Shown: positions 1 through 63,517 of the stretch, one piece after another
Layout of the letters: every line of letters begins with the position of its first letter
Numbering within the stretch: the first letter of the stretch is position 1
Origin: Campylobacterales bacterium
GTDB lineage: Bacteria; Campylobacterota; Campylobacteria; Campylobacterales; QNZT01
NCBI GenBank assembly: GCA_024278835.1
Contig: JAJRSK010000055.1
Location: forward strand, 1-63,517
Length of the DNA stretch: 63,517 nt
Direction of reading: 5' to 3'
Translations under genes and position numbers: made by a program
The notes under the pieces: model-generated
What the model was told of the DNA's origin: nothing
Databases searched by the model: none
Seen by the model: only the letters and a program-made list of their open reading frames with translations

Positions 1-52
1 GTACTATTTTAGCTTTGAAATCTGCTGTATATGTTGTTCTTTTTCTGCTCAT
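1..52 (-). CDS. IS3-family transposase OrfA, N-terminus only
   Basis: Reading from the ATG at 52 towards the left edge gives MSRKRTTYTADFKAKIV, which resembles the start of the OrfA helix-turn-helix protein of IS3-family elements. A GGAG ribosome site lies about 7 bases before the ATG. Only 17 residues are in the window, so the family call rests on the typical opening (basic residues, then T/Y-x-x-F-K-x-K-I-V). The protein would bind the element's ends as part of the OrfAB transposase. Confidence 0.7.
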   Translation of the reverse strand, partial: MSRKRTTYTADFKAKIV

Positions 53-136
53 TATATTTCTCCAATCTAACTGTCTATGATTTTATCATTTTAGGAATAA
101 TATTTTTTTATTATTTGGTTATTTTTTCTAGGGACA
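1..136 (-). mobile_element. End of an IS3-family insertion sequence
   Basis: The partial OrfA gene runs off the left edge. Between it and the fic reading frame lies an AT-rich non-coding stretch. The fic homology appears to stop after its residue 156, where the minus strand reads TGTCCCTAG. A 5'-TG tip is typical of IS3 ends, so I place the tip near 136. The exact boundary is inferred, because the other end, the inverted repeat partner and the target duplication lie outside the window. Confidence 0.55.
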
Positions 137-605
137 TTATATTTTTTGCTAAATATTCCATAAAAATTCTTTGTACTCTTCCATTTCCTTCTCTAAAAGG
201 ATGTAGTATATTTAACCCATTCATAAATATCGCTGCACTTTTTGCAAACTCTTTTTTAGATTGATTTTTAAAGAAATTTTCATCATTTAAAGCATCAAAA
301 AGAGCTTTTGAAACATAGGGAATCTTTTCATATGGAGTAAATCTTGTCTTTCCTTTTCCAAACTCTGCTTTTATATCTGCATCAAACCTATCTTTCCCCG
401 CCCAGTTATATATATCAGAAAATAAAAATTTGTGGATATTTTTTAGATGTATATAATTTAATGCACCATCAATAGGTTGATTCTTAAGTGCAATCATTTT
501 TGCATTTGTTATTATCTTCTCTTTTTTATAAAGCTCATTTATCGTTTTCGCACCAAGAAGATTGGAATTTAGAAGCTCTTTATCAAAACTATCTTCTAGC
601 ATCAA
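111..605 (-). pseudogene. Fic-domain AMPylase toxin, 3' end truncated by IS
   Basis: Fic proteins transfer AMP or another nucleotide part to target proteins. The catalytic loop HPFREGNGRVQR is intact at residues 135-146, with H135 as the expected base. The 164-residue frame ends about 18 residues after this loop, while family members usually continue for some 30-50 more residues. The last residues (from M157) appear to be read from the insertion-sequence end, so the C-terminal part is lost. The start overlaps the upstream 81-aa gene by ATGA, as in toxin-antitoxin pairs. Whether the truncated protein folds or acts cannot be told. Confidence 0.75.
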
Positions 606-847
606 AAAGCTTTTGCTATCTCTACTATCTCTTTTAACGTTATCTCATTTTTAAGCTGTGCGATACTAAGTAGGATGTCTCTCTCATTGAGGTAAATCTC
701 TTCTAACGCATGGCTACAAAGAGAGTCTCTAATAGCCTCATACTGTGTTTCATCTAGTTTGCTTTTATAGCGTTGAAGTATTGCTAATGACTCTTCTTTT
801 GAGTGAGAGTCTGGATAGTTATCGTCTAATCGTTCAAGATAGCTCAC
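602..847 (-). CDS. Small protein upstream of fic, possible antitoxin
   Basis: This 81-residue, highly charged, probably all-helical protein overlaps the fic start by 4 bases. Small helical partners encoded just upstream of Fic toxins are often antitoxins whose inhibitory helix carries (S/T)xxxE(G/N). I do not see an exact copy of that motif here; the nearest stretch is around SHSKEESL near residues 14-21. The antitoxin role therefore comes from gene order and size, not from the sequence. Confidence 0.55.
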   Translation of the reverse strand: MSYLERLDDNYPDSHSKEESLAILQRYKSKLDETQYEAIRDSLCSHALEEIYLNERDILLSIAQLKNEITLKEIVEIAKAF

Positions 848-894
848 TAGATTCCTTATAAAAGTAAATTTTGATTTTTCAATTATAGCATAAT

Positions 895-1809
895 TTATGA
901 TAAATACCTTCTCAAATCCTCTTCAATCTTATCTCTTATCCATGTCGGCTCAACGACTCTCATGTAGGGTATCCAATACTTCACCAAAGGTATAACTTCC
1001 ATCTCATGGGTTATTTTTATCGCTATTTGTATGCTTCCATCATCTTGGATTTCGTGGGTGGTTTGTGTGGGTGAGATGGGTTTTCGCTCAAAGTATTTGG
1101 CGATTTGTTTATCAAGAGAGAGTATCACTTCAAATGGCTCTTTTTTTGCATCAAACCAGATGGAGAGGGCATTGTCAAGTTTTTTATCTAGCGCTTTGTC
1201 GGTTTTAAAAGTTTCATTGAGTTGTTTAACTTTGGAGATGTTTTTGAGGTAGTATTTTTTTAGGATATTATCTTTCTCATCGATAGCAAGAAGATACCAG
1301 AAGCCTTCATAATTGGCTATTTTCTTTGGGCATAGTCTGCATGGTATTTTGCTTTTTAAAGCATACTCACAAGAGATTTTCGTTTGTGATTTGATGGCTG
1401 ATTCAAGTTGTTGTATCTCTTTGAGTTTGTCGCTGATATCTTCTATGTTTAGTTTGGTGTAGATGGGGTTATGCTCTTCATTTTTGAGTTTTGAAAGTAA
1501 ATTTTTGGCTTTGGTGGCAAAAGTACCATCTGTTCCAGAAATCAACCCCTCCATGATATCAAGTACAACTCTATCTTCTATAGAGGTGCTTTTTTCGAGT
1601 CTAAAGCCCTCTTGCATCTTCCATCTTTTCCCTACTCTTTCTATGGGAAATGAGATGAGGCGCTCATTAAAATCTCTTTGTATAGTTCTTGTGGAGACAT
1701 TGAACTCCATGGCAAGTTCAGATACAGATAGAGCATCTCCAGAGTTTAGCTGCGAGAGGATAGATATGAGTCGCGTGAGTGTTTTGTCGTAGTCGTGTTT
1801 GTATCCCAT
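895..1809 (-). CDS. WYL-domain transcriptional regulator
   Basis: This 304-residue protein has an N-terminal winged helix-turn-helix at about 28-49 (LSVSELAMEFNVSTRTIQRD) and a WYL ligand-sensing domain whose signature is W171-Y172-L173 in GFWYLLAID. WYL proteins often repress or activate phage-defence operons in response to nucleic-acid ligands. It lies 21 bp after the DUF2779 gene and 47 bp before the fic pair, on the same strand, so it may control this block. Cys147, Cys157 and Cys160 are close together but no metal site is established. Confidence 0.85.
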   Translation of the reverse strand: MGYKHDYDKTLTRLISILSQLNSGDALSVSELAMEFNVSTRTIQRDFNERLISFPIERVGKRWKMQEGFRLEKSTSIEDRVVLDIMEGLISGTDGTFATKAKNLLSKLKNEEHNPIYTKLNIEDISDKLKEIQQLESAIKSQTKISCEYALKSKIPCRLCPKKIANYEGFWYLLAIDEKDNILKKYYLKNISKVKQLNETFKTDKALDKKLDNALSIWFDAKKEPFEVILSLDKQIAKYFERKPISPTQTTHEIQDDGSIQIAIKITHEMEVIPLVKYWIPYMRVVEPTWIRDKIEEDLRRYLS

Positions 1810-1830
1810 CCTCTCTCCTTTCCTAGCTTA

Positions 1831-3330
1831 TCATGATAGTAGTATCGGTTGTTTGGGTAGGGATTTTACCTCTTTTCTCAACTTCTCCCATATACGAACC
1901 ATAGCCAAAGTATCCAACTTACAATATGCCAATAAATCAGCCCTTATCTTTTCTCTTTGGTTTTTATCTTTTAGAAGGTGTAGGTTTGCGAAGGTATCCA
2001 TCGCCATACCACCATCTTGTATATCAAGTGCTTTATAGTCTAACTCTTTATCGTTGGGAAAGAGTGCAGGAAGGACTGATTTTAGAGAGAAACTCCCATG
2101 AAAGTTGGGATGATAATATCCAAGATTTCTAAATGGTACTATCAAGTCTATAAATCTCTCATTGAGTGCCAAGAGACTTGAAGCACTCTCTGGACTAAAT
2201 TCTGCCAATCTTCTAATCACTCCCATCTCAAAGCCTTTGTTGTAAGCAATGATGCTACCTTTTGGTGTGATATCTGCAAGCATATGTTTTATAAGTGCTT
2301 CTCTTGGGTCTTGCTGTTCATCTGCTAAGAACTCTTTGTGTTGCAGTTCCCCATCCTCATGGAGTATATGAAGAGAGTATTGAAATGGTATCTGTTCGTA
2401 TGATCGTTGGTTTTCAAACCTTGGTATGGCATTTTGAAAAGTTTCAAAGTCAAAGAAATTTATAGGATAAGAGATGTCATTTAAAAATGTTTTGATAATG
2501 CCTTTGTCGATGTAAGGTTTTTGTCTGTTGAAAGTCTCAATCTGTATGCTTTGCGTTTTTGTCAGATTTTGCTCTTTTGGCAAATCCTTATAATGCACAA
2601 TTCCTTGCTGATATAACGCATACTTCTTATCTGCTCTTAACCAGTAGAGATTAAATATAGATGGATAAGGTATATGCGCATGACAATGCTCATAAAAATC
2701 ACATCTAAAAGGGTCATGACAATGTGCTCCTATATCGACTACTGGCATTTGTCTCTTTAGCATCTTTTCTATTGCATCAAGTTTTTTGGGTATGAGAGAT
2801 TGGTTCTCTTTGACTACATCTGTCACATCTACGATAGTAAACAACCCATGCACATCTAAGGATTTTTCTCTCACATATCTGTTGTTTATATGGACGATAA
2901 ATGCACGATTTAGATTGATAACTGATGAGAGAGCAAACCATTGGATAGATGCATCGTTTGTATGATACTCTTTAACATGTGTTGAGGATTTTACTTCGTA
3001 CATATCCCATGATGAGCCATTTTTGACCAGTATATCAGCCATGGCAAAGATGCCATTTTGGCTAAAAGTAGCTTCATAGATGACCTCTTGACCACGCTCT
3101 ATAAGCTCTTTAGTTTTTGTTATCATCCCTTGAAAATCATCAGGAGTAAATGCTATCTCTGTACCATCAGGAAATAACTCTTTTGCTAACTCTCCTACAC
3201 TATCACCACTCTTAAAAAGTGACTGGGTTTGTGCATCTATAGGGCTTCTAAGTTCAGGTCTGTTTTTGTATAGCCAGAGTGATTTGTGGCATTGCAATCC
3301 ACGGATGTATTGGGATTTTGAGAGTGTCAT
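1831..3330 (-). CDS. DUF2779 protein, Cas4-like nuclease plus exonuclease-like fold
   Basis: The 499-residue protein opens with the typical DUF2779 start (LSKSQYIRGLQCHKSLWLY). A PD-(D/E)XK-like core is visible as D99 and the EVK at 112-114, as in Cas4/RecB-type nucleases. A Cys/His-rich patch follows at about 203-216. The C-terminal half contains FFDFETF, a DxE motif like DEDD exonucleases. The function of DUF2779 is not established. Its start overlaps the end of mcrC by ATGA, so the two are probably co-translated. A TATCATGATA copy lies at 1829-1838, at its stop codon. Confidence 0.8.
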   Translation of the reverse strand: MTLSKSQYIRGLQCHKSLWLYKNRPELRSPIDAQTQSLFKSGDSVGELAKELFPDGTEIAFTPDDFQGMITKTKELIERGQEVIYEATFSQNGIFAMADILVKNGSSWDMYEVKSSTHVKEYHTNDASIQWFALSSVINLNRAFIVHINNRYVREKSLDVHGLFTIVDVTDVVKENQSLIPKKLDAIEKMLKRQMPVVDIGAHCHDPFRCDFYEHCHAHIPYPSIFNLYWLRADKKYALYQQGIVHYKDLPKEQNLTKTQSIQIETFNRQKPYIDKGIIKTFLNDISYPINFFDFETFQNAIPRFENQRSYEQIPFQYSLHILHEDGELQHKEFLADEQQDPREALIKHMLADITPKGSIIAYNKGFEMGVIRRLAEFSPESASSLLALNERFIDLIVPFRNLGYYHPNFHGSFSLKSVLPALFPNDKELDYKALDIQDGGMAMDTFANLHLLKDKNQREKIRADLLAYCKLDTLAMVRIWEKLRKEVKSLPKQPILLS

Positions 3331-4685
3331 GATAAAACACTTTCTATACTTTTTATAAACGCTATTTCTTCTTTTTTTATTTTTTCTAAGTTAAACTCAT
3401 CTTCTTCAAATTTTTTAATGTCTAAGCCCAATACTCCAATACTATGATTTTTATTATTGTTAAATGTTTTTCTTTCGTTACTTGTTTTAACAGGCGTTAT
3501 AAATATACCCACTAAATGTTCGGCTTCATCTCCAAAATGATACATATATGTTGACATTTGATATAAATCATCACGACTTACACCATCTTTTGCTGTTTTT
3601 CCAAGTTGTGTATAAAACTTATATTTTGCATCTAGGATAGCAATTATTTTATTATCTTTTTTTATGATGATATCAGGTCTAATTTTTCTATGATTATCTT
3701 CAATCATGTAGTATCCACCTGATTCATTTGGTGAATATATTTCATAATCAGGTAGATTTTTTTGTAATACTTTTAAAAGATAATTTTCCCAAAGTTCTGC
3801 AACATCTAAGAAATAAGAAAAACTATCATTGCTGGCTAATTGAGAGTTACTTTTTACTGAATTACTCTTTATGATAAGCATGCTAAGTTCCATAACTTTT
3901 TTATAATGAAAGTTTAATTTTGAATACCTTATATTTTTTATCTCACTGACATCAACATCTCTATCTATAACGCCAAAAGAGTTAAGCATAGTGTTGTATT
4001 CGGTTATGTTTTTTAATATGCCTTTTAACTCTTTTTGTTTATAAAGTAGAAGTTTGTAAGTGTATCTAATGACTTGATTTATCACTGTATCCATAGTTAA
4101 TTTTCTATATTTGCAATAAAAATTACTTTTATCAACTAAATTATGCTTGATATGTTTTGTTATATTGAGTTGCCCTTTAAAATTCGATGAATTTTTTTCA
4201 TATTTTTTATACTCTTTAGGTATTTGACTTTTTGTAAGTGCTTTTTCAAGTGTTGCTTTCCACACCATCGCTATTAGCCAAAGATTGTTATTTTTATCAT
4301 TTTTTGAACTGAATTTTTCTTTTGGTAGATATATACCATAAGCATAAGATAAAAGATAGCTAAGTAAACCATTTCCAAATCTTGGTAAAATTTCAATATT
4401 TATTTGATTGTTATCTATATTTGTTGAATAAAAACCAATATAGTGAGATGTATAAAATGTTGCTTCATTAGCTGAATTATAATCATACCATATAAGATTT
4501 TCATCAATTGTTTTTAACTTACTATTTCCAAAAGAGTACAATTCAATATTGTTATTTTCTATAGACTCTTTTAATTTATTGATTGCTTGTAAGCTTACAG
4601 ATAGTTTCCACTGTACACTAAAAGCTTCTATGGTGCCATTTTCATACTGGCTATCTCTTAAGTTTAGTGAAATCAACTCAGACAT
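3327..4685 (-). CDS. mcrC: McrC-like nuclease subunit of a modification-dependent restriction system
   Basis: McrC is the endonuclease partner of the McrB GTPase and cuts DNA carrying modified cytosine. The 452-residue protein has the family's C-terminal PD-(D/E)XK core: P337-D338 in IRPDII, then D352-A-K354 in LDAKYK. The start overlaps the end of mcrB by 8 bases, the usual B-then-C order. Length is slightly above E. coli McrC. The DNA modification recognised cannot be read from the sequence. Confidence 0.88.
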   Translation of the reverse strand: MSELISLNLRDSQYENGTIEAFSVQWKLSVSLQAINKLKESIENNNIELYSFGNSKLKTIDENLIWYDYNSANEATFYTSHYIGFYSTNIDNNQINIEILPRFGNGLLSYLLSYAYGIYLPKEKFSSKNDKNNNLWLIAMVWKATLEKALTKSQIPKEYKKYEKNSSNFKGQLNITKHIKHNLVDKSNFYCKYRKLTMDTVINQVIRYTYKLLLYKQKELKGILKNITEYNTMLNSFGVIDRDVDVSEIKNIRYSKLNFHYKKVMELSMLIIKSNSVKSNSQLASNDSFSYFLDVAELWENYLLKVLQKNLPDYEIYSPNESGGYYMIEDNHRKIRPDIIIKKDNKIIAILDAKYKFYTQLGKTAKDGVSRDDLYQMSTYMYHFGDEAEHLVGIFITPVKTSNERKTFNNNKNHSIGVLGLDIKKFEEDEFNLEKIKKEEIAFIKSIESVLS

Positions 4686-6531
4686 CTTTTAAAAAATCAT
4701 CTTTTAACTTTTTTAACTTTTTATATATCTCTTCATCTTCTATGCTCATACCTAGATACTCTTCAAGAAGTGGTTCGATGCTATAAGCCCATAATTTTTC
4801 TAACTCAAAACTTGATATTTTAATTGGAGTATCACTCTCATTTATGAAGTCTTGAATTTTTATAAAATAAGCTTGTCCTATTTGATAATCTTTCTCTAAA
4901 GCAAGACCTTCATTATCGATAATACTTTCATTAAGTTTTTTACATTTTTTAACATAGTTTTCTAAAGAGTCCGGTTCAATTCTTTCACTTAAAACATCAT
5001 AAATTACATCAAGTTTAGGCATAAGCTTGAAAAATCCAAATCGTCTTCTCAATGCCAAATCAAATGTAACTAAACTTTTATCTACATTGTTCATTGTTCC
5101 AATTATATATACATTTTCAGGTATAGTAAAGTTTCCAAAATGTGGTAGATTGATACTCTTTCCTCTATACTCTAATGCATATAGAAGTTCTCCAAAGACA
5201 GCTGATAATTCAGCTCGATTTATCTCATCTATGATAAATATAAATTTTTTCTCAGACGATTTTGCCGCTTTGTCGCAAAATCTTTTAAATATTCCTTCTC
5301 TTAATTCATAAGATACATTCCCACCATCAAGTTTTGGAGATATCCCACCTATAAAATCCTCATAAGTATAGTTTGGATGAAATTGTATGATTTCGTAGTA
5401 CCCTTTATCATGTGTATTTTCTTTTTTTGAAAAGTTATACTTTTCTATATCTTCTCCATTTTTTAATCCTAAAAGTTCCTGAACAACTTGCATACTCTCA
5501 TAAGTCTTACCAGTTCCAGGAGGTCCCCATAATATAACAGCTTTATTTCCACTTTTCAATAAATCTGATATATTTTTTATATCTGTCTCTTGTGTCATTA
5601 TGATTGATATAAGTTTTGATAAATCTCTAATATCCTGCTCCTTGTCAATTTTTAATGACAATAGAATTCTACCTGATATTTTACTCCATATTTTTATAAA
5701 CTCATCAAATTCCATATTTGTAATATTTTCTGGAGTATAATTTTTTAAAATTTTTTTTCCAAACTCACTATTTAAAAAATTTCTAAATGCCATTAAGCTT
5801 AAAGGATGGATGACTTTATCTTTATTTGCCCACATCCATAAAAATTTTGGAGGAAATCTATATTTCAATACTTCTCTTTGCGCAGCATACTCATTTGTGC
5901 AATCACTATCATCTTTATCAACGGGAAAAAATCTGCTTTTATTATCTTGACTATTTATATGACAACTTGGATATCTCATGACCATTCTAGAATCTGCAAA
6001 TTTAACTTCTTTATTGTTTTTACAATCTTGAATAAACTTCATTATGTTAAAAAAGTAATTATTATCAGCAAAATGGGAGGATGGGTGTCTTGATTGACCA
6101 GTGCTTGTTAAAGTACCATGATAGTCATCTTTTTTAGCTATAGTATTTGATAGTATTCGATAGCTATCAATCATTTTGTGACTTTTAAAATCAAAACCAC
6201 CTAAAATGCAACCGACTTTATTAACTATCTCTTCGTGGCCTTCAAATTTTTTAGACATTTGCTCAACACCACTATATGCTTTATCTATTGTCATTTCATC
6301 CTTTGATGGTCCAAAATATTCTATAGTTGGAGTTTTATCCTTTTCATATTTAACAAGATTGTTACCAATTTTAACTTCATTAGTAGCTATTGTTATCTTC
6401 ATCTCAACTTTTAATATATCTTTTATTAAAGTATCGATTTTGTCAAATCTTTTTTCATGATTTTCATGTTTATTAAAAATTGAATCTTTGTTCTTCCAAA
6501 AAATTTTTAACTTTTCTGCTGTTAAATTCAC
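4678..6531 (-). CDS. mcrB: McrB-like AAA+ GTPase
   Basis: McrB forms the ring motor of McrBC restriction. The 617-residue protein has a Walker A motif GPPGTGKT at 336-343, a Walker B in FIFIIDEINRAE near 435-445, and GTMNNVDKS. The last matches the McrB hallmark NTxD-like loop, with N-N-V-D in place of N-T-A-D. An arginine pair (LRRRFGF) follows. The first ~320 residues should hold the substrate-reading domain but match nothing I recognise, so target specificity may be new. It precedes mcrC with an 8-base overlap and follows the double-AAA gene by 66 bp. Confidence 0.88.
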   Translation of the reverse strand: MNLTAEKLKIFWKNKDSIFNKHENHEKRFDKIDTLIKDILKVEMKITIATNEVKIGNNLVKYEKDKTPTIEYFGPSKDEMTIDKAYSGVEQMSKKFEGHEEIVNKVGCILGGFDFKSHKMIDSYRILSNTIAKKDDYHGTLTSTGQSRHPSSHFADNNYFFNIMKFIQDCKNNKEVKFADSRMVMRYPSCHINSQDNKSRFFPVDKDDSDCTNEYAAQREVLKYRFPPKFLWMWANKDKVIHPLSLMAFRNFLNSEFGKKILKNYTPENITNMEFDEFIKIWSKISGRILLSLKIDKEQDIRDLSKLISIIMTQETDIKNISDLLKSGNKAVILWGPPGTGKTYESMQVVQELLGLKNGEDIEKYNFSKKENTHDKGYYEIIQFHPNYTYEDFIGGISPKLDGGNVSYELREGIFKRFCDKAAKSSEKKFIFIIDEINRAELSAVFGELLYALEYRGKSINLPHFGNFTIPENVYIIGTMNNVDKSLVTFDLALRRRFGFFKLMPKLDVIYDVLSERIEPDSLENYVKKCKKLNESIIDNEGLALEKDYQIGQAYFIKIQDFINESDTPIKISSFELEKLWAYSIEPLLEEYLGMSIEDEEIYKKLKKLKDDFLKDV

Positions 6532-6597
6532 TACTGTTCCTTTGTTTATATTATATGCAATATCGGAAACTACCCATAAAGCTTAAATCATGATAAA

Positions 6598-8649
6598 TCA
6601 TCTAAACCCAACAACCCCGTTACTATTAACTCTTTTAACTTTTATCTCATCTTCTAATCTAAAAAATAGTTCATGGCTATTATTTATAGGTCTAAATCTA
6701 TTTTGTCTTAATATCGCAGCAAAATCTCCATGTGTCAGATAGTTTATGTTTTCCACTTTTTGTTTAAGTGTTTGTGTTGGTTTGTCTAGCTTTAATTCTT
6801 TGCAGTAGGATAAAAATATCTCCCACACTTGCTCGCTTTTTAGATACTCAAACTCTAATTTTAGATCAAATCTTCTCAGACTTGCACTATCTAAGTTTTC
6901 TAAAAGATTTGTTGTAGCTATAAAGATTCCATCAAAGTTTTCCATCTGTACCAACATCTCATTTGTTTGTGTCACTTCCCAGCTCCTTTGGGCTGTGCTT
7001 CTATCTGTTAAAAAGCTATCTACTTCATCAAATATAAGTACAGCTTTCTCCTCTTTTGCTTCTTCAAATGCATCTGCTATATTTTTTTCCGTGCCACCAA
7101 CCCACTTACTTATCAAATCACTTCCTTTTTTAAGGATACATGGCTTATCCAAAGTTTGGGCTATATAGCGACCAAAAGCACTTTTTCCAGTTCCTGGTAC
7201 TCCGTATAGACATAGTCGTGCATTTTGATGTTCTTGTATCCCTTTTACCAACTCTTCTAAGTTGGCTTTTGTGTTGATAAATGAGGGATTGTAGTTATCT
7301 GGTAGATGGTTTTGCATGGTTGGATGTATCTCTTTATATCCTTGAGCTTTAAGTGTGTTGTTTAAAACTTGTTTAAAATCTTTTGCCTTATCGTCGCTAT
7401 TTATAGAGTTTGCAATTTTTGTAGCCCTTGTGATTAAAGCTGGAGTGATATTTTCATTTTCAGCTAAAAGAGAGATATCTTGTTCATGAAGCAGGTTATT
7501 TGAGCATTTTTTTATGATTTTTGCTCTTTTTGATTTTTTAGGTATTGGTAACTCTAACGATATATCAAATCTTCTTATCAGAGCATTGTCAATGGCATTT
7601 ACATTGTTGGTTATCCAGATAGTTGGGATTGTGTTTGTCTCTAAAACTTTATTTATCCATGCTTTATTGGATTGTCTTTTGGGAGCAAATGGGCTATTGT
7701 TACTATCAAATATATCTTCTGCTTCATCATAGAGTAACATTGTATTTTGATTCGCAAAAAAGGCTTGGGCTATCTTATAAGCTTCTAATCTGATTTTACC
7801 ATCAAGTGGGTTGTCACTTTCATCTGCATAACTTATCTCAAAAAGTTTTAGATTTAAACTTTTTGCTATAACTTTTGAAAGTTCACTCTTTCCTGTACCA
7901 GGTCTACCATACAAAAGAATATTAACACCCTTCTGTTTGGTTTGTATCGCATTTTTAAGATATGATAAAAGTATATTCACATCAACAGATATATGTTCAT
8001 AATCATTTAGTGTTAATGAACTTTTATCAGGCATGGTAACTAGGCCTGTTAATATGTCAGATACATCTCCATCAATATTTAGCATATTATCTGTAAAACT
8101 TTGTGAAATTATTGTGATTTTACTTTTTAAACTGTTGCTATCATTTTTGTCAATATTGACAATAGATGATTTGCATAACTTTGAGCTTGGATGTAAGATC
8201 TCATTCATACTTTTAATTGGTATATTTAATATCTCACTTAATATGCGTTTTACTTGAGCTGTACTAAGATTAAAGCCAACTAAGCATGCACAATCCTCTA
8301 AAACATCAATTTGATTTATAAGCACTACAAACTCAAGTAGTTGACTTTCATAACTATTTAGTTTCATTAATCCTGCTATACGGTTTATATTTTTTGTTAA
8401 GATTTTTGAGCTAGTAAAATTTTTTCTTTTTTCAAGTTTGGTAAGATTTGTCTTTAAAATTTTTGATACATCTGATTTTGAATATTTTTCTTTATCAATA
8501 TCTAAAAAGTAACAGCTTGAATCAGGTCTCAATCTTCCATCTCGCATCCATAACTCTTCTTCTCCTGCAATATTGATGATGATTCTAAGCATCCATAGAG
8601 TAACTTTATCGATTAACTCTTTTTCTACATATTTTGTTTTGTTTGTCAT
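6598..8649 (-). CDS. Tandem AAA+ ATPase of unknown role
   Basis: I choose the ATG at 8649 because AAGGAG sits 7 bases before it; a start at 8694 would also be open. The 683-residue protein carries two AAA+ modules. Module one has GRPGTGKS at 248-255, LLYDEAED at 305-312 and an arginine finger in LIRRFD. Module two has GVPGTGKS at 483-490, LIFDEVD at 538-544 and LRRFD. The N-terminal ~230 residues are helical with no known domain. Cdc48/SpoVK-like double ATPases remodel proteins, but the client here is unknown. It is next to the DnaB-C-like gene. Confidence 0.8.
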   Translation of the reverse strand: MTNKTKYVEKELIDKVTLWMLRIIINIAGEEELWMRDGRLRPDSSCYFLDIDKEKYSKSDVSKILKTNLTKLEKRKNFTSSKILTKNINRIAGLMKLNSYESQLLEFVVLINQIDVLEDCACLVGFNLSTAQVKRILSEILNIPIKSMNEILHPSSKLCKSSIVNIDKNDSNSLKSKITIISQSFTDNMLNIDGDVSDILTGLVTMPDKSSLTLNDYEHISVDVNILLSYLKNAIQTKQKGVNILLYGRPGTGKSELSKVIAKSLNLKLFEISYADESDNPLDGKIRLEAYKIAQAFFANQNTMLLYDEAEDIFDSNNSPFAPKRQSNKAWINKVLETNTIPTIWITNNVNAIDNALIRRFDISLELPIPKKSKRAKIIKKCSNNLLHEQDISLLAENENITPALITRATKIANSINSDDKAKDFKQVLNNTLKAQGYKEIHPTMQNHLPDNYNPSFINTKANLEELVKGIQEHQNARLCLYGVPGTGKSAFGRYIAQTLDKPCILKKGSDLISKWVGGTEKNIADAFEEAKEEKAVLIFDEVDSFLTDRSTAQRSWEVTQTNEMLVQMENFDGIFIATTNLLENLDSASLRRFDLKLEFEYLKSEQVWEIFLSYCKELKLDKPTQTLKQKVENINYLTHGDFAAILRQNRFRPINNSHELFFRLEDEIKVKRVNSNGVVGFR

Positions 8650-8686
8650 GATATGCTCCTTCTTTGTAAAGTTGGTATGTGTATAG

Positions 8687-9340
8687 TTATTCAAATCTTA
8701 AAAAATCTTCATTAAACCTCACATGAATACTCTCTTTTGTAAGCGTTGGGCTTTTTGCTATGATAAACTCTGCATCTGCTTCTGTTTTTTGAATCATAAT
8801 AACGATATCTGCAATCTCAGAGAGATATGCTTCACGAATATCCACAATCAAGGGTCTTTTGTTGTGCCGACTTTCTGCTTTTGGGCTTAATTGAGATACC
8901 AGTATGATTGGTAAATTTAACTCAAGTGAAAGTTTTTTTAGTCTATAAGCCAACTCTTCTTTACTGTCAAAAAGCTGTATATAATCAATAACACATAGCG
9001 ATAATTTTTCGCATTTTGTTTTAGATGCTCTTAGAGTTTTTTCAATTTGATATATATTTGAACTTTCTATATCTATAAAAAGATTTGTGTTATCCTGTTT
9101 TTGTATAAACTTCTTTGCATCTTGTAAGCTTTTATATCGAATTGACTCCTTTGCACTCAACATTCTCAATTCGACATCTTCTTCTACCATTTCTAAAGAG
9201 TATAGTATCACGCACTCATCTTTATCTAGTACATTTTGTATAAGATTATGTGCCAAAATAGTTTTGCCTTTGTTAGGTCTTGAAGCGATGATTGTTAAGT
9301 TACTTTTCTTTATAAATCGATTGTATATATTTTCTATCAC
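8687..9340 (-). CDS. Stand-alone DnaB C-terminal-like RecA-fold ATPase
   Basis: The 217-residue protein reproduces the motor half of replicative helicase DnaB: RPNKGKT (Walker A, 21-27), SLEM at 48-51, VIDYIQLF (Walker B, 117-124), SQLS at 149-152 and DIRE at 167-170. The N-terminal DnaG-binding collar domain of full-length DnaB (~470 aa) is absent. It is the first gene of the minus-strand block and lies next to the tandem AAA gene (8-38 bp apart, depending on that start). It could be a defence motor, a remnant of a mobile-element replicon or a KaiC/RadA-like switch. The upstream gap (9341-9531) must hold its promoter. Confidence 0.78.
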   Translation of the reverse strand: MIENIYNRFIKKSNLTIIASRPNKGKTILAHNLIQNVLDKDECVILYSLEMVEEDVELRMLSAKESIRYKSLQDAKKFIQKQDNTNLFIDIESSNIYQIEKTLRASKTKCEKLSLCVIDYIQLFDSKEELAYRLKKLSLELNLPIILVSQLSPKAESRHNKRPLIVDIREAYLSEIADIVIMIQKTEADAEFIIAKSPTLTKESIHVRFNEDFLRFE

Positions 9341-9531
9341 AAGAGACTCCTTTTGTTTTTAAGAAGTATAAAACATCAACATGACAGCTTTATGTCTGTT
9401 TTGTATCTTTGGATTGATATAGCAAAAAAATCAAGACAAAACAACAAAATCTAAAACCTCTCTTACTCATCTCTTTTGGCAAAATGCGTTATGATACAGA
9501 TAACATTATCATGATAGTAAAGGAGCACCAA

Positions 9532-10017
9532 ATGATTAAAATCCTAACAACCGGCGGTACTATCGCCAAACGCTACGATGAGATAAGTGGTAAGCTACAC
9601 TTTGATAAAAAGCACCTAGAGAAGATGCTAGGGCAGGGTAGATGCACTAGGGATATCTCCATAGAGGCTATCATGATGAAAGATAGCTTGGAGATGAATG
9701 ATGGCGATAGGCAGAAGATTTATGATGCGGTGCTTGCTTGTAAAGAGACATCTATCATGATAGTTCATGGGACAGATACCATGGTGGAGACGGCACAAAG
9801 ACTTTCGACTATCGAGGGTAAAATTATTCTCCTTGTGGGTGCGATGATACCCTATGCGTTTAAAAACTCTGATGCACTCTTTAATGTAGGTGCGGCGTTT
9901 GGGGCATTGGCGAGCTTAGATGTGGGTGTCTATGTGGTGATGAATGGGCAAGTCTTTTCTTGGGATAGGGTGCAAAAAGATAGAGAGAAGGGTGTGTTTT
10001 GCACAAAGCGTCATTGA
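9532..10017 (+). CDS. Single-domain asparaginase-like protein
   Basis: Start chosen at 9532 because AAGGAG lies 7 bases upstream; an earlier in-frame ATG at 9484 has no such site. The 161-residue protein has the asparaginase signatures TTGGTIA (residues 6-12) and HGTDTM, which hold the two catalytic threonines. Family enzymes are usually ~330 residues with a second domain that completes the active site, so activity is uncertain. A TATGAT -10 element is at 9490-9495 and a TATCATGATA copy lies between it and the ribosome site. The stop codon lies inside the FNR-type box that follows. Confidence 0.8.
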   Translation: MIKILTTGGTIAKRYDEISGKLHFDKKHLEKMLGQGRCTRDISIEAIMMKDSLEMNDGDRQKIYDAVLACKETSIMIVHGTDTMVETAQRLSTIEGKIILLVGAMIPYAFKNSDALFNVGAAFGALASLDVGVYVVMNGQVFSWDRVQKDREKGVFCTKRH

Positions 10018-10055
10018 TTTAAATCAAGATAATTTTTCTCCCAATTAACTATACT
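10014..10055 (+). promoter_or_regulatory. FNR/CRP-type class II promoter of the hemerythrin gene
   Basis: A perfect TTGATTTAAATCAA (10014-10027) matches the FNR consensus TTGAT-N4-ATCAA. A TATACT -10 element follows at 10050-10055. With transcription starting near 10062, the box is centred at about -41.5, the class II activator position. It overlaps the stop codon of the asparaginase-like gene. The same arrangement with identical spacing recurs at 11222. Confidence 0.8.
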
Positions 10056-10072
10056 TTTGCAAAGGAGTTATC

Positions 10073-10459
10073 ATGATAACTGTCGTTAAAGATGCAAAGA
10101 TAGATGCGATTCACCAAGAAGAGGTGGAGATGTTGGCGCAGATTCTCGCCCTGATAGAGGCAGAAGATATAGAGGCTATCACGCCACTTTTTACGAAGTT
10201 TCTCACGCATATGCAAGCGCATTTTACTTATGAAGAGGGCTTGATGAAGGAGGCTTCTTATCCTATGTACACGATTCACCAAGCCGAACACTATAAAGTC
10301 TTAAATGAAGCACGCTATAATCTAACATTGTGGAAAAGTTCTCCTGATTTATGGGAGCTTCGTGAATACTTTGGTGAAGATTTTGTGGCGTGGATACATC
10401 AGCATATCGATGCGATGGATGTCCCGATGATTGATTTTTTTGAAAAAGGAGAGGCTTAA
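10073..10459 (+). CDS. Bacteriohemerythrin
   Basis: Hemerythrins bind O2 at a non-haem diiron site. The 128-residue protein shows the ligand set: H14, H50 and E54 (HMQAHFTYEE), H69 and H73 (HQAEH), H111 and D116 (HQHIDAMD). It has no signal peptide or membrane part, so it should be cytoplasmic. Control by the FNR-type box 46 bp upstream fits a role in oxygen handling at the oxic/anoxic switch. Its start codon lies inside a TATCATGATA palindrome (10069-10078). The next gene begins in its stop codon (TAATG). Confidence 0.88.
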   Translation: MITVVKDAKIDAIHQEEVEMLAQILALIEAEDIEAITPLFTKFLTHMQAHFTYEEGLMKEASYPMYTIHQAEHYKVLNEARYNLTLWKSSPDLWELREYFGEDFVAWIHQHIDAMDVPMIDFFEKGEA

Positions 10460-10875
10460 TGGATTATACGATTGTACATTTGATACATATATTTGCCGTG
10501 TCTGTTTATGGTGGGTTTTTATTTACTGACAATCTTTTTATGGCAAGGATGAAAGAGACACTCCCAGACAAAGAAGCAGCTGCGGCGCGGGAAGCTATCA
10601 TGATACATGTGAGAAAAGTAGTGCCAAAGGCGCTTATCGTGGCTGTTGTGGCTGGGTTATATATGTTTTTTCAAGTCTTTGGTACGGTAGGAGAAGAGGG
10701 GCTTAGTCGTTTTCAAATGCTTTTGCTGTTGAAGGCATTTTTGGGTTCATGGCTAGGGTTACGGGGTGTGTTACAAGTATTTTTTGGGATACAGCCACTG
10801 GTCTTTAAGAGCCATAAATTCCCTTTTATCTTAGTTATCATGATAATCTTTTTATCTCAACTTATGTGGGAGTAG
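10459..10875 (+). CDS. Four-helix membrane protein, CopD-like
   Basis: The 138-residue protein has about four hydrophobic helices, the first opening with HLIHIFAVSVYGGFLF. Conserved histidine at the start of helix 1 and an overall plan like the CopD/DUF2269 group suggest possible haem or metal ligands, but this is inference. It is translationally coupled to hemerythrin (1-base overlap) and should share its FNR-type promoter. Two TATCATGATA copies lie in its coding region (10596, 10836). Confidence 0.7.
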   Translation: MDYTIVHLIHIFAVSVYGGFLFTDNLFMARMKETLPDKEAAAAREAIMIHVRKVVPKALIVAVVAGLYMFFQVFGTVGEEGLSRFQMLLLLKAFLGSWLGLRGVLQVFFGIQPLVFKSHKFPFILVIMIIFLSQLMWE

Positions 10876-10919
10876 AAGCCTAATTTTGCTACACTGCACG
10901 GATTACTATATAGGGGCAT

Positions 10920-11225
10920 ATGATGTTGATACTACTACCACTTGATGGTAAAGATACAGAAGAAGCAAAACTGACCAACCTTGATAAAGTTGTTATCTGG
11001 GGCTTGGTGGATTTGCAAGATGGGAAGGTGCAAAAGATTGATTTTTATGAGGATTGGACAGCGATAGAAGAGTTTTTTGACTGCGTAGTTGTAGCAGATA
11101 AGGGAGATTATGTTTGGCCATTTATGGAACAATCCATCCCTGTTTTAGAAGCACCTATGCAACGTTCTATCGATGATGTTATCGAAGCTTTTTTATTTAA
11201 AGAACTCTATGAAGTGATAAATTGA
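10920..11225 (+). CDS. Small protein, weakly NifX/FeMo-cofactor-like
   Basis: Unrecognised 101-residue soluble protein beginning MLILLPLDGKDTEEAKL. The opening and size recall NifX/NifB-type cofactor-binding domains, but key histidines and cysteines of that fold are not clear, so I do not assign it. AGGGG lies just before the ATG pair at 10920/10923. It sits between two FNR-controlled genes, and its stop codon overlaps the second FNR-type box. Confidence 0.65.
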   Translation: MMLILLPLDGKDTEEAKLTNLDKVVIWGLVDLQDGKVQKIDFYEDWTAIEEFFDCVVVADKGDYVWPFMEQSIPVLEAPMQRSIDDVIEAFLFKELYEVIN

Positions 11226-11263
11226 TTTAAATCAAGGCAAAACTTCTCTTTTTTAACTATACT
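11222..11263 (+). promoter_or_regulatory. Second FNR/CRP-type class II promoter
   Basis: TTGATTTAAATCAA at 11222-11235 and TATACT at 11258-11263 repeat exactly the box-to--10 spacing (36 bases, start to start) seen at 10014. The box is again near -41.5 from the expected start, and again overlaps the stop codon of the preceding gene. It should drive the membrane protein gene at 11291 and the FmdE-like gene behind it. Confidence 0.8.
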
Positions 11264-11290
11264 CACATTTGTAAATTTTTTAGGATTTTT

Positions 11291-11740
11291 ATGTACGAAT
11301 TTATACTTTTTACCCATATGATAGGTGCCGCAACTTGGATTGGCGGTTCGATGCTACTTTTTGCTTTAGGTATCACGCTTAGAGACAAAGAGGCACAAAA
11401 AGTAGTCTATTTTTATATCGGTCCCATATATGGCTATTTTGAGTCAGTGGTTTTGGCACTACTGCTTACAAGCGGATCCTATCTCTACTATGTAAATGGC
11501 TTTCATAGTAATCCTGAACTGTTTACCTATGAGCTTGGTTTTCTTATGCATGTCAAGATAGCACTTGTTGGGGTTATCACGATAGCCACTGTGGCACATA
11601 TGATCGTCTCTTTAAAGGCAAATGGACGAGACAAGACATTTAAAGAAAAAATTATTGCTCGTGGAACATCCATGCTTATTTTCTTGCTAAACTTTGTCAT
11701 TTTATGGTTTGCAATGCAAATACGAGAAATACTACTTTAA
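11291..11740 (+). CDS. Four-helix membrane protein, CopD/DUF2269-like
   Basis: The 149-residue protein has four predicted membrane helices. It opens YEFILFTHMIGAATWIGGSM, where the histidine and the following small-residue turn resemble CopD-like or haem-binding membrane proteins; another histidine lies in LMHVKIAL. Related in plan to the protein at 10459. It is preceded by its own FNR-type promoter and followed 15 bp later by the FmdE-like gene. Substrate unknown. Confidence 0.72.
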   Translation: MYEFILFTHMIGAATWIGGSMLLFALGITLRDKEAQKVVYFYIGPIYGYFESVVLALLLTSGSYLYYVNGFHSNPELFTYELGFLMHVKIALVGVITIATVAHMIVSLKANGRDKTFKEKIIARGTSMLIFLLNFVILWFAMQIREILL

Positions 11741-11755
11741 ATACTAGGAGTTATT

Positions 11756-12367
11756 ATGCTATACCCGCTTTTTTTTGAATGTGTGGAGTCTATCGTCTTA
11801 CAAGACCCCTTGAGTGACGTGTTAGGTGCTTTTGAAAATGGTCAAATCGAATATACTTATCTAGATGTTGTGAAGTCTGCCGGGCATAGTTGTCCTACGG
11901 TGGCGGGTGCTTACTTGATGACGTGGAGAGCACTTGATATTTTGTACCCAAATAGCACGCCTATAAGAGGTGAAATAGAAGTCTCTTTTAAAGAGGCTGA
12001 AAGTGATGGTGTGGCTGGTGTTATTGGCAATGTTATCGCGCAGATCACAGGTGCTACAGATAAAAGTGGATTTAAAGGCTTAAATGGTAAGTTTGCGAGA
12101 CACTCATTGATGCACTTTTCAAAGGATATATTTTCATCTGCTAGATTTACGCGGGTTGATACCGGTAAGTCTGTGGATGTTTTTTATGATCCAAGTTCTG
12201 TCTTGCCCGCATCTACAATGGCACCACTGATGCAAAAAGTGATGTCAGGTACGGCAAATAATGAAGAGAAAAAAGAATTTGGTCGTTTGTGGCAAGAGAG
12301 AGTCGAAAAAATCCTTTGTAATTTTAACGATGACGAGACAGTCATCAAGGTTGTTGAAGTTTCTTAA
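11756..12367 (+). CDS. FmdE-family protein
   Basis: The 203-residue protein contains GHSCPTVAGAY at about 43-53, the Cys/His signature of the FmdE domain named after formylmethanofuran dehydrogenase subunit E. In bacteria such proteins are not methanogenesis enzymes and often accompany molybdenum or redox genes. C46 and H44 are candidate metal ligands. It follows the membrane protein by 15 bp with an AGGAG-like site, so it is probably co-transcribed from the FNR-type promoter. Confidence 0.78.
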   Translation: MLYPLFFECVESIVLQDPLSDVLGAFENGQIEYTYLDVVKSAGHSCPTVAGAYLMTWRALDILYPNSTPIRGEIEVSFKEAESDGVAGVIGNVIAQITGATDKSGFKGLNGKFARHSLMHFSKDIFSSARFTRVDTGKSVDVFYDPSSVLPASTMAPLMQKVMSGTANNEEKKEFGRLWQERVEKILCNFNDDETVIKVVEVS

Positions 12368-12415
12368 AAGGTACTTTGTGTTAGTCTTCAAATTATTTTA
12401 AATTTAAGGATTAAT

Positions 12416-12931
12416 ATGAAAAAGATTTTACTATTACTGATCTTGTTTGTCGCAGGTGTGCAGGCAGACTCAGTTGGTAATGTAGGGATAGGTTACTCAA
12501 AAGGTGACAATGACGGAGATATGATAACGGCCTTTGGTTCTTTAAATGTTATCGCAGGTGCTGCTTTAAGACTAGAGTATACAAAAAATATCTCTGAACA
12601 TCCAGAATTTTCTAAAGAAGATGTGAGTCGTTATGGACTTTTCGCCACGTATGAGCTTTTCTTATTACCAGGTTTTTCTGCGACACCAAAGATTGGGCTT
12701 GTGAAAACAGATGGTGAGTTTGAGTTCATCAATTCTGTAAAAAAAGTAACAGACAATAACACACAGTTTACCTATGGTTTAGAGCTTGATTATTATTTCA
12801 ATGATCAGTTTTCTGCATTTTTAGGCTATACAGACTATGGTGATAAACTTGATGTTAAAAACTTGGCTGATGAGAAAATAGATAATTTAGATTCAGCAAA
12901 TTATATTTTAGGATTTAAACTCCACCTATAA
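12416..12931 (+). CDS. Outer-membrane beta-barrel protein
   Basis: A signal peptide (MKKILLLLILFVAGVQA, cut before D18) precedes 150 residues with alternating hydrophobic strands and a C-terminal aromatic/leucine end (ILGFKLHL), as in small 8-strand barrels. Length 171 aa fits. TTAAGGA lies before the ATG. It ends at a clear terminator hairpin. Cargo or role unknown. Confidence 0.78.
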   Translation: MKKILLLLILFVAGVQADSVGNVGIGYSKGDNDGDMITAFGSLNVIAGAALRLEYTKNISEHPEFSKEDVSRYGLFATYELFLLPGFSATPKIGLVKTDGEFEFINSVKKVTDNNTQFTYGLELDYYFNDQFSAFLGYTDYGDKLDVKNLADEKIDNLDSANYILGFKLHL

Positions 12932-12936
12932 GGCTT

Positions 12937-13371
12937 TTACTTGATGAGACTCTTCTCATCAAGTTTTAAGAGTATAAACTCTCCCTGCATAAATGTAATA
13001 TCATTGACTTTTGCAACAACATCGACTACTTTTTTACCTGAACTTGTATGGTGAACATTGGCTTCAAAGATGATATTGTCTTCTTCTTTTACTGGATTTA
13101 AAAGGTCTATATTAACGCCGATAAGAAACATATTTTTTTCATTGACAGCAGCAGTAGCAGCAAAAGTCGCGGCGGAAAAGATGACACCATCATAGATAAG
13201 ACCACTCTCTTTGACTTTTTCACAGGTGGTTGCGTCTATCATGATAGTGGCGTGGTTATCTGTGAGGGCTAGTATATTGTAGGCATTATTGGTTTGGATA
13301 TTGGTATGTGTGTTGAGTTTCTTTATCTCAACAATCTCTTCTTCGACTTCTTCTAATAGTGCTTCTTCCAT
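12937..13371 (-). CDS. Hotdog-fold thioesterase-like protein
   Basis: The 144-residue protein has the hotdog pattern: a central helix with YDGVIFSAATFAATAAV, then strands with LIGVNIDLLNPVKEEDNI and a terminal strand. PaaI/YbgC-type members hydrolyse acyl-CoA, but the catalytic acid is not obvious. AGGGG precedes the ATG. It is convergent with the barrel gene, only 5 bp apart. A TATCATGATA copy lies at 13237. Confidence 0.7.
   Translation of the reverse strand: MEEALLEEVEEEIVEIKKLNTHTNIQTNNAYNILALTDNHATIMIDATTCEKVKESGLIYDGVIFSAATFAATAAVNEKNMFLIGVNIDLLNPVKEEDNIIFEANVHHTSSGKKVVDVVAKVNDITFMQGEFILLKLDEKSLIK
12939..12964 (+). terminator. Terminator of the barrel gene, inside the opposite gene's end
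   Basis: ACTTGATGAGA (12939-12949) and TCTCATCAAGT (12954-12964) form a perfect 11-bp stem with a CTCT loop, followed on the plus strand by TTTT. It ends the barrel transcript. The same bases encode the last residues of the minus-strand thioesterase, so both functions share the sequence. Confidence 0.8.
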
Positions 13372-13421
13372 TTTGACCCCTGCATATGATAGAAGTAGTA
13401 TCGGATTAAAATGTGACTATT

Positions 13422-14318
13422 TTATACTTTTGCGCGAATATAAACTCTTTTTGGTGCAGGATAGCCTTCAACTGTGTAATTTGGGTCATTTTCATCCAAA
13501 AAGTTATCTAAACTTTGCCCTGGAATCCATTCTGTTTTGCGCTGTTCATCCACTTCTGTTTTTTTGATTTCAAGGACTTCAAACTCTTTAAAACCAGCGC
13601 GTATACACCAGTTTTTAAGAGCAGGAATGGTAGGTACAAAGTAGATATTGGGAATTTTGGAATAAGTTTTATTGGGGGTGAGAGCTATCTCCTCTGCTCC
13701 ATCAATCATAAAGGTATCTAAGAAAAGTTCTCCCCCTTTGTTGAGACCTTTTTTTAAAGACTTAAGTGCGCCTACGGGATCTGGTCTATGGTATAAAACA
13801 CCCAGACAAAAGATGGTATCAAACTTCTCTTTGTAAAATTCTAGATGCTCAATACCTAAAAGTTCATAACGGATATCACTTTTGAGAAAATGGTTGACAA
13901 AGTCAAACTGTGTAAGACAAAGAGGGGAGGGATCAAAGCCTACTATTTTACTAGGGTTTTGTTCCAACATACGAAACATATAGTAGCCATTGTTACATCC
14001 GATATCTGCGACACACCTGTCTTTTAGGTTGAAGTAGGGTTGTAAGAGATTGTACTTGATAGCACTATTCCACTCGCTATCGATGAAAGTATCAAAGAGT
14101 TTAAATGGCCCTTTACGCCAAGGTTTCATCATACGAGCGATTTTATCTATGGCATCTTTTTGCTCTTGAGGGATATGGGCATCTATCATGATAGTGTCTT
14201 CTATCGTGATAGATGCATCACAAGGTGCTAGTGTTGCAAGTGCTTCTCGTAAGGGTTTGATATCTTTCCATGTGAGCCATTTTTCACGCTCTTTTTTTAA
14301 AAGTGTTAAATCGATCAT
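13422..14318 (-). CDS. cmoB: tRNA U34 carboxymethyltransferase CmoB
   Basis: CmoB uses carboxy-SAM to make 5-carboxymethoxyuridine at tRNA position 34. The 298-residue protein has the expected N-terminal WKDIKPLREAL region, the substrate pocket PWRKGPF, a SAM-type motif DIGCNNGYYMFR, then FCLGVLYHRPDP and a C-terminal WIPGQSLDNFLD. Somewhat shorter than E. coli CmoB (~323 aa), as usual for Campylobacterota. The start overlaps the lipoprotein stop by ATGA. cmoA is not in the window. Confidence 0.92.
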   Translation of the reverse strand: MIDLTLLKKEREKWLTWKDIKPLREALATLAPCDASITIEDTIMIDAHIPQEQKDAIDKIARMMKPWRKGPFKLFDTFIDSEWNSAIKYNLLQPYFNLKDRCVADIGCNNGYYMFRMLEQNPSKIVGFDPSPLCLTQFDFVNHFLKSDIRYELLGIEHLEFYKEKFDTIFCLGVLYHRPDPVGALKSLKKGLNKGGELFLDTFMIDGAEEIALTPNKTYSKIPNIYFVPTIPALKNWCIRAGFKEFEVLEIKKTEVDEQRKTEWIPGQSLDNFLDENDPNYTVEGYPAPKRVYIRAKV

Positions 14319-14497
14319 TCACAAGAATCCAAATCTTTATAATCTACTAAGTTTTTAGGGCACTCTTTGACATAAACACCCTCATCGGTATAGTACTCGT
14401 TACAGTCATTATACAGTCTAGTAGAGACCCCCGTGTCATTGAAGTATAAGCAGCCATTGAAGAGAAACGCTAGTGTGAGGATTAAGAGATATTTCAT
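14315..14497 (-). CDS. Small Cys-rich lipoprotein
   Basis: From the ATG at 14497 the product is 60 residues: a signal peptide MKYLLILTLAFLFNGC with a lipobox ending at C16, then a short acidic domain with three more cysteines (DCNEYY, KECPKN, DSCE). An upstream in-frame TTG at 14515 would break the signal peptide pattern. The stop overlaps cmoB. Function unknown. Confidence 0.65.
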   Translation of the reverse strand: MKYLLILTLAFLFNGCLYFNDTGVSTRLYNDCNEYYTDEGVYVKECPKNLVDYKDLDSCE

Positions 14498-14521
14498 AGG
14501 GTGATTGTAACCCAAATGCGA

Positions 14522-17500
14522 TTAATGTTCACTTTTGTAGAGAAAGTCGATACCACTTGACTCTGGACTCAACATCAAATCGGTTTCAAAATTATTCGAA
14601 TTTTGATATCTTACTTTGATAGATTGGACGATATCATTGCTGTAGATGACGGTTATCTTTTTAGATATCTTCTTGCCTATCTCTATCCCTAAGCCTCCCT
14701 CTTCGTTGGTAGAGAGGACTAGTTTATCAAGGGTGAGTCCAAAGTTTTTAACAATTTCTTTGGCAAAGGTGTTACCCAGCATAGAGAGTGCTTGGGTCGA
14801 AGAGTTGGAACTACCTTCAAAGAGTGAATCTATCGTGGCTGAAAAGAGTAACATGGAGAGTATATCACTTTGGCTGAGATAGGGGCTCGAAGAGAAGTTG
14901 ACGATAGGGGAGTCTAGGGTTCCTGTGACAAGGATATCGATAACATAAGGCTTGTTGGTATGTTGTGCTTTGATATTTAAATAAGGATTTAATATCTTAC
15001 CACCAAAAAGTACTTCTCCAGGCTGTATGATAAACTCTTTTTCACCTTGGGTGTAGAGTCCACTGTTGATGATAGCACGCCCTAGTAGTTCAAGCTCTTT
15101 TTGTGAGTCTTTCCAAATCTTGATATCTGGTGTGATGTCCACTTCTATTTGAGGCACTTTGTAAGTAAGTGGTTTTTTTGCATGGATGGAGATATCTAGG
15201 GAGAGGTTACTCTTCTTTTCAGCTGCTCTTGCCTTGGCTTCTGCTTCTTCTTGAATGATGATGATGTCAGGGTCAGAAATCTCATGGGTTTTTCTATGTT
15301 CATAGGTGATGAGGCCCTTTAAGATATCGACATTACCTTCGATGTGGGTTTGGTTTTTAGTGAAACTTGTGCTGATTCTGGTAGAAAAGAGGACATCTCC
15401 TTCTCTGCCTTTGTAGTGATATCTGCTAGCATGGGAGTGGAGTATGCCTTCTTCTTTTGTGATATTATAGCCACCTGTTGTGTTTAAGGCATCATTTACC
15501 CATAAACTTAGCACTTCAATCTGTTGATTTTTGAAGGTGATTTTTGAAGGTTTTGTAGCATAAAAAACGCGGTCATAGTCTAAGTAGGTATTAAATTTGT
15601 AGTTTTTGATGAGTGCGTACTCTTTGGTTAAAAGAACTTGCATTTTGATTTTTTCTGCAAAGGCAAATTTATAGGGCTTGTATTCATAGACTAACCATCG
15701 GCTATAGATATCAGCATCAAAACTTGCCATATTTACAATGGTAGCGTTAATTTCTACTTCTCCATCATAAGGTCTTAGCTTAAAGCGATAAAGAGGGCTA
15801 AGTGACTCTTGTAGGGTTTTAAGCGAATAGGTATGGGTCTGTAGTGTTAACTGTTTACTCGCTCCTTTGAGGCTGATGGTATCCCCACCTAATGTGAGTT
15901 GATTATCAATGAGAGAACTATTAAAATCATAGGAAAAATTATTTTTTACCCACTCTTTTTTACCCACAAGATTTAGGGTTAAGTGTTTATCATGATAGCC
16001 TATTTCTAAGTCAGATGGGAAGATATTGTTAAATTTAACATTTTTATCTATCTTGGGCAAAAAGGAGTTTTTGCTTAAGGTTGTTTTTGTTTTGCTGAGT
16101 ACTTTTCCTTTTTTTATGACTGTGTTGCCCCTTATGTTTAGAGCATTTGAAGTGATATTATTTTCTATCATGATAGTACTGGATTTTTTAAAATCTAATG
16201 CCATATGTGCACTCAATGAAGCTTTTAGTGGATCTAACTCTTTTGGAATATCTGGAAAGTACTTCATGATTTCAAGCTCTTTTGAGGTGAGTTTGAAATC
16301 TGCTCTTTTATAGCCAAACATCTCATAAAGAAGATGAAGTTTATCTGTATGAAGATTGGCGACTAAGTTTTTACTGTTGGCTTTGTAGTCGATGATAGCA
16401 TGGTTGAAAAGTGGCAAGCTAAACTCTGGAAAATGTTGTAGTTTAGAGATAACGATAGTGCCTCCATAACTAAGGTTACCATCATAGATTAGTGTGTCTT
16501 TTAGCATGAGAGATGAAGCGTATTTTGAGGATACATTGGCATCTGTTAAGAGGGTGAGTTTTTTATTTTTTATATTAAAATTGAGTTGACTTTTGAGGGT
16601 GTTGATTGCTGCTAGATAGTTTTTAAAACGCCCTGCAAAAACTTGTTTACTTTTTAGTGTGATGTTTGCGTCTATGTCTTTAGGATTGGCATGAAGGGAA
16701 AAGTTGATTGGGTTTAAACTTTGAAAATCAACTATCTTAGTAAACTTTTGAAAGTATTTTTGCGATAGGTTTAGGATCGACTGCCCTTCAAATTGGTTTT
16801 TATTTAAGTCTCCTTGTAGGGATAGTGTGCCGGCGTTAGTGCTAGAGTCTAGTAGGATATCTTGCGCAAAAAATTGCATTTGGTGTATAGAAGCATTGAT
16901 GTCATGCGCTTTAAGTGTAAAGAGATCAATCTTGTAAGGTTCATGGAGATAGGGTTTTATGTCGGCTGAAAAATTATCTACTATTATCTCTTCTATTATA
17001 TGAAAAGGTTGAGAAGTTTTGTTGGTATCCTTTGGTGTTAGTAGTGACAGGCTATGTTCTATCTGGGCTATATCTATCGATTCTAATTCCAAATTTTTCA
17101 GATGTAGGACTCTCTGTCTTATCTCTCCACTTGTTTTAATGTTAGCATGGTTATTGTGGCTTTCAAGTGAAAACTCTTTGATAGTGACCTCTTTTAAATC
17201 ACTAGCGATATCATAAAGTTCTAATTCAAAAGTATCTATTTTGATGATATCCGTTTCATAAGGGAGGGTAGAGAGAAAAAGATGGGATATGCTCATCTGT
17301 GGAAAATTCGTCGAAGATGATTTACCTTCTGTATGCTTTTTTGATGCTTTTTGCTGTGCTTTTTTGACGATAGATTCTATACTGGCTAAATTGACATCTT
17401 TAAGAGAGAGGGTCTCAATCTCAATATCCCCTTTAATAAGTGCACGAATATTCCAATCTATCTCTGCCTCTTTGGCTAAAAGATTATCTTTATATTTGAG

Positions 17501-17698
17501 ATTGGTAATAGACATGGTCTTTAAAAAATTTCCGGAGATGGCATCGTAACTGATATCAAGTTTTGCTGTGGCTCGATCAACAACATATTTGAGTGTTTGT
17601 GGATCAGATAAGATATAGAGTGCAAATACTAAAAAAAGCACGCCCATTTCAAAGAAAAGTACTGACCAGAGAAAGCTTTTAGTGATTTTCTTTTTCAA
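14522..17698 (-). CDS. tamB: TamB-like intermembrane bridge protein
   Basis: TamB spans the periplasm and, with TamA, helps lipid transport or outer-membrane protein insertion. The 1058-residue protein has an N-terminal membrane anchor (residues ~8-30), a very long beta-rich middle of repeated strands, and the C-terminal DUF490 domain with LSMLLFSATIDSLF and a final GIDFLY. It starts with TTG, overlapping the tamA stop (TTGA). Shorter than E. coli TamB (~1259 aa). Copies of TATCATGATA lie at 15988 and 16166. Confidence 0.88.
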   Translation of the reverse strand: MKKKITKSFLWSVLFFEMGVLFLVFALYILSDPQTLKYVVDRATAKLDISYDAISGNFLKTMSITNLKYKDNLLAKEAEIDWNIRALIKGDIEIETLSLKDVNLASIESIVKKAQQKASKKHTEGKSSSTNFPQMSISHLFLSTLPYETDIIKIDTFELELYDIASDLKEVTIKEFSLESHNNHANIKTSGEIRQRVLHLKNLELESIDIAQIEHSLSLLTPKDTNKTSQPFHIIEEIIVDNFSADIKPYLHEPYKIDLFTLKAHDINASIHQMQFFAQDILLDSSTNAGTLSLQGDLNKNQFEGQSILNLSQKYFQKFTKIVDFQSLNPINFSLHANPKDIDANITLKSKQVFAGRFKNYLAAINTLKSQLNFNIKNKKLTLLTDANVSSKYASSLMLKDTLIYDGNLSYGGTIVISKLQHFPEFSLPLFNHAIIDYKANSKNLVANLHTDKLHLLYEMFGYKRADFKLTSKELEIMKYFPDIPKELDPLKASLSAHMALDFKKSSTIMIENNITSNALNIRGNTVIKKGKVLSKTKTTLSKNSFLPKIDKNVKFNNIFPSDLEIGYHDKHLTLNLVGKKEWVKNNFSYDFNSSLIDNQLTLGGDTISLKGASKQLTLQTHTYSLKTLQESLSPLYRFKLRPYDGEVEINATIVNMASFDADIYSRWLVYEYKPYKFAFAEKIKMQVLLTKEYALIKNYKFNTYLDYDRVFYATKPSKITFKNQQIEVLSLWVNDALNTTGGYNITKEEGILHSHASRYHYKGREGDVLFSTRISTSFTKNQTHIEGNVDILKGLITYEHRKTHEISDPDIIIIQEEAEAKARAAEKKSNLSLDISIHAKKPLTYKVPQIEVDITPDIKIWKDSQKELELLGRAIINSGLYTQGEKEFIIQPGEVLFGGKILNPYLNIKAQHTNKPYVIDILVTGTLDSPIVNFSSSPYLSQSDILSMLLFSATIDSLFEGSSNSSTQALSMLGNTFAKEIVKNFGLTLDKLVLSTNEEGGLGIEIGKKISKKITVIYSNDIVQSIKVRYQNSNNFETDLMLSPESSGIDFLYKSEH

Positions 17699-19416
17699 AA
17701 TGATTGTCCTATCTGAAAGTGCAGTGCATACTGATTTTTGTCTTCAATATTCATACCAAAATCCAATTTCACAGGCCCAATAGGGGTGAGATATCGAATT
17801 CCAATTCCCGCTGCATGAATAAAATCAACTGTAAATTCAAAACTTTTTTCACTTATCATGGTGGCATCATAAAAAAGAGCCGCATCGATATTTTTATAAA
17901 TAGAATGGCTTACTTCTAGGGTTGTATCTATCAATGTTTTTGCACCTACTTCATCACACATACTGTCACTAGCCCCTAGGCGGTTATAACTATAGGCTCT
18001 ATTAGAAAAAGCACCCCCGGCAAAAAAGAGTTTAGACTCAGGAAGAGATTTTTCAAACTCATTGATGAGTCCTAGTTTTCCTTTGCCTGCAAATGTAAAT
18101 TGGTTTATCGTTTTGATAAGTCTTGCTTCAGCAATAAATTTAGAATAACTACTACTAGATGCCAAATATTTGATGCCACTCTCAAGATAAGCACTGAAGT
18201 AGAGTCCGTTTTTAGGATTGATTTTAGAGTCTCTTGTATCGATGACGATATTGATAAAAGGGAAAAATGATAGGAAGTTTCCTTCTGAAACATTACATGC
18301 ATCTCCCTTTTTTGCGATGCGAATTTTTTCTAGTCCTAGTCCCATGTCTATAGAAAAAAGATGATAATCTTTGAGAAGATGGAGATAATCAGCGTACTTA
18401 ACTTCATCAAAGTTTTCAAAATCATACTCAGAGTAGATAAATTCATTTTTTAAATCAAGATAATAGCCATCACGGTAGGGTACTTTGAAGACTGCTGGCG
18501 AAAAATATCCATTTTTGATATATTTTTCTTTTTGAGAGTATTTTAAATCAAAGGAGAGTTTTCTGGCATTGCCTTTAAAGTTTCTCTCTTCCCATCTAAA
18601 GATACCTTTAGGGCCTAAGTTGGTCTCATAACCGATACCTATCTCTTGCCGTATACGCTTGACCTTTTTTTTAAGGTCGATATTAATATGGATGATATCA
18701 CTTTTTCTTTTTTGTGATATTTGCACGCCATCAAAGGCTTCTAAACCCGATATCGTACTGTAACTGGCATTGATACGTTTAGAACTATAGAGGCTTCCCT
18801 CCTGAAAGTTAAGACGAGATTGAACAACTTTTTTAGAGATGTCATCGGGCATTTTGATGGTGATTTTTCCAAATTTACAAGGCGTATTTTTTTGAAGATG
18901 ATAGCGGATAAAAACAATATTTTTTTCAATATCAACACGTGCTTTGGCATCAAAATTGTAGTTACAATAGCCATCCTCTAAGAGTCTTTTCTTGATATCT
19001 TTTTTTATTTGAATGAAGGTATTGGCATTGAACCTATCCCCTTCTTTGTAGGATATGAGGGTATGATAACTTTTTTCAAGGTCACTTTTAATCTCTTTGA
19101 TGATAGCAGGGGCTCCTTTTGTGACAGAAAAGAAAACAGTCTTATTATCTTCTTTTTTTAGCACACGTGCATGGTAGAAACCTTCTGATTTATAATAATT
19201 TTGTAAACTTTCTTGTAAGGATGTGGTCAATTTCGGATTTATTTTTGGTCTTTTTTCTTTCCAAAACTCATACCAAGAGGGTTGTTTTAGCCCAAGAGCG
19301 TCATATAGTTCACTTTCAGAAAAGGTGCCCTCTCCCTTACAGTCTAGGTATTTCATTGGCGAAGCCAGAAGTAAGAGAGGTAGGAAAATCGAAAAAACAG
19401 ATAACTTTAAATGCAC
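17695..19416 (-). CDS. tamA: TamA-like Omp85 outer-membrane protein
   Basis: The 573-residue protein has a signal peptide (to about ASP20), POTRA-like modules in the first ~240 residues and a C-terminal 16-strand barrel. The barrel carries FFAGGAFSNRAYSYNRLG, matching the (V/I)RG(F/Y)-type lid-loop region with NRAY in place of RGY, and ends in a terminal phenylalanine (IGQSF). Start is GTG with AAGGTGG upstream. It is coupled to tamB. Confidence 0.88.
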   Translation of the reverse strand: MHLKLSVFSIFLPLLLLASPMKYLDCKGEGTFSESELYDALGLKQPSWYEFWKEKRPKINPKLTTSLQESLQNYYKSEGFYHARVLKKEDNKTVFFSVTKGAPAIIKEIKSDLEKSYHTLISYKEGDRFNANTFIQIKKDIKKRLLEDGYCNYNFDAKARVDIEKNIVFIRYHLQKNTPCKFGKITIKMPDDISKKVVQSRLNFQEGSLYSSKRINASYSTISGLEAFDGVQISQKRKSDIIHINIDLKKKVKRIRQEIGIGYETNLGPKGIFRWEERNFKGNARKLSFDLKYSQKEKYIKNGYFSPAVFKVPYRDGYYLDLKNEFIYSEYDFENFDEVKYADYLHLLKDYHLFSIDMGLGLEKIRIAKKGDACNVSEGNFLSFFPFINIVIDTRDSKINPKNGLYFSAYLESGIKYLASSSSYSKFIAEARLIKTINQFTFAGKGKLGLINEFEKSLPESKLFFAGGAFSNRAYSYNRLGASDSMCDEVGAKTLIDTTLEVSHSIYKNIDAALFYDATMISEKSFEFTVDFIHAAGIGIRYLTPIGPVKLDFGMNIEDKNQYALHFQIGQSF

Positions 19417-19458
19417 GACACCACCTTCTGAGATATCTTTACATTATAACAAATTAAA

Positions 19459-20037
19459 TTAAAACCCTAGTCTCCTCCATGTGCTATGAATCACTCTATC
19501 GTAATAGCTATCATAATGGTCATAAATGGTGATATCGACATAATAATCATCTATGACACTCACTACTATTGTTTCATCTTCTCCAATAATTTGCATGATA
19601 CCTTTGTAGGGATTGCTGTATGCGTTGCCTACAAAGGGGAGAGAAGTTGAGAACTGATATCTATCATGATAGGTATCATACATATATCCTTGATAATCAT
19701 AGATATAATCTTGTGTCAAGGTATCTAAATCAAAATCTAAAATAATATTGCTCAGGCTGAAGCGATCATATCTATAGCCTGAAAGGGTGATATCTCCGAT
19801 ATGCAGTTGCACAGAGAAAATATCATCTAAGGTATTGCTATTATAGGTGTAATTGTCAGTATAAAGGATATGGGTAGAGAGTAGATTGTTTGATTGGGCA
19901 CTTTCTGTGTAGATAGATTGTTGTGATTTTAGTATCTTTGATACGATAATCTCTTCTCTATCATTATCGTTAGGTATGTTACATCCAGTTAGTATGAAGG
20001 CAAAGAGGATTAATACTATAAATGTTTTTGGTCTCAT
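19459..20037 (-). CDS. Lipoprotein of unknown function
   Basis: A 192-residue protein with a lipoprotein signal peptide ending LTGC19. The mature part is rich in Tyr, Asp and Ser (many DxYxY stretches) and looks beta-rich. I recognise no family. It starts 101 bp from the divergent crcB gene and ends 42 bp before tamA. A TATCATGATA copy is at 19672. Confidence 0.65.
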   Translation of the reverse strand: MRPKTFIVLILFAFILTGCNIPNDNDREEIIVSKILKSQQSIYTESAQSNNLLSTHILYTDNYTYNSNTLDDIFSVQLHIGDITLSGYRYDRFSLSNIILDFDLDTLTQDYIYDYQGYMYDTYHDRYQFSTSLPFVGNAYSNPYKGIMQIIGEDETIVVSVIDDYYVDITIYDHYDSYYDRVIHSTWRRLGF

Positions 20038-20141
20038 GTTAAACTCCTTAAGTTCTCGTTATGAAATCAGTATAAAATTAAAAAGTGAATTCATTGTGGA
20101 TATGTTATACTTGCACGTTTAGAGATTTTTAAAGGAGTGTG

Positions 20142-20519
20142 ATGCAAACTATTTTATGGATAGGTACAGGTGGTTTTATCGGGGCTATTATGCGTTTTTT
20201 AATTAGCTCTTTTGTACAAAAAAGTGCAGATACTTTTTTCCCCATTGGGACACTCTCTGTCAATGTGCTGGGTGGATTTTTGATAGGATTTTTAGCACTT
20301 TATTTTGAACAACATATAGCACCAGAGTATCGTGCTTTGGTAATCACTGGGTTTTTAGGTGCTTTGACTACATTTTCAACTTTTTCTTATGAGACAGTAC
20401 TGTTAATAGAAAATTCAGCGTATATGAAAGCGATGTCAAATATCGTGATAAATGTGATTTTTAGTATAGGGGCGACGATGTTGGGGATGGTGGTTTTTAA
20501 AAAGTTCTTTTTAGCATAG
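20142..20519 (+). CDS. crcB: Fluoride channel CrcB/Fluc
   Basis: CrcB exports fluoride as a dual-topology dimer. The 125-residue protein has four helices and the family marks GTGGFIGAIMRF, FPIGTLSVNVLGGFLIG and GFLGALTTFSTFSYE. I take the ATG at 20142 (AAAGGAG 4 bases before) over a GTG at 20139. A TATACT -10 element lies near 20106. I see no fluoride riboswitch in the short leader. Confidence 0.93.
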   Translation: MQTILWIGTGGFIGAIMRFLISSFVQKSADTFFPIGTLSVNVLGGFLIGFLALYFEQHIAPEYRALVITGFLGALTTFSTFSYETVLLIENSAYMKAMSNIVINVIFSIGATMLGMVVFKKFFLA

Positions 20520-20537
20520 TCGCATAAAGCGACTATG
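20515..20537. terminator. Terminator between convergent crcB and DUF2231 genes
   Basis: CATAGTCGC (20515-20523) pairs perfectly with GCGACTATG (20529-20537) around an ATAAA loop. It lies between two convergent genes and includes the crcB stop codon. The symmetry allows it to act on both strands, but flanking T runs are short. Confidence 0.65.
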
Positions 20538-20539
20538 GT

Positions 20540-21172
20540 TTACTCTGACTTGTTGTTGTCATTCTCTTTGGCTTCTGGCGTGTCAGAAGCGGGAGCAGTT
20601 TCCGTTGTCTCTTCGTCCTCATCTTCTTCATCGTCATCCTCGTCGTCAAAATCATCTGGAATTTCAACACCTCCTGCATACTTATACACCAACTCTCCAC
20701 CATGTTGGGCTTGTATAAAAAGTCCAGCTACACCAGCAACCATGAAAATTGCCATGACTGCTCTAAATGCACGTTTTTTTACCCCTATAGAGATAATTTT
20801 TAACACAAGTAGGAAAATATAAAAGCTTGCTAATACATATCCTAACTTCATATGCTCATCAAAAAGTTCTCTTCCTTCTCCACTTAGGAGTGGGGCAACA
20901 TCTGGGCCAGCTAAGCGTCCTGTAAGAGAGGTGAGTAGTACTGCAATGACACCAAAAAAGAAAAGATAATTTGCAGATCTTCTATACGTGACATTTTTAG
21001 TAGCAAGTGCCATCAGCTGAAAAACTAATGCCAAAAGTGGCAAAACTAAAGCAAAATGTACTAAAGCAGGATGCGGCATAAAATGAAAGGGTAAGGCCCC
21101 CAACTGTGCATTGACAATGTCTCCAATAGCACCAAAATCTATAAGACCATTAATAAACTTAACTAAATCCAT
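20540..21172 (-). CDS. DUF2231 membrane protein with acidic tail
   Basis: The 210-residue protein has HPALVHFALVLPLLALVF, the DUF2231 signature, and about four membrane helices. It then has an unusual C-terminal tail of about 45 residues dominated by Asp and Glu. DUF2231 proteins may bind haem through the paired histidines; that is not shown here. AGGAG precedes the ATG. It diverges from purH. Confidence 0.8.
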   Translation of the reverse strand: MDLVKFINGLIDFGAIGDIVNAQLGALPFHFMPHPALVHFALVLPLLALVFQLMALATKNVTYRRSANYLFFFGVIAVLLTSLTGRLAGPDVAPLLSGEGRELFDEHMKLGYVLASFYIFLLVLKIISIGVKKRAFRAVMAIFMVAGVAGLFIQAQHGGELVYKYAGGVEIPDDFDDEDDDEEDEDEETTETAPASDTPEAKENDNNKSE

Positions 21173-21270
21173 ACGAACTCCTAATATAATAAAAATTTAT
21201 AATGATTTTACGTTTACTTCACTTAAAGGGCGTTGAAAATATATTTTTTAAGTGTATATATAATATTGGG

Positions 21271-21299
21271 TTGGGTATAAGCACTTTATTTGGTATAAT
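21271..21299 (+). promoter_or_regulatory. Promoter of purH
   Basis: TTGGGT (21271-21276), a 17-bp spacer and a perfect TATAAT (21294-21299) form a sigma-70-type promoter ending 28 bp before the chosen purH start. I see no PurR box. Confidence 0.7.
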
Positions 21300-21327
21300 G
21301 CGCGAATATTTTTATAAGGATAGTGTA

Positions 21328-22860
21328 GTGAGAGCATTGATAAGTGTGAGCGATAAGAGTGGTGTAGTTGAGTTTGCAAGTGAACTTGAAGCGTTGGGAT
21401 ATGAAATCATCTCGACAGGAGGGACATATAAGCTATTAAAAGAGCAGGGGATTAAAGCCCTAGAGATTTCAGAAGTGACGAAGTTCCCTGAGATGTTTGA
21501 TGGACGGGTGAAGACACTCAACCCATTTATCCATGGTGGGATTTTACATAGACGAGATTTATCTGCGCATGTAGATATGGCAAAAGAGCACAATATCCAA
21601 GGAATTGACTTGGTGTGTGTTAATCTTTATCCATTTAAAGCGACGATTGAGAAGACAGATGATTTTGATGAAATAATTGAAAATATCGATATAGGTGGAC
21701 CTGCGATGGTGCGTTCAGCAGCTAAAAACTTTAATGATGTGTTGATTTTAACAGATGTAGGAGACTATGACTCTGTGATTAGCGCTATTAAAGAGGGGAC
21801 AAATAGTGTTGAGTTTAGAAGAGGTTTTATGATAAAAGCCTATGAGCATACGGCAGCTTATGATAGCATGATAGCTAACTATATGAATGCACGTTTTAAT
21901 GGTGGATTTGGTGATAAACAATTTATCGTAGGTGAAAAAGCTTTTGATACACGTTATGGGGAAAACCCACATCAAAAAGGGGCACTGTATGAATTTGATA
22001 ATTTTTTCACTAAAAACTTCAAATCACTCAAAGGCGAAGCAAGTTTTAATAATATGACCGATATCAACGGTGCGATGAAGATAGCGGCTTCTTTTGGTAA
22101 AGAACCTGCTGTTTCCATCATAAAACATGCCAATGCCTGTGGGTTTGCCATCAGAGATAATCTTTATGATTCATATGTAGAAGCGCTTAAATGTGACCCA
22201 ATCTCTGCCTTTGGTGGCGTTGTGGCGATTAACGGTACTTTGGATGAAAAATTGGCAATGAAAATCAATGAGATCTTTACAGAGGTGATTATCGCAGCAT
22301 CTGTCACGCCTGAAGCACTTAAAGTATTTGAAAGTAAAAAACGTATCAAGATATTTACCCAAGAGAGTGAGTATTTAGTCTTGAGTGATGATGCTTATGA
22401 TTTTAAACATGTAGATGGGGGATTTGTCTATCAGCAGAGTGATAAAGTGGGTGAGAATGAGGTGAAAGATGCTAAGTGCGTTTCTGCAAAAGAGGCAAGC
22501 GAAAGTGAGAAAAAAGATTTAGAAATTGCTTACAAATTGGCCTCACTTACAAAATCAAATTGTGTGGTGTATGTTAAAAATGGTGCTTTAGTAGCTATTG
22601 GTATGGGTATGACTAGTCGGGTAGATGCTGCAAAATGTGCTTTAGCCAAAGCCAAAGAATCTGGATTGGATGTGAGTGGTGCAGCCCTTGCTAGTGAAGC
22701 ATTTTTCCCATTTCGTGATAGTATTGATGCAGCAGCAGAAGCGAAAGTGTCAGCTATCATTGAACCAGGTGGAAGTATTCGTGATGAAGAGATTATCGAA
22801 GCGGCAAATGAATTTGGAATGAGTTTGTACTTTTCTGAAGTGAGACACTTTTTACATTAG
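21328..22860 (+). CDS. purH: Bifunctional AICAR transformylase/IMP cyclohydrolase
   Basis: PurH performs the last two steps of IMP synthesis. I choose the GTG at 21328 ([12 protein letters not shown]), because TAAGGA lies 7 bases before it and TATAAT at 21294 would fall inside a longer gene. The 510-residue product has the N-terminal MGS-like cyclohydrolase ([23 protein letters not shown]) and the transformylase with KHANACGFA. Length matches epsilonproteobacterial PurH. It ends 8 bp before a strong hairpin. Confidence 0.95.
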
Positions 22861-22868
22861 AGAGTTTC

Positions 22869-22903
22869 TATCATGATAGGGGAAAGTTTCCCCTATCATG
22901 ATA
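22869..22903. terminator. Terminator made of two TATCATGATA palindromes
   Basis: TATCATGATAGGGGAAA (22869-22885) and its exact reverse complement (22887-22903) form a 17-bp perfect inverted repeat with a one-base centre, followed by AGTTTTT. It lies between the convergent purH and DUF4332 genes and probably ends both transcripts. The outer 10 bp of each arm are the iterated palindrome, so uptake-like or protein-binding motifs and terminator coincide. Confidence 0.8.
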
Positions 22904-22908
22904 AGTTT

Positions 22909-24386
22909 TTAGCCGAGTAACTTGGCTATTTTAGACCATAAGCTTAGTGAAGCGATACTTGGTACCTCAGGCACTATCGGTGATTTTTTATTAAAGGACA
23001 GCATCTCACCATGTAGTGAGTTGGCGTTTGTGATACCTAGCTCTTTAGCCGTAGATATACCAACCGTTTGCATGAGTTCCGCAGCTTGTGCATCTACACC
23101 AGGCAGTTGAATCAAGTCAGCCATACTAATCCATGATGAAAGTGCATCTGGCTGAATTTTTAGAGTTTTTGCTATTTGATCGATAGCATCATGGTTTTTA
23201 TGGAGTTTTTTGACTAAATCTTGGGTTGTTCTTATCCCCATCTCTCTTAAACCTTGTGCATATTTTGGGCCAATGCCTTCTATGCTTTCAACATGATAAT
23301 CATCTTCTAGATTATTTGTATTTTCAAAATCTACACCATGTTCTGCGTAAAGTTTAATCTTCTCATCGCTAAGACTTATGCCTTTATTCATTAAAAGTTG
23401 TTTGACAGCATTCAAATCCAAATTATTTGGATTCAATTTTGCTTTTAATTCGTCGGCGTAACTAGAAGTAGACGCAGCTACTGTGCCAAGTGCTAAACCT
23501 GCTGTTAAAGGCTTGGATATTTTTGACCATAGAGAAACTGATTTGATGTCGGGAAGAGAGACAGGAATCAGTGCCTCTTTGTTAAAAACTTCCATCTTTC
23601 TATGCAAAGTTTCTGGAGGGGTAGTAGCAAGATGCTCTAAAGAAGCGATACCAGAATTTTGCATCAAATCAGCTGTTTTTTTGTCTACACCTGGAAGGGT
23701 TAAGAGACAAGATTTTCCAATCCAAGAGTCTACTTTGTCAGTCTCAATATTTAAAGATTTTGCTAATTTTTCACTTGCTTGGGTGTTTTCTGAGAGTTGT
23801 GCTAATCCCTTGGTCGAAGTGATACCCATATGTTTAAGTTTTTGGGCATCTTCAGAGCTAAGACCCTCTATTGTGTGAAGCGCATAATCATCTTCTAAGT
23901 TAGTATCTTTTTCAAAATCTATGCCATGTTTTGTATATAAGTCTACTTTGTCATCACCAAGAGAGATACCTCTTGCTGCCAAGGCAGCTACACCTGCAGC
24001 ACCCATGCCTGCAAGTGTACTTTTGGTACTTGTTGTAGCAGGAGTGTGCATATCACTGTCGATATTTTTAATATTTTGAGCTAGATTTAATTCCTCTCTT
24101 AACTTCTCTTCATAAGAGTATGAAGGCGTCTGAGCTTCAACATGTTCAGCATGTCTTTTAAGTGTTGCCACTTGCATCGCTTGATCACTTTGTGTATCAT
24201 AATCATGACTTTGTCGGTTAAGTTTTGAGTTCCATTCACTCTCTAATGAGCCCATTTTCATTTTCCACTCATCTTCGCAGTCACGAAGTTTACGTAACAT
24301 CCACCACGAAGTAACGATCCGATGACGGCACCAATCAAACCTGCAATTAATAAACAAACCAATATCTGCGCTAATAAATAACTCAT
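22909..24386 (-). pseudogene. Double DUF4332 membrane-anchored protein, frameshifted near its N-terminus
   Basis: A start at 24386 has AAAGGAG upstream and overlaps the ompA-like stop by ATGA. It encodes a clear membrane helix (LLAQILVCLLIAGLIGAVIG), but that frame stops after about 42 codons. The rest, in another frame from about WWMLRKLRDCEDEW, is a coiled-coil-like linker. Two ~130-residue DUF4332 modules follow, each with (K/E)HG(I/V)DFE, LEDDY and SIEG/TIEG helix-hairpin-helix signatures. A one-base loss near 24300-24320 would explain it. It may be a real mutation or an assembly error. The domain is thought to bind nucleic acid or act as a scaffold. Confidence 0.75.
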
Positions 24387-25594
24387 TTTTCCACTCCTTT
24401 TACGATGAATTCAATTCTTCTATTTTCTGCACGACCTTGACTACTTTTATTTGAAGCAATTGGTCGACTTTCTCCATATCCGATAGCTTTTAATTTTTTC
24501 TTGTCAAAACCTTTTTTAACAAAATATTTTTTAACACTAGCAGCACGTAAGTTACTTAGTTTTTTGTTATAAGTGGCAGCACCTTGATTATCGGTATGCC
24601 CAGCAATTTCAAGTAAGGATACATGACAAGCTTTCAAACTTTTAAGGACATTATTTAGCAATGTATAACTATTCTTTTTGATAGAGGCTTTATTGTAATC
24701 AAAAAGAATTTTCTGATTTTTAAGTAGTTTATCTAATTTCGTTTGACATAGTGTTGTGCTTTCTGCTGAATTTTTAGTCCTAGGGTGCTCTTTTTTGCTA
24801 AGAACATTTGGTTCTTCTACTGGAGCAGTGATGATATAGTCTCCTCTATAGAGACCGTATTTGTTTTCAGGGTCTGACATCACTTCTCTGATACCGTCTA
24901 AAAAGCTTGCCTTTGTTGAAGGAGAAGGGATATGTCCTGTAAATTCATAACTTTGATTGCTCAGTTTCATACCTCCATAGTCTACATCTTTAAGACGGTC
25001 AAGTGCAAAAGTTGAGATATCTGCCCAACCTTTTGGTGCGCCAGTAGCCACTTTTAATTTGTCCGTAACCTTTTTAGAGCCAAAAAGTTCTTGGGCATAT
25101 CGGCTGAGTTCACTTTTCCGTTGCGTATTGTCTACATATCCATCAAGCACTACATTATTTTCTGTATCTTTTGAAATTGTAAGTGTATAAGGATCTATTG
25201 TAGCTACTTTGTCACTAGCAGCAGATGTAACAGTATCAGGTACAACAGCAGCTTCTACCTTTTCTTTCACTGGTGTAGCAACCATGGCTTCTTGTTGTGC
25301 AATGGTGAGTTGATTATCGATATCACCTATACCTTCTATCGCTCTTGTCAGAGTTTCCGCCTCTGCTTTTACCTCAAGTGAAGGTACTTCACCCGTCAAT
25401 CTCATGATATCTGTCATCTCCATGTCATAACCTTGTAAGTCAGCTGTTATACCGGTGATATTGTGGCTGCTTAAGGCACTATTTGTTGATGAAACCAGAT
25501 GCTCTCTTATTGAATCTGCTTTATTCTGGAAACAGAAATAGGCTAGAATCGCTAAAAGTATTAGCCCTAAAAGTGCTAGCAATACTTTCTTCAT
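24383..25594 (-). CDS. OmpA-family protein with BON-like middle
   Basis: The 403-residue protein has an N-terminal anchor (MKKVLLALLGLILLAILAYF), a middle with a BON/SpoVID-like pattern (LDGYVDNTQRKSEL), and a C-terminal peptidoglycan-binding OmpA domain: ILFDYNKASIKKNS, EIAGHTDNQGAATYN, LSNLRAASVKKY and GYGESRPIASN. It should tether the envelope to the wall. AAGGA precedes the ATG. The DUF4332 gene overlaps its stop. Confidence 0.85.
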   Translation of the reverse strand: MKKVLLALLGLILLAILAYFCFQNKADSIREHLVSSTNSALSSHNITGITADLQGYDMEMTDIMRLTGEVPSLEVKAEAETLTRAIEGIGDIDNQLTIAQQEAMVATPVKEKVEAAVVPDTVTSAASDKVATIDPYTLTISKDTENNVVLDGYVDNTQRKSELSRYAQELFGSKKVTDKLKVATGAPKGWADISTFALDRLKDVDYGGMKLSNQSYEFTGHIPSPSTKASFLDGIREVMSDPENKYGLYRGDYIITAPVEEPNVLSKKEHPRTKNSAESTTLCQTKLDKLLKNQKILFDYNKASIKKNSYTLLNNVLKSLKACHVSLLEIAGHTDNQGAATYNKKLSNLRAASVKKYFVKKGFDKKKLKAIGYGESRPIASNKSSQGRAENRRIEFIVKGVEK

Positions 25595-25696
25595 TAAAAT
25601 CCTTTAGTTAAAATTTTGGCTCTTACCAATGAATAAATTTTAACTAAAAAACCTTAAAGTTAAAGTTAATTTAACATTATGAGATATAAAATGAGA

Positions 25697-26092
25697 TTAT
25701 AAATGTAAATCTATTTCGTAGGCTCTATGTACTACTTTTGTAAACTCTGTTAAAAGTGTTTGGGCATCTTCACCATCATCAGGATAGGTGACGATGGAGT
25801 CTTGGAGTGTTTGATTTAAAAATCCTTGGAGACCATTTAACAGTTCTATGGCGCCATTCCAATTTGTTTTTGGTAGGAGAATGATGTAGTTTTGTGCCTC
25901 TTCAAAGATGATATCACTATCGCGAAAGATAATTTGGATACTTTTTTTAATCTCCATGTTATCATAATCATCCATCTTGAGAAAGAGCAGGGCAAACTCT
26001 TCAAAAGAGTCAGAATTAAACCTATCAATAAGTGCGATATGGTGCGAAATCAACGCTTTTAGTGTCTGTGTATTTGAAAACTTCATAGCCAT
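25697..26092 (-). CDS. Small protein resembling a degenerate half GGDEF domain
   Basis: From the ATG at 26092 (AAGGAG five bases before) the product is 131 residues. FRDSDIIFEEAQNYIILLPKT and TYPDDGEDAQTLLTEF follow the pattern of diguanylate cyclase strands (vRxsDiifr.gedeF.illp, yp.dG.da..Ll), but the GGDEF loop and metal sites are missing. It may be a non-catalytic relic or binding domain. It lies 26 bp downstream of the ArsS-like kinase gene and may be in the same operon. Confidence 0.55.
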   Translation of the reverse strand: MAMKFSNTQTLKALISHHIALIDRFNSDSFEEFALLFLKMDDYDNMEIKKSIQIIFRDSDIIFEEAQNYIILLPKTNWNGAIELLNGLQGFLNQTLQDSIVTYPDDGEDAQTLLTEFTKVVHRAYEIDLHL

Positions 26093-26118
26093 AGGCACTC
26101 CTTGGTAGTTTTTACTAA

Positions 26119-27363
26119 TTATACTATCGGCTGAATTTTAATAAACTTAAATATATTGTATCCATTGCTATATTCATAGGCTAATTCCATGTTGTGTGCC
26201 TTTAAAATACTATCAACGATATAGAGTCCTAAACCAAAACTTTGGGGTGATTGTTGTTCTCCTTGGGTGAATGGCTCTGTGTAGTAGGAGAGTTCATTGG
26301 GTAGTTTTGCCCCCATGCTGGCAAATTGGATAGACCTAAAGTTTGCAGAGATTTTGATATGGCTGTCGCTGGAGTACTTGATGCCGTTGTCTATCATATT
26401 TTTGATAGCCACGGTAAAGAGTTTAAAATCTACTTTGATACTCAAATCACTTTGAATCATCTGTTCTATCTGTTCTTGGCTTACCATAGAGATATCTATT
26501 GCTTCATCGATGATATCAATGATGCGATAGACCCTTTTTTGTAGGTGCTGCCCTGTTACTGAGATTTGTTCGATGGCAGTAAACTCATTTAAGAGTCCTT
26601 CTAGCCTTTGAAAAGTGGAAATAAGTCTATCTTTTTGTTTTCCATCTTCTAGCATCTCTGCAGTGATTCTTCCTTTGGTGATAGGGGTTTTAAGTTCATG
26701 CATGATGTTACGTAAAAAGAGTCGTCTGGCATTGTTGAGTTCACGTATTTGACTGACTGCATGATCAAAAGCATTAGCAACTTCGGTGATTTCGTTGTCA
26801 TTTTCCATCTTGCAGTCTATATCTAAATCGCCATTAGCAAACTTATCAATTTCTATTTTTATCTTTCGGATTGGTTTGAGCTTTCTGATAGTGACGATAT
26901 AGGCAAGTAAAAGTGTGGCAGCAATACCGGCAAAGATAAGTTGTATATATAAAATCTGGGTGATATAAGGTTTATAGGCTTTATCTTCTAGGAGAATAGA
27001 GTTTTTATTGAGAGATTCTATCAGTAAGTAGTTATTTTTTTTATAATAATAGATACTACTGCTTCCCAAACGTGAACTTACTTTTTGGAGTACCTCTCCC
27101 TCTTGGAGTATTTTTTGTATAAAGTCATTGTCCATCATCAAATTGACTTTATAGATTTTCAGTTCATTTCGAAACTCTTCATTGATGGGTTGGTTGATGA
27201 GTCTATAAAGTGTCGCACGGGTGACGATGGAGTAGCGTTCGTTGAGTTCATGGGTGTACTTTTGTTTATCATACTTAACGAGATAAAAATAGGCGACAAG
27301 GACACCAAGTGCGGCGATAAAAAATATAAAGGTGATTGAAAAAAATATTGAGGATTTTTTCAT
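26119..27363 (-). CDS. ArsS-family sensor histidine kinase
   Basis: The 414-residue protein has two membrane helices (about 8-28 and 137-157) around a ~105-residue periplasmic sensor, a HAMP domain, and the dimerisation box with H222 in NIMHELKTPITKGR, a sequence typical of the Campylobacterota ArsS group. The ATPase part shows NMIDNGIKYSS and SFGLGLYIVDSI. H. pylori ArsS senses acid; the signal here is unknown. It overlaps the regulator gene by ATGA. Confidence 0.87.
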   Translation of the reverse strand: MKKSSIFFSITFIFFIAALGVLVAYFYLVKYDKQKYTHELNERYSIVTRATLYRLINQPINEEFRNELKIYKVNLMMDNDFIQKILQEGEVLQKVSSRLGSSSIYYYKKNNYLLIESLNKNSILLEDKAYKPYITQILYIQLIFAGIAATLLLAYIVTIRKLKPIRKIKIEIDKFANGDLDIDCKMENDNEITEVANAFDHAVSQIRELNNARRLFLRNIMHELKTPITKGRITAEMLEDGKQKDRLISTFQRLEGLLNEFTAIEQISVTGQHLQKRVYRIIDIIDEAIDISMVSQEQIEQMIQSDLSIKVDFKLFTVAIKNMIDNGIKYSSDSHIKISANFRSIQFASMGAKLPNELSYYTEPFTQGEQQSPQSFGLGLYIVDSILKAHNMELAYEYSNGYNIFKFIKIQPIV

Positions 27364-28052
27364 TGAATGAGTTTATATCCCACACCACGTACAGAGACGA
27401 TATGTTTTGGATTTTTAGGCGTTTCATCTAGTTTCTGTCTGATTCTTCCTACGATGACATCGATACTTTTATTGGTAGAGTCTTCATTAATGGCTTCTAC
27501 ATTATAAATAAGCTCTTCTCTTGAGACAACATGCCCCTCTTTTTGAAGGAGGTACTTTAGGATACCATACTCAGCATTCGTGAGGTTGAGGGGTTTATCA
27601 TGATAGGTGATTTCATTGCGTTCTTCAAATAGGACTAACTCTTTTTTCTTCTCTTTCTTTATTTTTGCACCGCCTGCTTCAAAGTCATGTTTTTCTCGAC
27701 GCAGTAGAGATTTGATGCGCGCTTCTAGTTCACGAGGATTGTAAGGCTTTGGCAGATAATCATCCGCACCTCTCTCTAGTGCTTCTACTTTATCGGTGAT
27801 ATCATGACGGGCAGAAGAGATGATAATGGGAATGTCATGACGCTTTCTGATATCTGAGCAAACCTCCAAACCATCAAGACCAGGCAGGGTCAAGTCTAAA
27901 ATAACCAAATCAAACTTGCCGGTATTGAGTGTAGAGATTCCTAAAAATGGATCTTCTACATTCGTGATTTGCATATCAAACTGTTCCAAATACTCACTCA
28001 GTATCTCTGCTAGTTCTGGGTCATCTTCTATCATTAATATTTTTATCATCAT
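27360..28052 (-). CDS. OmpR-family response regulator, partner of the ArsS-like kinase
   Basis: The 230-residue protein has a receiver domain with D9-D10-D11-type acidic pocket (MIEDDPEL), phospho-acceptor D53 (LVILDLTLPG) and K in YLPKPYNP. Its C-terminal winged helix has SREELIYNV and VGRIRQKLDETP. AAGGTG precedes the ATG pair. It is first in an operon with the kinase and possibly the GGDEF-like gene. Confidence 0.9.
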   Translation of the reverse strand: MMIKILMIEDDPELAEILSEYLEQFDMQITNVEDPFLGISTLNTGKFDLVILDLTLPGLDGLEVCSDIRKRHDIPIIISSARHDITDKVEALERGADDYLPKPYNPRELEARIKSLLRREKHDFEAGGAKIKKEKKKELVLFEERNEITYHDKPLNLTNAEYGILKYLLQKEGHVVSREELIYNVEAINEDSTNKSIDVIVGRIRQKLDETPKNPKHIVSVRGVGYKLIQ

Positions 28053-28103
28053 GCACCTTTTATTGTTAAGAGTATAACATAAAGTATGTAAATGATGATT
28101 TAG

Positions 28104-28137
28104 ATAACAAGGTAGTATTATGATACTACCTTGTTAT
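28104..28137. terminator. Perfect 15-bp inverted repeat upstream of the response regulator
   Basis: ATAACAAGGTAGTAT (28104-28118) pairs perfectly with its reverse complement (28123-28137) around a TATG loop. It lies 21 bp after the stop of the minus-strand hydrolase pseudogene and 51 bp before the regulator start. It is a probable terminator for the former, though no T run follows; an operator for the regulator is the alternative. Confidence 0.55.
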
Positions 28138-28157
28138 GAAGCTATTGATATCTCAAT

Positions 28158-29238
28158 TTAAATGAGTGTGTTTTTATATCTGATCTCCCCTTCTATATAC
28201 TCAACAGGGTCTGTACCTTCTAGTTTGTAGAACTGATTCTCTTTTGCTTCCCATTCATTTACATCTTCATTGCTTAGGATTCTCTCTCCGCCATAGCTTG
28301 CTTTTACATAGTGAGGTGTACCTGTCGTGTCGGGGGCTTGGTAGAGTTTTTTATTTGGTGAAAATGGATAGACTTTTTCATCAAGTTTGATGCTATCATC
28401 ATATATATGCTTTACAGTGATTTTATAATCTTTTGTACCTTCGTCAAGTTCTTTGTCTGTTTTCCATTGAGATTGTGCATCTACTTGTTCTTAAATTTTA
28501 GTTTCTATAAAAGTAACAATATCATTTTTTGTAGTTTCATCTGTCAAATAGCTATTATAAAAATCATGTGCGGGGATATTTGGAAACCCTCCATGATGTG
28601 TATCTTCCCTATTAGAATCTAATCCTCCTATAACTAAACCAATAAAGTCATTATGAAACTTCACATAAGGAGCAGTCGTGTCTCCTGACATAAAACCTGC
28701 TACATGATTGGCAGGAGTGGCAACACCAAACATATGAAAATAATCTTTCATCCAATCATCTAATTTTTCATAAGCTTCATTGGTAAAGTAATTGCCTTGT
28801 GAATGTGCAATAACTATCACACCATGACCATCTTTTATGCTTTGTTTATAATTTTCAACTTGTTTAGTTAAGTCATCAATATGAGCATGCCAATCTTCCT
28901 GTATATTGTGATTTGTCAAAAATGCTGTGACATGAGCCGTAAGTTGTTCCCATCCAAACTCATTACTTGTCTTTTGTTCCATTGACTCAAAAAGATTATC
29001 AAAGAAGCCTTGTGAACGGTTGTATGAAACTTTAATCATTTTTAATTTATTTAAACTTTCTTGATTACCAGCAAACAATTCTTCAACTTCATCATTCCAT
29101 GTAACTGTTGCATTTTTTCTGAGTCATTTATCATAATTCCGTTAGCATAATAAGATCACTTTTATATTCATCAATTGATGAAAAAAGAGAAGAATAGAAA
29201 ACTCCAAGTAATAACACTAATTTTATAAATAGTTTCAT
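28158..29238 (-). pseudogene. Secreted alpha/beta-hydrolase-like protein, broken
   Basis: The ATG at 29238 has GGAGG upstream and begins a good signal peptide (MKLFIKLVLLLGVFYSSLFS). Two frameshifts follow near 29140 and 29110, the second at an A6 run. The main frame (29078 onwards) then carries the nucleophile-elbow motif IAHSQGN and ends in TAA at 28491-28493. The same frame stays open for another 111 codons to 28158, with coherent protein-like sequence (EQVDAQSQWKTDKELDEG), so this TAA is a premature stop (CAA to TAA would explain it). The intact protein would be a ~360-residue lipase-like hydrolase. Confidence 0.8.
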
Positions 29239-30517
29239 TACTCACCTCCCAGTAATGTATCTACATCATAGTCACAAGAATCAGCTTTTATTTTTGATCT
29301 ATCAATACCATACACACCGCCACTCAATGCTTGATTATAATCAGAATAAGCACTGGCTCTAGTTTTTGTGTTATACATATTATTTTCTGTAAAAGCAATT
29401 GTATTTCTTAACGCAGAAGATGAAAAAACTTTTTTACGTTTTAAATAAAATAAACAATGACTATGTCTATTATTTTTTTTCTGCATCTCATCAGCATTAC
29501 CAATTGGATTTTTTAGTATCTCTTGAGCTATTTTTGCATCTATTAACATATACTCAATTTTTACCTTAGTTTTCTAAGTCTTAATAATCTTTCGTTCAAC
29601 ATCATCCCTAACCCCATTATTATTGCTGTCTATCCCAAGAAGCGTAGAGTTATTAAGTGTTTCATCTGGCTCAGGCGGAAGCACATAACCATTTATAACT
29701 TCCTCTTTTGCTGTTATAGTTGCTTTAATCTCTTGTGAGACTTTCCCATGATACTCAGCTTGAACAAGTGTTTCTCCAGCTTTGAGTGCTTTTAAGTTAC
29801 CATCTGCATCTATTGATACAAGTGTTGCATCACCTATAATCCAGTTTATATCTTTTGTGATATCTTCTGTTGTTCCATCTTTATATATAGCTTGTAGAGT
29901 TAGTTTTGTACTTTCTTCCTCTTTTAGATTTATATCATTTTGTGAAAGGGTGATACTCTCTATGTTGTTTTTTGAGACTTCAAATCTATAACTTATCTTT
30001 TTGATTTTTGTACCGTCTTGGGTTTTTAGTCCTTTTACTGTTACTTGGTAGTAACCCGGACTTAGTTTTTTATGGGGGTTAAAGAGTAGGACATCTCTCT
30101 TTTTTAAGTATTTTACTTTTCCTTTAATATCTCTTTTTTTACAGTTTCTCTTTTTTTGGTATCTAAACACTTCTCTAGCACATTGGATGCATTCTCTTTT
30201 TAGGTGTTTATTCTTTTTGTAGCGTTGTTTACACTTTTGGATGTTTTTATCTCTTCTTTGTTTGATGACTGCTTTTCTCTCCTGTTTACACCCTAAGTAT
30301 TTTAGTTTGATACTCTTTTTTATACTTTTCTGTTTGAGTTTTTTATCGAAGGTGATTTTGATATTTGCCATTCTTTTTACGGTATCTTCTTCTGGGGCTG
30401 GGGAGAAGATGCTTAGCACCTTTTGATTCGTTCCTTTGGACTTATCTATGTCTATCTCTTTGGCTATCATGATAGTGCTTAGGCTTATCATGATAATGCT
30501 GTTAGTAATTTTCTCAC
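29238..30517 (-). pseudogene. Secreted BIG2-domain protein, broken
   Basis: The main frame (30491-29574) holds a Lys/Arg-rich N-terminal part with several cysteines and an Ig-like BIG2 domain (SITLSQNDINLKEEESTKL to ITAKEE). It then has the C-terminal mark GIDSNNNGVRDDVER and stops at a TAG (29574-29576). The frame remains open without a break into the next 103-residue stretch (YDVDTLLGGE end at 29238), so the TAG looks premature. A GTG at 30517 with AGGA upstream starts a signal-peptide-like MRKLLTALS in another frame, so the N-terminus is also shifted. The neighbouring hydrolase pseudogene begins in its stop (TAATG), so the two formed one operon. Confidence 0.75.
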
Positions 30518-30635
30518 TCTTTTTCCTTTGGTTTTTATAGTAAATCGTATTTTACCTGCCAATTGTTGCCTTATTGTGTCATTTGATAAAATATTTATGA
30601 CTTAGTTTACTTTTAGGGGGAGTGTTATGAAAAGT

Positions 30636-30680
30636 AACTTTTAAAGTTGATTGACATAGACTAAAGTTTTATGATATACT
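30636..30680 (+). promoter_or_regulatory. Promoter and possible operator of cbpA
   Basis: TTGACA (30651-30656), an 18-bp spacer and TATACT (30675-30680) make a near-consensus sigma-70 promoter. Directly upstream lies the perfect 13-bp palindrome AACTTTTAAAGTT (30636-30648). I find no HAIR element (CTTGAGT-N7-ACTCAAG) of the classical HspR type, so the palindrome is the only operator candidate seen. Confidence 0.65.
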
Positions 30681-30713
30681 TTCGGCAAAGAATATAGATA
30701 AGGGGTAGAAGAA

Positions 30714-31592
30714 GTGAGTAAAAGTTTATATGACACGCTAGATGTTAGTGAAAATGCATCAGCAGATGAGATAAAAAAATCGTACAGAAAATTGGCAAGA
30801 AAGTATCATCCTGATATCAACAAGTCTTCAGAAGCAGAAGAGAAGTTTAAGGAGATTAATGCGGCTTATGAGATACTAAGTGATAAAGAGAAAAAACAGC
30901 AGTATGATATGCATGGCGATGCGATGTTTGGTGGGCAGAGTTTTCATGACTTTGCAGGTGGTCAAGCTGGTGGTGGTGCGGACTTGGATGAGATACTGCG
31001 TAGTATGTTTGGCGGCGGGGGTGGCTTTGGTGGACAGAGTGGCTTTAGTGGTGCTGGTGGATTTGGTAGCTTTGGGGGAGGGTTTGCAGAGCCTGACCTA
31101 GATAGGGAGACTTCTATCATGATAGCCTTCAATGTGGCAGTACTTGGTGGTAAGCACTCCGTCTCACATAATGGTAGTACCTTTGATATCAAAATTCCCG
31201 CGGGGATAAAAAATGGTGAAAAACTACGTGTCAAAGGAAAAGGGCAACAACATGGATCTAAGGTAGGAAATCTCTATATCAAAGTCCAAGTGGCTGCTTC
31301 TCCTGAGTATGCCAGAGAGGGAGAGAACTTGACAAAAGAGATTGATATCTCTCTCAAAACGGCACTTTTTGGCTCGAAAGTTGTCATCCCTACCTTGCAC
31401 AAGGAAATCACGATGAAGATTCCCGCAGAGATAAAATCGGGACAAAAACTACGTGTAAAAGGGCAAGGTGTCATCAATAGAAAAACCAAAGAGATGGGTG
31501 ACTTATACATAAAAGTGAATGTCATTTTACCAAAGGTAGAAGAGCTTGATGAAGATTTAGTCAAAATGATGCAAGAGAAATTACCAGAATAA
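30714..31592 (+). CDS. cbpA: DnaJ-like co-chaperone CbpA
   Basis: The 292-residue protein has an N-terminal J domain with HPD at 32-34, a Gly/Phe-rich linker, and two C-terminal peptide-binding domains. It lacks the zinc fingers of DnaJ, so it is the CbpA type. J proteins stimulate DnaK ATPase and deliver clients. GTG start with AGGGG about 10 bases before. It is followed by hspR, as in Campylobacter and Helicobacter heat-shock operons. Confidence 0.92.
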
Positions 31593-31620
31593 GGAGCAAC
31601 GCCAAATCAGACCCCCTTTA

Positions 31621-31866
31621 AATACGATGCGAAGCATTGTGCTTTAGTAGAGCGTGAATTGATAGGGGGCTTTGCTCTCTATCAAGATGACAAATAAAAC
31701 AAAAAATACGATGCGAAGCATTGTGCTTTAGTAGCGTGTGAATTGATAGGGGGCTTTGCTCTCTATCAAGATGACAAATAAAACAAAAAATACGATGCAA
31801 GCATTGTGCTTTAGTAGCGTGTGAATTGATAGGGAGCTTTGCTCTCTATCAAGATGACAATTAAAT
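31621..31866 (+). repeat. Three tandem 84-bp structured repeats between cbpA and hspR
   Basis: Units start at 31621, 31705 and 31789 (period 84). Each can form two hairpins. The first is ACGATGC-GAA-GCATTGT, which loses one base in copy 3. The second is TTGATAGGGGGC-TTT-GCTCTCTATCAA, 12 bp with two G-T pairs. The imperfect pairs are G-U on the plus-strand RNA but A-C on the other strand. In copy 3 one is restored to a Watson-Crick pair. So the structure belongs to the cbpA-hspR transcript. It has no unique spacers, so it is not CRISPR. Confidence 0.85.
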
Positions 31867-31881
31867 AAAAAAGGACATATT

Positions 31882-32256
31882 ATGCACGGATATGATGAAC
31901 CAGTATATTTGATTTCTGTGGTTGCTAAGGCCTTGGATATTCATCCTCAGACGCTTAGGCAGTATGAGAGGGAAGGACTTGTATGCCCTTCAAGAACAGA
32001 TGGAAAGATGCGTCTTTACTCTCAAAAAGATATTGACCGTATCAATATGATTTTGCGTTTGACCCGAGATTTGAGGGTAAATTTGGCGGGTGTGGATATC
32101 ATCTTACAGTTTAAAGATCAAATCGATGCCTTTGAGACGGAGATTGAGGACTTGAAGATGCAAGTTTCGCGTCTCAGCAAGCAGGGGACTATCCCTCCCG
32201 AAAAGACACTTGTAACGCGAAAAAACATCTACGAAGTGATTATCTTCGGAGAGTAA
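31882..32256 (+). CDS. hspR: MerR-family heat-shock repressor HspR
   Basis: The 124-residue protein has a MerR-type winged helix (YLISVVAKALDIHPQTLRQY, then EREGLVCPSRTDGKMRLYS) and a coiled-coil tail. HspR represses chaperone operons, often including its own. AAGGA lies before the ATG. It is separated from cbpA by the tandem repeats; no promoter or clear terminator was seen there, so co-transcription is likely. Confidence 0.9.
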   Translation: MHGYDEPVYLISVVAKALDIHPQTLRQYEREGLVCPSRTDGKMRLYSQKDIDRINMILRLTRDLRVNLAGVDIILQFKDQIDAFETEIEDLKMQVSRLSKQGTIPPEKTLVTRKNIYEVIIFGE

Positions 32257-32257
32257 G

Positions 32258-33412
32258 TCAGGAGAGCTTTTTCCCTGCTACGACAACGGGAAGGTACTTT
32301 ATCGACCATGCGGTAAATAGTACTATCCAGAGTGTTGCTGTGATGTCAAAAAGCATGGAAGAGCCAGAAAATGAGTATAAGGCTCTAAAATAGACAACAA
32401 TTTGTGTAAGATAGAAAAGTACTTTAGTATATTTGTCGATGCGCATCTGATTGCCTGAGTGTCCGATAGTGACACGTGTCCCAAATCCTATCATGATAGT
32501 AGTCAAAAATCCTAGCACTACCAAATGAATAGAAATAGCCAGAAAATACTTTCCAAATAGCAACCCAGCTAATTCTGAAAAACCTCCCAAAATGAGTGCT
32601 GTGGGTAGCCAGAAAATAGCCAAATGTAATATCCATAAAATCGCATCTGCTTGTCTGAAAGGGAGCTTCCAGCGTAAGACTTCTTTCATCATGATAGCCC
32701 CCGCTACAATCAAAAAGATAAATCCAATTTTCAAATCAAAGAGATCAAAAAGTACTTTTAAGTTAAAAAGTATAAACATTGTTTTTAATAAAGTTTTATT
32801 TCTCTCTATCATGACATGGGAGAAAAATGGTACCATTCTCTGTCCTACAGAGAGGGCTAAAAGTATGAGATAGAGGTAGATACCTGCACCAATAGCAAGT
32901 GGTGTTAATGGTAAAATATCTAAAAAATAAGCGATAAAAAGGACATTGGCAGCGATGCCTTCAAGCCATGCGGTGAGTATCCAAAACTGGTCATGTTTGT
33001 CTTCTAGGGGTGAATTTTTATAGATAGTATAAAAGATGTGTGCGGTGTAAAGTTGTGCAAGGAAGATTAAAAATGCCCCCAAAGCAGCTATCATGATAGA
33101 GATAAAAGCGCCTAGTACAAAGAGGACAACACCTGAAAAAAGTAGGGTAAATGCTGTAAGATATAGCTGTTTTTCAATAGCGGGTGTCTGAGAAAATCGT
33201 GGAAAAGTCGTCAGTAAAAACCCTAGAAAAAACGGTGTAAAAACGGTAAATATCAGAGAATAGGCATGAAAAGCAAAGGTATCGATACTAAGTGTTACAA
33301 CCCCTTTAAAAGAGAGTAAAAAAATAATCATCATAAGGATAGCGTTGATGATGCCTAGCGTGAAAAAAGGTTGGTGTGGTTGAGAGAAAAAATATCCCTT
33401 CATTTTTGTCAT
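32258..33412 (-). CDS. NnrS-family membrane protein
   Basis: NnrS proteins are polytopic haem/copper proteins linked to nitric-oxide stress. The 384-residue protein has about twelve helices and family marks: PHQPFFTLGI near the N-terminus, SVGQRMVPFFSH in the middle and GTRVTIGHSG near the end. AAGGAAACATT precedes the ATG. It lies 9 bp after the zinc-ribbon gene and is the last gene of that operon, ending 1 bp from convergent hspR. Confidence 0.85.
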   Translation of the reverse strand: MTKMKGYFFSQPHQPFFTLGIINAILMMIIFLLSFKGVVTLSIDTFAFHAYSLIFTVFTPFFLGFLLTTFPRFSQTPAIEKQLYLTAFTLLFSGVVLFVLGAFISIMIAALGAFLIFLAQLYTAHIFYTIYKNSPLEDKHDQFWILTAWLEGIAANVLFIAYFLDILPLTPLAIGAGIYLYLILLALSVGQRMVPFFSHVMIERNKTLLKTMFILFNLKVLFDLFDLKIGFIFLIVAGAIMMKEVLRWKLPFRQADAILWILHLAIFWLPTALILGGFSELAGLLFGKYFLAISIHLVVLGFLTTIMIGFGTRVTIGHSGNQMRIDKYTKVLFYLTQIVVYFRALYSFSGSSMLFDITATLWIVLFTAWSIKYLPVVVAGKKLS

Positions 33413-33421
33413 AATGTTTCC

Positions 33422-34606
33422 TTAAAATTGTATATGTATGCGTATATTATCAAGTTGACGATTTATTGTGCTGCCATTGCCTTTGTCAAGTTCGGCGAGA
33501 AAAAAGAAACCACCTAAAACAGCCATCACCGCAGCAACAGCAAAAAATATTTTGATTTTGCTATAAGGTCTTTCGCCTTTGATGACACCTGTTCTAGCGT
33601 TGATAGCAAAGCGATACTCTTTTTTCTTGTGTTTAAAGTGGGCTGTCCAGATAGGAAGAAGGATATACTTGAAAGTGGTATTATCATGATAGATTCTCAA
33701 ATCTGTAATTTGCTGTCTATCTCCTCCTATATGCGCGCGGACATCTTCTCGAATGATGTATTCCATATAGCCTTGGGCATAGTCAAACCCTTTATCTAGC
33801 GCGACTTGGTAGGTTTCACTCTCAAATCCACTCAAGTATCTATCATCATAAGGGGTGAGGTTTTCTAAGTCCCACGGCGCTAAAGAGTCAGCCAATTTTC
33901 TAGGGATGGTGAGCGTTGCACCGATAAGTACGTCATCAAAATGTTTTCTTATATGTCCGCTCACAGGTGTCCATTCGATGCGTTCTACGACATCTTCTAC
34001 CATCTGCTCTCGTCCATTGATAAACACACGCCGTCTCACTCTCTCATGATAAATGATACCACGCTGTCCATGATAGCGACTCTGCGTATCACTGTCATAG
34101 GTCCAGTAGGGGAGATAAATCCCCAAAAACTTCCCTTCACTCTCGGTAAATTGTTTTAAAGAAGAGGGGGCAAACCAGAGATTTCCTACCCATTTTTTTA
34201 AAATCTCTTTTGCCTCTTTTTCATTGATGTCAAAAGGCAGAAGTGACTCAGGGGAAAGTGGCATAAAGATATCCATATTGGTCACTATAGGAGAGTGACA
34301 GTAGGGACAAGAGGTGCTTCTGGTGTGAAAATTGATGCTAAATGTGGCGGCACAAGAGGGACATTTGACCTCTTTTTCTTGATTGTCTAGTGACCAGCCT
34401 GAGCGTCGTATATCGTCCAAGGCATCGTGAAAGTTATACTCTTGTATGGGGATAGGTGGTGGGGTTATTTGATTGATGGCACCACAATACTGGCATTTTA
34501 GCGCATCATCATCTGCACAAAAAACGAGGTTTGCCCCACACTGCTTACAAGGAAAACTCTTTTGGGTAAAAAGAGCGCCCTTTTTGATTTTCCTAAACGC
34601 TGCCAT
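33422..34606 (-). CDS. Zinc-ribbon protein with C-terminal membrane helix, YdjG-like
   Basis: The 394-residue protein has two zinc ribbons (CKQCG ... CQYCG and CPSC ... CPYC within the first ~110 residues), a large middle region with a YLPYWTYD motif, and one C-terminal helix (FFAVAAVMAVLGGFFFLAEL). This plan matches proteins annotated as primosomal protein N'-like and B. subtilis YdjG, which helps recruit PspA to the membrane. It directly follows the SPFH gene (TAAATG). Confidence 0.7.
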   Translation of the reverse strand: MAAFRKIKKGALFTQKSFPCKQCGANLVFCADDDALKCQYCGAINQITPPPIPIQEYNFHDALDDIRRSGWSLDNQEKEVKCPSCAATFSINFHTRSTSCPYCHSPIVTNMDIFMPLSPESLLPFDINEKEAKEILKKWVGNLWFAPSSLKQFTESEGKFLGIYLPYWTYDSDTQSRYHGQRGIIYHERVRRRVFINGREQMVEDVVERIEWTPVSGHIRKHFDDVLIGATLTIPRKLADSLAPWDLENLTPYDDRYLSGFESETYQVALDKGFDYAQGYMEYIIREDVRAHIGGDRQQITDLRIYHDNTTFKYILLPIWTAHFKHKKKEYRFAINARTGVIKGERPYSKIKIFFAVAAVMAVLGGFFFLAELDKGNGSTINRQLDNIRIHIQF

Positions 34607-35683
34607 TTATGAGAGTGGTGGTGGGGTTAAGAGGTTAAATAGAGACTCTATCTCTTCTATATTTCTAGCCTTTTGCCAGTTTTCCATGCCACTAGACCAA
34701 AGTAAGGTATCAGCGTCTATTGTTTTATCACTTATAAGTGTCTCTATCTCATCAATGCTGAGTGGTCCTATAGGCTTTTTATCTTTGGCATAGTAGTACA
34801 TCTTTTCAAATGGCTCAGGGATATAGCCTGTAGGTTCTCTCAAATTTTTACTAAGCTTATCTGCCATAGCAAAACCTACACCCATGGAGGCACCCATGGC
34901 TGCTGTGGAGTTGGCATTTTCTGTAGTCATCGACTCGGCTGTTTGAAACTCCAGGTATTTGTGCAAGTCTGTGATGATACCCATGCTGGTACGCTTATCA
35001 AGTGCCTCTTCTACTGCTGGAGGAACAGAGACATTTTCTATCAAAAATTTTGTTAGCTCGATACCATACTTGCCAAACTCATCTTGCAATTTTTCAAAGA
35101 TATATTGACTAAGTTGTTCATAGTTTGAGGCAAGGTCAAGGATGGGGATATTAGCACTAGCAATGATATTTGAGAAGCGAGATATGATGATATTTCTTAG
35201 CTGGTTGGAGATATCTTCTACCAAGAAATGTCCATCGGTTCCTACGATGTCACGGATGAAAAGGGCAGGGTCATCGATACGCATCTCATAGGTACCAAAA
35301 GCACGTAGACGCACCACCCCAAACTCTTTATCTCTTAAGATGATAGGGTTTTTTGTTCCCCACTTGAGGTCGGTAAATTTACGGAGATTACAAAAATAAA
35401 CTTCCGCTTTAAATGGCGAATCAAAGGCATGATCCCAGTGCTGTAACGTTGTAAGAATGGGTAAGTTTTGGGTTTCAAGTTCATAGAGACCTGGTCCTAA
35501 AACATCTGCTATCTCACCTTCGTTGACAAAGACAGCTGCTTGCCCTGTTCTAACAGTCAGTTTTGCGCCATATTTTATCTCATTGTTATAGCGCTCAAAA
35601 CGGTAGACCATCGTATCATTACTCTCATCAAGCCAATCGATGACATCTATAAATTCACCAAATATTTTATCCCAAAAACCCAT
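34607..35683 (-). CDS. SPFH-domain protein with C-terminal GYF_2 domain, YdjI-like
   Basis: The 358-residue protein has an SPFH (band 7/virion-core-like) domain over roughly 30-260. A Gly/Ala/Met stretch (AAMGASMGVGFAMADKL) follows, then a GYF_2 module (YYAKDKKPIGPLSIDEI to TLLWSSGMENW). SPFH proteins scaffold membrane assemblies. B. subtilis ydjFGHI joins such a protein to a zinc-ribbon partner, as here. No N-terminal membrane helix is visible. Confidence 0.8.
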   Translation of the reverse strand: MGFWDKIFGEFIDVIDWLDESNDTMVYRFERYNNEIKYGAKLTVRTGQAAVFVNEGEIADVLGPGLYELETQNLPILTTLQHWDHAFDSPFKAEVYFCNLRKFTDLKWGTKNPIILRDKEFGVVRLRAFGTYEMRIDDPALFIRDIVGTDGHFLVEDISNQLRNIIISRFSNIIASANIPILDLASNYEQLSQYIFEKLQDEFGKYGIELTKFLIENVSVPPAVEEALDKRTSMGIITDLHKYLEFQTAESMTTENANSTAAMGASMGVGFAMADKLSKNLREPTGYIPEPFEKMYYYAKDKKPIGPLSIDEIETLISDKTIDADTLLWSSGMENWQKARNIEEIESLFNLLTPPPLS

Positions 35684-35692
35684 CTTCTCTCC

Positions 35693-36859
35693 CTATGCTT
35701 TTTTATGACTTGCGGCTAATAGCGCATCTTTTAGTTGTGCTTCTATTTTAAGAAGTTCTGATTCAGCCATAGCTCTTGTCTCTTTACCTTTTTGTGCGAT
35801 TTCTAAACTCTCAGCTAAGGTGTCTATCAATGTTTGGTTTGCAATTTTTATTGATTCTATGTCATACACACCTCGCTCCACTTCTGTACGTACTGCGGCA
35901 TTGGCATCTTTGAGATTTTTTGCATTCTCTTTTAAGAGGTCATTGGTTAAATCAGTTGCATTTTTAACTGACTTTGCTGCTTCTGCTGAGCGATAAATTG
36001 TGATAGTTTGTGCTAGTTGGTTTTTCCAAAGTGGTACGGTGTTGACAAGCGTTGAATTGATTTTAGAGATAAGGTTTTTATCGTTTTCTTGTACCATCTT
36101 GATAGAAGGCAGCGCTTGCATCGCTACTTGACGCGTGAGTCGCAAGTCGTGAACACGACGTTCTAAGTCATTTCTGGTTGCCATGATGTTGTTGAGTCCT
36201 AAGGTCTTGGCAAGTTTTTTACTACTTCCTGCCTCTTCTTTTAGTTTAGGAATGATTTCTTCATCTAATTGCTTGAGTTTATAGACACCTGCTGCGATAT
36301 AAAGTTCGAGATCATTAAAATAGTCAAAGTTAACATCATAGAGTCTATCAAGCGCGGTGATATCTGTTAAGAGTTGTGTTTTATGTTGTTCTAAGTCGTC
36401 TGTGATTCTATCAACCTGACCTCTAACTTCTTCATATTTTCCTAAAAACTTCACAGCAGGCGAGGCAAGACCGAAAAGTTTGGAAAAGAAGCCTTGTTTA
36501 ACATTGGGGTTTAAGGCGTCAACGTCAAACCCTTTGATAGCTGTTACCAAAGCATTTAATCCATCACCCGAAGAACCTAAGTCTTTATTTCTTACCCCTT
36601 CAAGCATACTATCTGAGACAGAGTTTATCTGCTCTTGTGCACGCGCACCAAAAAAGATAACAGAGTGTGAATCCTGAATATCTATATCTTTTGCGAGTAA
36701 TTCTATCTTTGTCTGCTCTTTTATAGAAGCGTCTTCATACTTGACCACATCTTTGCTAGCGTCATCTAGTACGTCCACGGCAACTTCTTTAACCTCTTGT
36801 TTTAACTCTTTTGCCATCTTTTTAATAGCGTGTTGATTTTCTTCGATTTGCTTGTCCAT
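35693..36859 (-). CDS. TelA-like toxic anion resistance protein
   Basis: The 388-residue protein is almost wholly helical, with the TelA signature region LERRVHDLRLTRQVAMQALP followed by LVNTVPLWKNQLAQTI. TelA members are linked to tellurite, bacteriocin and cell-wall antibiotic tolerance; the mechanism is unknown. It lies 9 bp before the SPFH gene and 3 bp after xpaC, so it is co-transcribed. Confidence 0.87.
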   Translation of the reverse strand: MDKQIEENQHAIKKMAKELKQEVKEVAVDVLDDASKDVVKYEDASIKEQTKIELLAKDIDIQDSHSVIFFGARAQEQINSVSDSMLEGVRNKDLGSSGDGLNALVTAIKGFDVDALNPNVKQGFFSKLFGLASPAVKFLGKYEEVRGQVDRITDDLEQHKTQLLTDITALDRLYDVNFDYFNDLELYIAAGVYKLKQLDEEIIPKLKEEAGSSKKLAKTLGLNNIMATRNDLERRVHDLRLTRQVAMQALPSIKMVQENDKNLISKINSTLVNTVPLWKNQLAQTITIYRSAEAAKSVKNATDLTNDLLKENAKNLKDANAAVRTEVERGVYDIESIKIANQTLIDTLAESLEIAQKGKETRAMAESELLKIEAQLKDALLAASHKKA

Positions 36860-36862
36860 TAC

Positions 36863-37708
36863 TTATACTCCTTCATGATTTATTTGTTTGGTTAAGGCTT
36901 CTATCTGTACATCTAAACGCAAGATATCATCATCATTTAACTTCTCTTTTTGCTCTTTAATTGTCTCTTGTACACTTTTTAAAAGTCTATTATAGTTGGC
37001 GGTCATCTTCTCATCGATATTATTGTTTTTTAAGTTTTCTACAAATTCTTCCGTGATGTTTTCTGTACGCGCGAGATAAATCTTGAAAAACTTTCTTGCT
37101 CGTGATAAGTCAGCAGGGTCTTTTTCGATAGAAGTGATAATCTCTTCTGTTTCCCAGATGATGCTTTGTAGGTGTTCTTTGGAAGCAAAGTCACTAAGTT
37201 CTCGTTTGAGCGATTTTAGCTTGGTGATGCGCGCTCTTGCATTTTGTGTGATTTCTATCACATCTTCTGCATTTACGCCTACTGGTAAGTCTCCGATTTT
37301 ATCACTGCGTGGGTCAAAACCATAATAGAGGTAAAATCCTACAAATGAAGCCAATCCTAAGAGGATACTTAAAATAAAGGTGTTGTCTGTGGCAAAATAA
37401 GAGGTATAGAAAGTAGCGATGGAGAGAAATAGTGCTGATACCGTCTTGTAAGGGAGTTTTGGTGCTTTGATGAGGGTACTATCATGATAGAGTTTCTCTT
37501 GTAAAAAACCACGTCTTGCCAAGGTCGCAGCGAGTAGAAAGAGGGCAAAGGCGATAGAGTTTGTGATGATAGCAGAGACATCTCCTCGTAAAAATGAGAC
37601 GATGGCTGTGATTAAGACAGGTGCGGGGAGGAGATAAAGCAATATGCCCCTCATGGTAAAGCTTTTTAGCTTTTGACTATCTTGTCCGTATCTTTTTGCT
37701 TTTGCCAT
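36863..37708 (-). CDS. XpaC-like membrane protein
   Basis: The 281-residue protein has four membrane helices in the first ~130 residues and a helical cytoplasmic tail with FDPRSDKIGDLPVGVNAEDV, as in XpaC (named for 5-bromo-4-chloroindolyl phosphate hydrolysis). xpaC-telA pairs are common. It is preceded one base away by a 35-aa membrane-protein gene. Confidence 0.78.
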   Translation of the reverse strand: MAKAKRYGQDSQKLKSFTMRGILLYLLPAPVLITAIVSFLRGDVSAIITNSIAFALFLLAATLARRGFLQEKLYHDSTLIKAPKLPYKTVSALFLSIATFYTSYFATDNTFILSILLGLASFVGFYLYYGFDPRSDKIGDLPVGVNAEDVIEITQNARARITKLKSLKRELSDFASKEHLQSIIWETEEIITSIEKDPADLSRARKFFKIYLARTENITEEFVENLKNNNIDEKMTANYNRLLKSVQETIKEQKEKLNDDDILRLDVQIEALTKQINHEGV

Positions 37709-37709
37709 C

Positions 37710-37817
37710 TTAGCCTCTCAGTAAGTAAAAAAGTGTTTGCCATGATAAGGCACCGACACTAACCAAAAGTAGGAGTAGTCCTATAAATCTATTAAGTCCA
37801 TTTTGTGTTTTACTCAT
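37710..37817 (-). CDS. 35-residue single-span membrane protein
   Basis: A short frame from ATG at 37817 with AAGGG upstream encodes one hydrophobic helix (RFIGLLLLLVSVGALSW) flanked by polar ends. Its TAA is one base from the xpaC start. Position, ribosome site and clean helix support a real gene that heads the XpaC-TelA-SPFH operon. Function unknown. Confidence 0.6.
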   Translation of the reverse strand: MSKTQNGLNRFIGLLLLLVSVGALSWQTLFYLLRG

Positions 37818-37924
37818 ATAAAAACCCTTGTTGCATATACTTCCAAGCATACCAAAAATTAATCCATTTAAAGATAAAATAAACCATTATAAATGAATAA
37901 TAAAGCTAAAATTAAGGTTCTAAA

Positions 37925-39103
37925 ATGTTAGAAAAAATGGATAAAAATTTTGTTTTGCCAACTTATGCGAGAAATTATGTTAATTTTGTCAAGGGAAGCA
38001 ACGCTAGATTGAAAGATAGTGAGGGCAACTCTTATGTAGATTTTACAGCAGGTATCGGCGTGGTAAGTGTGGGACATGCCAATAAAAGAGTGAGTGAGGT
38101 GATATGTGAACAAGTCAAGCGTATCACCCACATCTCCAACCTTTATCTCATAGAACCCCAAGCGAGGTTAGCTGAAAAGTTAGTCACATTAAGTGGCTAC
38201 GATATGCAAATCTTTTTCTCAAATTCAGGGGCAGAAGCCAATGAAGGGGCTATCAAAATAGCGCGAAAGTATGGAGAAGTGGAGGGGCAACCCAAGCGAT
38301 ATAAGGTGATAACGTTAGAACACTCTTTTCACGGAAGAACGATATCTACGCTCAAAGCAACAGGACAGGAGAGTATGCATAACTATTTTGGTCCTTTTCC
38401 TGATGGTTTCGTTTATGCTACCAATATCGATGCCATTGAGGGGATGATTGATGATCATACGGTGGCTGTCATGATAGAACTCGTGCAAGGCGAGGGTGGT
38501 GTGGAGCCACAAGATAAAGAGAAAGTCCAAGCCTTAGCAAAGATGCTAAAGAAAAGAGATATCTTACTTATTGTCGATGAGGTGCAGACAGGGATTTATC
38601 GTACGGGGGAACTCTTTGCTTCAAACCTCTACGAGATAGAGCCAGATATCATCACCGTAGCCAAAGGATTAGGGGGAGGTGTGCCTATAGGCGCAGTGAT
38701 GAGTGCTAAAAAAGATGTTTTAAAGGCAGGCGATCATGGGTCAACGTATGGAGGTAATTATCTTGTAACGGCTGCAGCAAATGAAGTCCTTGATATCTTG
38801 GAAGGTGAAAAAAACTCTGGTGCATTGGATGCTATCATGATAGCGTTTGAAAGGCATGTAGAAAAATTAGCAGAGGCTTATCCAAAGATTGTCACCAAGA
38901 GTGTTGGGCTTGGTTTGATGCGGGGACTTCGCATATGCGACGCAGATACTTTAAACAAGATACTTGAAGCATCATTTAAAGAGGGCTTGTTAGTCTTAAA
39001 AGCTGGTCGAAATACCTTGCGATTTTTGCCACCACTTACTATCAGTAAAAAGGAGATTGAGGATGGGTTTGAAAAACTTAACCGCGTCTTTGCTGCTTTG
39101 TAG
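37925..39103 (+). CDS. argD: Acetylornithine aminotransferase
   Basis: ArgD converts N-acetylglutamate semialdehyde to acetylornithine in arginine synthesis, and may also act on succinyl-diaminopimelate. The 392-residue PLP enzyme has FSNSGAEANEGAIKIARKY, HSFHGRT, ELVQGEGGV, VDEVQTGIYRTG and the PLP lysine in AKGLGGGVPIG. TATCATGATA occurs at 38833. The next gene starts inside its 3' end. Confidence 0.9.
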   Translation: MLEKMDKNFVLPTYARNYVNFVKGSNARLKDSEGNSYVDFTAGIGVVSVGHANKRVSEVICEQVKRITHISNLYLIEPQARLAEKLVTLSGYDMQIFFSNSGAEANEGAIKIARKYGEVEGQPKRYKVITLEHSFHGRTISTLKATGQESMHNYFGPFPDGFVYATNIDAIEGMIDDHTVAVMIELVQGEGGVEPQDKEKVQALAKMLKKRDILLIVDEVQTGIYRTGELFASNLYEIEPDIITVAKGLGGGVPIGAVMSAKKDVLKAGDHGSTYGGNYLVTAAANEVLDILEGEKNSGALDAIMIAFERHVEKLAEAYPKIVTKSVGLGLMRGLRICDADTLNKILEASFKEGLLVLKAGRNTLRFLPPLTISKKEIEDGFEKLNRVFAAL

Positions 39104-40265
39104 TCTTGTTGTTGAGGCACTTGTTGTTGAGGCAAGTGACGCGCCTTTGTCTGCCTTAAAACAAGAACAGATCGATATAGACAAGAGTATTGATGCCAAA
39201 AAAGCGAGCAATTTGAAATATGACTGGATTAATCCTATCGTGGCTTCTTACTCCTATGCGGTGAGTGATCAGTATGCGCAGGAGAATAAGTCACGCTATT
39301 TTAGGATTTCACTCGATCAGCCTATCTTTAAAAGTGGGGGGATTTATTTTGCGATTAAGTACTCTCATGCCTCTAAAACTTTTGCGCAGATTGCCACCTC
39401 TCTCAAAGAGCACAATCTTATCAAATCTTTGTATGATACCGTATTGAGTCTGCAAAGAATTGATTTGCAGATAGAAAAGTTGCGTTTGCAGATAGCCAAC
39501 TCTTTGATGGACATAGCGCGAAAAAGAGAGCAGTTTGAGAGTGGTGTTTTAGATAGTAGTTTTTTGGATGCGGCCATCTTGTCTAAAAGTGCGCAAGAGC
39601 AGTTGCTTTTGGATAATAAGCAGAAGCGTTTTGCCTTGCTTCAAACATTTAAAAATCTCTCTGATATTGATTATAAAGAGGTGCGTTTACCCCATTTTGA
39701 GATGGTAGATAAAGAAGAGTTTATAGCAAAAAATCTTGAATTACAAAGTGCACAAGCACAAAAAGCACAAGCTAGGTACCTTAAAAATATGACTATTTCT
39801 AACTACCTTCCTACGCTCTCACTCTTTGGAGATTATAGCAATAGAAAAGATAGTTTTAGACTCTTTAAACAAAATAATGAATCAAAAAATTATGGTTTAC
39901 GCCTCTCTATGCCACTTTTGGATGTTAACCGTGGACGCAATATAGAGATAAAAAAGTTGGAGTATTTAAAGTCTCAAATCATGCTTAAAGATAGAAAAAA
40001 AGAGATTGAAAATAGTTTTAAAACATTTAAAAATTCTATTTCAATTTTGGAAAAACGGCAAACTTTAGCCCAAAATGATGCGACACTTTATGGTGCATTA
40101 GTCCGTGTAGCAAGGGATGGTTTGAAAGCTGGAGAAAAGACAAAAATGGATGTGGATACCTTGGTCAATTCACAAAGTATCGCCAGTTTAGATGCCAAGA
40201 TATATGCGCTTGAAATTCAGAGTAAATTTTTAGAACTCTATGCAAAGATGCGTGATGAAATTTAG
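39063..40265 (+). CDS. TolC-family outer-membrane efflux protein
   Basis: I use the ATG at 39063, 7 bases after AGGAG; it overlaps argD by 41 bases. The product has a signal peptide and long coiled-coil helices (LQRIDLQIEKLRLQI) typical of TolC tunnels, with barrel strands around YGLRLSMPLLD. The signal peptide contains a 15-bp direct duplication encoding LVVEALVVEA. No pump lies beside it; the RND pump is 12 kb away. Confidence 0.82.
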   Translation: MGLKNLTASLLLCSLVVEALVVEASDAPLSALKQEQIDIDKSIDAKKASNLKYDWINPIVASYSYAVSDQYAQENKSRYFRISLDQPIFKSGGIYFAIKYSHASKTFAQIATSLKEHNLIKSLYDTVLSLQRIDLQIEKLRLQIANSLMDIARKREQFESGVLDSSFLDAAILSKSAQEQLLLDNKQKRFALLQTFKNLSDIDYKEVRLPHFEMVDKEEFIAKNLELQSAQAQKAQARYLKNMTISNYLPTLSLFGDYSNRKDSFRLFKQNNESKNYGLRLSMPLLDVNRGRNIEIKKLEYLKSQIMLKDRKKEIENSFKTFKNSISILEKRQTLAQNDATLYGALVRVARDGLKAGEKTKMDVDTLVNSQSIASLDAKIYALEIQSKFLELYAKMRDEI

Positions 40266-41280
40266 TCAATATATGCAAGAGTGGCTTTATGCAAAGGATG
40301 GGTATTATGCCTCGTTTCGGGCTATTGGTAAGGGTGGAGACTTTTATACGGCGGTGAGTTCTAGTATGTTTTTTGGTGGGAGTATCGCTAAGCGTTTTAT
40401 CGCAAGCGTGGAGGAGGGATTTTTACCCTCTGATACCACTATCATAGAAGTGGGCGCGCATCAAGGCTATATGTTAGCAGATATCGTGCAATTTATCTAT
40501 ACCTTGAAGCCTTCACTCCTTCAAACACTCTCCTTTGTGATAATAGAACCCCAAAAAGAAAACAGAGAAGCGCAGATTGCTTACTTTCAAGAGTCCTTTG
40601 GGGATTTGGTGACGCTTACACATGTGGATACTTTTGATGCGCTCTCTTTGGAGAGTGCCTTTATCGTTGCCAATGAAATATTCGATGCTTTTTCTTGTGA
40701 ACTTATCAAAGAAGATACGATGCTTTATATGCAAGAGGGTGTACCGAGATTTGGGGAGCAAGATGAAATAACTAAGCGCTTAGCTCAAAAGTATGGTATC
40801 AAAAAGGGAGAACTCTCTGTAGGTTTTGAATCTTTTGCAGCGTCTATGGCAAAGGCGATTAAGAAGTTTGAGTTTGTGAGCTTTGATTATGGTGATAAAG
40901 AGAAGCGGACAGATTACTCTATACGTATCTATCATAAACACCAGAGTTATCCATTTTTTGCCTTGACTGACTTTGTCAAAGATGAAAATGAGAAGCCAAA
41001 AGATGTCTCTTTAGCATCACTTTTTAAAAAGAGCGATATCACCTATGATGTGAACTTTACCCATCTCATTGATGCCTTTGAGGGTGCTGGCGTGCGATGT
41101 GAAAGCTACAAAACACAACTTGCTTTGTTGGTGGAGTTTGGTATCATTGAATTACTGGATATGCTTTTACAAAACAGCGATGAAAAAACCTACAATGCGG
41201 AGATGAATCGTGCTAAAGTGTTGATAGATCCGTCATTTATGGGGGAGCGTTTTAAAGGTGTGGTATTTAGAAAAGGGTAA
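40255..41280 (+). CDS. MidA/NDUFAF7-family SAM-dependent methyltransferase
   Basis: From the ATG at 40255 (overlapping tolC by 11 bases) the product is 341 residues. Family marks are GKGGDFYTAVSSSMFFGG, EVGAHQGYMLADI (SAM loop) and VANEIFDAFSCELI. Mitochondrial NDUFAF7 methylates an arginine of complex I during assembly; the bacterial target is unproven. It is the last gene before the sRNA-like region. Confidence 0.85.
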   Translation: MKFSQYMQEWLYAKDGYYASFRAIGKGGDFYTAVSSSMFFGGSIAKRFIASVEEGFLPSDTTIIEVGAHQGYMLADIVQFIYTLKPSLLQTLSFVIIEPQKENREAQIAYFQESFGDLVTLTHVDTFDALSLESAFIVANEIFDAFSCELIKEDTMLYMQEGVPRFGEQDEITKRLAQKYGIKKGELSVGFESFAASMAKAIKKFEFVSFDYGDKEKRTDYSIRIYHKHQSYPFFALTDFVKDENEKPKDVSLASLFKKSDITYDVNFTHLIDAFEGAGVRCESYKTQLALLVEFGIIELLDMLLQNSDEKTYNAEMNRAKVLIDPSFMGERFKGVVFRKG

Positions 41281-41284
41281 GTCA

Positions 41285-41340
41285 AGAAGTCAAGATAACG
41301 ACTTTGGGGGGGGATGAAGTACTTGTTATCTTAACTCTTA
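41285..41340 (-). ncRNA. Candidate C-rich-loop small RNA, copy 1
   Basis: On the minus strand a TATAAT -10 (41352-41347) with conserved TTGGGCAAC upstream (41371-41363) should start RNA near 41340. The RNA folds GTTAAGATAAC (41335-41325) with GTTATCTTGAC (41299-41289), 11 bp with one G-U. The loop contains CTTCATC then eight C. The same mismatch would be A-C on the plus strand, so the minus strand is favoured. The 3' end is not defined. Confidence 0.55.
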
Positions 41341-41469
41341 AGTAGTATTATATAGGTGAAATGTTGCCCAATTGTGGCATCAGTTATTAAACATAAAAAA
41401 ATAGAGTAATTTTTTATTTAATGTGTATATAAGTAACGTATAAGTTTTCTGGGTAATTTAGTAGTTTTG

Positions 41470-41529
41470 AAAGCGGGTTAAGACAACAATCTTACTAGGG
41501 GGGGATGAAGTACTTGCTGTCTTAACTCT
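41470..41529 (-). ncRNA. Candidate C-rich-loop small RNA, copy 2
   Basis: A second copy has the same -10 (41541-41536), TTGGGCAAC (41560-41552) and stem. GTTAAGACAGC (41526-41516) pairs with GTTGTCTTAAC (41487-41477), 11 bp with one G-U at a different place. One stem pair changes from T-A in copy 1 to C-G here, a compensatory change. The loop holds CTTCATC and seven C. A conserved block GTTACT...TACACAT also recurs about 85 bp upstream of each promoter, so the duplicated unit is ~170-185 bp. Confidence 0.55.
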
Positions 41530-41667
41530 GTAGATATTATATAGATAGAATGTTGCCCAATTGTGGTATTGCATAAAATTTGTTGATAATTGATATTTGT
41601 TTTCTTATGATGTGTAAATCAGTAACACTCTTTTGTTTTAGTATCATGATAGTGTGATATAAGTACT

Positions 41668-41690
41668 TAAAGTGGGGAAGCCCCACTTTA
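41668..41690. terminator. Hairpin downstream of the EAL-regulator gene
   Basis: TAAAGTGGGG (41668-41677) pairs with CCCCACTTTA (41681-41690) around AAG, a perfect 10-bp stem three bases after the minus-strand EAL gene ends. It probably terminates that operon and separates it from the small-RNA promoters. A TATCATGATA copy follows at 41642-41651. The rest of the 413-bp gap is AT-rich and holds the two RNA candidates. Confidence 0.7.
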
Positions 41691-41693
41691 TAT

Positions 41694-43346
41694 TTAGACT
41701 AGAGAACTCTTCTCAAATATTTTTTCTTCTAATAGTTCTTCTTCGGCTTTACCGATATAATAGCCTTGCGAATAGTCAATACCGATTTCATTTACGATAT
41801 CATAAATGACTTCATTTTCCACATATTCAGCGACTGTCATGGCGTCGATTCTATCGGCAAATATTTTAATCATCTCTACTGTTTTTCTGGCAAGTGGGGA
41901 TGTGGCGATATCTTGAATCAATGAACCATCTATCTTGATGATATTTGGCTCAAACTCCAAAATACGCATGAAATTTGAGTAGCCAGATCCAAAGTCATCG
42001 ATGGCTATCTTAACACCATAGCTTTTGGAAATGTCGATGAATTGTTTTACCACTTCATAATCTTCAGTATCTTTGTCTTCTAAAAGTTCAAAAATCATCT
42101 TATCTGCGACATCAGCATGCTCTTTAATGGTTTGTAGTAGATAAGCACTCATATGAGGGTCTTCTATATCCAAAGAAGAGAGGTTGATAGAAAATTCTTT
42201 ACCGGTCTCTTTAATTTTATCAAAAACTTTATCGATTAGTATTTTAGTCACCTGAGGATAAAGTTTTCCTTTTTTGGCAGTTTCAAGAAAAAATGGACCA
42301 GGATAGATAGTATTTCCCGCTTCATCTTTCATCCGTATGAGTGATTCATAGCGATGTATCTCTTTGGTTTTGTTGTTAAAAATAGGTTGATATTGTGGTG
42401 CAATGTTATTTTCTCTTAGGGCTATTTTAATCGTTTTTAACATAGAGAGGTTTCTACTCAACCCTTCACGCAATCCATCGATAACATCTTCTGATAAAAG
42501 ATACTCTTTTTTATGGGAAATGGCGGAACTAAGCACTTCATTGGCATCTTCATAGACACTATCTTTGCCTCTAGCAAAACTCATAGTCACATTGACATCA
42601 AAGTCATAACCATAAGATTCTATTTTTTGATGTTTGACTTTTTCTACAAAGTTAAAACAAAAATCTTCTACTGCTTCACGTTTTAGTCTGTCAGGACAAT
42701 GACGCAATATGGCATACTTACCACTAGAGATATGATAAATATCTTGGTGATTTAAACTTTTAAAAGCGTCTTTGAGGAGTTTGGTAAACTCTAGTTCCAA
42801 GAGTTCAACGATTTTATTACCATAAAAGTTTTCGTTGGTTTCAAAATTGTCAATTTTTACCAAAAAAAGTTCTTGTTCTTCCTCTCCTTCTGAGATATCT
42901 TTTAGTAGTGCCATTTTGTTTGGTAAAGAGGTGATGGTATTAATGGTGGCTAGAGAGTACTTTTGATTGAGTGAGGAAATTTGTGCATAAGATTTACATC
43001 TGGCTTTGAGCTCTGTTTTGTCAAAAGGTTTTGAGATAAAGTCATTGACACCTGCCTCTAATGCATGAATCTTGTCTTCTTTGTTTTCAAGTGAGGTAAT
43101 CATCAAGATAGGGGTTCTTTGAATAGATTCAATTTCCCGTATCTTTTTCGTGGCTTCAAAACCATTCATCTTGGGCATCATAGCATCCATCAGAATGACA
43201 TCAGGATGATGCTCTTTTGCGTTTTCTATGGCTTCTAGTCCATCAGAAGCTTCTATAAACGTATAGTTTTCATTTTTAAGGGATAGTTTGATGGTCATTC
43301 TATTGACTGAGACATCATCCACTATTAATATTTTTCCACTAGGCAT
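41694..43346 (-). CDS. Response regulator with degenerate GGDEF and EAL domains
   Basis: The 550-residue protein has a receiver domain (phospho-acceptor D54 in VILMDAMMPKMNG), a GGDEF-like middle without the GG(D/E)EF signature, and an EAL c-di-GMP phosphodiesterase domain. The EAL motif reads YESLIRM, so ESL replaces E(A/V)L; NLSS, IDDFGSGYSN, KIDGSLI and EYVENE are present, so activity is plausible. It is third in an operon with kinase and Hpt genes (8-base overlap). Confidence 0.87.
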   Translation of the reverse strand: MPSGKILIVDDVSVNRMTIKLSLKNENYTFIEASDGLEAIENAKEHHPDVILMDAMMPKMNGFEATKKIREIESIQRTPILMITSLENKEDKIHALEAGVNDFISKPFDKTELKARCKSYAQISSLNQKYSLATINTITSLPNKMALLKDISEGEEEQELFLVKIDNFETNENFYGNKIVELLELEFTKLLKDAFKSLNHQDIYHISSGKYAILRHCPDRLKREAVEDFCFNFVEKVKHQKIESYGYDFDVNVTMSFARGKDSVYEDANEVLSSAISHKKEYLLSEDVIDGLREGLSRNLSMLKTIKIALRENNIAPQYQPIFNNKTKEIHRYESLIRMKDEAGNTIYPGPFFLETAKKGKLYPQVTKILIDKVFDKIKETGKEFSINLSSLDIEDPHMSAYLLQTIKEHADVADKMIFELLEDKDTEDYEVVKQFIDISKSYGVKIAIDDFGSGYSNFMRILEFEPNIIKIDGSLIQDIATSPLARKTVEMIKIFADRIDAMTVAEYVENEVIYDIVNEIGIDYSQGYYIGKAEEELLEEKIFEKSSLV

Positions 43347-43665
43347 AACTTATTTGAACCTCACTTAAGATTTCTATTTTCTCTTCTATTTGACTAAAGA
43401 GAGAGAGGTAGTTTATCTTCCTATTTTCTTTTGCTGCCTCTTCCATGCTTCTTGCCATATCTTGTATATCGACTAACATCAAATTTGCTGCACTCCCTTT
43501 GATGGCATGTGCTTCATTTTTAATCGTATCTATATCATTTCCTTCAATTGCTTCTTCAATGTTGGCTAAAGAGACTTGTGCATTTTCTACAAAAAGTTCT
43601 ACTAAAATAGCCACATCCTCGATATCAAACTCTAATGCTTCTGCAAGTGCTTCTATGTCCATCAT
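43339..43665 (-). CDS. Histidine phosphotransfer (Hpt) protein
   Basis: A 108-residue helical protein with H53 in EAHAIKGSAANL, the Hpt phosphorylation site. It should relay phosphate between the hybrid kinase encoded just upstream (ATGA overlap) and the EAL regulator just downstream. The three genes form a complete phosphorelay to c-di-GMP output. Confidence 0.88.
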   Translation of the reverse strand: MMDIEALAEALEFDIEDVAILVELFVENAQVSLANIEEAIEGNDIDTIKNEAHAIKGSAANLMLVDIQDMARSMEEAAKENRKINYLSLFSQIEEKIEILSEVQISYA

Positions 43666-45584
43666 ACCATCTCCTTTGGTGTTAAAAAATCTTTAAATGT
43701 TTCTGCTAATTTCTCTTTGTTGATTGGTTTTGTGAGGTATTCATCCATACCGGCGTCTAAAAACTTTTCTCGATCACCTTTGAGTGCATTGGCGGTTAAG
43801 GCGATAATTGGTGTATGGACTAAGGTGTTCTCCTTCTCTATAGCCAAGATACGTTTGGTTGCCTCTATGCCGTTTAAATTTGGCATATTTTCATCCATGA
43901 GGATTAAGTCATAGCTATTATTTTCAAATGCAGCGATGGCTTCTAGCCCATCATTGGCTATGTCAAACTGAAGTTTAAACTTTTTTAGGATGAGAGACAT
44001 AAACATTTGATTTGCTTTGTTATCTTCAACAAGAAGAATTTTTTTATCTTGGATATTGAGTGCTTCTGGTTTTATAGGTGTAGATGTTTTTTTATATTTC
44101 CCCAACTCTACATCAATAGCAAAGGAAAATGTACTTCCCTTGCCTTCTTCACTTTTAAGATGTAGTTTACCACCCAACATAGAGATGAGTCTTGATGAGA
44201 TAGAGAGACCAAGTCCTGTGCCACCGTATTTTCTAGTTGTAGAACTCTCTGCTTGTGAAAAGGCTTTAAAGATATGTTTTTGTTTGTCTTTAGCAACACC
44301 TATACCACTGTCTTTTACGCTAACGAGAAGTTTTTTGTTTTTATATCCGATATGGAGTTCCACTTTACCATTTCTTGGTGTGAATTTGAGTGCGTTGGAG
44401 AGTAAGTTAGCGATAACCTGTTTGATGCGTAGTGGATCAGAGTGTAAGGCGGAGGGCATATTGTCATCCATGATAAGGGTGAGATTGACAGACTTTTCAG
44501 ATGCCTTTGCCCGAAAAAGTTCGACTAAGGTGCTAAACTCTGCATCGACATTAAAATCAACTTTGTCAATGGCTAAATTTCCACTCTCTATCTTTGAAAA
44601 ATCTAAGATATCATTGATGATACCTAAAAGGGTAGTACTGGAATTTTGTATAGTTGCGATATATTTTAACTTCTCTTTATCTGACTCTTTCTCTTTTAAG
44701 AGATCAATAAATCCTAAAATAGCATTGAGTGGCGTGCGGATTTCATGAGACATGTTGGCAAGAAATTCTGATTTTGATTTACTAGCTTGTGCTGCGCGTA
44801 CGGCCATCTTGCTGGCTTCTCTACTGGCTTCTTCTAACTCTTTGTTATTAAAGAGTATCTGTTTTCTGATAGGGTTTGAGGTGTAGATAAGTGAGAAGAT
44901 GATGAAAAATAGTGCAAAAACTTGTGCATAAAAATAGAGATCAGTTTTATCTTGGATGTTGGCTTCTATTATGCTAAGTTTTTGAAAAGAGTTCTCTAAT
45001 ATTTCATGTAATAAAGATAACCTAGTATCAAAAAGTTTTTTGACCATGATTACCTCTTTAGAGATTTTATCCTGTGTCTTTAAAAATGCTAGGATGTCTC
45101 CTCTTTGAAGTGCTTGTCTACGTTCTATCATGATAGTATCTAGCGCTAAGAAACTTTCCTTTATTTTGCTGTAGATGCCATCTCCTATGAGTGATAAATC
45201 TGTTGTTTGCTGGTTACGTGGTTCATATCTTTTTGATTCGTTATTGACACCTATATTAATTTTTCCACCATATTTTAATATCGTGATGAACTCATCAGAC
45301 TTATCAACATTTTGTAGGCTTAATGCTTTGTGCTTTGTATAAGCATTCTCTTCTAATAGTGAAAGTGATTTTTCAAAGTTATATTGTGCCTCTTTCGTTT
45401 TAGCTTCACTTTTTTTGGCGATATCGATTTGTAGTTGGGTATTTTTAGTCTGCTTTTCTAAGTTATCTATCAAGCCATTAAAGACATAACCTAAACCCCC
45501 AACTATGAAGATACCAGCGATTGACAAACGAAGTAGTGCTTGTAAATCTTTATATGTTTGATTTGTGACTTGTTTGATGCCCAT
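43662..45584 (-). CDS. Hybrid sensor histidine kinase
   Basis: The 640-residue protein has two membrane helices (about 18-38 and 215-235) around a ~175-residue helical periplasmic region. H280 lies in FLANMSHEIRTPLNAILGF, the ATPase motifs are NLLSNALKFTPRNG and GTGLGLSIS, and a C-terminal receiver has its acceptor in LILMDENMPNLNG. First gene of the phosphorelay operon. Signal unknown. A TATCATGATA copy is at 45126. Confidence 0.88.
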   Translation of the reverse strand: MGIKQVTNQTYKDLQALLRLSIAGIFIVGGLGYVFNGLIDNLEKQTKNTQLQIDIAKKSEAKTKEAQYNFEKSLSLLEENAYTKHKALSLQNVDKSDEFITILKYGGKINIGVNNESKRYEPRNQQTTDLSLIGDGIYSKIKESFLALDTIMIERRQALQRGDILAFLKTQDKISKEVIMVKKLFDTRLSLLHEILENSFQKLSIIEANIQDKTDLYFYAQVFALFFIIFSLIYTSNPIRKQILFNNKELEEASREASKMAVRAAQASKSKSEFLANMSHEIRTPLNAILGFIDLLKEKESDKEKLKYIATIQNSSTTLLGIINDILDFSKIESGNLAIDKVDFNVDAEFSTLVELFRAKASEKSVNLTLIMDDNMPSALHSDPLRIKQVIANLLSNALKFTPRNGKVELHIGYKNKKLLVSVKDSGIGVAKDKQKHIFKAFSQAESSTTRKYGGTGLGLSISSRLISMLGGKLHLKSEEGKGSTFSFAIDVELGKYKKTSTPIKPEALNIQDKKILLVEDNKANQMFMSLILKKFKLQFDIANDGLEAIAAFENNSYDLILMDENMPNLNGIEATKRILAIEKENTLVHTPIIALTANALKGDREKFLDAGMDEYLTKPINKEKLAETFKDFLTPKEMV

Positions 45585-45626
45585 CTCTTCCCCTAATATA
45601 TTGTAATTTTATACTTTTAAATACAA

Positions 45627-45669
45627 TATTTTAACTTTTAGGTAAAGTTTATAGCTAAAAGTTAAAATA
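45627..45669. promoter_or_regulatory. Perfect 15-bp inverted repeat upstream of the hybrid kinase
   Basis: TATTTTAACTTTTAG (45627-45641) and its exact reverse complement (45655-45669) flank a 13-bp centre. The element lies 42 bp before the kinase start, in the gap divergent from the YbjQ gene. AT-rich arms without a T run make an operator or mRNA leader hairpin more likely than a terminator. Confidence 0.5.
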
Positions 45670-45815
45670 GTTCTTACTATATATCGACAAATGTCAGTTT
45701 CTATTTAATAAAAAATTCTATGATTTTATTTGCTTATTTGGCTATAATAGTTGCAAATATAATAGATAAAAGTGATATCAAATTTTATACAAATAATTCA
45801 ACCTTAGGAGTGTGC

Positions 45816-46127
45816 ATGTTAATTACAAATATCGAATATATCCCAAACCGTGAGATTAAAGAGCATTTTGGTGTGGTTTCTGGTTCTACGGTGAGAGCCA
45901 AGCATGTAGGACGAGATATTATGGCAGGATTTAAAAATGTTTTTGGCGGAGAGTTAAAAGGGTATACAGAACTTTTAAGTGAATCAAGAGAAGAGGCAAT
46001 GGCACGTATGGTAGAGCAGGCGGAGTCTCTAGGTGCCAATGCTATCTTAAATGTGCGATTTTCTACCTCCTCAGTTGCCGCAGGGGCGGCGGAGCTCTAT
46101 GTCTATGGAACGGCAGTAAGGATTTAA
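45816..46127 (+). CDS. YbjQ/UPF0145 family protein
   Basis: I use the ATG at 45816 because AGGAG precedes it. The 103-residue protein matches the UPF0145 plan: VVSGSTVRAKHVGRDIMAGFKN, GELKGYTELL, EQAESLGANAILNVRF and a C-terminal VYGTAVRI. The family forms pentameric beta-barrels of unknown role. It is directly followed by a membrane-anchored paralogue. Confidence 0.88.
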   Translation: MLITNIEYIPNREIKEHFGVVSGSTVRAKHVGRDIMAGFKNVFGGELKGYTELLSESREEAMARMVEQAESLGANAILNVRFSTSSVAAGAAELYVYGTAVRI

Positions 46128-46128
46128 G

Positions 46129-46563
46129 ATGTATGATATTCTCTTTTTTCTTTTTTTATTGATTGTAGGATATGTCTTTGGGACTATTATAGAAAAACGG
46201 CATTTTAGCTCTTTAACAAAGAGGGAAGAGGAGATGCTCTATCTACCGATGATTGCTATAAAAAAGCCACTAAGAGATGAAGATATTACGCGTAGTGAAT
46301 TAGTCAATGGTTCGGTAGTTATCTCAATAGATTTTTTTAAAAAGTTTGTGGCGGGGCTAGTAAACTTCTTTGGTGGTAATATCACGGTCTATGAAAGTTT
46401 GGTAGATAGGGCGAGAAGAGAGGCGATTTTAAGGATGAAAGAGTCCGCAAAAGATGCTAGTGAAATCATCAATATCAAGATAGAGACCTCCTCTATCAGT
46501 AAAAATACCAAAGGTATTGGTGCGATAGAAGTCTTGGCCTATGGGACTGCCATATACCGATGA
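46129..46563 (+). CDS. Membrane-anchored YbjQ-like protein
   Basis: The 144-residue protein has an N-terminal helix (ILFFLFLLIVGYVFGTII) fused to a divergent UPF0145 domain (LVNGSVVISIDFFKKFVAGL, ITVYESLVDRARREA, IEVLAYGTAIY). It begins 1 bp after the soluble paralogue and overlaps the M48 protease start by 4 bases, so the three are an operon. Confidence 0.8.
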   Translation: MYDILFFLFLLIVGYVFGTIIEKRHFSSLTKREEEMLYLPMIAIKKPLRDEDITRSELVNGSVVISIDFFKKFVAGLVNFFGGNITVYESLVDRARREAILRMKESAKDASEIINIKIETSSISKNTKGIGAIEVLAYGTAIYR

Positions 46564-47348
46564 AATACAATCACAAGTTACCAGATAGTTCTGTAAATGT
46601 ATCAAAAAAAAGTATACTGCTTGAGACGCTCAAACTTTTGGGTGTTTTATTGCTACTGGGTATAGGGTTTTACTTTTTTTTAAGTGCTTCACTTAATTAT
46701 GTAGTTGAGAAAATAACCCCTGCACAGGAGAAGCAGTTGATTGCGTTGATAGATTTTGCACCTGTGATGGAAAATGAAAAAGAGAATGCTTATTTGCAGG
46801 CTTTGACAGATAAACTCACCCCTTGCACATCTTTGCCTTATCCTATAAAAACCTATGTGATTGATACTCAAGAACCCAATGCCTTTGCCATGCCTAGTGG
46901 AAAAATTTATATCACTAAAGGGATGTTACAAGAAGTGAAAAATGAAAATGAACTGGTGGGCATCATCGGGCATGAATTGGGGCATTTTAAACATAAAGAT
47001 CACTTACGGGGGCTTGGAAACTCTCTTATTTTGGCTTTTATGTCACTTTTTTTAGAAAATAACTATGGCACACTTTTTGATACATCCTTACAACTCTCCC
47101 ATGCTAAGTACTCCCAAAAAGCTGAGTATGAAGCAGATATTTTTGGTTTAAGCGCGATGCAATGTGGTTATGGCAATGTCGCTTCTGCTACCACGCTTTT
47201 TGAACGGCTCAATGATGGTAAAAAATGGGAGTATTTTTTAGAAACACATCCTGACTTCAGCTCTCGTATAGAGAAGATGAAGTCAGAGATAGTCAAGAAA
47301 GGATATAATGTAGAGGCGCAGGTCAAACCGCTAAAGGAGAAGTTTTAG
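46560..47348 (+). CDS. Membrane-anchored M48 zinc metalloprotease
   Basis: The 262-residue protein has a membrane helix at about 23-43 and an M48 catalytic site, HELGH at 138-142, with the third zinc ligand in KAEYEADIFGL. M48 proteases of this kind (BepA/LoiP-like) usually handle envelope proteins. It is coupled to the two YbjQ-like genes, which may be regulators or substrates. Convergent with the next lipoprotein (4-base overlap). Confidence 0.87.
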   Translation: MKYNHKLPDSSVNVSKKSILLETLKLLGVLLLLGIGFYFFLSASLNYVVEKITPAQEKQLIALIDFAPVMENEKENAYLQALTDKLTPCTSLPYPIKTYVIDTQEPNAFAMPSGKIYITKGMLQEVKNENELVGIIGHELGHFKHKDHLRGLGNSLILAFMSLFLENNYGTLFDTSLQLSHAKYSQKAEYEADIFGLSAMQCGYGNVASATTLFERLNDGKKWEYFLETHPDFSSRIEKMKSEIVKKGYNVEAQVKPLKEKF

Positions 47349-47899
47349 TTGGATAAGACGCGGATATTTTTACCGCTACTATCCTCTTTTTGTGCTACTT
47401 CACCAATCCCTTTTTGATAATAGCCAGGGATATTGCCACAGGTAATCTCAATCACATCACTGAATTCTTTTCCTGCGATAGTGAAAGTATCAAGATGCTG
47501 GGTCAATTTACAAGTTGAGTTTCTTGTAGTGACAAGGTCATTGATGTTTGCAGTAAGCTTCAAGGCGTAGGTTCCATTGGCCTTGCCACCTTTTTCAAAC
47601 TTTACGGTGATTCTATCCGCGCCTTTTTCATAAATCGTGGTTTCATCTTGGGCATAATCAGCTATTTCCGTTACACGATTGTTTGTAACACTATAAGTAG
47701 ATTTATAGGTACTATCTACACTATTGGAAGAGAGTGTAAAGGTGTTGGTGTTGGAGGAGGCTGGTGTCATGTATTCCCATAGATTGTATTTGCCATTACT
47801 TGTTGTTGGAGCTACTGTTTTACTTTCATCTCCACCACCACCACCACAACCCACAAGAAATAGTACGGTAATTGCTGTAAGTGCTATGTTTTTTATCAT
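47345..47899 (-). CDS. Lipoprotein of unknown function
   Basis: The 184-residue protein has a lipoprotein signal peptide ending LVGC18 followed by a glycine tract. The mature part is beta-rich and contains two more cysteines that could pair (STCKL and EITCGN). I recognise no family. TATCATGATA overlaps its ribosome site/start region at 47894-47903. The 122-bp upstream gap contains a TATAAT-like promoter but no other gene. Confidence 0.65.
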   Translation of the reverse strand: MIKNIALTAITVLFLVGCGGGGGDESKTVAPTTSNGKYNLWEYMTPASSNTNTFTLSSNSVDSTYKSTYSVTNNRVTEIADYAQDETTIYEKGADRITVKFEKGGKANGTYALKLTANINDLVTTRNSTCKLTQHLDTFTIAGKEFSDVIEITCGNIPGYYQKGIGEVAQKEDSSGKNIRVLSN

Positions 47900-48021
47900 G
47901 ATAATTCCTTAATAATATATATCTCTATATCGCCATATTTATAAAATCTGTAGTTATTATAGTATAATTTGACTTCTTTTAGATGATATTTTTAACCAAA
48001 GAGAAGTAAGGTAACATAATT

Positions 48022-48342
48022 TTACCCATTTTCTCTAAAAAAGAGGGCAATGAGGACAAATAGCCCCAGACTCAGTAGTGGTGAGAGCATCCAATAAATC
48101 TTGAAAATGCCTTTAAAAATATAACGATAATAGTACCACCATGCCATAATAAGTAAGGCAATGTGTAGTACAAGCAGAGGCTTATAGACGAGTAAAATCT
48201 TAGTACTATAGGTAAGGATGAGTAAAAGTAGTAGCAGTCCTAAACTTTGCATAAGTTTCTTGCTATCGTGTGACTTTTGATACGAGAAGTAAAGTGCTGT
48301 CATGATAAGTACTAAACTTAGGGCAGAAAAAAAATAAAGCAT
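48022..48342 (-). CDS. Small membrane protein coupled to the VWA gene
   Basis: A 106-residue protein with about four hydrophobic helices. It starts at the base after the VWA gene's stop, so the two are co-translated. No family recognised; a partner of the VWA protein is likely from position alone. Confidence 0.6.
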   Translation of the reverse strand: MLYFFSALSLVLIMTALYFSYQKSHDSKKLMQSLGLLLLLLILTYSTKILLVYKPLLVLHIALLIMAWWYYYRYIFKGIFKIYWMLSPLLSLGLFVLIALFFRENG

Positions 48343-50103
48343 CTATCGATTTCCCTGCCAGTCATCTATCTTTCCTTCTTTGTGATTTTTTGTATGCGCT
48401 AAAGTTTCTAAAAGGTTTAACTCTTTGGAGAGGCTCTTATCCCCGATTTGAGCCATTTGATTTTTAAAATATGTCAAAAAGAGAGTAAAAATCTTTTTGT
48501 ACCCTTCACTCACTTCAAGTGGGCAAGATTTTCTCTCCCATGTTTTTACAAAAGCATAGAGTGGACGCAGGGGTGGATATAAACCACAAGTGCGTTTGAG
48601 CTTGATAAATGATGGATATGCCACCTTGTCTTGGCATCCTTTTCTCATATCCATAGAGAAATTTTTCATCAAGTCCACGTAGCGTGAGAGTAAAATCGCT
48701 TTTTGTGTAGCAGGGTTATCATGATAGAACCCTGCTTTAAAATGGGCTGATTTACTAGCATGGTAAGCTTCGCCTGCTCTATCATGATAGTCGATACTCA
48801 GGGTTATTGCATCTCCCTCAGCAATTTTTTGCAGTTTTAATAAAATCACACCTCCACGTGTCCCGTCTTCATTACTTGGACTAGGAAAGAGGGTATTGAC
48901 ATACATCAACTCTCCTGTGGCAAGATTGGCTTCAGGAGAGCCATATACTGCGGTGATTTTAAAAGCATCACTCTTTAATTTGAGTTTTAAATCAAAAACA
49001 AGTGGTGTTACCATATAATCAAATTCATCGTCAAGACGTTTTTTAAACTCCTTAGAAGAGTGAATAGCATAGTAGTTTGCGCCCTTGGTTTTGCTCACTG
49101 TTTCGACCAAGTCATTATTAAAGTCTACGCCTATGCCGATAAAAGTCGTGTAAATATGCTTTTCTGAGGCATTTTTAGCGATGGAAAATAGTCCCTCTTT
49201 ACCTAATTCCCCACGATTTGGCATGGCATCGGTGAGAAAAATAATACGGTTTTCATATACTTTTGGGTCTTTTAATTGGCTTGATAAAGAGTCAAAAAGT
49301 GCGACACCCACTTTATACCCTGCAGACCAGTTAGTGCCACCTCTTGGTCTTAAGTCAAGGATATGTTTTTTGATAGCATCCATGTTGGTATCTTTGATAG
49401 GGCGTAGAGGTTTGGCATTGTAAGCTTGGTTATCAAAAAGTACGACACCCAAGGTATCCTCATCACTTAAATGCTCACTCATAGCGACGATGGCTTCATT
49501 GGCAAGAGCCATTTTGGTTTTTCTACTCTCTTTGTTTTCAATGCGTCTATTTTTATCATAGTAGTATTGGTCAAAGGGAGAAGACATAGAACCAGAGATA
49601 TCTAAAACGACAACGATATTGAGTTTTTTACGGCTAAAATCACTCTCTTTGATATTGCTATCAAGTCCAACAGAGAGATAATACTCCTTTTCATCACTAA
49701 AAGGATTTTTGGAAATAGCTGTGCTATATGAGGGACAAAATAGTGTTTGGCAAGGCTCTTTTTTGGCTGATTCAAAGTAATGATCATAAAAAACACCTTC
49801 ATAAGTCATCGCTTCTAATTTTGGTAGATACCCTTGTTTGACATTTTCATAAAAGTTATCAGCATCTTTGGCACCACCCACAGAAAACCCTAGACTTTTT
49901 TTCATGCGCATAGGTGCCGCTGCCATGGTCAATGTTCTTCCAAGAGAACTAGGCTGATGACGTGAGTGTTTTGAAATTGTCTCTACGGTGGAGTTATAGT
50001 CCCAATCATCTATCTGTTCTTGTGTAACTGAGGCTTTCTTGCTCATGGCAAAAAGTGAAGTAGATAGAAGTAAGCTTAGTAACAATATAAAAGTTTTTTG
50101 CAT
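48343..50103 (-). CDS. Secreted von Willebrand factor A-domain protein
   Basis: The 586-residue protein has a signal peptide (MQKTFILLLSLLLSTSLFA) and a VWA domain with a complete metal site: D168-x-S170-x-S172 (DISGS), then TLGVVLFD and TDAMPNRG. It resembles chloride-channel-type VWA proteins with a C-terminal YfbK-like half. Probably a periplasmic binding or adhesion protein. TATCATGATA occurs at 48717 and 48780. Confidence 0.82.
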   Translation of the reverse strand: MQKTFILLLSLLLSTSLFAMSKKASVTQEQIDDWDYNSTVETISKHSRHQPSSLGRTLTMAAAPMRMKKSLGFSVGGAKDADNFYENVKQGYLPKLEAMTYEGVFYDHYFESAKKEPCQTLFCPSYSTAISKNPFSDEKEYYLSVGLDSNIKESDFSRKKLNIVVVLDISGSMSSPFDQYYYDKNRRIENKESRKTKMALANEAIVAMSEHLSDEDTLGVVLFDNQAYNAKPLRPIKDTNMDAIKKHILDLRPRGGTNWSAGYKVGVALFDSLSSQLKDPKVYENRIIFLTDAMPNRGELGKEGLFSIAKNASEKHIYTTFIGIGVDFNNDLVETVSKTKGANYYAIHSSKEFKKRLDDEFDYMVTPLVFDLKLKLKSDAFKITAVYGSPEANLATGELMYVNTLFPSPSNEDGTRGGVILLKLQKIAEGDAITLSIDYHDRAGEAYHASKSAHFKAGFYHDNPATQKAILLSRYVDLMKNFSMDMRKGCQDKVAYPSFIKLKRTCGLYPPLRPLYAFVKTWERKSCPLEVSEGYKKIFTLFLTYFKNQMAQIGDKSLSKELNLLETLAHTKNHKEGKIDDWQGNR

Positions 50104-50176
50104 AGATATCCTTTTGGCATATTATACAGTAAAAAAAAGATAAATTGTGAAGTAACATCGTGATAAAATACTTTTT

Positions 50177-50677
50177 ATGAAGCAATTACTTTTTATCATG
50201 ATAATACTTTTTACGATGACTGGATGTATCTTTACCCCACCACCTAGTGAGAGAACAACGTGGAGAGAGGTACCTCAAAATCTTGATACGTACATGGATG
50301 AAAGTAATCCAATACTGCAATTTGCCAAAGCACAACTTGGCGTGAGATACCGTTATGGTGGGATGAGTCCTTCGGGGTTTGATTGTTCTGGATTTATCTG
50401 TTATGTCTATGAGGCAGGGGTAGGAAAAAAGTTACCGCGTACGGCAAAAGCACAATCTACTTATGTTGATATCTTAGATAAGGAGGCACTTCTTCCTGGT
50501 GATTTACTCTTTTTTGACACGTCAAATCGTGGTAAAATCAATCACTCTGGAATCTACCTAGGAGGGGGGAAATTTATCCATGCTAGTAGTGGAAAAGTCT
50601 ATTCTGTGACTGTCTCTTCGCTAGATAAAGGTTTTTATAAACGGGCATTTCGCTGGGGTGGAAGGGTGCAGTATTAA
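50177..50677 (+). CDS. NlpC/P60 cell-wall hydrolase lipoprotein
   Basis: The 166-residue protein has a lipobox (TMTGC17) and a full NlpC/P60 triad: C70 in FDCSGF, H123 in NHSGIYL and H135 in FIHASS. Such enzymes cut peptide bonds in peptidoglycan. TATCATGATA lies in its signal-peptide codons (50194). It overlaps the start of the flavoprotein gene by ~20 bases. Confidence 0.9.
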   Translation: MKQLLFIMIILFTMTGCIFTPPPSERTTWREVPQNLDTYMDESNPILQFAKAQLGVRYRYGGMSPSGFDCSGFICYVYEAGVGKKLPRTAKAQSTYVDILDKEALLPGDLLFFDTSNRGKINHSGIYLGGGKFIHASSGKVYSVTVSSLDKGFYKRAFRWGGRVQY

Positions 50678-51746
50678 AAATATTATCTATCATGATAGTA
50701 TCATTTTGGGTGCGGGTGCAAGTGGCTTGATGGTGGCACATAAGTATAGAACCAGAGATATCGCACTCATAGAATCCAATGCTTCAATCGCGCAAAAACT
50801 CAAGATATCAGGTGGGGGCAAGTGCAATATCACCAACATATCTGTATCATTATCCAATTTTTATGGGGATAGTGCTTTTGTAAAGAACTCTCTGGAGAAA
50901 TTCTCACGTGATGATTTACTAGGCTTTTTAAAAGAGCATGGCGTGAAACCTGTTATCCGAAAAAATCGCTACTACTTTTGTAAAAACTCTTCAGATGAAA
51001 TCGTCAATATCTTTAGAAAAACTAAAAATGTTTATCTCAATCAAAAAGTGATGGAAGTAGAAAAAAAAGAGAACTTTATTCTCAAAACCCAGACAAAAAC
51101 GTATGCCTGTAAAAATCTCATCATCGCGTCAGGTGGACTCTCTTACCCCCGTATTGGGGCGAGTGATATCGCTTTTAAGATTGCTGAAACTTTTGGACAT
51201 AGTATCATGACACCTAAGCCTGCCTTAGTTGGTTTTACAGTACAAAAGGAGCAGTTTTGGTTTAAAGAGCTCTCTGGTCTCTCAGCAGAAGTGGCTATAA
51301 AAGTGGCCGGTAAAACCTTTCAAGAAGCTATGCTTTTTACCCATAAGGGTATCTCCGGACCAGTAGTGTTAAATGCTTCTTTGTATTGGGATAAAGGGGA
51401 GATGGAAGTGGATTTTGTCCCATCTCTTTCTGCTACACGTCTGCAAAAGGTGCGTAAAAGAGAGATTCCCTTACCTAAAAGATTTCTCAATGCTTTTTTA
51501 GAGAGGTATCCTTTAGAGATGTTAAAAGAGTATCGTTTTGCCCCTGCTGGAAACTTTGGCTATTCTAAGGCAGAGGTGACAAGAGGGGGTGTCTGTACAG
51601 ATGAAGTGGATGCAAAAACGATGATGAGTCTGAAAGAGAAAAATCTTTTTTTTGTGGGAGAGTGTCTGGATGTGACGGGAGAGCTTGGTGGGTATAACTT
51701 TCAATGGGCTTTTTCATCAGCCCAAAATCTCATACTAGGGAGATAA
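50658..51746 (+). CDS. HI0933/BaiN-family flavoprotein
   Basis: The protein has an N-terminal FAD-binding loop (SIILGAGASGLMVA), then KISGGGKCNITN, a family mark, and a C-terminal GECLDVTGELGGYNFQWAFSS that closes the FAD site. Function in bacteria is unclear. The start is uncertain: a GTG at 50658 is the only plausible one found and lies inside the nlpC-like gene without a good ribosome site. TATCATGATA is at 50688. Confidence 0.82.
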   Translation: MEGCSIKNIIYHDSIILGAGASGLMVAHKYRTRDIALIESNASIAQKLKISGGGKCNITNISVSLSNFYGDSAFVKNSLEKFSRDDLLGFLKEHGVKPVIRKNRYYFCKNSSDEIVNIFRKTKNVYLNQKVMEVEKKENFILKTQTKTYACKNLIIASGGLSYPRIGASDIAFKIAETFGHSIMTPKPALVGFTVQKEQFWFKELSGLSAEVAIKVAGKTFQEAMLFTHKGISGPVVLNASLYWDKGEMEVDFVPSLSATRLQKVRKREIPLPKRFLNAFLERYPLEMLKEYRFAPAGNFGYSKAEVTRGGVCTDEVDAKTMMSLKEKNLFFVGECLDVTGELGGYNFQWAFSSAQNLILGR

Positions 51747-52277
51747 AAACATTACCCAGTCCCAGACCGTGCGCTTACGTCTTAATTCTTTTTCAATGGT
51801 TTCATTATCAAGACCAAAGTCAGTTGAAAGTGATGCTTTAAACTTCTCTCTTGCATTTTGTGATGTCAGTATCGAAGAGATGCGAGAGTTTAAAACAATA
51901 TGCCTTTTGCTATAGTAGGTGGAAGAGGCTTGTTGTAGTATAGTTTTAAGTCGTTGAAAAACCATTTGATTATAGCTTTTTTCTGACATAACTTTTTCTG
52001 TAACTATATTACTTTGCTTGAAATTACCGCCTCTTAAATCATCAAGTGTTATATACTCTTTATTTGTTTGTATTTTTTTAGGGAAAGAAGGTGCTGCTTT
52101 TATGGTGGCTAAGTTTGAGATATAGTTCTCTTTCAATACTTCTTTCTTTTTTTCTAAGGTTAATATTTTGGTATCAACGGGCTTCACTTCACTACTTGTA
52201 ACGCGTGCAGGGGTATTAAAAAAGTAGTAGATAATAAACGAGAGTACTAGTACGGTTAAGGGAATTAATATTTTCAT
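51735..52277 (-). CDS. Membrane-anchored protein of unknown function
   Basis: A 180-residue protein with an N-terminal helix (ILIPLTVLVLSFIIYYFF) and a charged, helical periplasmic part ending RRKRTVWDWVMFLSP. It follows the RND pump gene by 29 bp and may be in its operon. The 3' end overlaps the convergent flavoprotein gene by 12 bases. Confidence 0.6.
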   Translation of the reverse strand: MKILIPLTVLVLSFIIYYFFNTPARVTSSEVKPVDTKILTLEKKKEVLKENYISNLATIKAAPSFPKKIQTNKEYITLDDLRGGNFKQSNIVTEKVMSEKSYNQMVFQRLKTILQQASSTYYSKRHIVLNSRISSILTSQNAREKFKASLSTDFGLDNETIEKELRRKRTVWDWVMFLSP

Positions 52278-52306
52278 GTAATTATTCTAACTAAAAGAGT
52301 TTAAAA

Positions 52307-55300
52307 TTAAACATCTTTTAGTTTTTTTGCATTCACTAGTGAAAATAGAGCAGGAAGGTAGAGCAAGTTTAACACCGTTCCCCATGCCAGACCAAATCCC
52401 AAAGCGATAGCCATAGGTTGAAAGATAGTCGCTTGACCTGTTGGAAAAAAGATAAGTGAAGAGAGCCCGATAAGTGTGGTGATCGAGGTGAGCACAATAG
52501 GACGAAAACGCTTTGCTGCGTAGAAGTATATCTCTTCAATGTTAGATGCTTTTTTCAGATTCATTATCATGATAATGCCATCATTGATAACGATACCTGA
52601 GAGTCCAAGCATTCCGATGATAGAAGGCATAGAGAGATTTAATCCTAAGAGAAAATGCCCAACTAGCACACCTAGAAAGGCAAATGGAATAACGGACATC
52701 ATCATAAAAGTTTCTCGAAAAGAGTTAAAGAGATAGAGTAGGGAGAGCATGATAAGTAACATAGCTAGTGTAGAAGCTGCCATCATGTCACTTTTGAGTT
52801 CTTTTTTCTTTTCATCTTCCCCTTTTAGTTTGATTTTGATGCCCTCTTTTTTAAAGGTATTTAGGAGAGGTTGTATCTTTTCTAAGACTTCTGTTGCGGT
52901 AATCTTCATGGTGTCAACATTGGCATAGAGATAAAAGTTTTTTTCACCAAAATCTTTTACTAATTTTTCAAAAGATTTTTTCTTTGTAAACGTGGTGACC
53001 TCTTTTAGCAGTACTTTTTCACCACTCTCCAGGTGTAGTTCATAATTTTGAAGGGCTGAAAACGAGTCTTTATCGTGGCTTCGTATCTTGACTTCTAAGA
53101 GATTATCTTGATCAAAAATGAGTGAAGATTTTCTTTTAAGGTATGCAGAGGAGAGTAGTTCTCCAAGGGATTGTTCACTTAGCCCTAAAGATTCGCCATA
53201 AGGGTTGAGTTGTAGTTTTATTTCATTGACACCATATTTTAAGTTGTCGGTCACGGTGGTTATGCCCTCTATCTCTTGCATGGTAGTTTTGAGTTTTTGC
53301 ATGCCTTGCATCACTTTGATATCATCATTACTGATGAGTCCTATCTTAATGTCTGACTTGATAGGCCCTACCTTTCTCTCTACGATATCAATGTCTGTGA
53401 GATTAAACTCTTTTTTATATCCTCTCTCTTTTAAAAATTGACGTAATTTTTTAGCAATTATTTGAGACTTTTCTTCTCTGGTGCGTCCCTCATCATCGTA
53501 GTAAAAACTAAGATTGGGGGTGATGAAGCGATCCACAAAGTTTTGTGCTTTTAGTTTTTGTAGCTCAATGGTGATTTGTCCGACATAGGGGTAGGTTTCA
53601 CTAGTTCCTGCACTATCTCTTCTCCAGCCAGCGACTGAACCAATGTGCTTGATAAAAAAATGCTCTTTTTGGGCATAAATATCTTTTTCGATGGTTTGTA
53701 AGATAAGAGCGGTCTCTTCTGTTGTCGTATTCACATTTGCTTTGAGGGCTAAGTTGATGGTTGTTGCGTCAAAACGTGGAAACATTTGAAACTTTGAACT
53801 TTTTAAACCCGTGATGATGAGAAAGGGAACGATGATGATAAAGAGCAGTAAAAAAGTTTTTTTATAGTGTAAAAGATAGTGAATAATTCTCGAATAAATC
53901 TTATTTGCTTTTTTCCAAGAGTGTGCTTTTTGCCCTTTTTTAAGGGTATGGGCTGCGTGAATAGGTAAAAAGAGAAAAGATTCTATCAAAGATGCTAAGA
54001 CCAAAATGGAGACGGTGATTGGGATAAGCTTGATGACTTCTCCCATCGTGCCACTCATCATGAGCGCAGGTATAAAGGCAAATAGTGTGGTTAAAGAAGC
54101 GATGGTGACAGGTTTAAACATTTCACTCGCCCCTTTGATCGCAGCCTCCTTTGGTTCCATGCCCTCTTCGACATGTTGTTGGATATTTTCACTGACCACG
54201 ATAGCATCATCAACGATGATACCAAGGGCGATGAGTACACCGATAAGTGAAATCATATTGATAGTATAACCAGCAGCAAAGAGATAAAATGCGCCAAGGA
54301 CAAAAGAGGTGGGAATACCTAAGGAGATGATAAAAGACATCCGCACATTGATAAGCATTGCCACTAGTAATCCTATGAGTATGAGTCCTAAAAGGATGTT
54401 GGAGATGATGATGTTGAGTCTATCTTTGATGTGGACAGATTGGTCGTTGTGGATGGTATAATGTAAGTCACTATGTTTAGCATTGAGTGTTTCAACCAGT
54501 GCTGCTATGGTCTCTGAGAGGGTGAGGGCATTGCCTTTTGGACTCTGTTTGATAGCGATATCCACTGCTTTTTCACCATCGATGGAAAAAAGAGATGCGG
54601 CATCTTCGTAGCGTTTTTCTACTGTGGCGATATCGCGTAGATAAAAATGTATCCCTTGTAGAGAAAGTTTAGAATCTAACATCTTTTGTGCCGATTTGGG
54701 ACCATTGAAAGTAGAGATATAATGAAATCCAGCACCTTTATCTTCTATTTCTCCGATAGGATAGATATAGGATAGTTTGGAGATGGCTGCAAAGACGCTT
54801 CGTTCAGAGAGTCCTAATGCTTTGATTTTTTTAGTATTGACGATGACATCATAGTAGAGGTCAGAGTCTCCATAGATGATAACTTCAGAGATGTTTTTGA
54901 TGCCGCTTATCTCTTGTTTTAGTCTATTTGCTTCTTTTATAAGTTTGGCATGGGAGAGGGAACTTGAAGAGAGGGCTATGCGCATCAAATCTCGTTTTAT
55001 CTCCGCGACATTGACGATAGGGGTATCCATGTCACTTGGAAGGTTTTGGCTAGAAAGTGCTAGGGCATCTTTGACCTTGTCTGCTGTATTGTAACGGTCT
55101 ATTCCTTTTTCTAACTCCAAAATAAAATTAAACTTTCCAGCAGTGATAACGGTTGTCATTTCTCGTATACCGTCGATGTTTTGTATCTCACTTTCGATAT
55201 CTCTTACTGCCATATTATCCAAGATATCGATAGAAGCACCAGGGTAAAATCCAGTTACTGTGACCATATCAAGTTCAAAGGAGGGAAAAATCTCTTTAGG

Positions 55301-55402
55301 TGTTTTTTGATAAGAGAAGATACCTACAAGAAAGATGAGTCCAAAGAGTAGGTAGTTGATGCGGGCATTGTCAACAAAGAAGCGTAAAATTTTTTCAAAC
55401 AT
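52307..55402 (-). CDS. RND-family efflux permease
   Basis: The ~1031-residue protein has the AcrB-type layout of twelve helices with two large periplasmic loops. IALGIIVDDAIVVSEN holds the two proton-relay aspartates, and the second half repeats the plan (GLSGIVINDGIIM). No periplasmic adaptor gene is adjacent, which is unusual for drug pumps. I use the ATG at 55402 (MFEKILRF); an upstream ATG at 55432 falls inside a TATCATGATA palindrome. Neither has a clear ribosome site. Confidence 0.87.
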   Translation of the reverse strand: MFEKILRFFVDNARINYLLFGLIFLVGIFSYQKTPKEIFPSFELDMVTVTGFYPGASIDILDNMAVRDIESEIQNIDGIREMTTVITAGKFNFILELEKGIDRYNTADKVKDALALSSQNLPSDMDTPIVNVAEIKRDLMRIALSSSSLSHAKLIKEANRLKQEISGIKNISEVIIYGDSDLYYDVIVNTKKIKALGLSERSVFAAISKLSYIYPIGEIEDKGAGFHYISTFNGPKSAQKMLDSKLSLQGIHFYLRDIATVEKRYEDAASLFSIDGEKAVDIAIKQSPKGNALTLSETIAALVETLNAKHSDLHYTIHNDQSVHIKDRLNIIISNILLGLILIGLLVAMLINVRMSFIISLGIPTSFVLGAFYLFAAGYTINMISLIGVLIALGIIVDDAIVVSENIQQHVEEGMEPKEAAIKGASEMFKPVTIASLTTLFAFIPALMMSGTMGEVIKLIPITVSILVLASLIESFLFLPIHAAHTLKKGQKAHSWKKANKIYSRIIHYLLHYKKTFLLLFIIIVPFLIITGLKSSKFQMFPRFDATTINLALKANVNTTTEETALILQTIEKDIYAQKEHFFIKHIGSVAGWRRDSAGTSETYPYVGQITIELQKLKAQNFVDRFITPNLSFYYDDEGRTREEKSQIIAKKLRQFLKERGYKKEFNLTDIDIVERKVGPIKSDIKIGLISNDDIKVMQGMQKLKTTMQEIEGITTVTDNLKYGVNEIKLQLNPYGESLGLSEQSLGELLSSAYLKRKSSLIFDQDNLLEVKIRSHDKDSFSALQNYELHLESGEKVLLKEVTTFTKKKSFEKLVKDFGEKNFYLYANVDTMKITATEVLEKIQPLLNTFKKEGIKIKLKGEDEKKKELKSDMMAASTLAMLLIMLSLLYLFNSFRETFMMMSVIPFAFLGVLVGHFLLGLNLSMPSIIGMLGLSGIVINDGIIMIMNLKKASNIEEIYFYAAKRFRPIVLTSITTLIGLSSLIFFPTGQATIFQPMAIALGFGLAWGTVLNLLYLPALFSLVNAKKLKDV

Positions 55403-55426
55403 AGAAGTATTGTAGCGTAAAAACAT

Positions 55427-55468
55427 TATCATGATAGCATAATAGCATATAGGATTGCTATCATGATA
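55427..55468. repeat. Inverted pair of TATCATGATA palindromes upstream of the RND gene
   Basis: TATCATGATAGCA (55427-55439) and its exact reverse complement (55456-55468) flank a 16-base loop in the gap between divergent RND and glycosyltransferase genes. It is the second inverted pair of the iterated palindrome in the window. With no adjacent gene end it is more likely an operator or uptake-like pair than a terminator. Confidence 0.7.
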
Positions 55469-55534
55469 TTACATACATTGTGATTAATGTCGATATTATA
55501 TTAGTATAAGTATTTTAGACAATTAGGACAGTTG

Positions 55535-56761
55535 ATGAACAGTAAAAAGATTTTAATGTTGACGAGTAAATTTCCCTCTAATGTATCTACCTTCATTACA
55601 AGAGACGTGCAGATTTTAGTGGCGGCTGGCTACCATGTAGATATATACCCGATTACCCCACTCAATGAAGATTTATGGCAATTTGTACCTGAAGATGGCA
55701 TGACGCTTATCCAAGAGGGGAAGGTAACGGTATATAACTTTTCAAAAAAGGAGTTACTCCTCAATGCCTTAAATTTTTGGAAATATCCTTCGCTTGGATT
55801 TTTTAAAGAGGCAATGCAGATAGCCAAAGAGTCAGCCGGTTTTGGAAAGTCTCAACTTATAAAGTCACTATATGCATTTCTTTGGACACTTTCTTTAAAA
55901 CAAAAACAAGACAATGCCAACTATGAGAGGGTGGTCTCTTACTGGGCCAACTACTCAGCCACTGCGGCATATCTCTACTCTAAGTACTCTGCATCGAAGC
56001 CACCATTGGTGATGTATGCGCACGCGGGGGTTGATTTGTATCGAGATCAGATTTATCTGCTAGAAAAGTTACAATATGCCCATAAAGTGATTACTGTATG
56101 TCAGTTTAATGTTGATTTTATGAAAGAACTCTATCCTCATGATTTTGATAGTTTTAAAGATAAGATTTCTATCTATCATCTGCCATTACCAATGAAAGCA
56201 TTACCAAAAGTAGAGAAGGTACCAAATCAAATCATCGCGGTCTCTACGCTGCATATCAGAAAAGGGATAAACTATCTGGTCGAGGCTTGTGGACTTTTGA
56301 AAAAAGATAATATTGATTTCAGATTACTCATCGTAGGTGGTGGGGAAGAAGAGATGAATCTTAAAAATCAAGTGAAAGAATTAGGGCTTGAAGACATCAC
56401 TACATTTACAGGGCAAATCCCCTATGAGAGGGTTGAAAAACATATGGCGGAATCTGTTGTGTTAGCACACTGTTCTCCTGAACTAGGTGACGCGGTGCCT
56501 ACGGTGATAAAAGAGTCACTGATGGTAGGTACCCCAGTCGTAGGGTCAAATATCGTAGGTATACCGGAACTTTTAGATTATGGTAAATGTGGTGCTTTAT
56601 TTGAGCCCAAAAATGCCCAAGATTTACATGATAAATTAAAGGTGATACTAGAAGATGAAGCTTTACAAGCAGATATGTCAGTAAAGGGCAGGGCATTTGC
56701 TGAGAAGATGTTTGATATCAAGATTAACTCTAAGCAGTTAGTAGAGATTATGCAAGCGTAG
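55535..56761 (+). CDS. GT4-family glycosyltransferase
   Basis: From the ATG at 55535 (AGGA 6 bases before) the product is 408 residues with two Rossmann-like halves. The C-terminal half has AVSTLHIRKGINYLVEA, LLIVGGGEE, FTGQIPYERV and the nucleotide-sugar motif in PTVIKESLMVGTPVVGSN. Probably makes a surface polysaccharide; the sugar is unknown. No other polysaccharide genes are nearby. Confidence 0.85.
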   Translation: MNSKKILMLTSKFPSNVSTFITRDVQILVAAGYHVDIYPITPLNEDLWQFVPEDGMTLIQEGKVTVYNFSKKELLLNALNFWKYPSLGFFKEAMQIAKESAGFGKSQLIKSLYAFLWTLSLKQKQDNANYERVVSYWANYSATAAYLYSKYSASKPPLVMYAHAGVDLYRDQIYLLEKLQYAHKVITVCQFNVDFMKELYPHDFDSFKDKISIYHLPLPMKALPKVEKVPNQIIAVSTLHIRKGINYLVEACGLLKKDNIDFRLLIVGGGEEEMNLKNQVKELGLEDITTFTGQIPYERVEKHMAESVVLAHCSPELGDAVPTVIKESLMVGTPVVGSNIVGIPELLDYGKCGALFEPKNAQDLHDKLKVILEDEALQADMSVKGRAFAEKMFDIKINSKQLVEIMQA

Positions 56762-56766
56762 AAGTA

Positions 56767-56895
56767 TTACTTCTGCACTTCTTGTGTAACACTTCTTGTA
56801 TTACCTAGCTTTGCTAAGTCATTCATATAATACGCCATAAAGGCAAGTGAGCCAGCAAGCACTATAAAAAATATATAGGGTAGGGCATTGTTCAC
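56767..56895 (-). CDS. 42-residue single-span membrane protein
   Basis: A GTG at 56895, with AGGAG 7 bases upstream and a 4-base GTGA overlap with the trmA stop, begins a short protein with one helix (YIFFIVLAGSLAFMAYYM) and a polar tail. The strong ribosome site and overlap support a real gene at the end of the motA-motB-fliP-trmA run. Function unknown. Confidence 0.65.
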   Translation of the reverse strand: MNNALPYIFFIVLAGSLAFMAYYMNDLAKLGNTRSVTQEVQK

Positions 56896-58007
56896 GATAT
56901 CTCCTTTCTTTTTTTCAGTACTACACCACACTCAAGATGGTGTGTATAGGCAAATTGATCAAACACAGCAAAGGCTTTGAGATCAAATTGCTTTTTTAAA
57001 ACCTCTAAATCTCTTTTTAGCGTTTCTGGATTACAAGAGACATAGATGATTGTATCAAATTCAACGATAAATGCCAAACTTTTTTCATCCAAACCTGCAC
57101 GAGGTGGGTCAACAAAAACATGGGAGAAGTTAAAATCTTCCAACTCTATGCCCTCTAGTCTTCTAAATATACGCTCTTTTTTTAGCGCAGAAGTTAACTC
57201 TTCACTACTTAGCCGTACAAAGGTGATATTGTCTGTGTGGTTAAGGATACAGTTCTCTTTTGCAGCCTTGATGGAGTTTTTGGAGATTTCCGTGGCGAGG
57301 ACTTTGTTGAATTTTTCTGCTAGTGGTATGGTGAAGTTCCCGTGCCCACAGTAAAGTTCTAGTAAGTCGCTCTCTGTTTGTATGATTTTGTTTTTGACCC
57401 AGCCAATCATCTTTTCATTGACTTTTACATTTGGCTGGATGAATCCTGTGTCGTAGAGTTTGTAATGGTAGGGTTTGTTTTCTATCATGATAGTGTCATG
57501 AATGAAATCATTTTCTATGACTAGCTTTATTTTGCGGCTTCTGCCTATAATCATGATACCAAACTGGGTAGAGAGTTTTTTGGCTTCTTCTCTCCATGCT
57601 TCGTCTATTTTTTTATGATAAATAAGGGTGACTAAAAGTTCTCCCGTACTAGAGGAGAGAAACTCGATGGCAAAGAGTTTAAATTCTAGTATAGGATTAG
57701 CCTGTAATGCTTCTAGTAGAGGTATCATGATAGCTGCTATGCTCTGAGATACGATAGAACAAGAGGTGATTCTCACGACCCCTTTTTTATCCAAACGGCT
57801 CATGGCATAAGTAATTTTTCCATCATCATGATAGATTTTAAACTCTGCGCGATTTCTAAAATGGGAGGGGGCTGAAGTGTGTATATCTACGGTGTCAAGA
57901 TTGAAATCTTCTTTTATCTTAGAGACTTTAAAGTCTAATTGCTTTTGGTAGTTTTTTTCATAGAGCGTACAAGAACCACAAATGCCAAAGTATTCGCAAG
58001 TCATCAT
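56892..58007 (-). CDS. trmA: tRNA (uracil-54-C5)-methyltransferase TrmA
   Basis: TrmA makes ribothymidine at position 54 of tRNA using SAM. The 371-residue protein has FRNRAEFKI, the SAM motif LLELYCGHGNFTIPLA, FVDPPRAGLD, the catalytic Cys in IYVSCNPETL and the end motif FDQFAYTHHLECG. The N-terminal CEYFGICGSC is a family feature. The start overlaps fliP by ATGA. TATCATGATA copies lie at 57483 and 57723. Confidence 0.92.
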   Translation of the reverse strand: MMTCEYFGICGSCTLYEKNYQKQLDFKVSKIKEDFNLDTVDIHTSAPSHFRNRAEFKIYHDDGKITYAMSRLDKKGVVRITSCSIVSQSIAAIMIPLLEALQANPILEFKLFAIEFLSSSTGELLVTLIYHKKIDEAWREEAKKLSTQFGIMIIGRSRKIKLVIENDFIHDTIMIENKPYHYKLYDTGFIQPNVKVNEKMIGWVKNKIIQTESDLLELYCGHGNFTIPLAEKFNKVLATEISKNSIKAAKENCILNHTDNITFVRLSSEELTSALKKERIFRRLEGIELEDFNFSHVFVDPPRAGLDEKSLAFIVEFDTIIYVSCNPETLKRDLEVLKKQFDLKAFAVFDQFAYTHHLECGVVLKKRKEIS

Positions 58008-58729
58008 TTAAAACTCGCTATCAAATTGCCTATAAGCAGATTCCACCCATCTACTAGCACAAAGATAAGTAACTTAAATGGCATCGATATCATGACAGGA
58101 GGTAGCATCATCATACCCATACTCATCAAGACAGAACTCACCACCATATCAATGACCAAAAATGGTAGATAGAGCAAAAACCCAATCTCAAAGGCACTTT
58201 TAAGTTCACTTATCATGAAAGCGGGTGTGGCGATACTGAGGGGGATATCTTTATAGGTTTGGGGGTTTTTCATATGGCGTATGCGTAAAAAAAGTGCCAA
58301 ATCTTTTTCTCTGGTATTTTTAATCATAAACTCTTTAAAAGGCGCTACCCCTCTATCAAAGGCTTCTGTGTAACTTATCTGCTTATCAACATAGGGTTTA
58401 ATAGCATTGTCATAAGATTTTTGTCCTATAGGTTCCATGATGAAAAATGTGAGTATCATAGCTAGAGAAACTAGGATTTGCGTTGGTGGCATTTGTTGTG
58501 TGCCAAGTGCTTGTCGTAAAAATGAAAAAACGACTATGAGACGTAAAAAACTCGTCATCACTAAGATAAGTGCGGGGGCAAGCGCAAGAAGTGTGAGAAC
58601 AAGAAGGACATTTAATGAAGAGACTAAATCTGCAGGTTCCGTAGGGGCAGAGATAGAGATGTCCACTTTAGGGATATCTACACCATAGGCACTCAACACT
58701 AACAATAGTATGAGTGCAAGTGCTTTGAT
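58004..58729 (-). CDS. fliP: Flagellar export protein FliP, possible ATC start
   Basis: FliP is a core membrane component of the flagellar type III export gate. The body has the family marks TSFLRLIVVFSFLRQALGTQ and the PPVMISMPFKLLIFV end. The expected signal peptide (KALALILLLVLSAYG) is encoded, but the frame has no ATG, GTG or TTG before it. AGGGG sits six bases before an ATC at 58729-58727, which I take as the probable start. A TTG at 58705 would remove most of the signal peptide and has no ribosome site. Confidence 0.85.
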   Translation of the reverse strand: MKALALILLLVLSAYGVDIPKVDISISAPTEPADLVSSLNVLLVLTLLALAPALILVMTSFLRLIVVFSFLRQALGTQQMPPTQILVSLAMILTFFIMEPIGQKSYDNAIKPYVDKQISYTEAFDRGVAPFKEFMIKNTREKDLALFLRIRHMKNPQTYKDIPLSIATPAFMISELKSAFEIGFLLYLPFLVIDMVVSSVLMSMGMMMLPPVMISMPFKLLIFVLVDGWNLLIGNLIASFK

Positions 58730-58732
58730 GTT

Positions 58733-59506
58733 CTACCCCTTGGCGTCCAAGATACTTTTTTGTGCTTTGGAATCTTGGTCTTTTTCTAATGAGAAAAAGT
58801 ATAACTCAACTCTCCTATTTTTTTCCTTACCCTCAGGGGTTAAATTTGAAGCTATTGGATCATATTCTGCTTTTCCACAAGCTGTTAATATTTTGGGTTC
58901 TATTTTATTTTTGATGAGCTCTTGTACGACAGAGATGGCACGCGCCGTAGATAGTGCCCAGTTGCTAGGATATCTCTCTCCTAGTTTGCGGTAGGTATCA
59001 TCTGTATGCCCGATGACATTGACACGGATAGTCTTTGGTAACTTATCGATGATGAGTGCAATGCGTTTTAAGAAGAGTATGGCATCATCACTCTCAATGC
59101 GAGCAGAGTCACGCTTAAAGAGTAAAGAAGCGGGAAGACGGATGATAAAGCCATTTTCTGCCTCTTCTAATTGGGTCTCAGAGTTGTCTGCCGATTTTGT
59201 CATTTCGTTGATTTCTATGAGGGTTGCTTTGAGTGTTTTTAGTTTTTGCGCCGTTTCATCTTCACTTTGAATCGGTGTGGCTTGTTGGTTTCTTTCACGG
59301 GATACTTCGGTTTTGGTACCACCTTCCAATACGGAAAGAGCCCCTGCGAGTGAACCCATCGCTTCTGAAACCTTTTTGGCATCCATGGTTGACATAGAGA
59401 GAAGGAGTACAAAGAAACACAAAAGTAGAGACATAAGATCACCAAAAGCGGCAAGCCACCCTGGCATACACTTGGGACACTCTACTTTTTTACACTTTTT
59501 TCCCAT
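58733..59506 (-). CDS. motB: Flagellar stator protein MotB
   Basis: The 257-residue protein has a single membrane helix with the proton-binding aspartate D23 (AAFGDLMSLLLCFF) and a C-terminal OmpA-like peptidoglycan-binding domain (NVIGHTDDTYRKLGERYPSN, ALSTARA). It starts 10 bp after motA. The stop codon is 3 bases from the proposed fliP start. Confidence 0.92.
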   Translation of the reverse strand: MGKKCKKVECPKCMPGWLAAFGDLMSLLLCFFVLLLSMSTMDAKKVSEAMGSLAGALSVLEGGTKTEVSRERNQQATPIQSEDETAQKLKTLKATLIEINEMTKSADNSETQLEEAENGFIIRLPASLLFKRDSARIESDDAILFLKRIALIIDKLPKTIRVNVIGHTDDTYRKLGERYPSNWALSTARAISVVQELIKNKIEPKILTACGKAEYDPIASNLTPEGKEKNRRVELYFFSLEKDQDSKAQKSILDAKG

Positions 59507-59516
59507 CTATTCGTTC

Positions 59517-60281
59517 CTAGTCAAATTGACTGACACGCTCACTTGGTGCCATGTATGCTAAGAGTTTTGCCTCTAAAACACGCGGGTTATCTCCTGCTTG
59601 AATCGACATAATGCCTTCTAGTATCATGCTTTTTAGCGTGAGTTCATCATCATTTCTCACCCCAAGGATATTCTCCACAGGACCACCGATAACATTTCCT
59701 AAAATTGCACCATACATGGTAGTCAGGAGTGCAACCGCCATAGCGGGTCCAATCGCTGCTGGATCTGCCATATTTAGAAGCATCGCTACCAGCCCGATAA
59801 GAGTACCAATCATACCCATCGCTCCAGCAAAGCCACCCATCTGACCAAATATCGCGATATTGGACTTGTGTCTAGCATCCATCTGTTCCATGTCTATTTC
59901 TAGTAAATCTCGAATGATATCGGGCTCATTGCCATCGATTGCCATACCAAGGCCGCGTTTTAAAAATTCATTTTCTTCATTGGCAACATCACCTTCAAGG
60001 GCAAGGACACCTTCTTTTCTCGCTTTTGTAGAAAAATCAACAAGTTTTGCAATCATCGCTGCTGTATCAATAGCAGGCGGTTTGATTGCTACCATAAAGA
60101 TTTTTCCTACTTTTTTCATCTGCTCGAGTTTAAAACCGATGAGTAAAGTACCCGCAGTTCCTCCAAAAACGATGAGTATGGAAGGGATATCGATATAAGG
60201 ACCAATCCCCACACCCATGACCATAGCACCTAAAAGTAAGGCAAATGTTAATACGAGACCTACTACTGAACCTAAATCCAT
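59517..60281 (-). CDS. motA: Flagellar stator protein MotA
   Basis: The 254-residue protein has four membrane helices, a cytoplasmic loop rich in charge between helices 2 and 3, and the family mark MIGTLIGLVAMLLNM plus ALLTTMYGAILGNV. It forms the ion channel with MotB. AAGGAAG precedes the ATG. A weak sigma-28-like element lies upstream. Confidence 0.92.
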   Translation of the reverse strand: MDLGSVVGLVLTFALLLGAMVMGVGIGPYIDIPSILIVFGGTAGTLLIGFKLEQMKKVGKIFMVAIKPPAIDTAAMIAKLVDFSTKARKEGVLALEGDVANEENEFLKRGLGMAIDGNEPDIIRDLLEIDMEQMDARHKSNIAIFGQMGGFAGAMGMIGTLIGLVAMLLNMADPAAIGPAMAVALLTTMYGAILGNVIGGPVENILGVRNDDELTLKSMILEGIMSIQAGDNPRVLEAKLLAYMAPSERVSQFD

Positions 60282-60314
60282 TAAAAATCTTCCTTTTGTT
60301 ATATCTTAAAACGA

Positions 60315-60320
60315 ATATCG
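60315..60320 (-). promoter_or_regulatory. Possible sigma-28 -10 element for motA
   Basis: CGATAT on the minus strand, preceded by a T-rich stretch with TTAAATAA about 14 bases upstream, resembles the FliA -10 (CGATAT/GCCGATAA). It is 34 bp before the motA start. The -35 match is poor. The rest of the 168-bp motA-glmU gap is AT-rich, with a TATGATACTAT stretch near 60392 as possible glmU promoter. Confidence 0.3.
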
Positions 60321-60449
60321 GTAAAATAGATAAATTATTTAATATTTTGACGATATACATTACGGTTAAGCATATGTTTGTTTTTTAAAATAGTATGATA
60401 CTATAAAAAAATTAAACTATTTAAATAAAATAAGGAATAATTAAATAAT

Positions 60450-61739
60450 ATGAATAATTCAGTTATAATACTCGCTGCCGGAAAAGGCACACGGATGAAG
60501 TCAACGTTGCCAAAAGTACTCCATAAAATCTCTGGATTTCCTATGTTGTACTTTGCTATCAAAGAAGCGAAAAAATTGAGTAATGATGTAACAGTTGTAC
60601 TTTATCATCAGGCAGAGTTGGTGCAAAAAACAATGGAAAGTTATTTTGATGATGTCAACTATGTCATACAAGACCATGCCAATTACCCAGGTACGGGTGG
60701 GGCGGTGATGAATATCACAACCAAGCATGATAAAGTGTTGGTGTTAAATGGTGATATGCCTTTGGTAGAAGCGAGTGAACTAGAAAAGTTTTTTGAACTT
60801 GACACGGATATTGTGATGAGTGTTATCAAGATGGATGACTCTTCAGGGTATGGTCGTGTGGTGATAGATGGTGAATCTGTCGAAAAGATTGTTGAAGAGA
60901 AAGATGCAAGTGAGCAAGAAAAAGCGATTAAAACAGTAAATGCCGGTATCTATCTCTTTGCTAATGGGATGATGGATACGTATTTGCCGAAACTTAGTAA
61001 TGACAATGCACAAGATGAGTACTACCTTACAGATGTCATTGAACTTGCTAAAAATGATGGTTTTAAGATAGCACCTTTATATGTGAGTGAAGAGAATTTT
61101 AAAGGGGTAAACTCTAAGTATGACCTCTCTAACGCTGAAGAGATTATGCAGCGTCGTATCAAAAAGAACTTTATGATGGCTGGCGTGATTTTTAGATTGC
61201 CTGATACGACGTATATCGATGCTGATGTGGAGATTGAGGGTGAGTCTATCATCGAAAATGGTGTGACACTTCTGTGTGGATCTAAAATCATTGAGAGTCA
61301 TATCAAAGCAAATTCTGTCATTGAAGATGCCGAGATTATTAGTTCAGATGTAGGCCCTATGGCGCGTGTGAGACCTGGGTCTAAACTGATGGATACCCAT
61401 ATAGGTAACTATGTCGAAGTGAAGAAATCTATACTCAAAGGGGTTAAGGCAGGACACTTAGCCTACTTGGGTGACGCAGAGATTGATGTGGGTACGAACA
61501 TCGGGGCTGGGACGATTACCTGCAACTATGATGGTAAAAACAAATATAAAACAAAAATTGGTAAGAATGTCTTTATCGGTTCTGACACGCAAATCGTTGC
61601 ACCTGTGACTATCGAAGATAATGTCCTTATCGCAGCAGGGACTACGGTGAGTAAAAATATCAAAAGTGGTGCACTTGCAATCAGCCGAACCGATATGAAA
61701 ACGGTAGATGGCTTTTTTAGTAAATTTTTTAAGGATTAA
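60450..61739 (+). CDS. glmU: Bifunctional GlmU
   Basis: GlmU makes UDP-N-acetylglucosamine from glucosamine-1-phosphate. The 429-residue protein has an N-terminal uridyltransferase ([28 protein letters not shown]) and a C-terminal left-handed helix acetyltransferase with hexapeptide repeats and [17 protein letters not shown]. Length fits epsilonproteobacterial GlmU (~430). It is followed by coaBC 3 bp later. Confidence 0.93.
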
Positions 61740-61742
61740 TGG

Positions 61743-63008
61743 TTGAATACTTCTCTTTTGTTAGGTAAACAAATCGTTGTGGGTGTGACTGGGAGTATCT
61801 CTATCTATAAGTCATTGGAACTTATAAGACTCTACATCAAAGCAGGGGCAAAAGTACGTGTTATCATGACAAGCTCCGCGATGCGTTTTATCTCTCCTCT
61901 TACATTCGAGGCTATTAGCCAACATGCAGTCCTAACAGAAGCGAGTGAATCTTGGGCAAATGATAATAATCATATCGATATCGGGAAATGGGCGGATCTT
62001 TTTGTGATAGCACCGGCTACTGCCAATACCTTAAATAAAATAAGCAATGGTATTGCTGACAATTTGTTAACCCAAGCCATACTTGCTTATCCCAAAGAGA
62101 AACTTTTTGCTCCAGCAGCCAATACCAATATGTACAAAAACCCTCTCACGACTGCCTCTTTAAAGATGATTAAGATGATTAAGGCGGAGGTGATAGAGCC
62201 TGTTGTTAAAGAGCTGGCTTGTGGTGATGTAGGTGAGGGGGCTTTGGCTGAGGTAGAAGAGATATTTTACAAGTCTGCACAGATGTTACTCAAAGATGAT
62301 TTTTGGGTCAACCGCCGTGTAGTGGTGAGTGGTGGTGGTACGATAGAGAAGATAGATGATGTACGCTATATCTCTAACTTCTCATCGGGGAAAATGGCAT
62401 CAGCACTCTCTAAAGCACTTTACCTCAAAGGGGCTGATGTCTGTTTAGTGACCACTAAAGTAGATGTTACTTTACCAAAGGCAGTCTATACCATAGAGGT
62501 GGAAGATGCCAAAGAGATGCAAGAGTATCTGACTGATGCCCTGCGTATCGCTAAAAAAGGGGTGATGACCAAACCGACTCTCGTGGGTGATGCTTTGCCT
62601 GAACTTATCCAAAAAACACCTTATCTCTTTATGGCTGCCGCGGTGAGTGACTATAAAGTAAGATTTCAGCAAAAAGGAAAACTAAAAAAAGAGGCCTTAG
62701 GTAAGACGTGGTCACTAGAGCTAGAAGAGAACTCAGATATCTTAATGAGTATCAATAAAGAGGGTGTGTTTTCGGTAGGCTTTAAAGCAGAGATGGATAA
62801 AGAGAGTGGTAAGGAAAATGCGAAAAATATGCTTAGTAAGAAAAATCTTGATGCCGTCTGCTTTAATGATGTCGGGGCAAATAGTTTTGGTTCAGATGAT
62901 AATGCCATCACACTTTTTACCAAAACACAAGTCAAGGTGCTTCCTCAGTCTGATAAATTTACCCTTTCACTCTCTCTTTTAGATGCCCTCTCTTCTATGG
63001 GTGAATGA
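61743..63008 (+). CDS. coaBC: Bifunctional CoaBC of coenzyme A synthesis
   Basis: CoaBC joins cysteine to phosphopantothenate and decarboxylates the product. The 421-residue protein starts with TTG, AAGGA about 7 bases before. The CoaC half has GVTGSISIYKSLELIR, H in NHIDIGKWAD, PAANTNMY (PAMNxxM-like, with Ala for Met) and C in ELACGDVGEG. The CoaB half has VVVSGGGTIEKIDDVRYISN. It overlaps the next gene by ATGA. Confidence 0.92.
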   Translation: MNTSLLLGKQIVVGVTGSISIYKSLELIRLYIKAGAKVRVIMTSSAMRFISPLTFEAISQHAVLTEASESWANDNNHIDIGKWADLFVIAPATANTLNKISNGIADNLLTQAILAYPKEKLFAPAANTNMYKNPLTTASLKMIKMIKAEVIEPVVKELACGDVGEGALAEVEEIFYKSAQMLLKDDFWVNRRVVVSGGGTIEKIDDVRYISNFSSGKMASALSKALYLKGADVCLVTTKVDVTLPKAVYTIEVEDAKEMQEYLTDALRIAKKGVMTKPTLVGDALPELIQKTPYLFMAAAVSDYKVRFQQKGKLKKEALGKTWSLELEENSDILMSINKEGVFSVGFKAEMDKESGKENAKNMLSKKNLDAVCFNDVGANSFGSDDNAITLFTKTQVKVLPQSDKFTLSLSLLDALSSMGE

Positions 63009-63517
63009 TGTTAGGCAACTTAAGTCCTCTTGCTAAGATAGAAAATATCTTAGCAAAGATAAATTCTTCTACGATTAAGTTTGATAAGTTATTACCCGTC
63101 AATATCGATGTCAAAGAGAAGCTAGAACCCAAAATGTATCTCTTGCAAGTTGGCAAAAAAGAGATGACAACTAAGAGTATGGTGGATTTACAAGTAGGTA
63201 AACAGTACTGGGGCATGATGAAAGAGGATACAAAGTTAAAATCCCTCTCTCTATCCCAATTGATGGAAAAACCGCATCTATTACATGGTAAAAAAGCACT
63301 TTTACCACAGCTCTCACTTCAAAAGGCAGCGGAACTTTTAACAAGCGAAAATCCCAAAGAAACGATGAAGTTTGCTCTCTTAGACAAGATGGCACATGCC
63401 ACGAGCAAACAAGAGTTTATGACACTCTCAAATATGCTTCAAGCTATCAATGAAAATGTCTTTACGATGCTCTTAGCCCATGATAATAAAGAGACACTCT
63501 TTCAATTTAAAAAGAGA
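63005..63517 (+). CDS. Unknown protein, 3' end outside the window
   Basis: An open frame of 171 codons runs to the right edge without a stop, starting at the ATG pair 63005/63008 that overlaps the coaBC stop. The product is helical and charged, with no signal peptide or recognised motif (MLGNLSPLAKIENILAKI start). Translational coupling and clean coding support a real gene; a distant FliK-like protein is possible but not supported by any motif. Confidence 0.65.
   Translation, partial: MMLGNLSPLAKIENILAKINSSTIKFDKLLPVNIDVKEKLEPKMYLLQVGKKEMTTKSMVDLQVGKQYWGMMKEDTKLKSLSLSQLMEKPHLLHGKKALLPQLSLQKAAELLTSENPKETMKFALLDKMAHATSKQEFMTLSNMLQAINENVFTMLLAHDNKETLFQFKKR

Follow-up and report, generated by a model that had tools for sequence, protein, structure and literature searches.

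The region between a methyltransferase gene and an EAL-domain gene probably contains two paralogous small RNA (sRNA) genes on the minus strand, as predicted from the letters of the window, that is, the whole stretch of 63,517 nucleotides that was analysed. Each predicted RNA carries a hairpin whose loop consists of CUUCAUC followed by a run of C residues, and we lean towards the view that the two are twin antisense sRNAs that would act like CJnc190 of Campylobacter jejuni, with the loop occluding the SD or start codon of G-rich mRNAs. Twin minus-strand small RNAs had already been proposed here in an initial annotation, and the proposal is supported by the pair changes in the stem and by a minus-strand folding score of z about -4.1.

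Organization of the twin units

The intergenic region is bounded by a convergent gene for a SAM-dependent methyltransferase (PF02636; 40240-41280, plus strand) and a gene for a response regulator with an EAL domain (41694-43346, minus strand). It holds two copies of one minus-strand unit, whose cores are located at 41378-41292 (copy A) and 41567-41476 (copy B). The initial annotation had described two repeats of about 170-185 bp, each with a promoter-like block, TATAAT, an 11-bp stem and a loop of CTTCATC plus C8 or C7. All of these elements are present and the two-repeat layout stands; the start-to-start distance is slightly larger, at 189-191 bp.

Read along the minus strand, the unit begins with an upstream block, GTTACT(T/G)AT(A/T)TACACAT, which is the only part of the unit that the initial annotation lacked, and continues with about 40 bp of diverged A+T-rich DNA, then CCACAATTGGGCAACATT, then TATATAAT, and finally the 11-bp stem with its CUUCAUC loop, extended by C8 in copy A and by C7 in copy B. 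Common to both units are a conserved block of 20 bp, the -10 box TATAAT and the 11-bp stem. The upstream block (GTTACTTATATACACAT at 41421-41437 in copy A and GTTACTGATTTACACAT at 41610-41626 in copy B, both on the minus strand) stands in register in the two copies, some 59 bp upstream, and agrees at 16 of 19 bases, a level reached by none of 2000 shuffles.

The two cores are identical at 75 of 84 aligned bases (89%), whereas downstream of the stem the similarity of the copies falls to the level of shuffled sequences. Conservation of the core next to a diverged flank suggests selection on the core. When CAAGTACTTCATCCCCCC is searched for in the window with up to three mismatches, it is found only at the two copies, where 0.03 matches are expected. 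Between the EAL gene and the sRNAs there is in addition a 10-bp G+C-rich hairpin at 41668-41690 (z -4.2 and -3.6), a probable two-way terminator.

As a separate observation, the window is rich in the palindrome TATCATGATA, which occurs 34 times in 63.5 kb (one per 1.9 kb; 0.17 expected from shuffles), in genic and intergenic DNA, for example at 1829, 9507, 30465, 30486, 41642 and 57723. Other palindromes of like composition occur in the window 0-1 times. The element recalls what we take to be comparable cases, the highly iterated palindromes such as HIP1.

Hairpins and strand assignment

The predicted 5' part of the transcript of copy A (41292-41344, minus strand) forms the stem GUUAAGAUAAC/GUUAUCUUGAC around the C8 loop CUUCAUCCCCCCCC (z -4.13), and that of copy B (41476-41533, minus strand) forms the stem GUUAAGACAGC/GUUGUCUUAAC around the C7 loop CUUCAUCCCCCCC (z -4.14). 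In a minus-strand transcript both copies form the complete set of 11 pairs: eight are invariant, one changes in a compensatory manner from T-A to C-G, and two are changed on one side only. The one-sided changes give G-U pairs on the minus strand and would be A-C mismatches in a plus-strand transcript. The compensatory pair and the minus-only G-U pairs, which had been put forward as the evidence that picks the transcribed strand, were thus both recovered. Note that this covariation is between two paralogues of one genome, because no homologue was found outside it.

Folding of the minus strand gives z = -4.1 for each copy, a value that none of 200 shuffles reaches, and folding of the plus strand gives -0.6 and -0.95. 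This comparison is not a clean one, since the G run stabilises the plus-strand shuffles and so accounts for part of the weak plus-strand scores; the pair changes are therefore the better evidence of strand. As for the transcript ends, no intrinsic terminator was found in 41100-41800 and neither stem is followed by a U run, and no strong terminator was found on the plus strand from 41280 to 41668.

Promoter block and direct-repeat box

The TTGGGCAAC block, earlier described as promoter-like, does not correspond to a -35 box; it makes up one half of an 11-bp direct repeat of the form GCnACAnTT-NN-GCnACAnTT. In copy A this box reads GCCACAATT-GG-GCAACATTT (41359-41378, minus strand; no mismatch to GCNACANTTNNGCNACANTT) and ends 6 bp before the -10 box TATAAT at 41347-41352; in copy B the repeat search gives ACCACAATT-GG-GCAACATTC (41548-41567, minus strand), with TATAAT at 41536-41541. 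Both -10 boxes score 6/6 at offset 6. The genes present and the style of the promoters suggest that the genome under study belongs to a relative of Campylobacter (Campylobacterota). In Campylobacter, sigma-70 promoters lack a -35 and have gnTAnaAT as their -10 (PMC3847290); conservation of a block at the -35 position thus points to a regulator, and the direct repeat is probably a regulator site.

A genome search for GCNACANTT-NN-GCNACANTT with up to two mismatches returned 23 matches, which fall in ten non-coding places when neighbouring matches in one C54 intergenic region are counted as one; about eight of the non-coding sites lie outside the twin pair. At six of the ten, a -10 sequence scoring at least 4/6 is placed exactly 6 bp past the repeat (TATAAT, TATAAT, TATACT, TATACT, TAAAAT and TAAACT), and five of these score at least 5/6, as against none of 18 coding control sites with a -10 scoring 5/6 at that distance. 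The genes with a box include those for a Big_2-domain protein, a DUF2202 lipoprotein and a 69-aa protein, and a surface-protein operon. The box of the Big_2-domain protein gene (29574-30491) is in the window, at 30561-30580 on the minus strand, with a TAAAAT -10 at the 6-bp spacing.

Repeats of 11-bp period that stand about one helical turn from the -10 are characteristic of OmpR-family regulators, and the arrangement of OmpR/PhoB-type promoters, 11-bp direct repeats at a fixed distance from the -10, is what is found at six of the ten non-coding sites. The PhoP box is a repeat of hexamers with 5 nt between them (PMC3335776). Boxes of the PhoP/PhoB type resemble the one described here in consisting of direct repeats with an 11-bp period, one helical turn, and in overlapping the -35 position, but the repeated sequence is a different one, here GCnACAnTT.

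Two further observations may be added. The product of 29574-30491 and that of L139 are paralogous secreted proteins with a KEID-KSKGTNQ motif, and C-rich stretches (CACTCCCCC; C7) lie upstream of their genes. At G000:C54:43264-43316 (L134, L190) there are about five 11-bp repeats, GGCAACAATTG twice and then AAGCACATTTT, GGTGACAATTC and AGCTACAATTG, between a gene for a TPR-type protein and a gene with a G8 tract in a short frame (C54:43588), which is a candidate for phase variation.

Candidate targets

The candidate antisense seeds are the loop sequences ACUUCAUCCCCCCCC in copy A (41306-41320, minus strand) and ACUUCAUCCCCCCC in copy B (41498-41511, minus strand), both complementary to predicted target sites. 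The initial annotation had named GGGGATGAAG as the literal target. This motif is not enriched in the genome, where it has 13 sites, two of them the sRNAs themselves, against 16 for the reversed control. Outside the sRNAs, a single one of the 11 sites coincides with a start codon, in a gene for a GGDEF-domain response regulator, and in the sister genome no GGGGATGAAG site has such a position; the motif was therefore rejected. The more general claim, that the loop is complementary to a ribosome site plus start codon, fared better, being supported by GGCGGGAGAUGAAGUAC, the best-scoring of 140 sampled start regions, and by GGGGGGAUGAA, a site linked to a box.

Among the eight non-coding box sites other than the sRNAs, two have a perfect complement of the loop of 10 or 11 nt within 200 nt downstream, and both complements are at the ribosome site. 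The first is at G000:C54 near 51,790, where a box without mismatch (GCAACATTTCGGCAACATTT) precedes the leader GGCGGGAGATGAAGTAC, and GATGAAGTAC covers the start of a gene for a protein with a signal peptide, the first gene in the surface-protein operon. The second is at G000:C28 near 45,830, where a box is followed by GGGGGGATGAA, with GGGGGGAUGAA, at the SD of a gene whose 629-aa product weakly matches a Cache domain. Judged by these sequences, the first gene of the C54 operon, which carries GGCGGGAGAUGAAGUAC, and the C28 gene for the Cache-like protein are the best-supported predicted targets. The predicted duplex energies are -27.3 and -23 to -24 kcal/mol. The -10 sequences of these two genes depart from the 6-bp spacing, with offsets of 4 and 8, and transcription of the second (L200) might start inside the G run.

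At the other non-coding box sites the complement of the loop is up to 6 nt long, and at eleven coding control sites it is 8 nt at most. In 172 kb of DNA from the same genome, a 200-nt stretch contains a match of at least 10 with a frequency of 0.0035, or about 0.0012 when both targets and the GGDEF site, which had been selected by pattern, are left out. The probability of two or more such matches in ten or twenty sites is roughly 1e-4 to 2e-3, in a test that is post hoc. The 140 sampled start regions contain 5 strong partners of the loop, against a mean of 8.6 for shuffled loops, so that the real loop shows no excess. Since the test is post hoc and the result across start regions is null, the evidence supports two targets and not a general rule.

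Distribution of the unit

The initial annotation had suggested a covariance-model search of related genomes as a check. Such a search, with a model of the two copies (R1), found only these two and no homologue among 22 family genomes and 399 order genomes, and as far as can be seen from these sequences the unit would be lineage-specific. The result holds for the family and the order rather than for the genus, because the only sister species examined (G001) has an assembly gap exactly at the locus: the assembly breaks inside both flanking genes, at codon 321 of the methyltransferase gene and codon 500 of the EAL gene. At locus L087 of G011, which belongs to a related genus, the two genes almost adjoin, leaving no room for the unit. 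Among the 4227 families of Rfam 15, none matched any part of the window at or above its gathering score, and the only matches were chance ones with E up to 5.

Wider searches gave several candidates that were rejected. The exact 17-mer AAGTACTTCATCCCCCC has 12 matches in 85,000 genomes, and these look like chance, since none has a flanking stem or promoter. A related pattern has 48 matches in viral contigs, none with a matching stem (the longest chance stem is 9 bp), and no match was found in plasmids and phages. Two genomes from a different family gave weak covariance-model matches (25-27 bits), located between nrdA and nrdB, which have in common CCACAATTG / ACACAATTG, TACAATACTACTTA and a hairpin with a C-rich loop; they do not preserve the modelled stem, and the score is at the chance level for a scan of 400 genomes. 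These intergenic regions (L004 and L005) contain two consecutive hairpins with the C-rich loops UAAUCCCCAAU and AUGUCCCCC, together with the TACAATACTACTTA motif, which resembles the sRNA promoter, and they may represent an unrelated conserved RNA. In the genome under study, a third hairpin, with the 11-bp stem AGAGAGACUAA/UUGGUCUCUUU and a loop containing a C9 run, lies upstream of an MscS-like gene (L140, G000:C15:866-874; L189), between that gene and a PemK-like toxin-type gene, both called by eye; it is not homologous to the twin pair.

Proposed mechanism and alternative explanations

According to the proposed mechanism, each sRNA gene would be transcribed from a promoter in which the 11-bp direct-repeat regulator box replaces the -35. 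The short RNA would present the CUUCAUC-C7/8 loop in its 5' hairpin, and in the cell this loop would pair with mRNAs encoded in trans, at their G-rich ribosome sites and start codons, and block translation. Because the box is also upstream of both best targets, sRNA and target may answer to one signal, in which case the regulator, the sRNAs and the targets would be arranged in a feed-forward loop. We offer as a tentative extension that a single response regulator, acting through the 11-bp box, drives both the C-loop sRNAs and the mRNAs with G-rich ribosome sites that they silence, giving a feed-forward brake on the cell surface whose strength is tuned by the length of the C run. C8 and C7 are two alleles within one assembly, and phase variation by the C run is a guess from these two.

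Several other explanations have to be weighed. The twin sRNAs may be real and yet act on a 5' leader through its homopolymer G tract, with the length of the tract tuning the effect. RepG provides a precedent (PMC8295292), and the G7-AU leader located 40 nt upstream of a gene for a response regulator (G000:C65:56242) would form nine contiguous pairs with the loop (-20.5 kcal/mol). However, the invariant CUUCAU part of the loop would be mostly idle at that site, and G/C tracts of at least 7 (25 seven-mers were counted) are, by a rough estimate, about as common as base composition predicts, so that one in a leader is unsurprising; we regard this explanation as unlikely. The hairpins might instead act in cis or as an antisense pair: read-through from the methyltransferase gene as far as the strong hairpin at 41668-41690 would make a G-rich 3' UTR that is fully complementary to both sRNAs, with mutual neutralisation. 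The lack of a strong plus-strand terminator between 41280 and 41668 agrees with this, and an antisense antagonist is known in the CJnc180/CJnc190 pair (PMC8687705). We think it quite unlikely; by itself it leaves the conserved loop and the box-linked target complements unexplained, and it is compatible with trans-acting sRNAs.

The unit might also have arisen by a recent duplication without function, its hairpin being due to chance. Its presence in a single genome is consistent with this, but a neutral duplication of 190 bp would diverge evenly, which is not what the 89% identity of the core beside a flank at shuffle level indicates, and the box is common to other promoters; we find such an origin very improbable. 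We give still less credence to a DNA element or a short plus-strand ORF, GGGGGGG-ATG AAG TAC TTG TTA/CTG TCT TAA (MKYLLS), as the conserved entity. The same six-codon frame is present in both copies and the codon that differs is synonymous, but the G run abuts the ATG and leaves no usable SD spacing, the differences in the stem keep pairing only on the minus strand, and the promoter-like block points to that strand as well. The longest minus-strand frame is itself absent from copy A. Antisense sRNAs that would act at ribosome sites and start codons remain our preferred explanation of the twin pair.

Comparison with known systems

C-rich sRNA loops acting on G-rich ribosome sites are proven in a few pathogens (RepG, CJnc190). 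The general type is known in related bacteria; the twin pair and its proposed circuit are new. If the proposal is true, a lineage-specific pair whose promoter box is common to its likely targets would suggest that this mode of control has originated repeatedly. The pair provides two named candidate target genes, and the box shared by sRNAs and likely targets is the part most worth attention.

RepG of Helicobacter pylori, a stand-alone gene, uses its C/U-rich terminator loop to recognise a leader that contains a homopolymer G repeat (PMC8295292). The twin genes likewise stand alone and have a C/U-rich loop for a G-rich sequence, but here the loop belongs to a 5' hairpin without a terminator and includes an anti-start-codon part, so that the binding loop is not that of an intrinsic terminator. 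The likeness to RepG seen in the initial annotation accordingly holds for the C-rich loop and not for the terminator loop, and CJnc190 is the closer system. Paralogous sRNAs that act as a pair are also described for the siblings NgncR_162/163 of Neisseria (PMC9973317), which the twin genes resemble in this paired arrangement.

In C. jejuni, experiments have shown that CJnc190 pairs through a C/U-rich loop with the G-rich RBS and start codon of ptmG and represses translation; RNase III generates it from longer precursors, and CJnc180 is encoded opposite it (PMC8687705). Plus-strand read-through from the methyltransferase gene, which would be antisense to both sRNAs, might correspond to CJnc180. 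The twin genes differ from CJnc190 in being two tandem paralogues, each with its own box-controlled promoter, and they share with it a predicted short RNA whose C-rich loop is complementary to a G-rich RBS and start codon, in the present case by sequence, through perfect complements of 10 and 11 nt.
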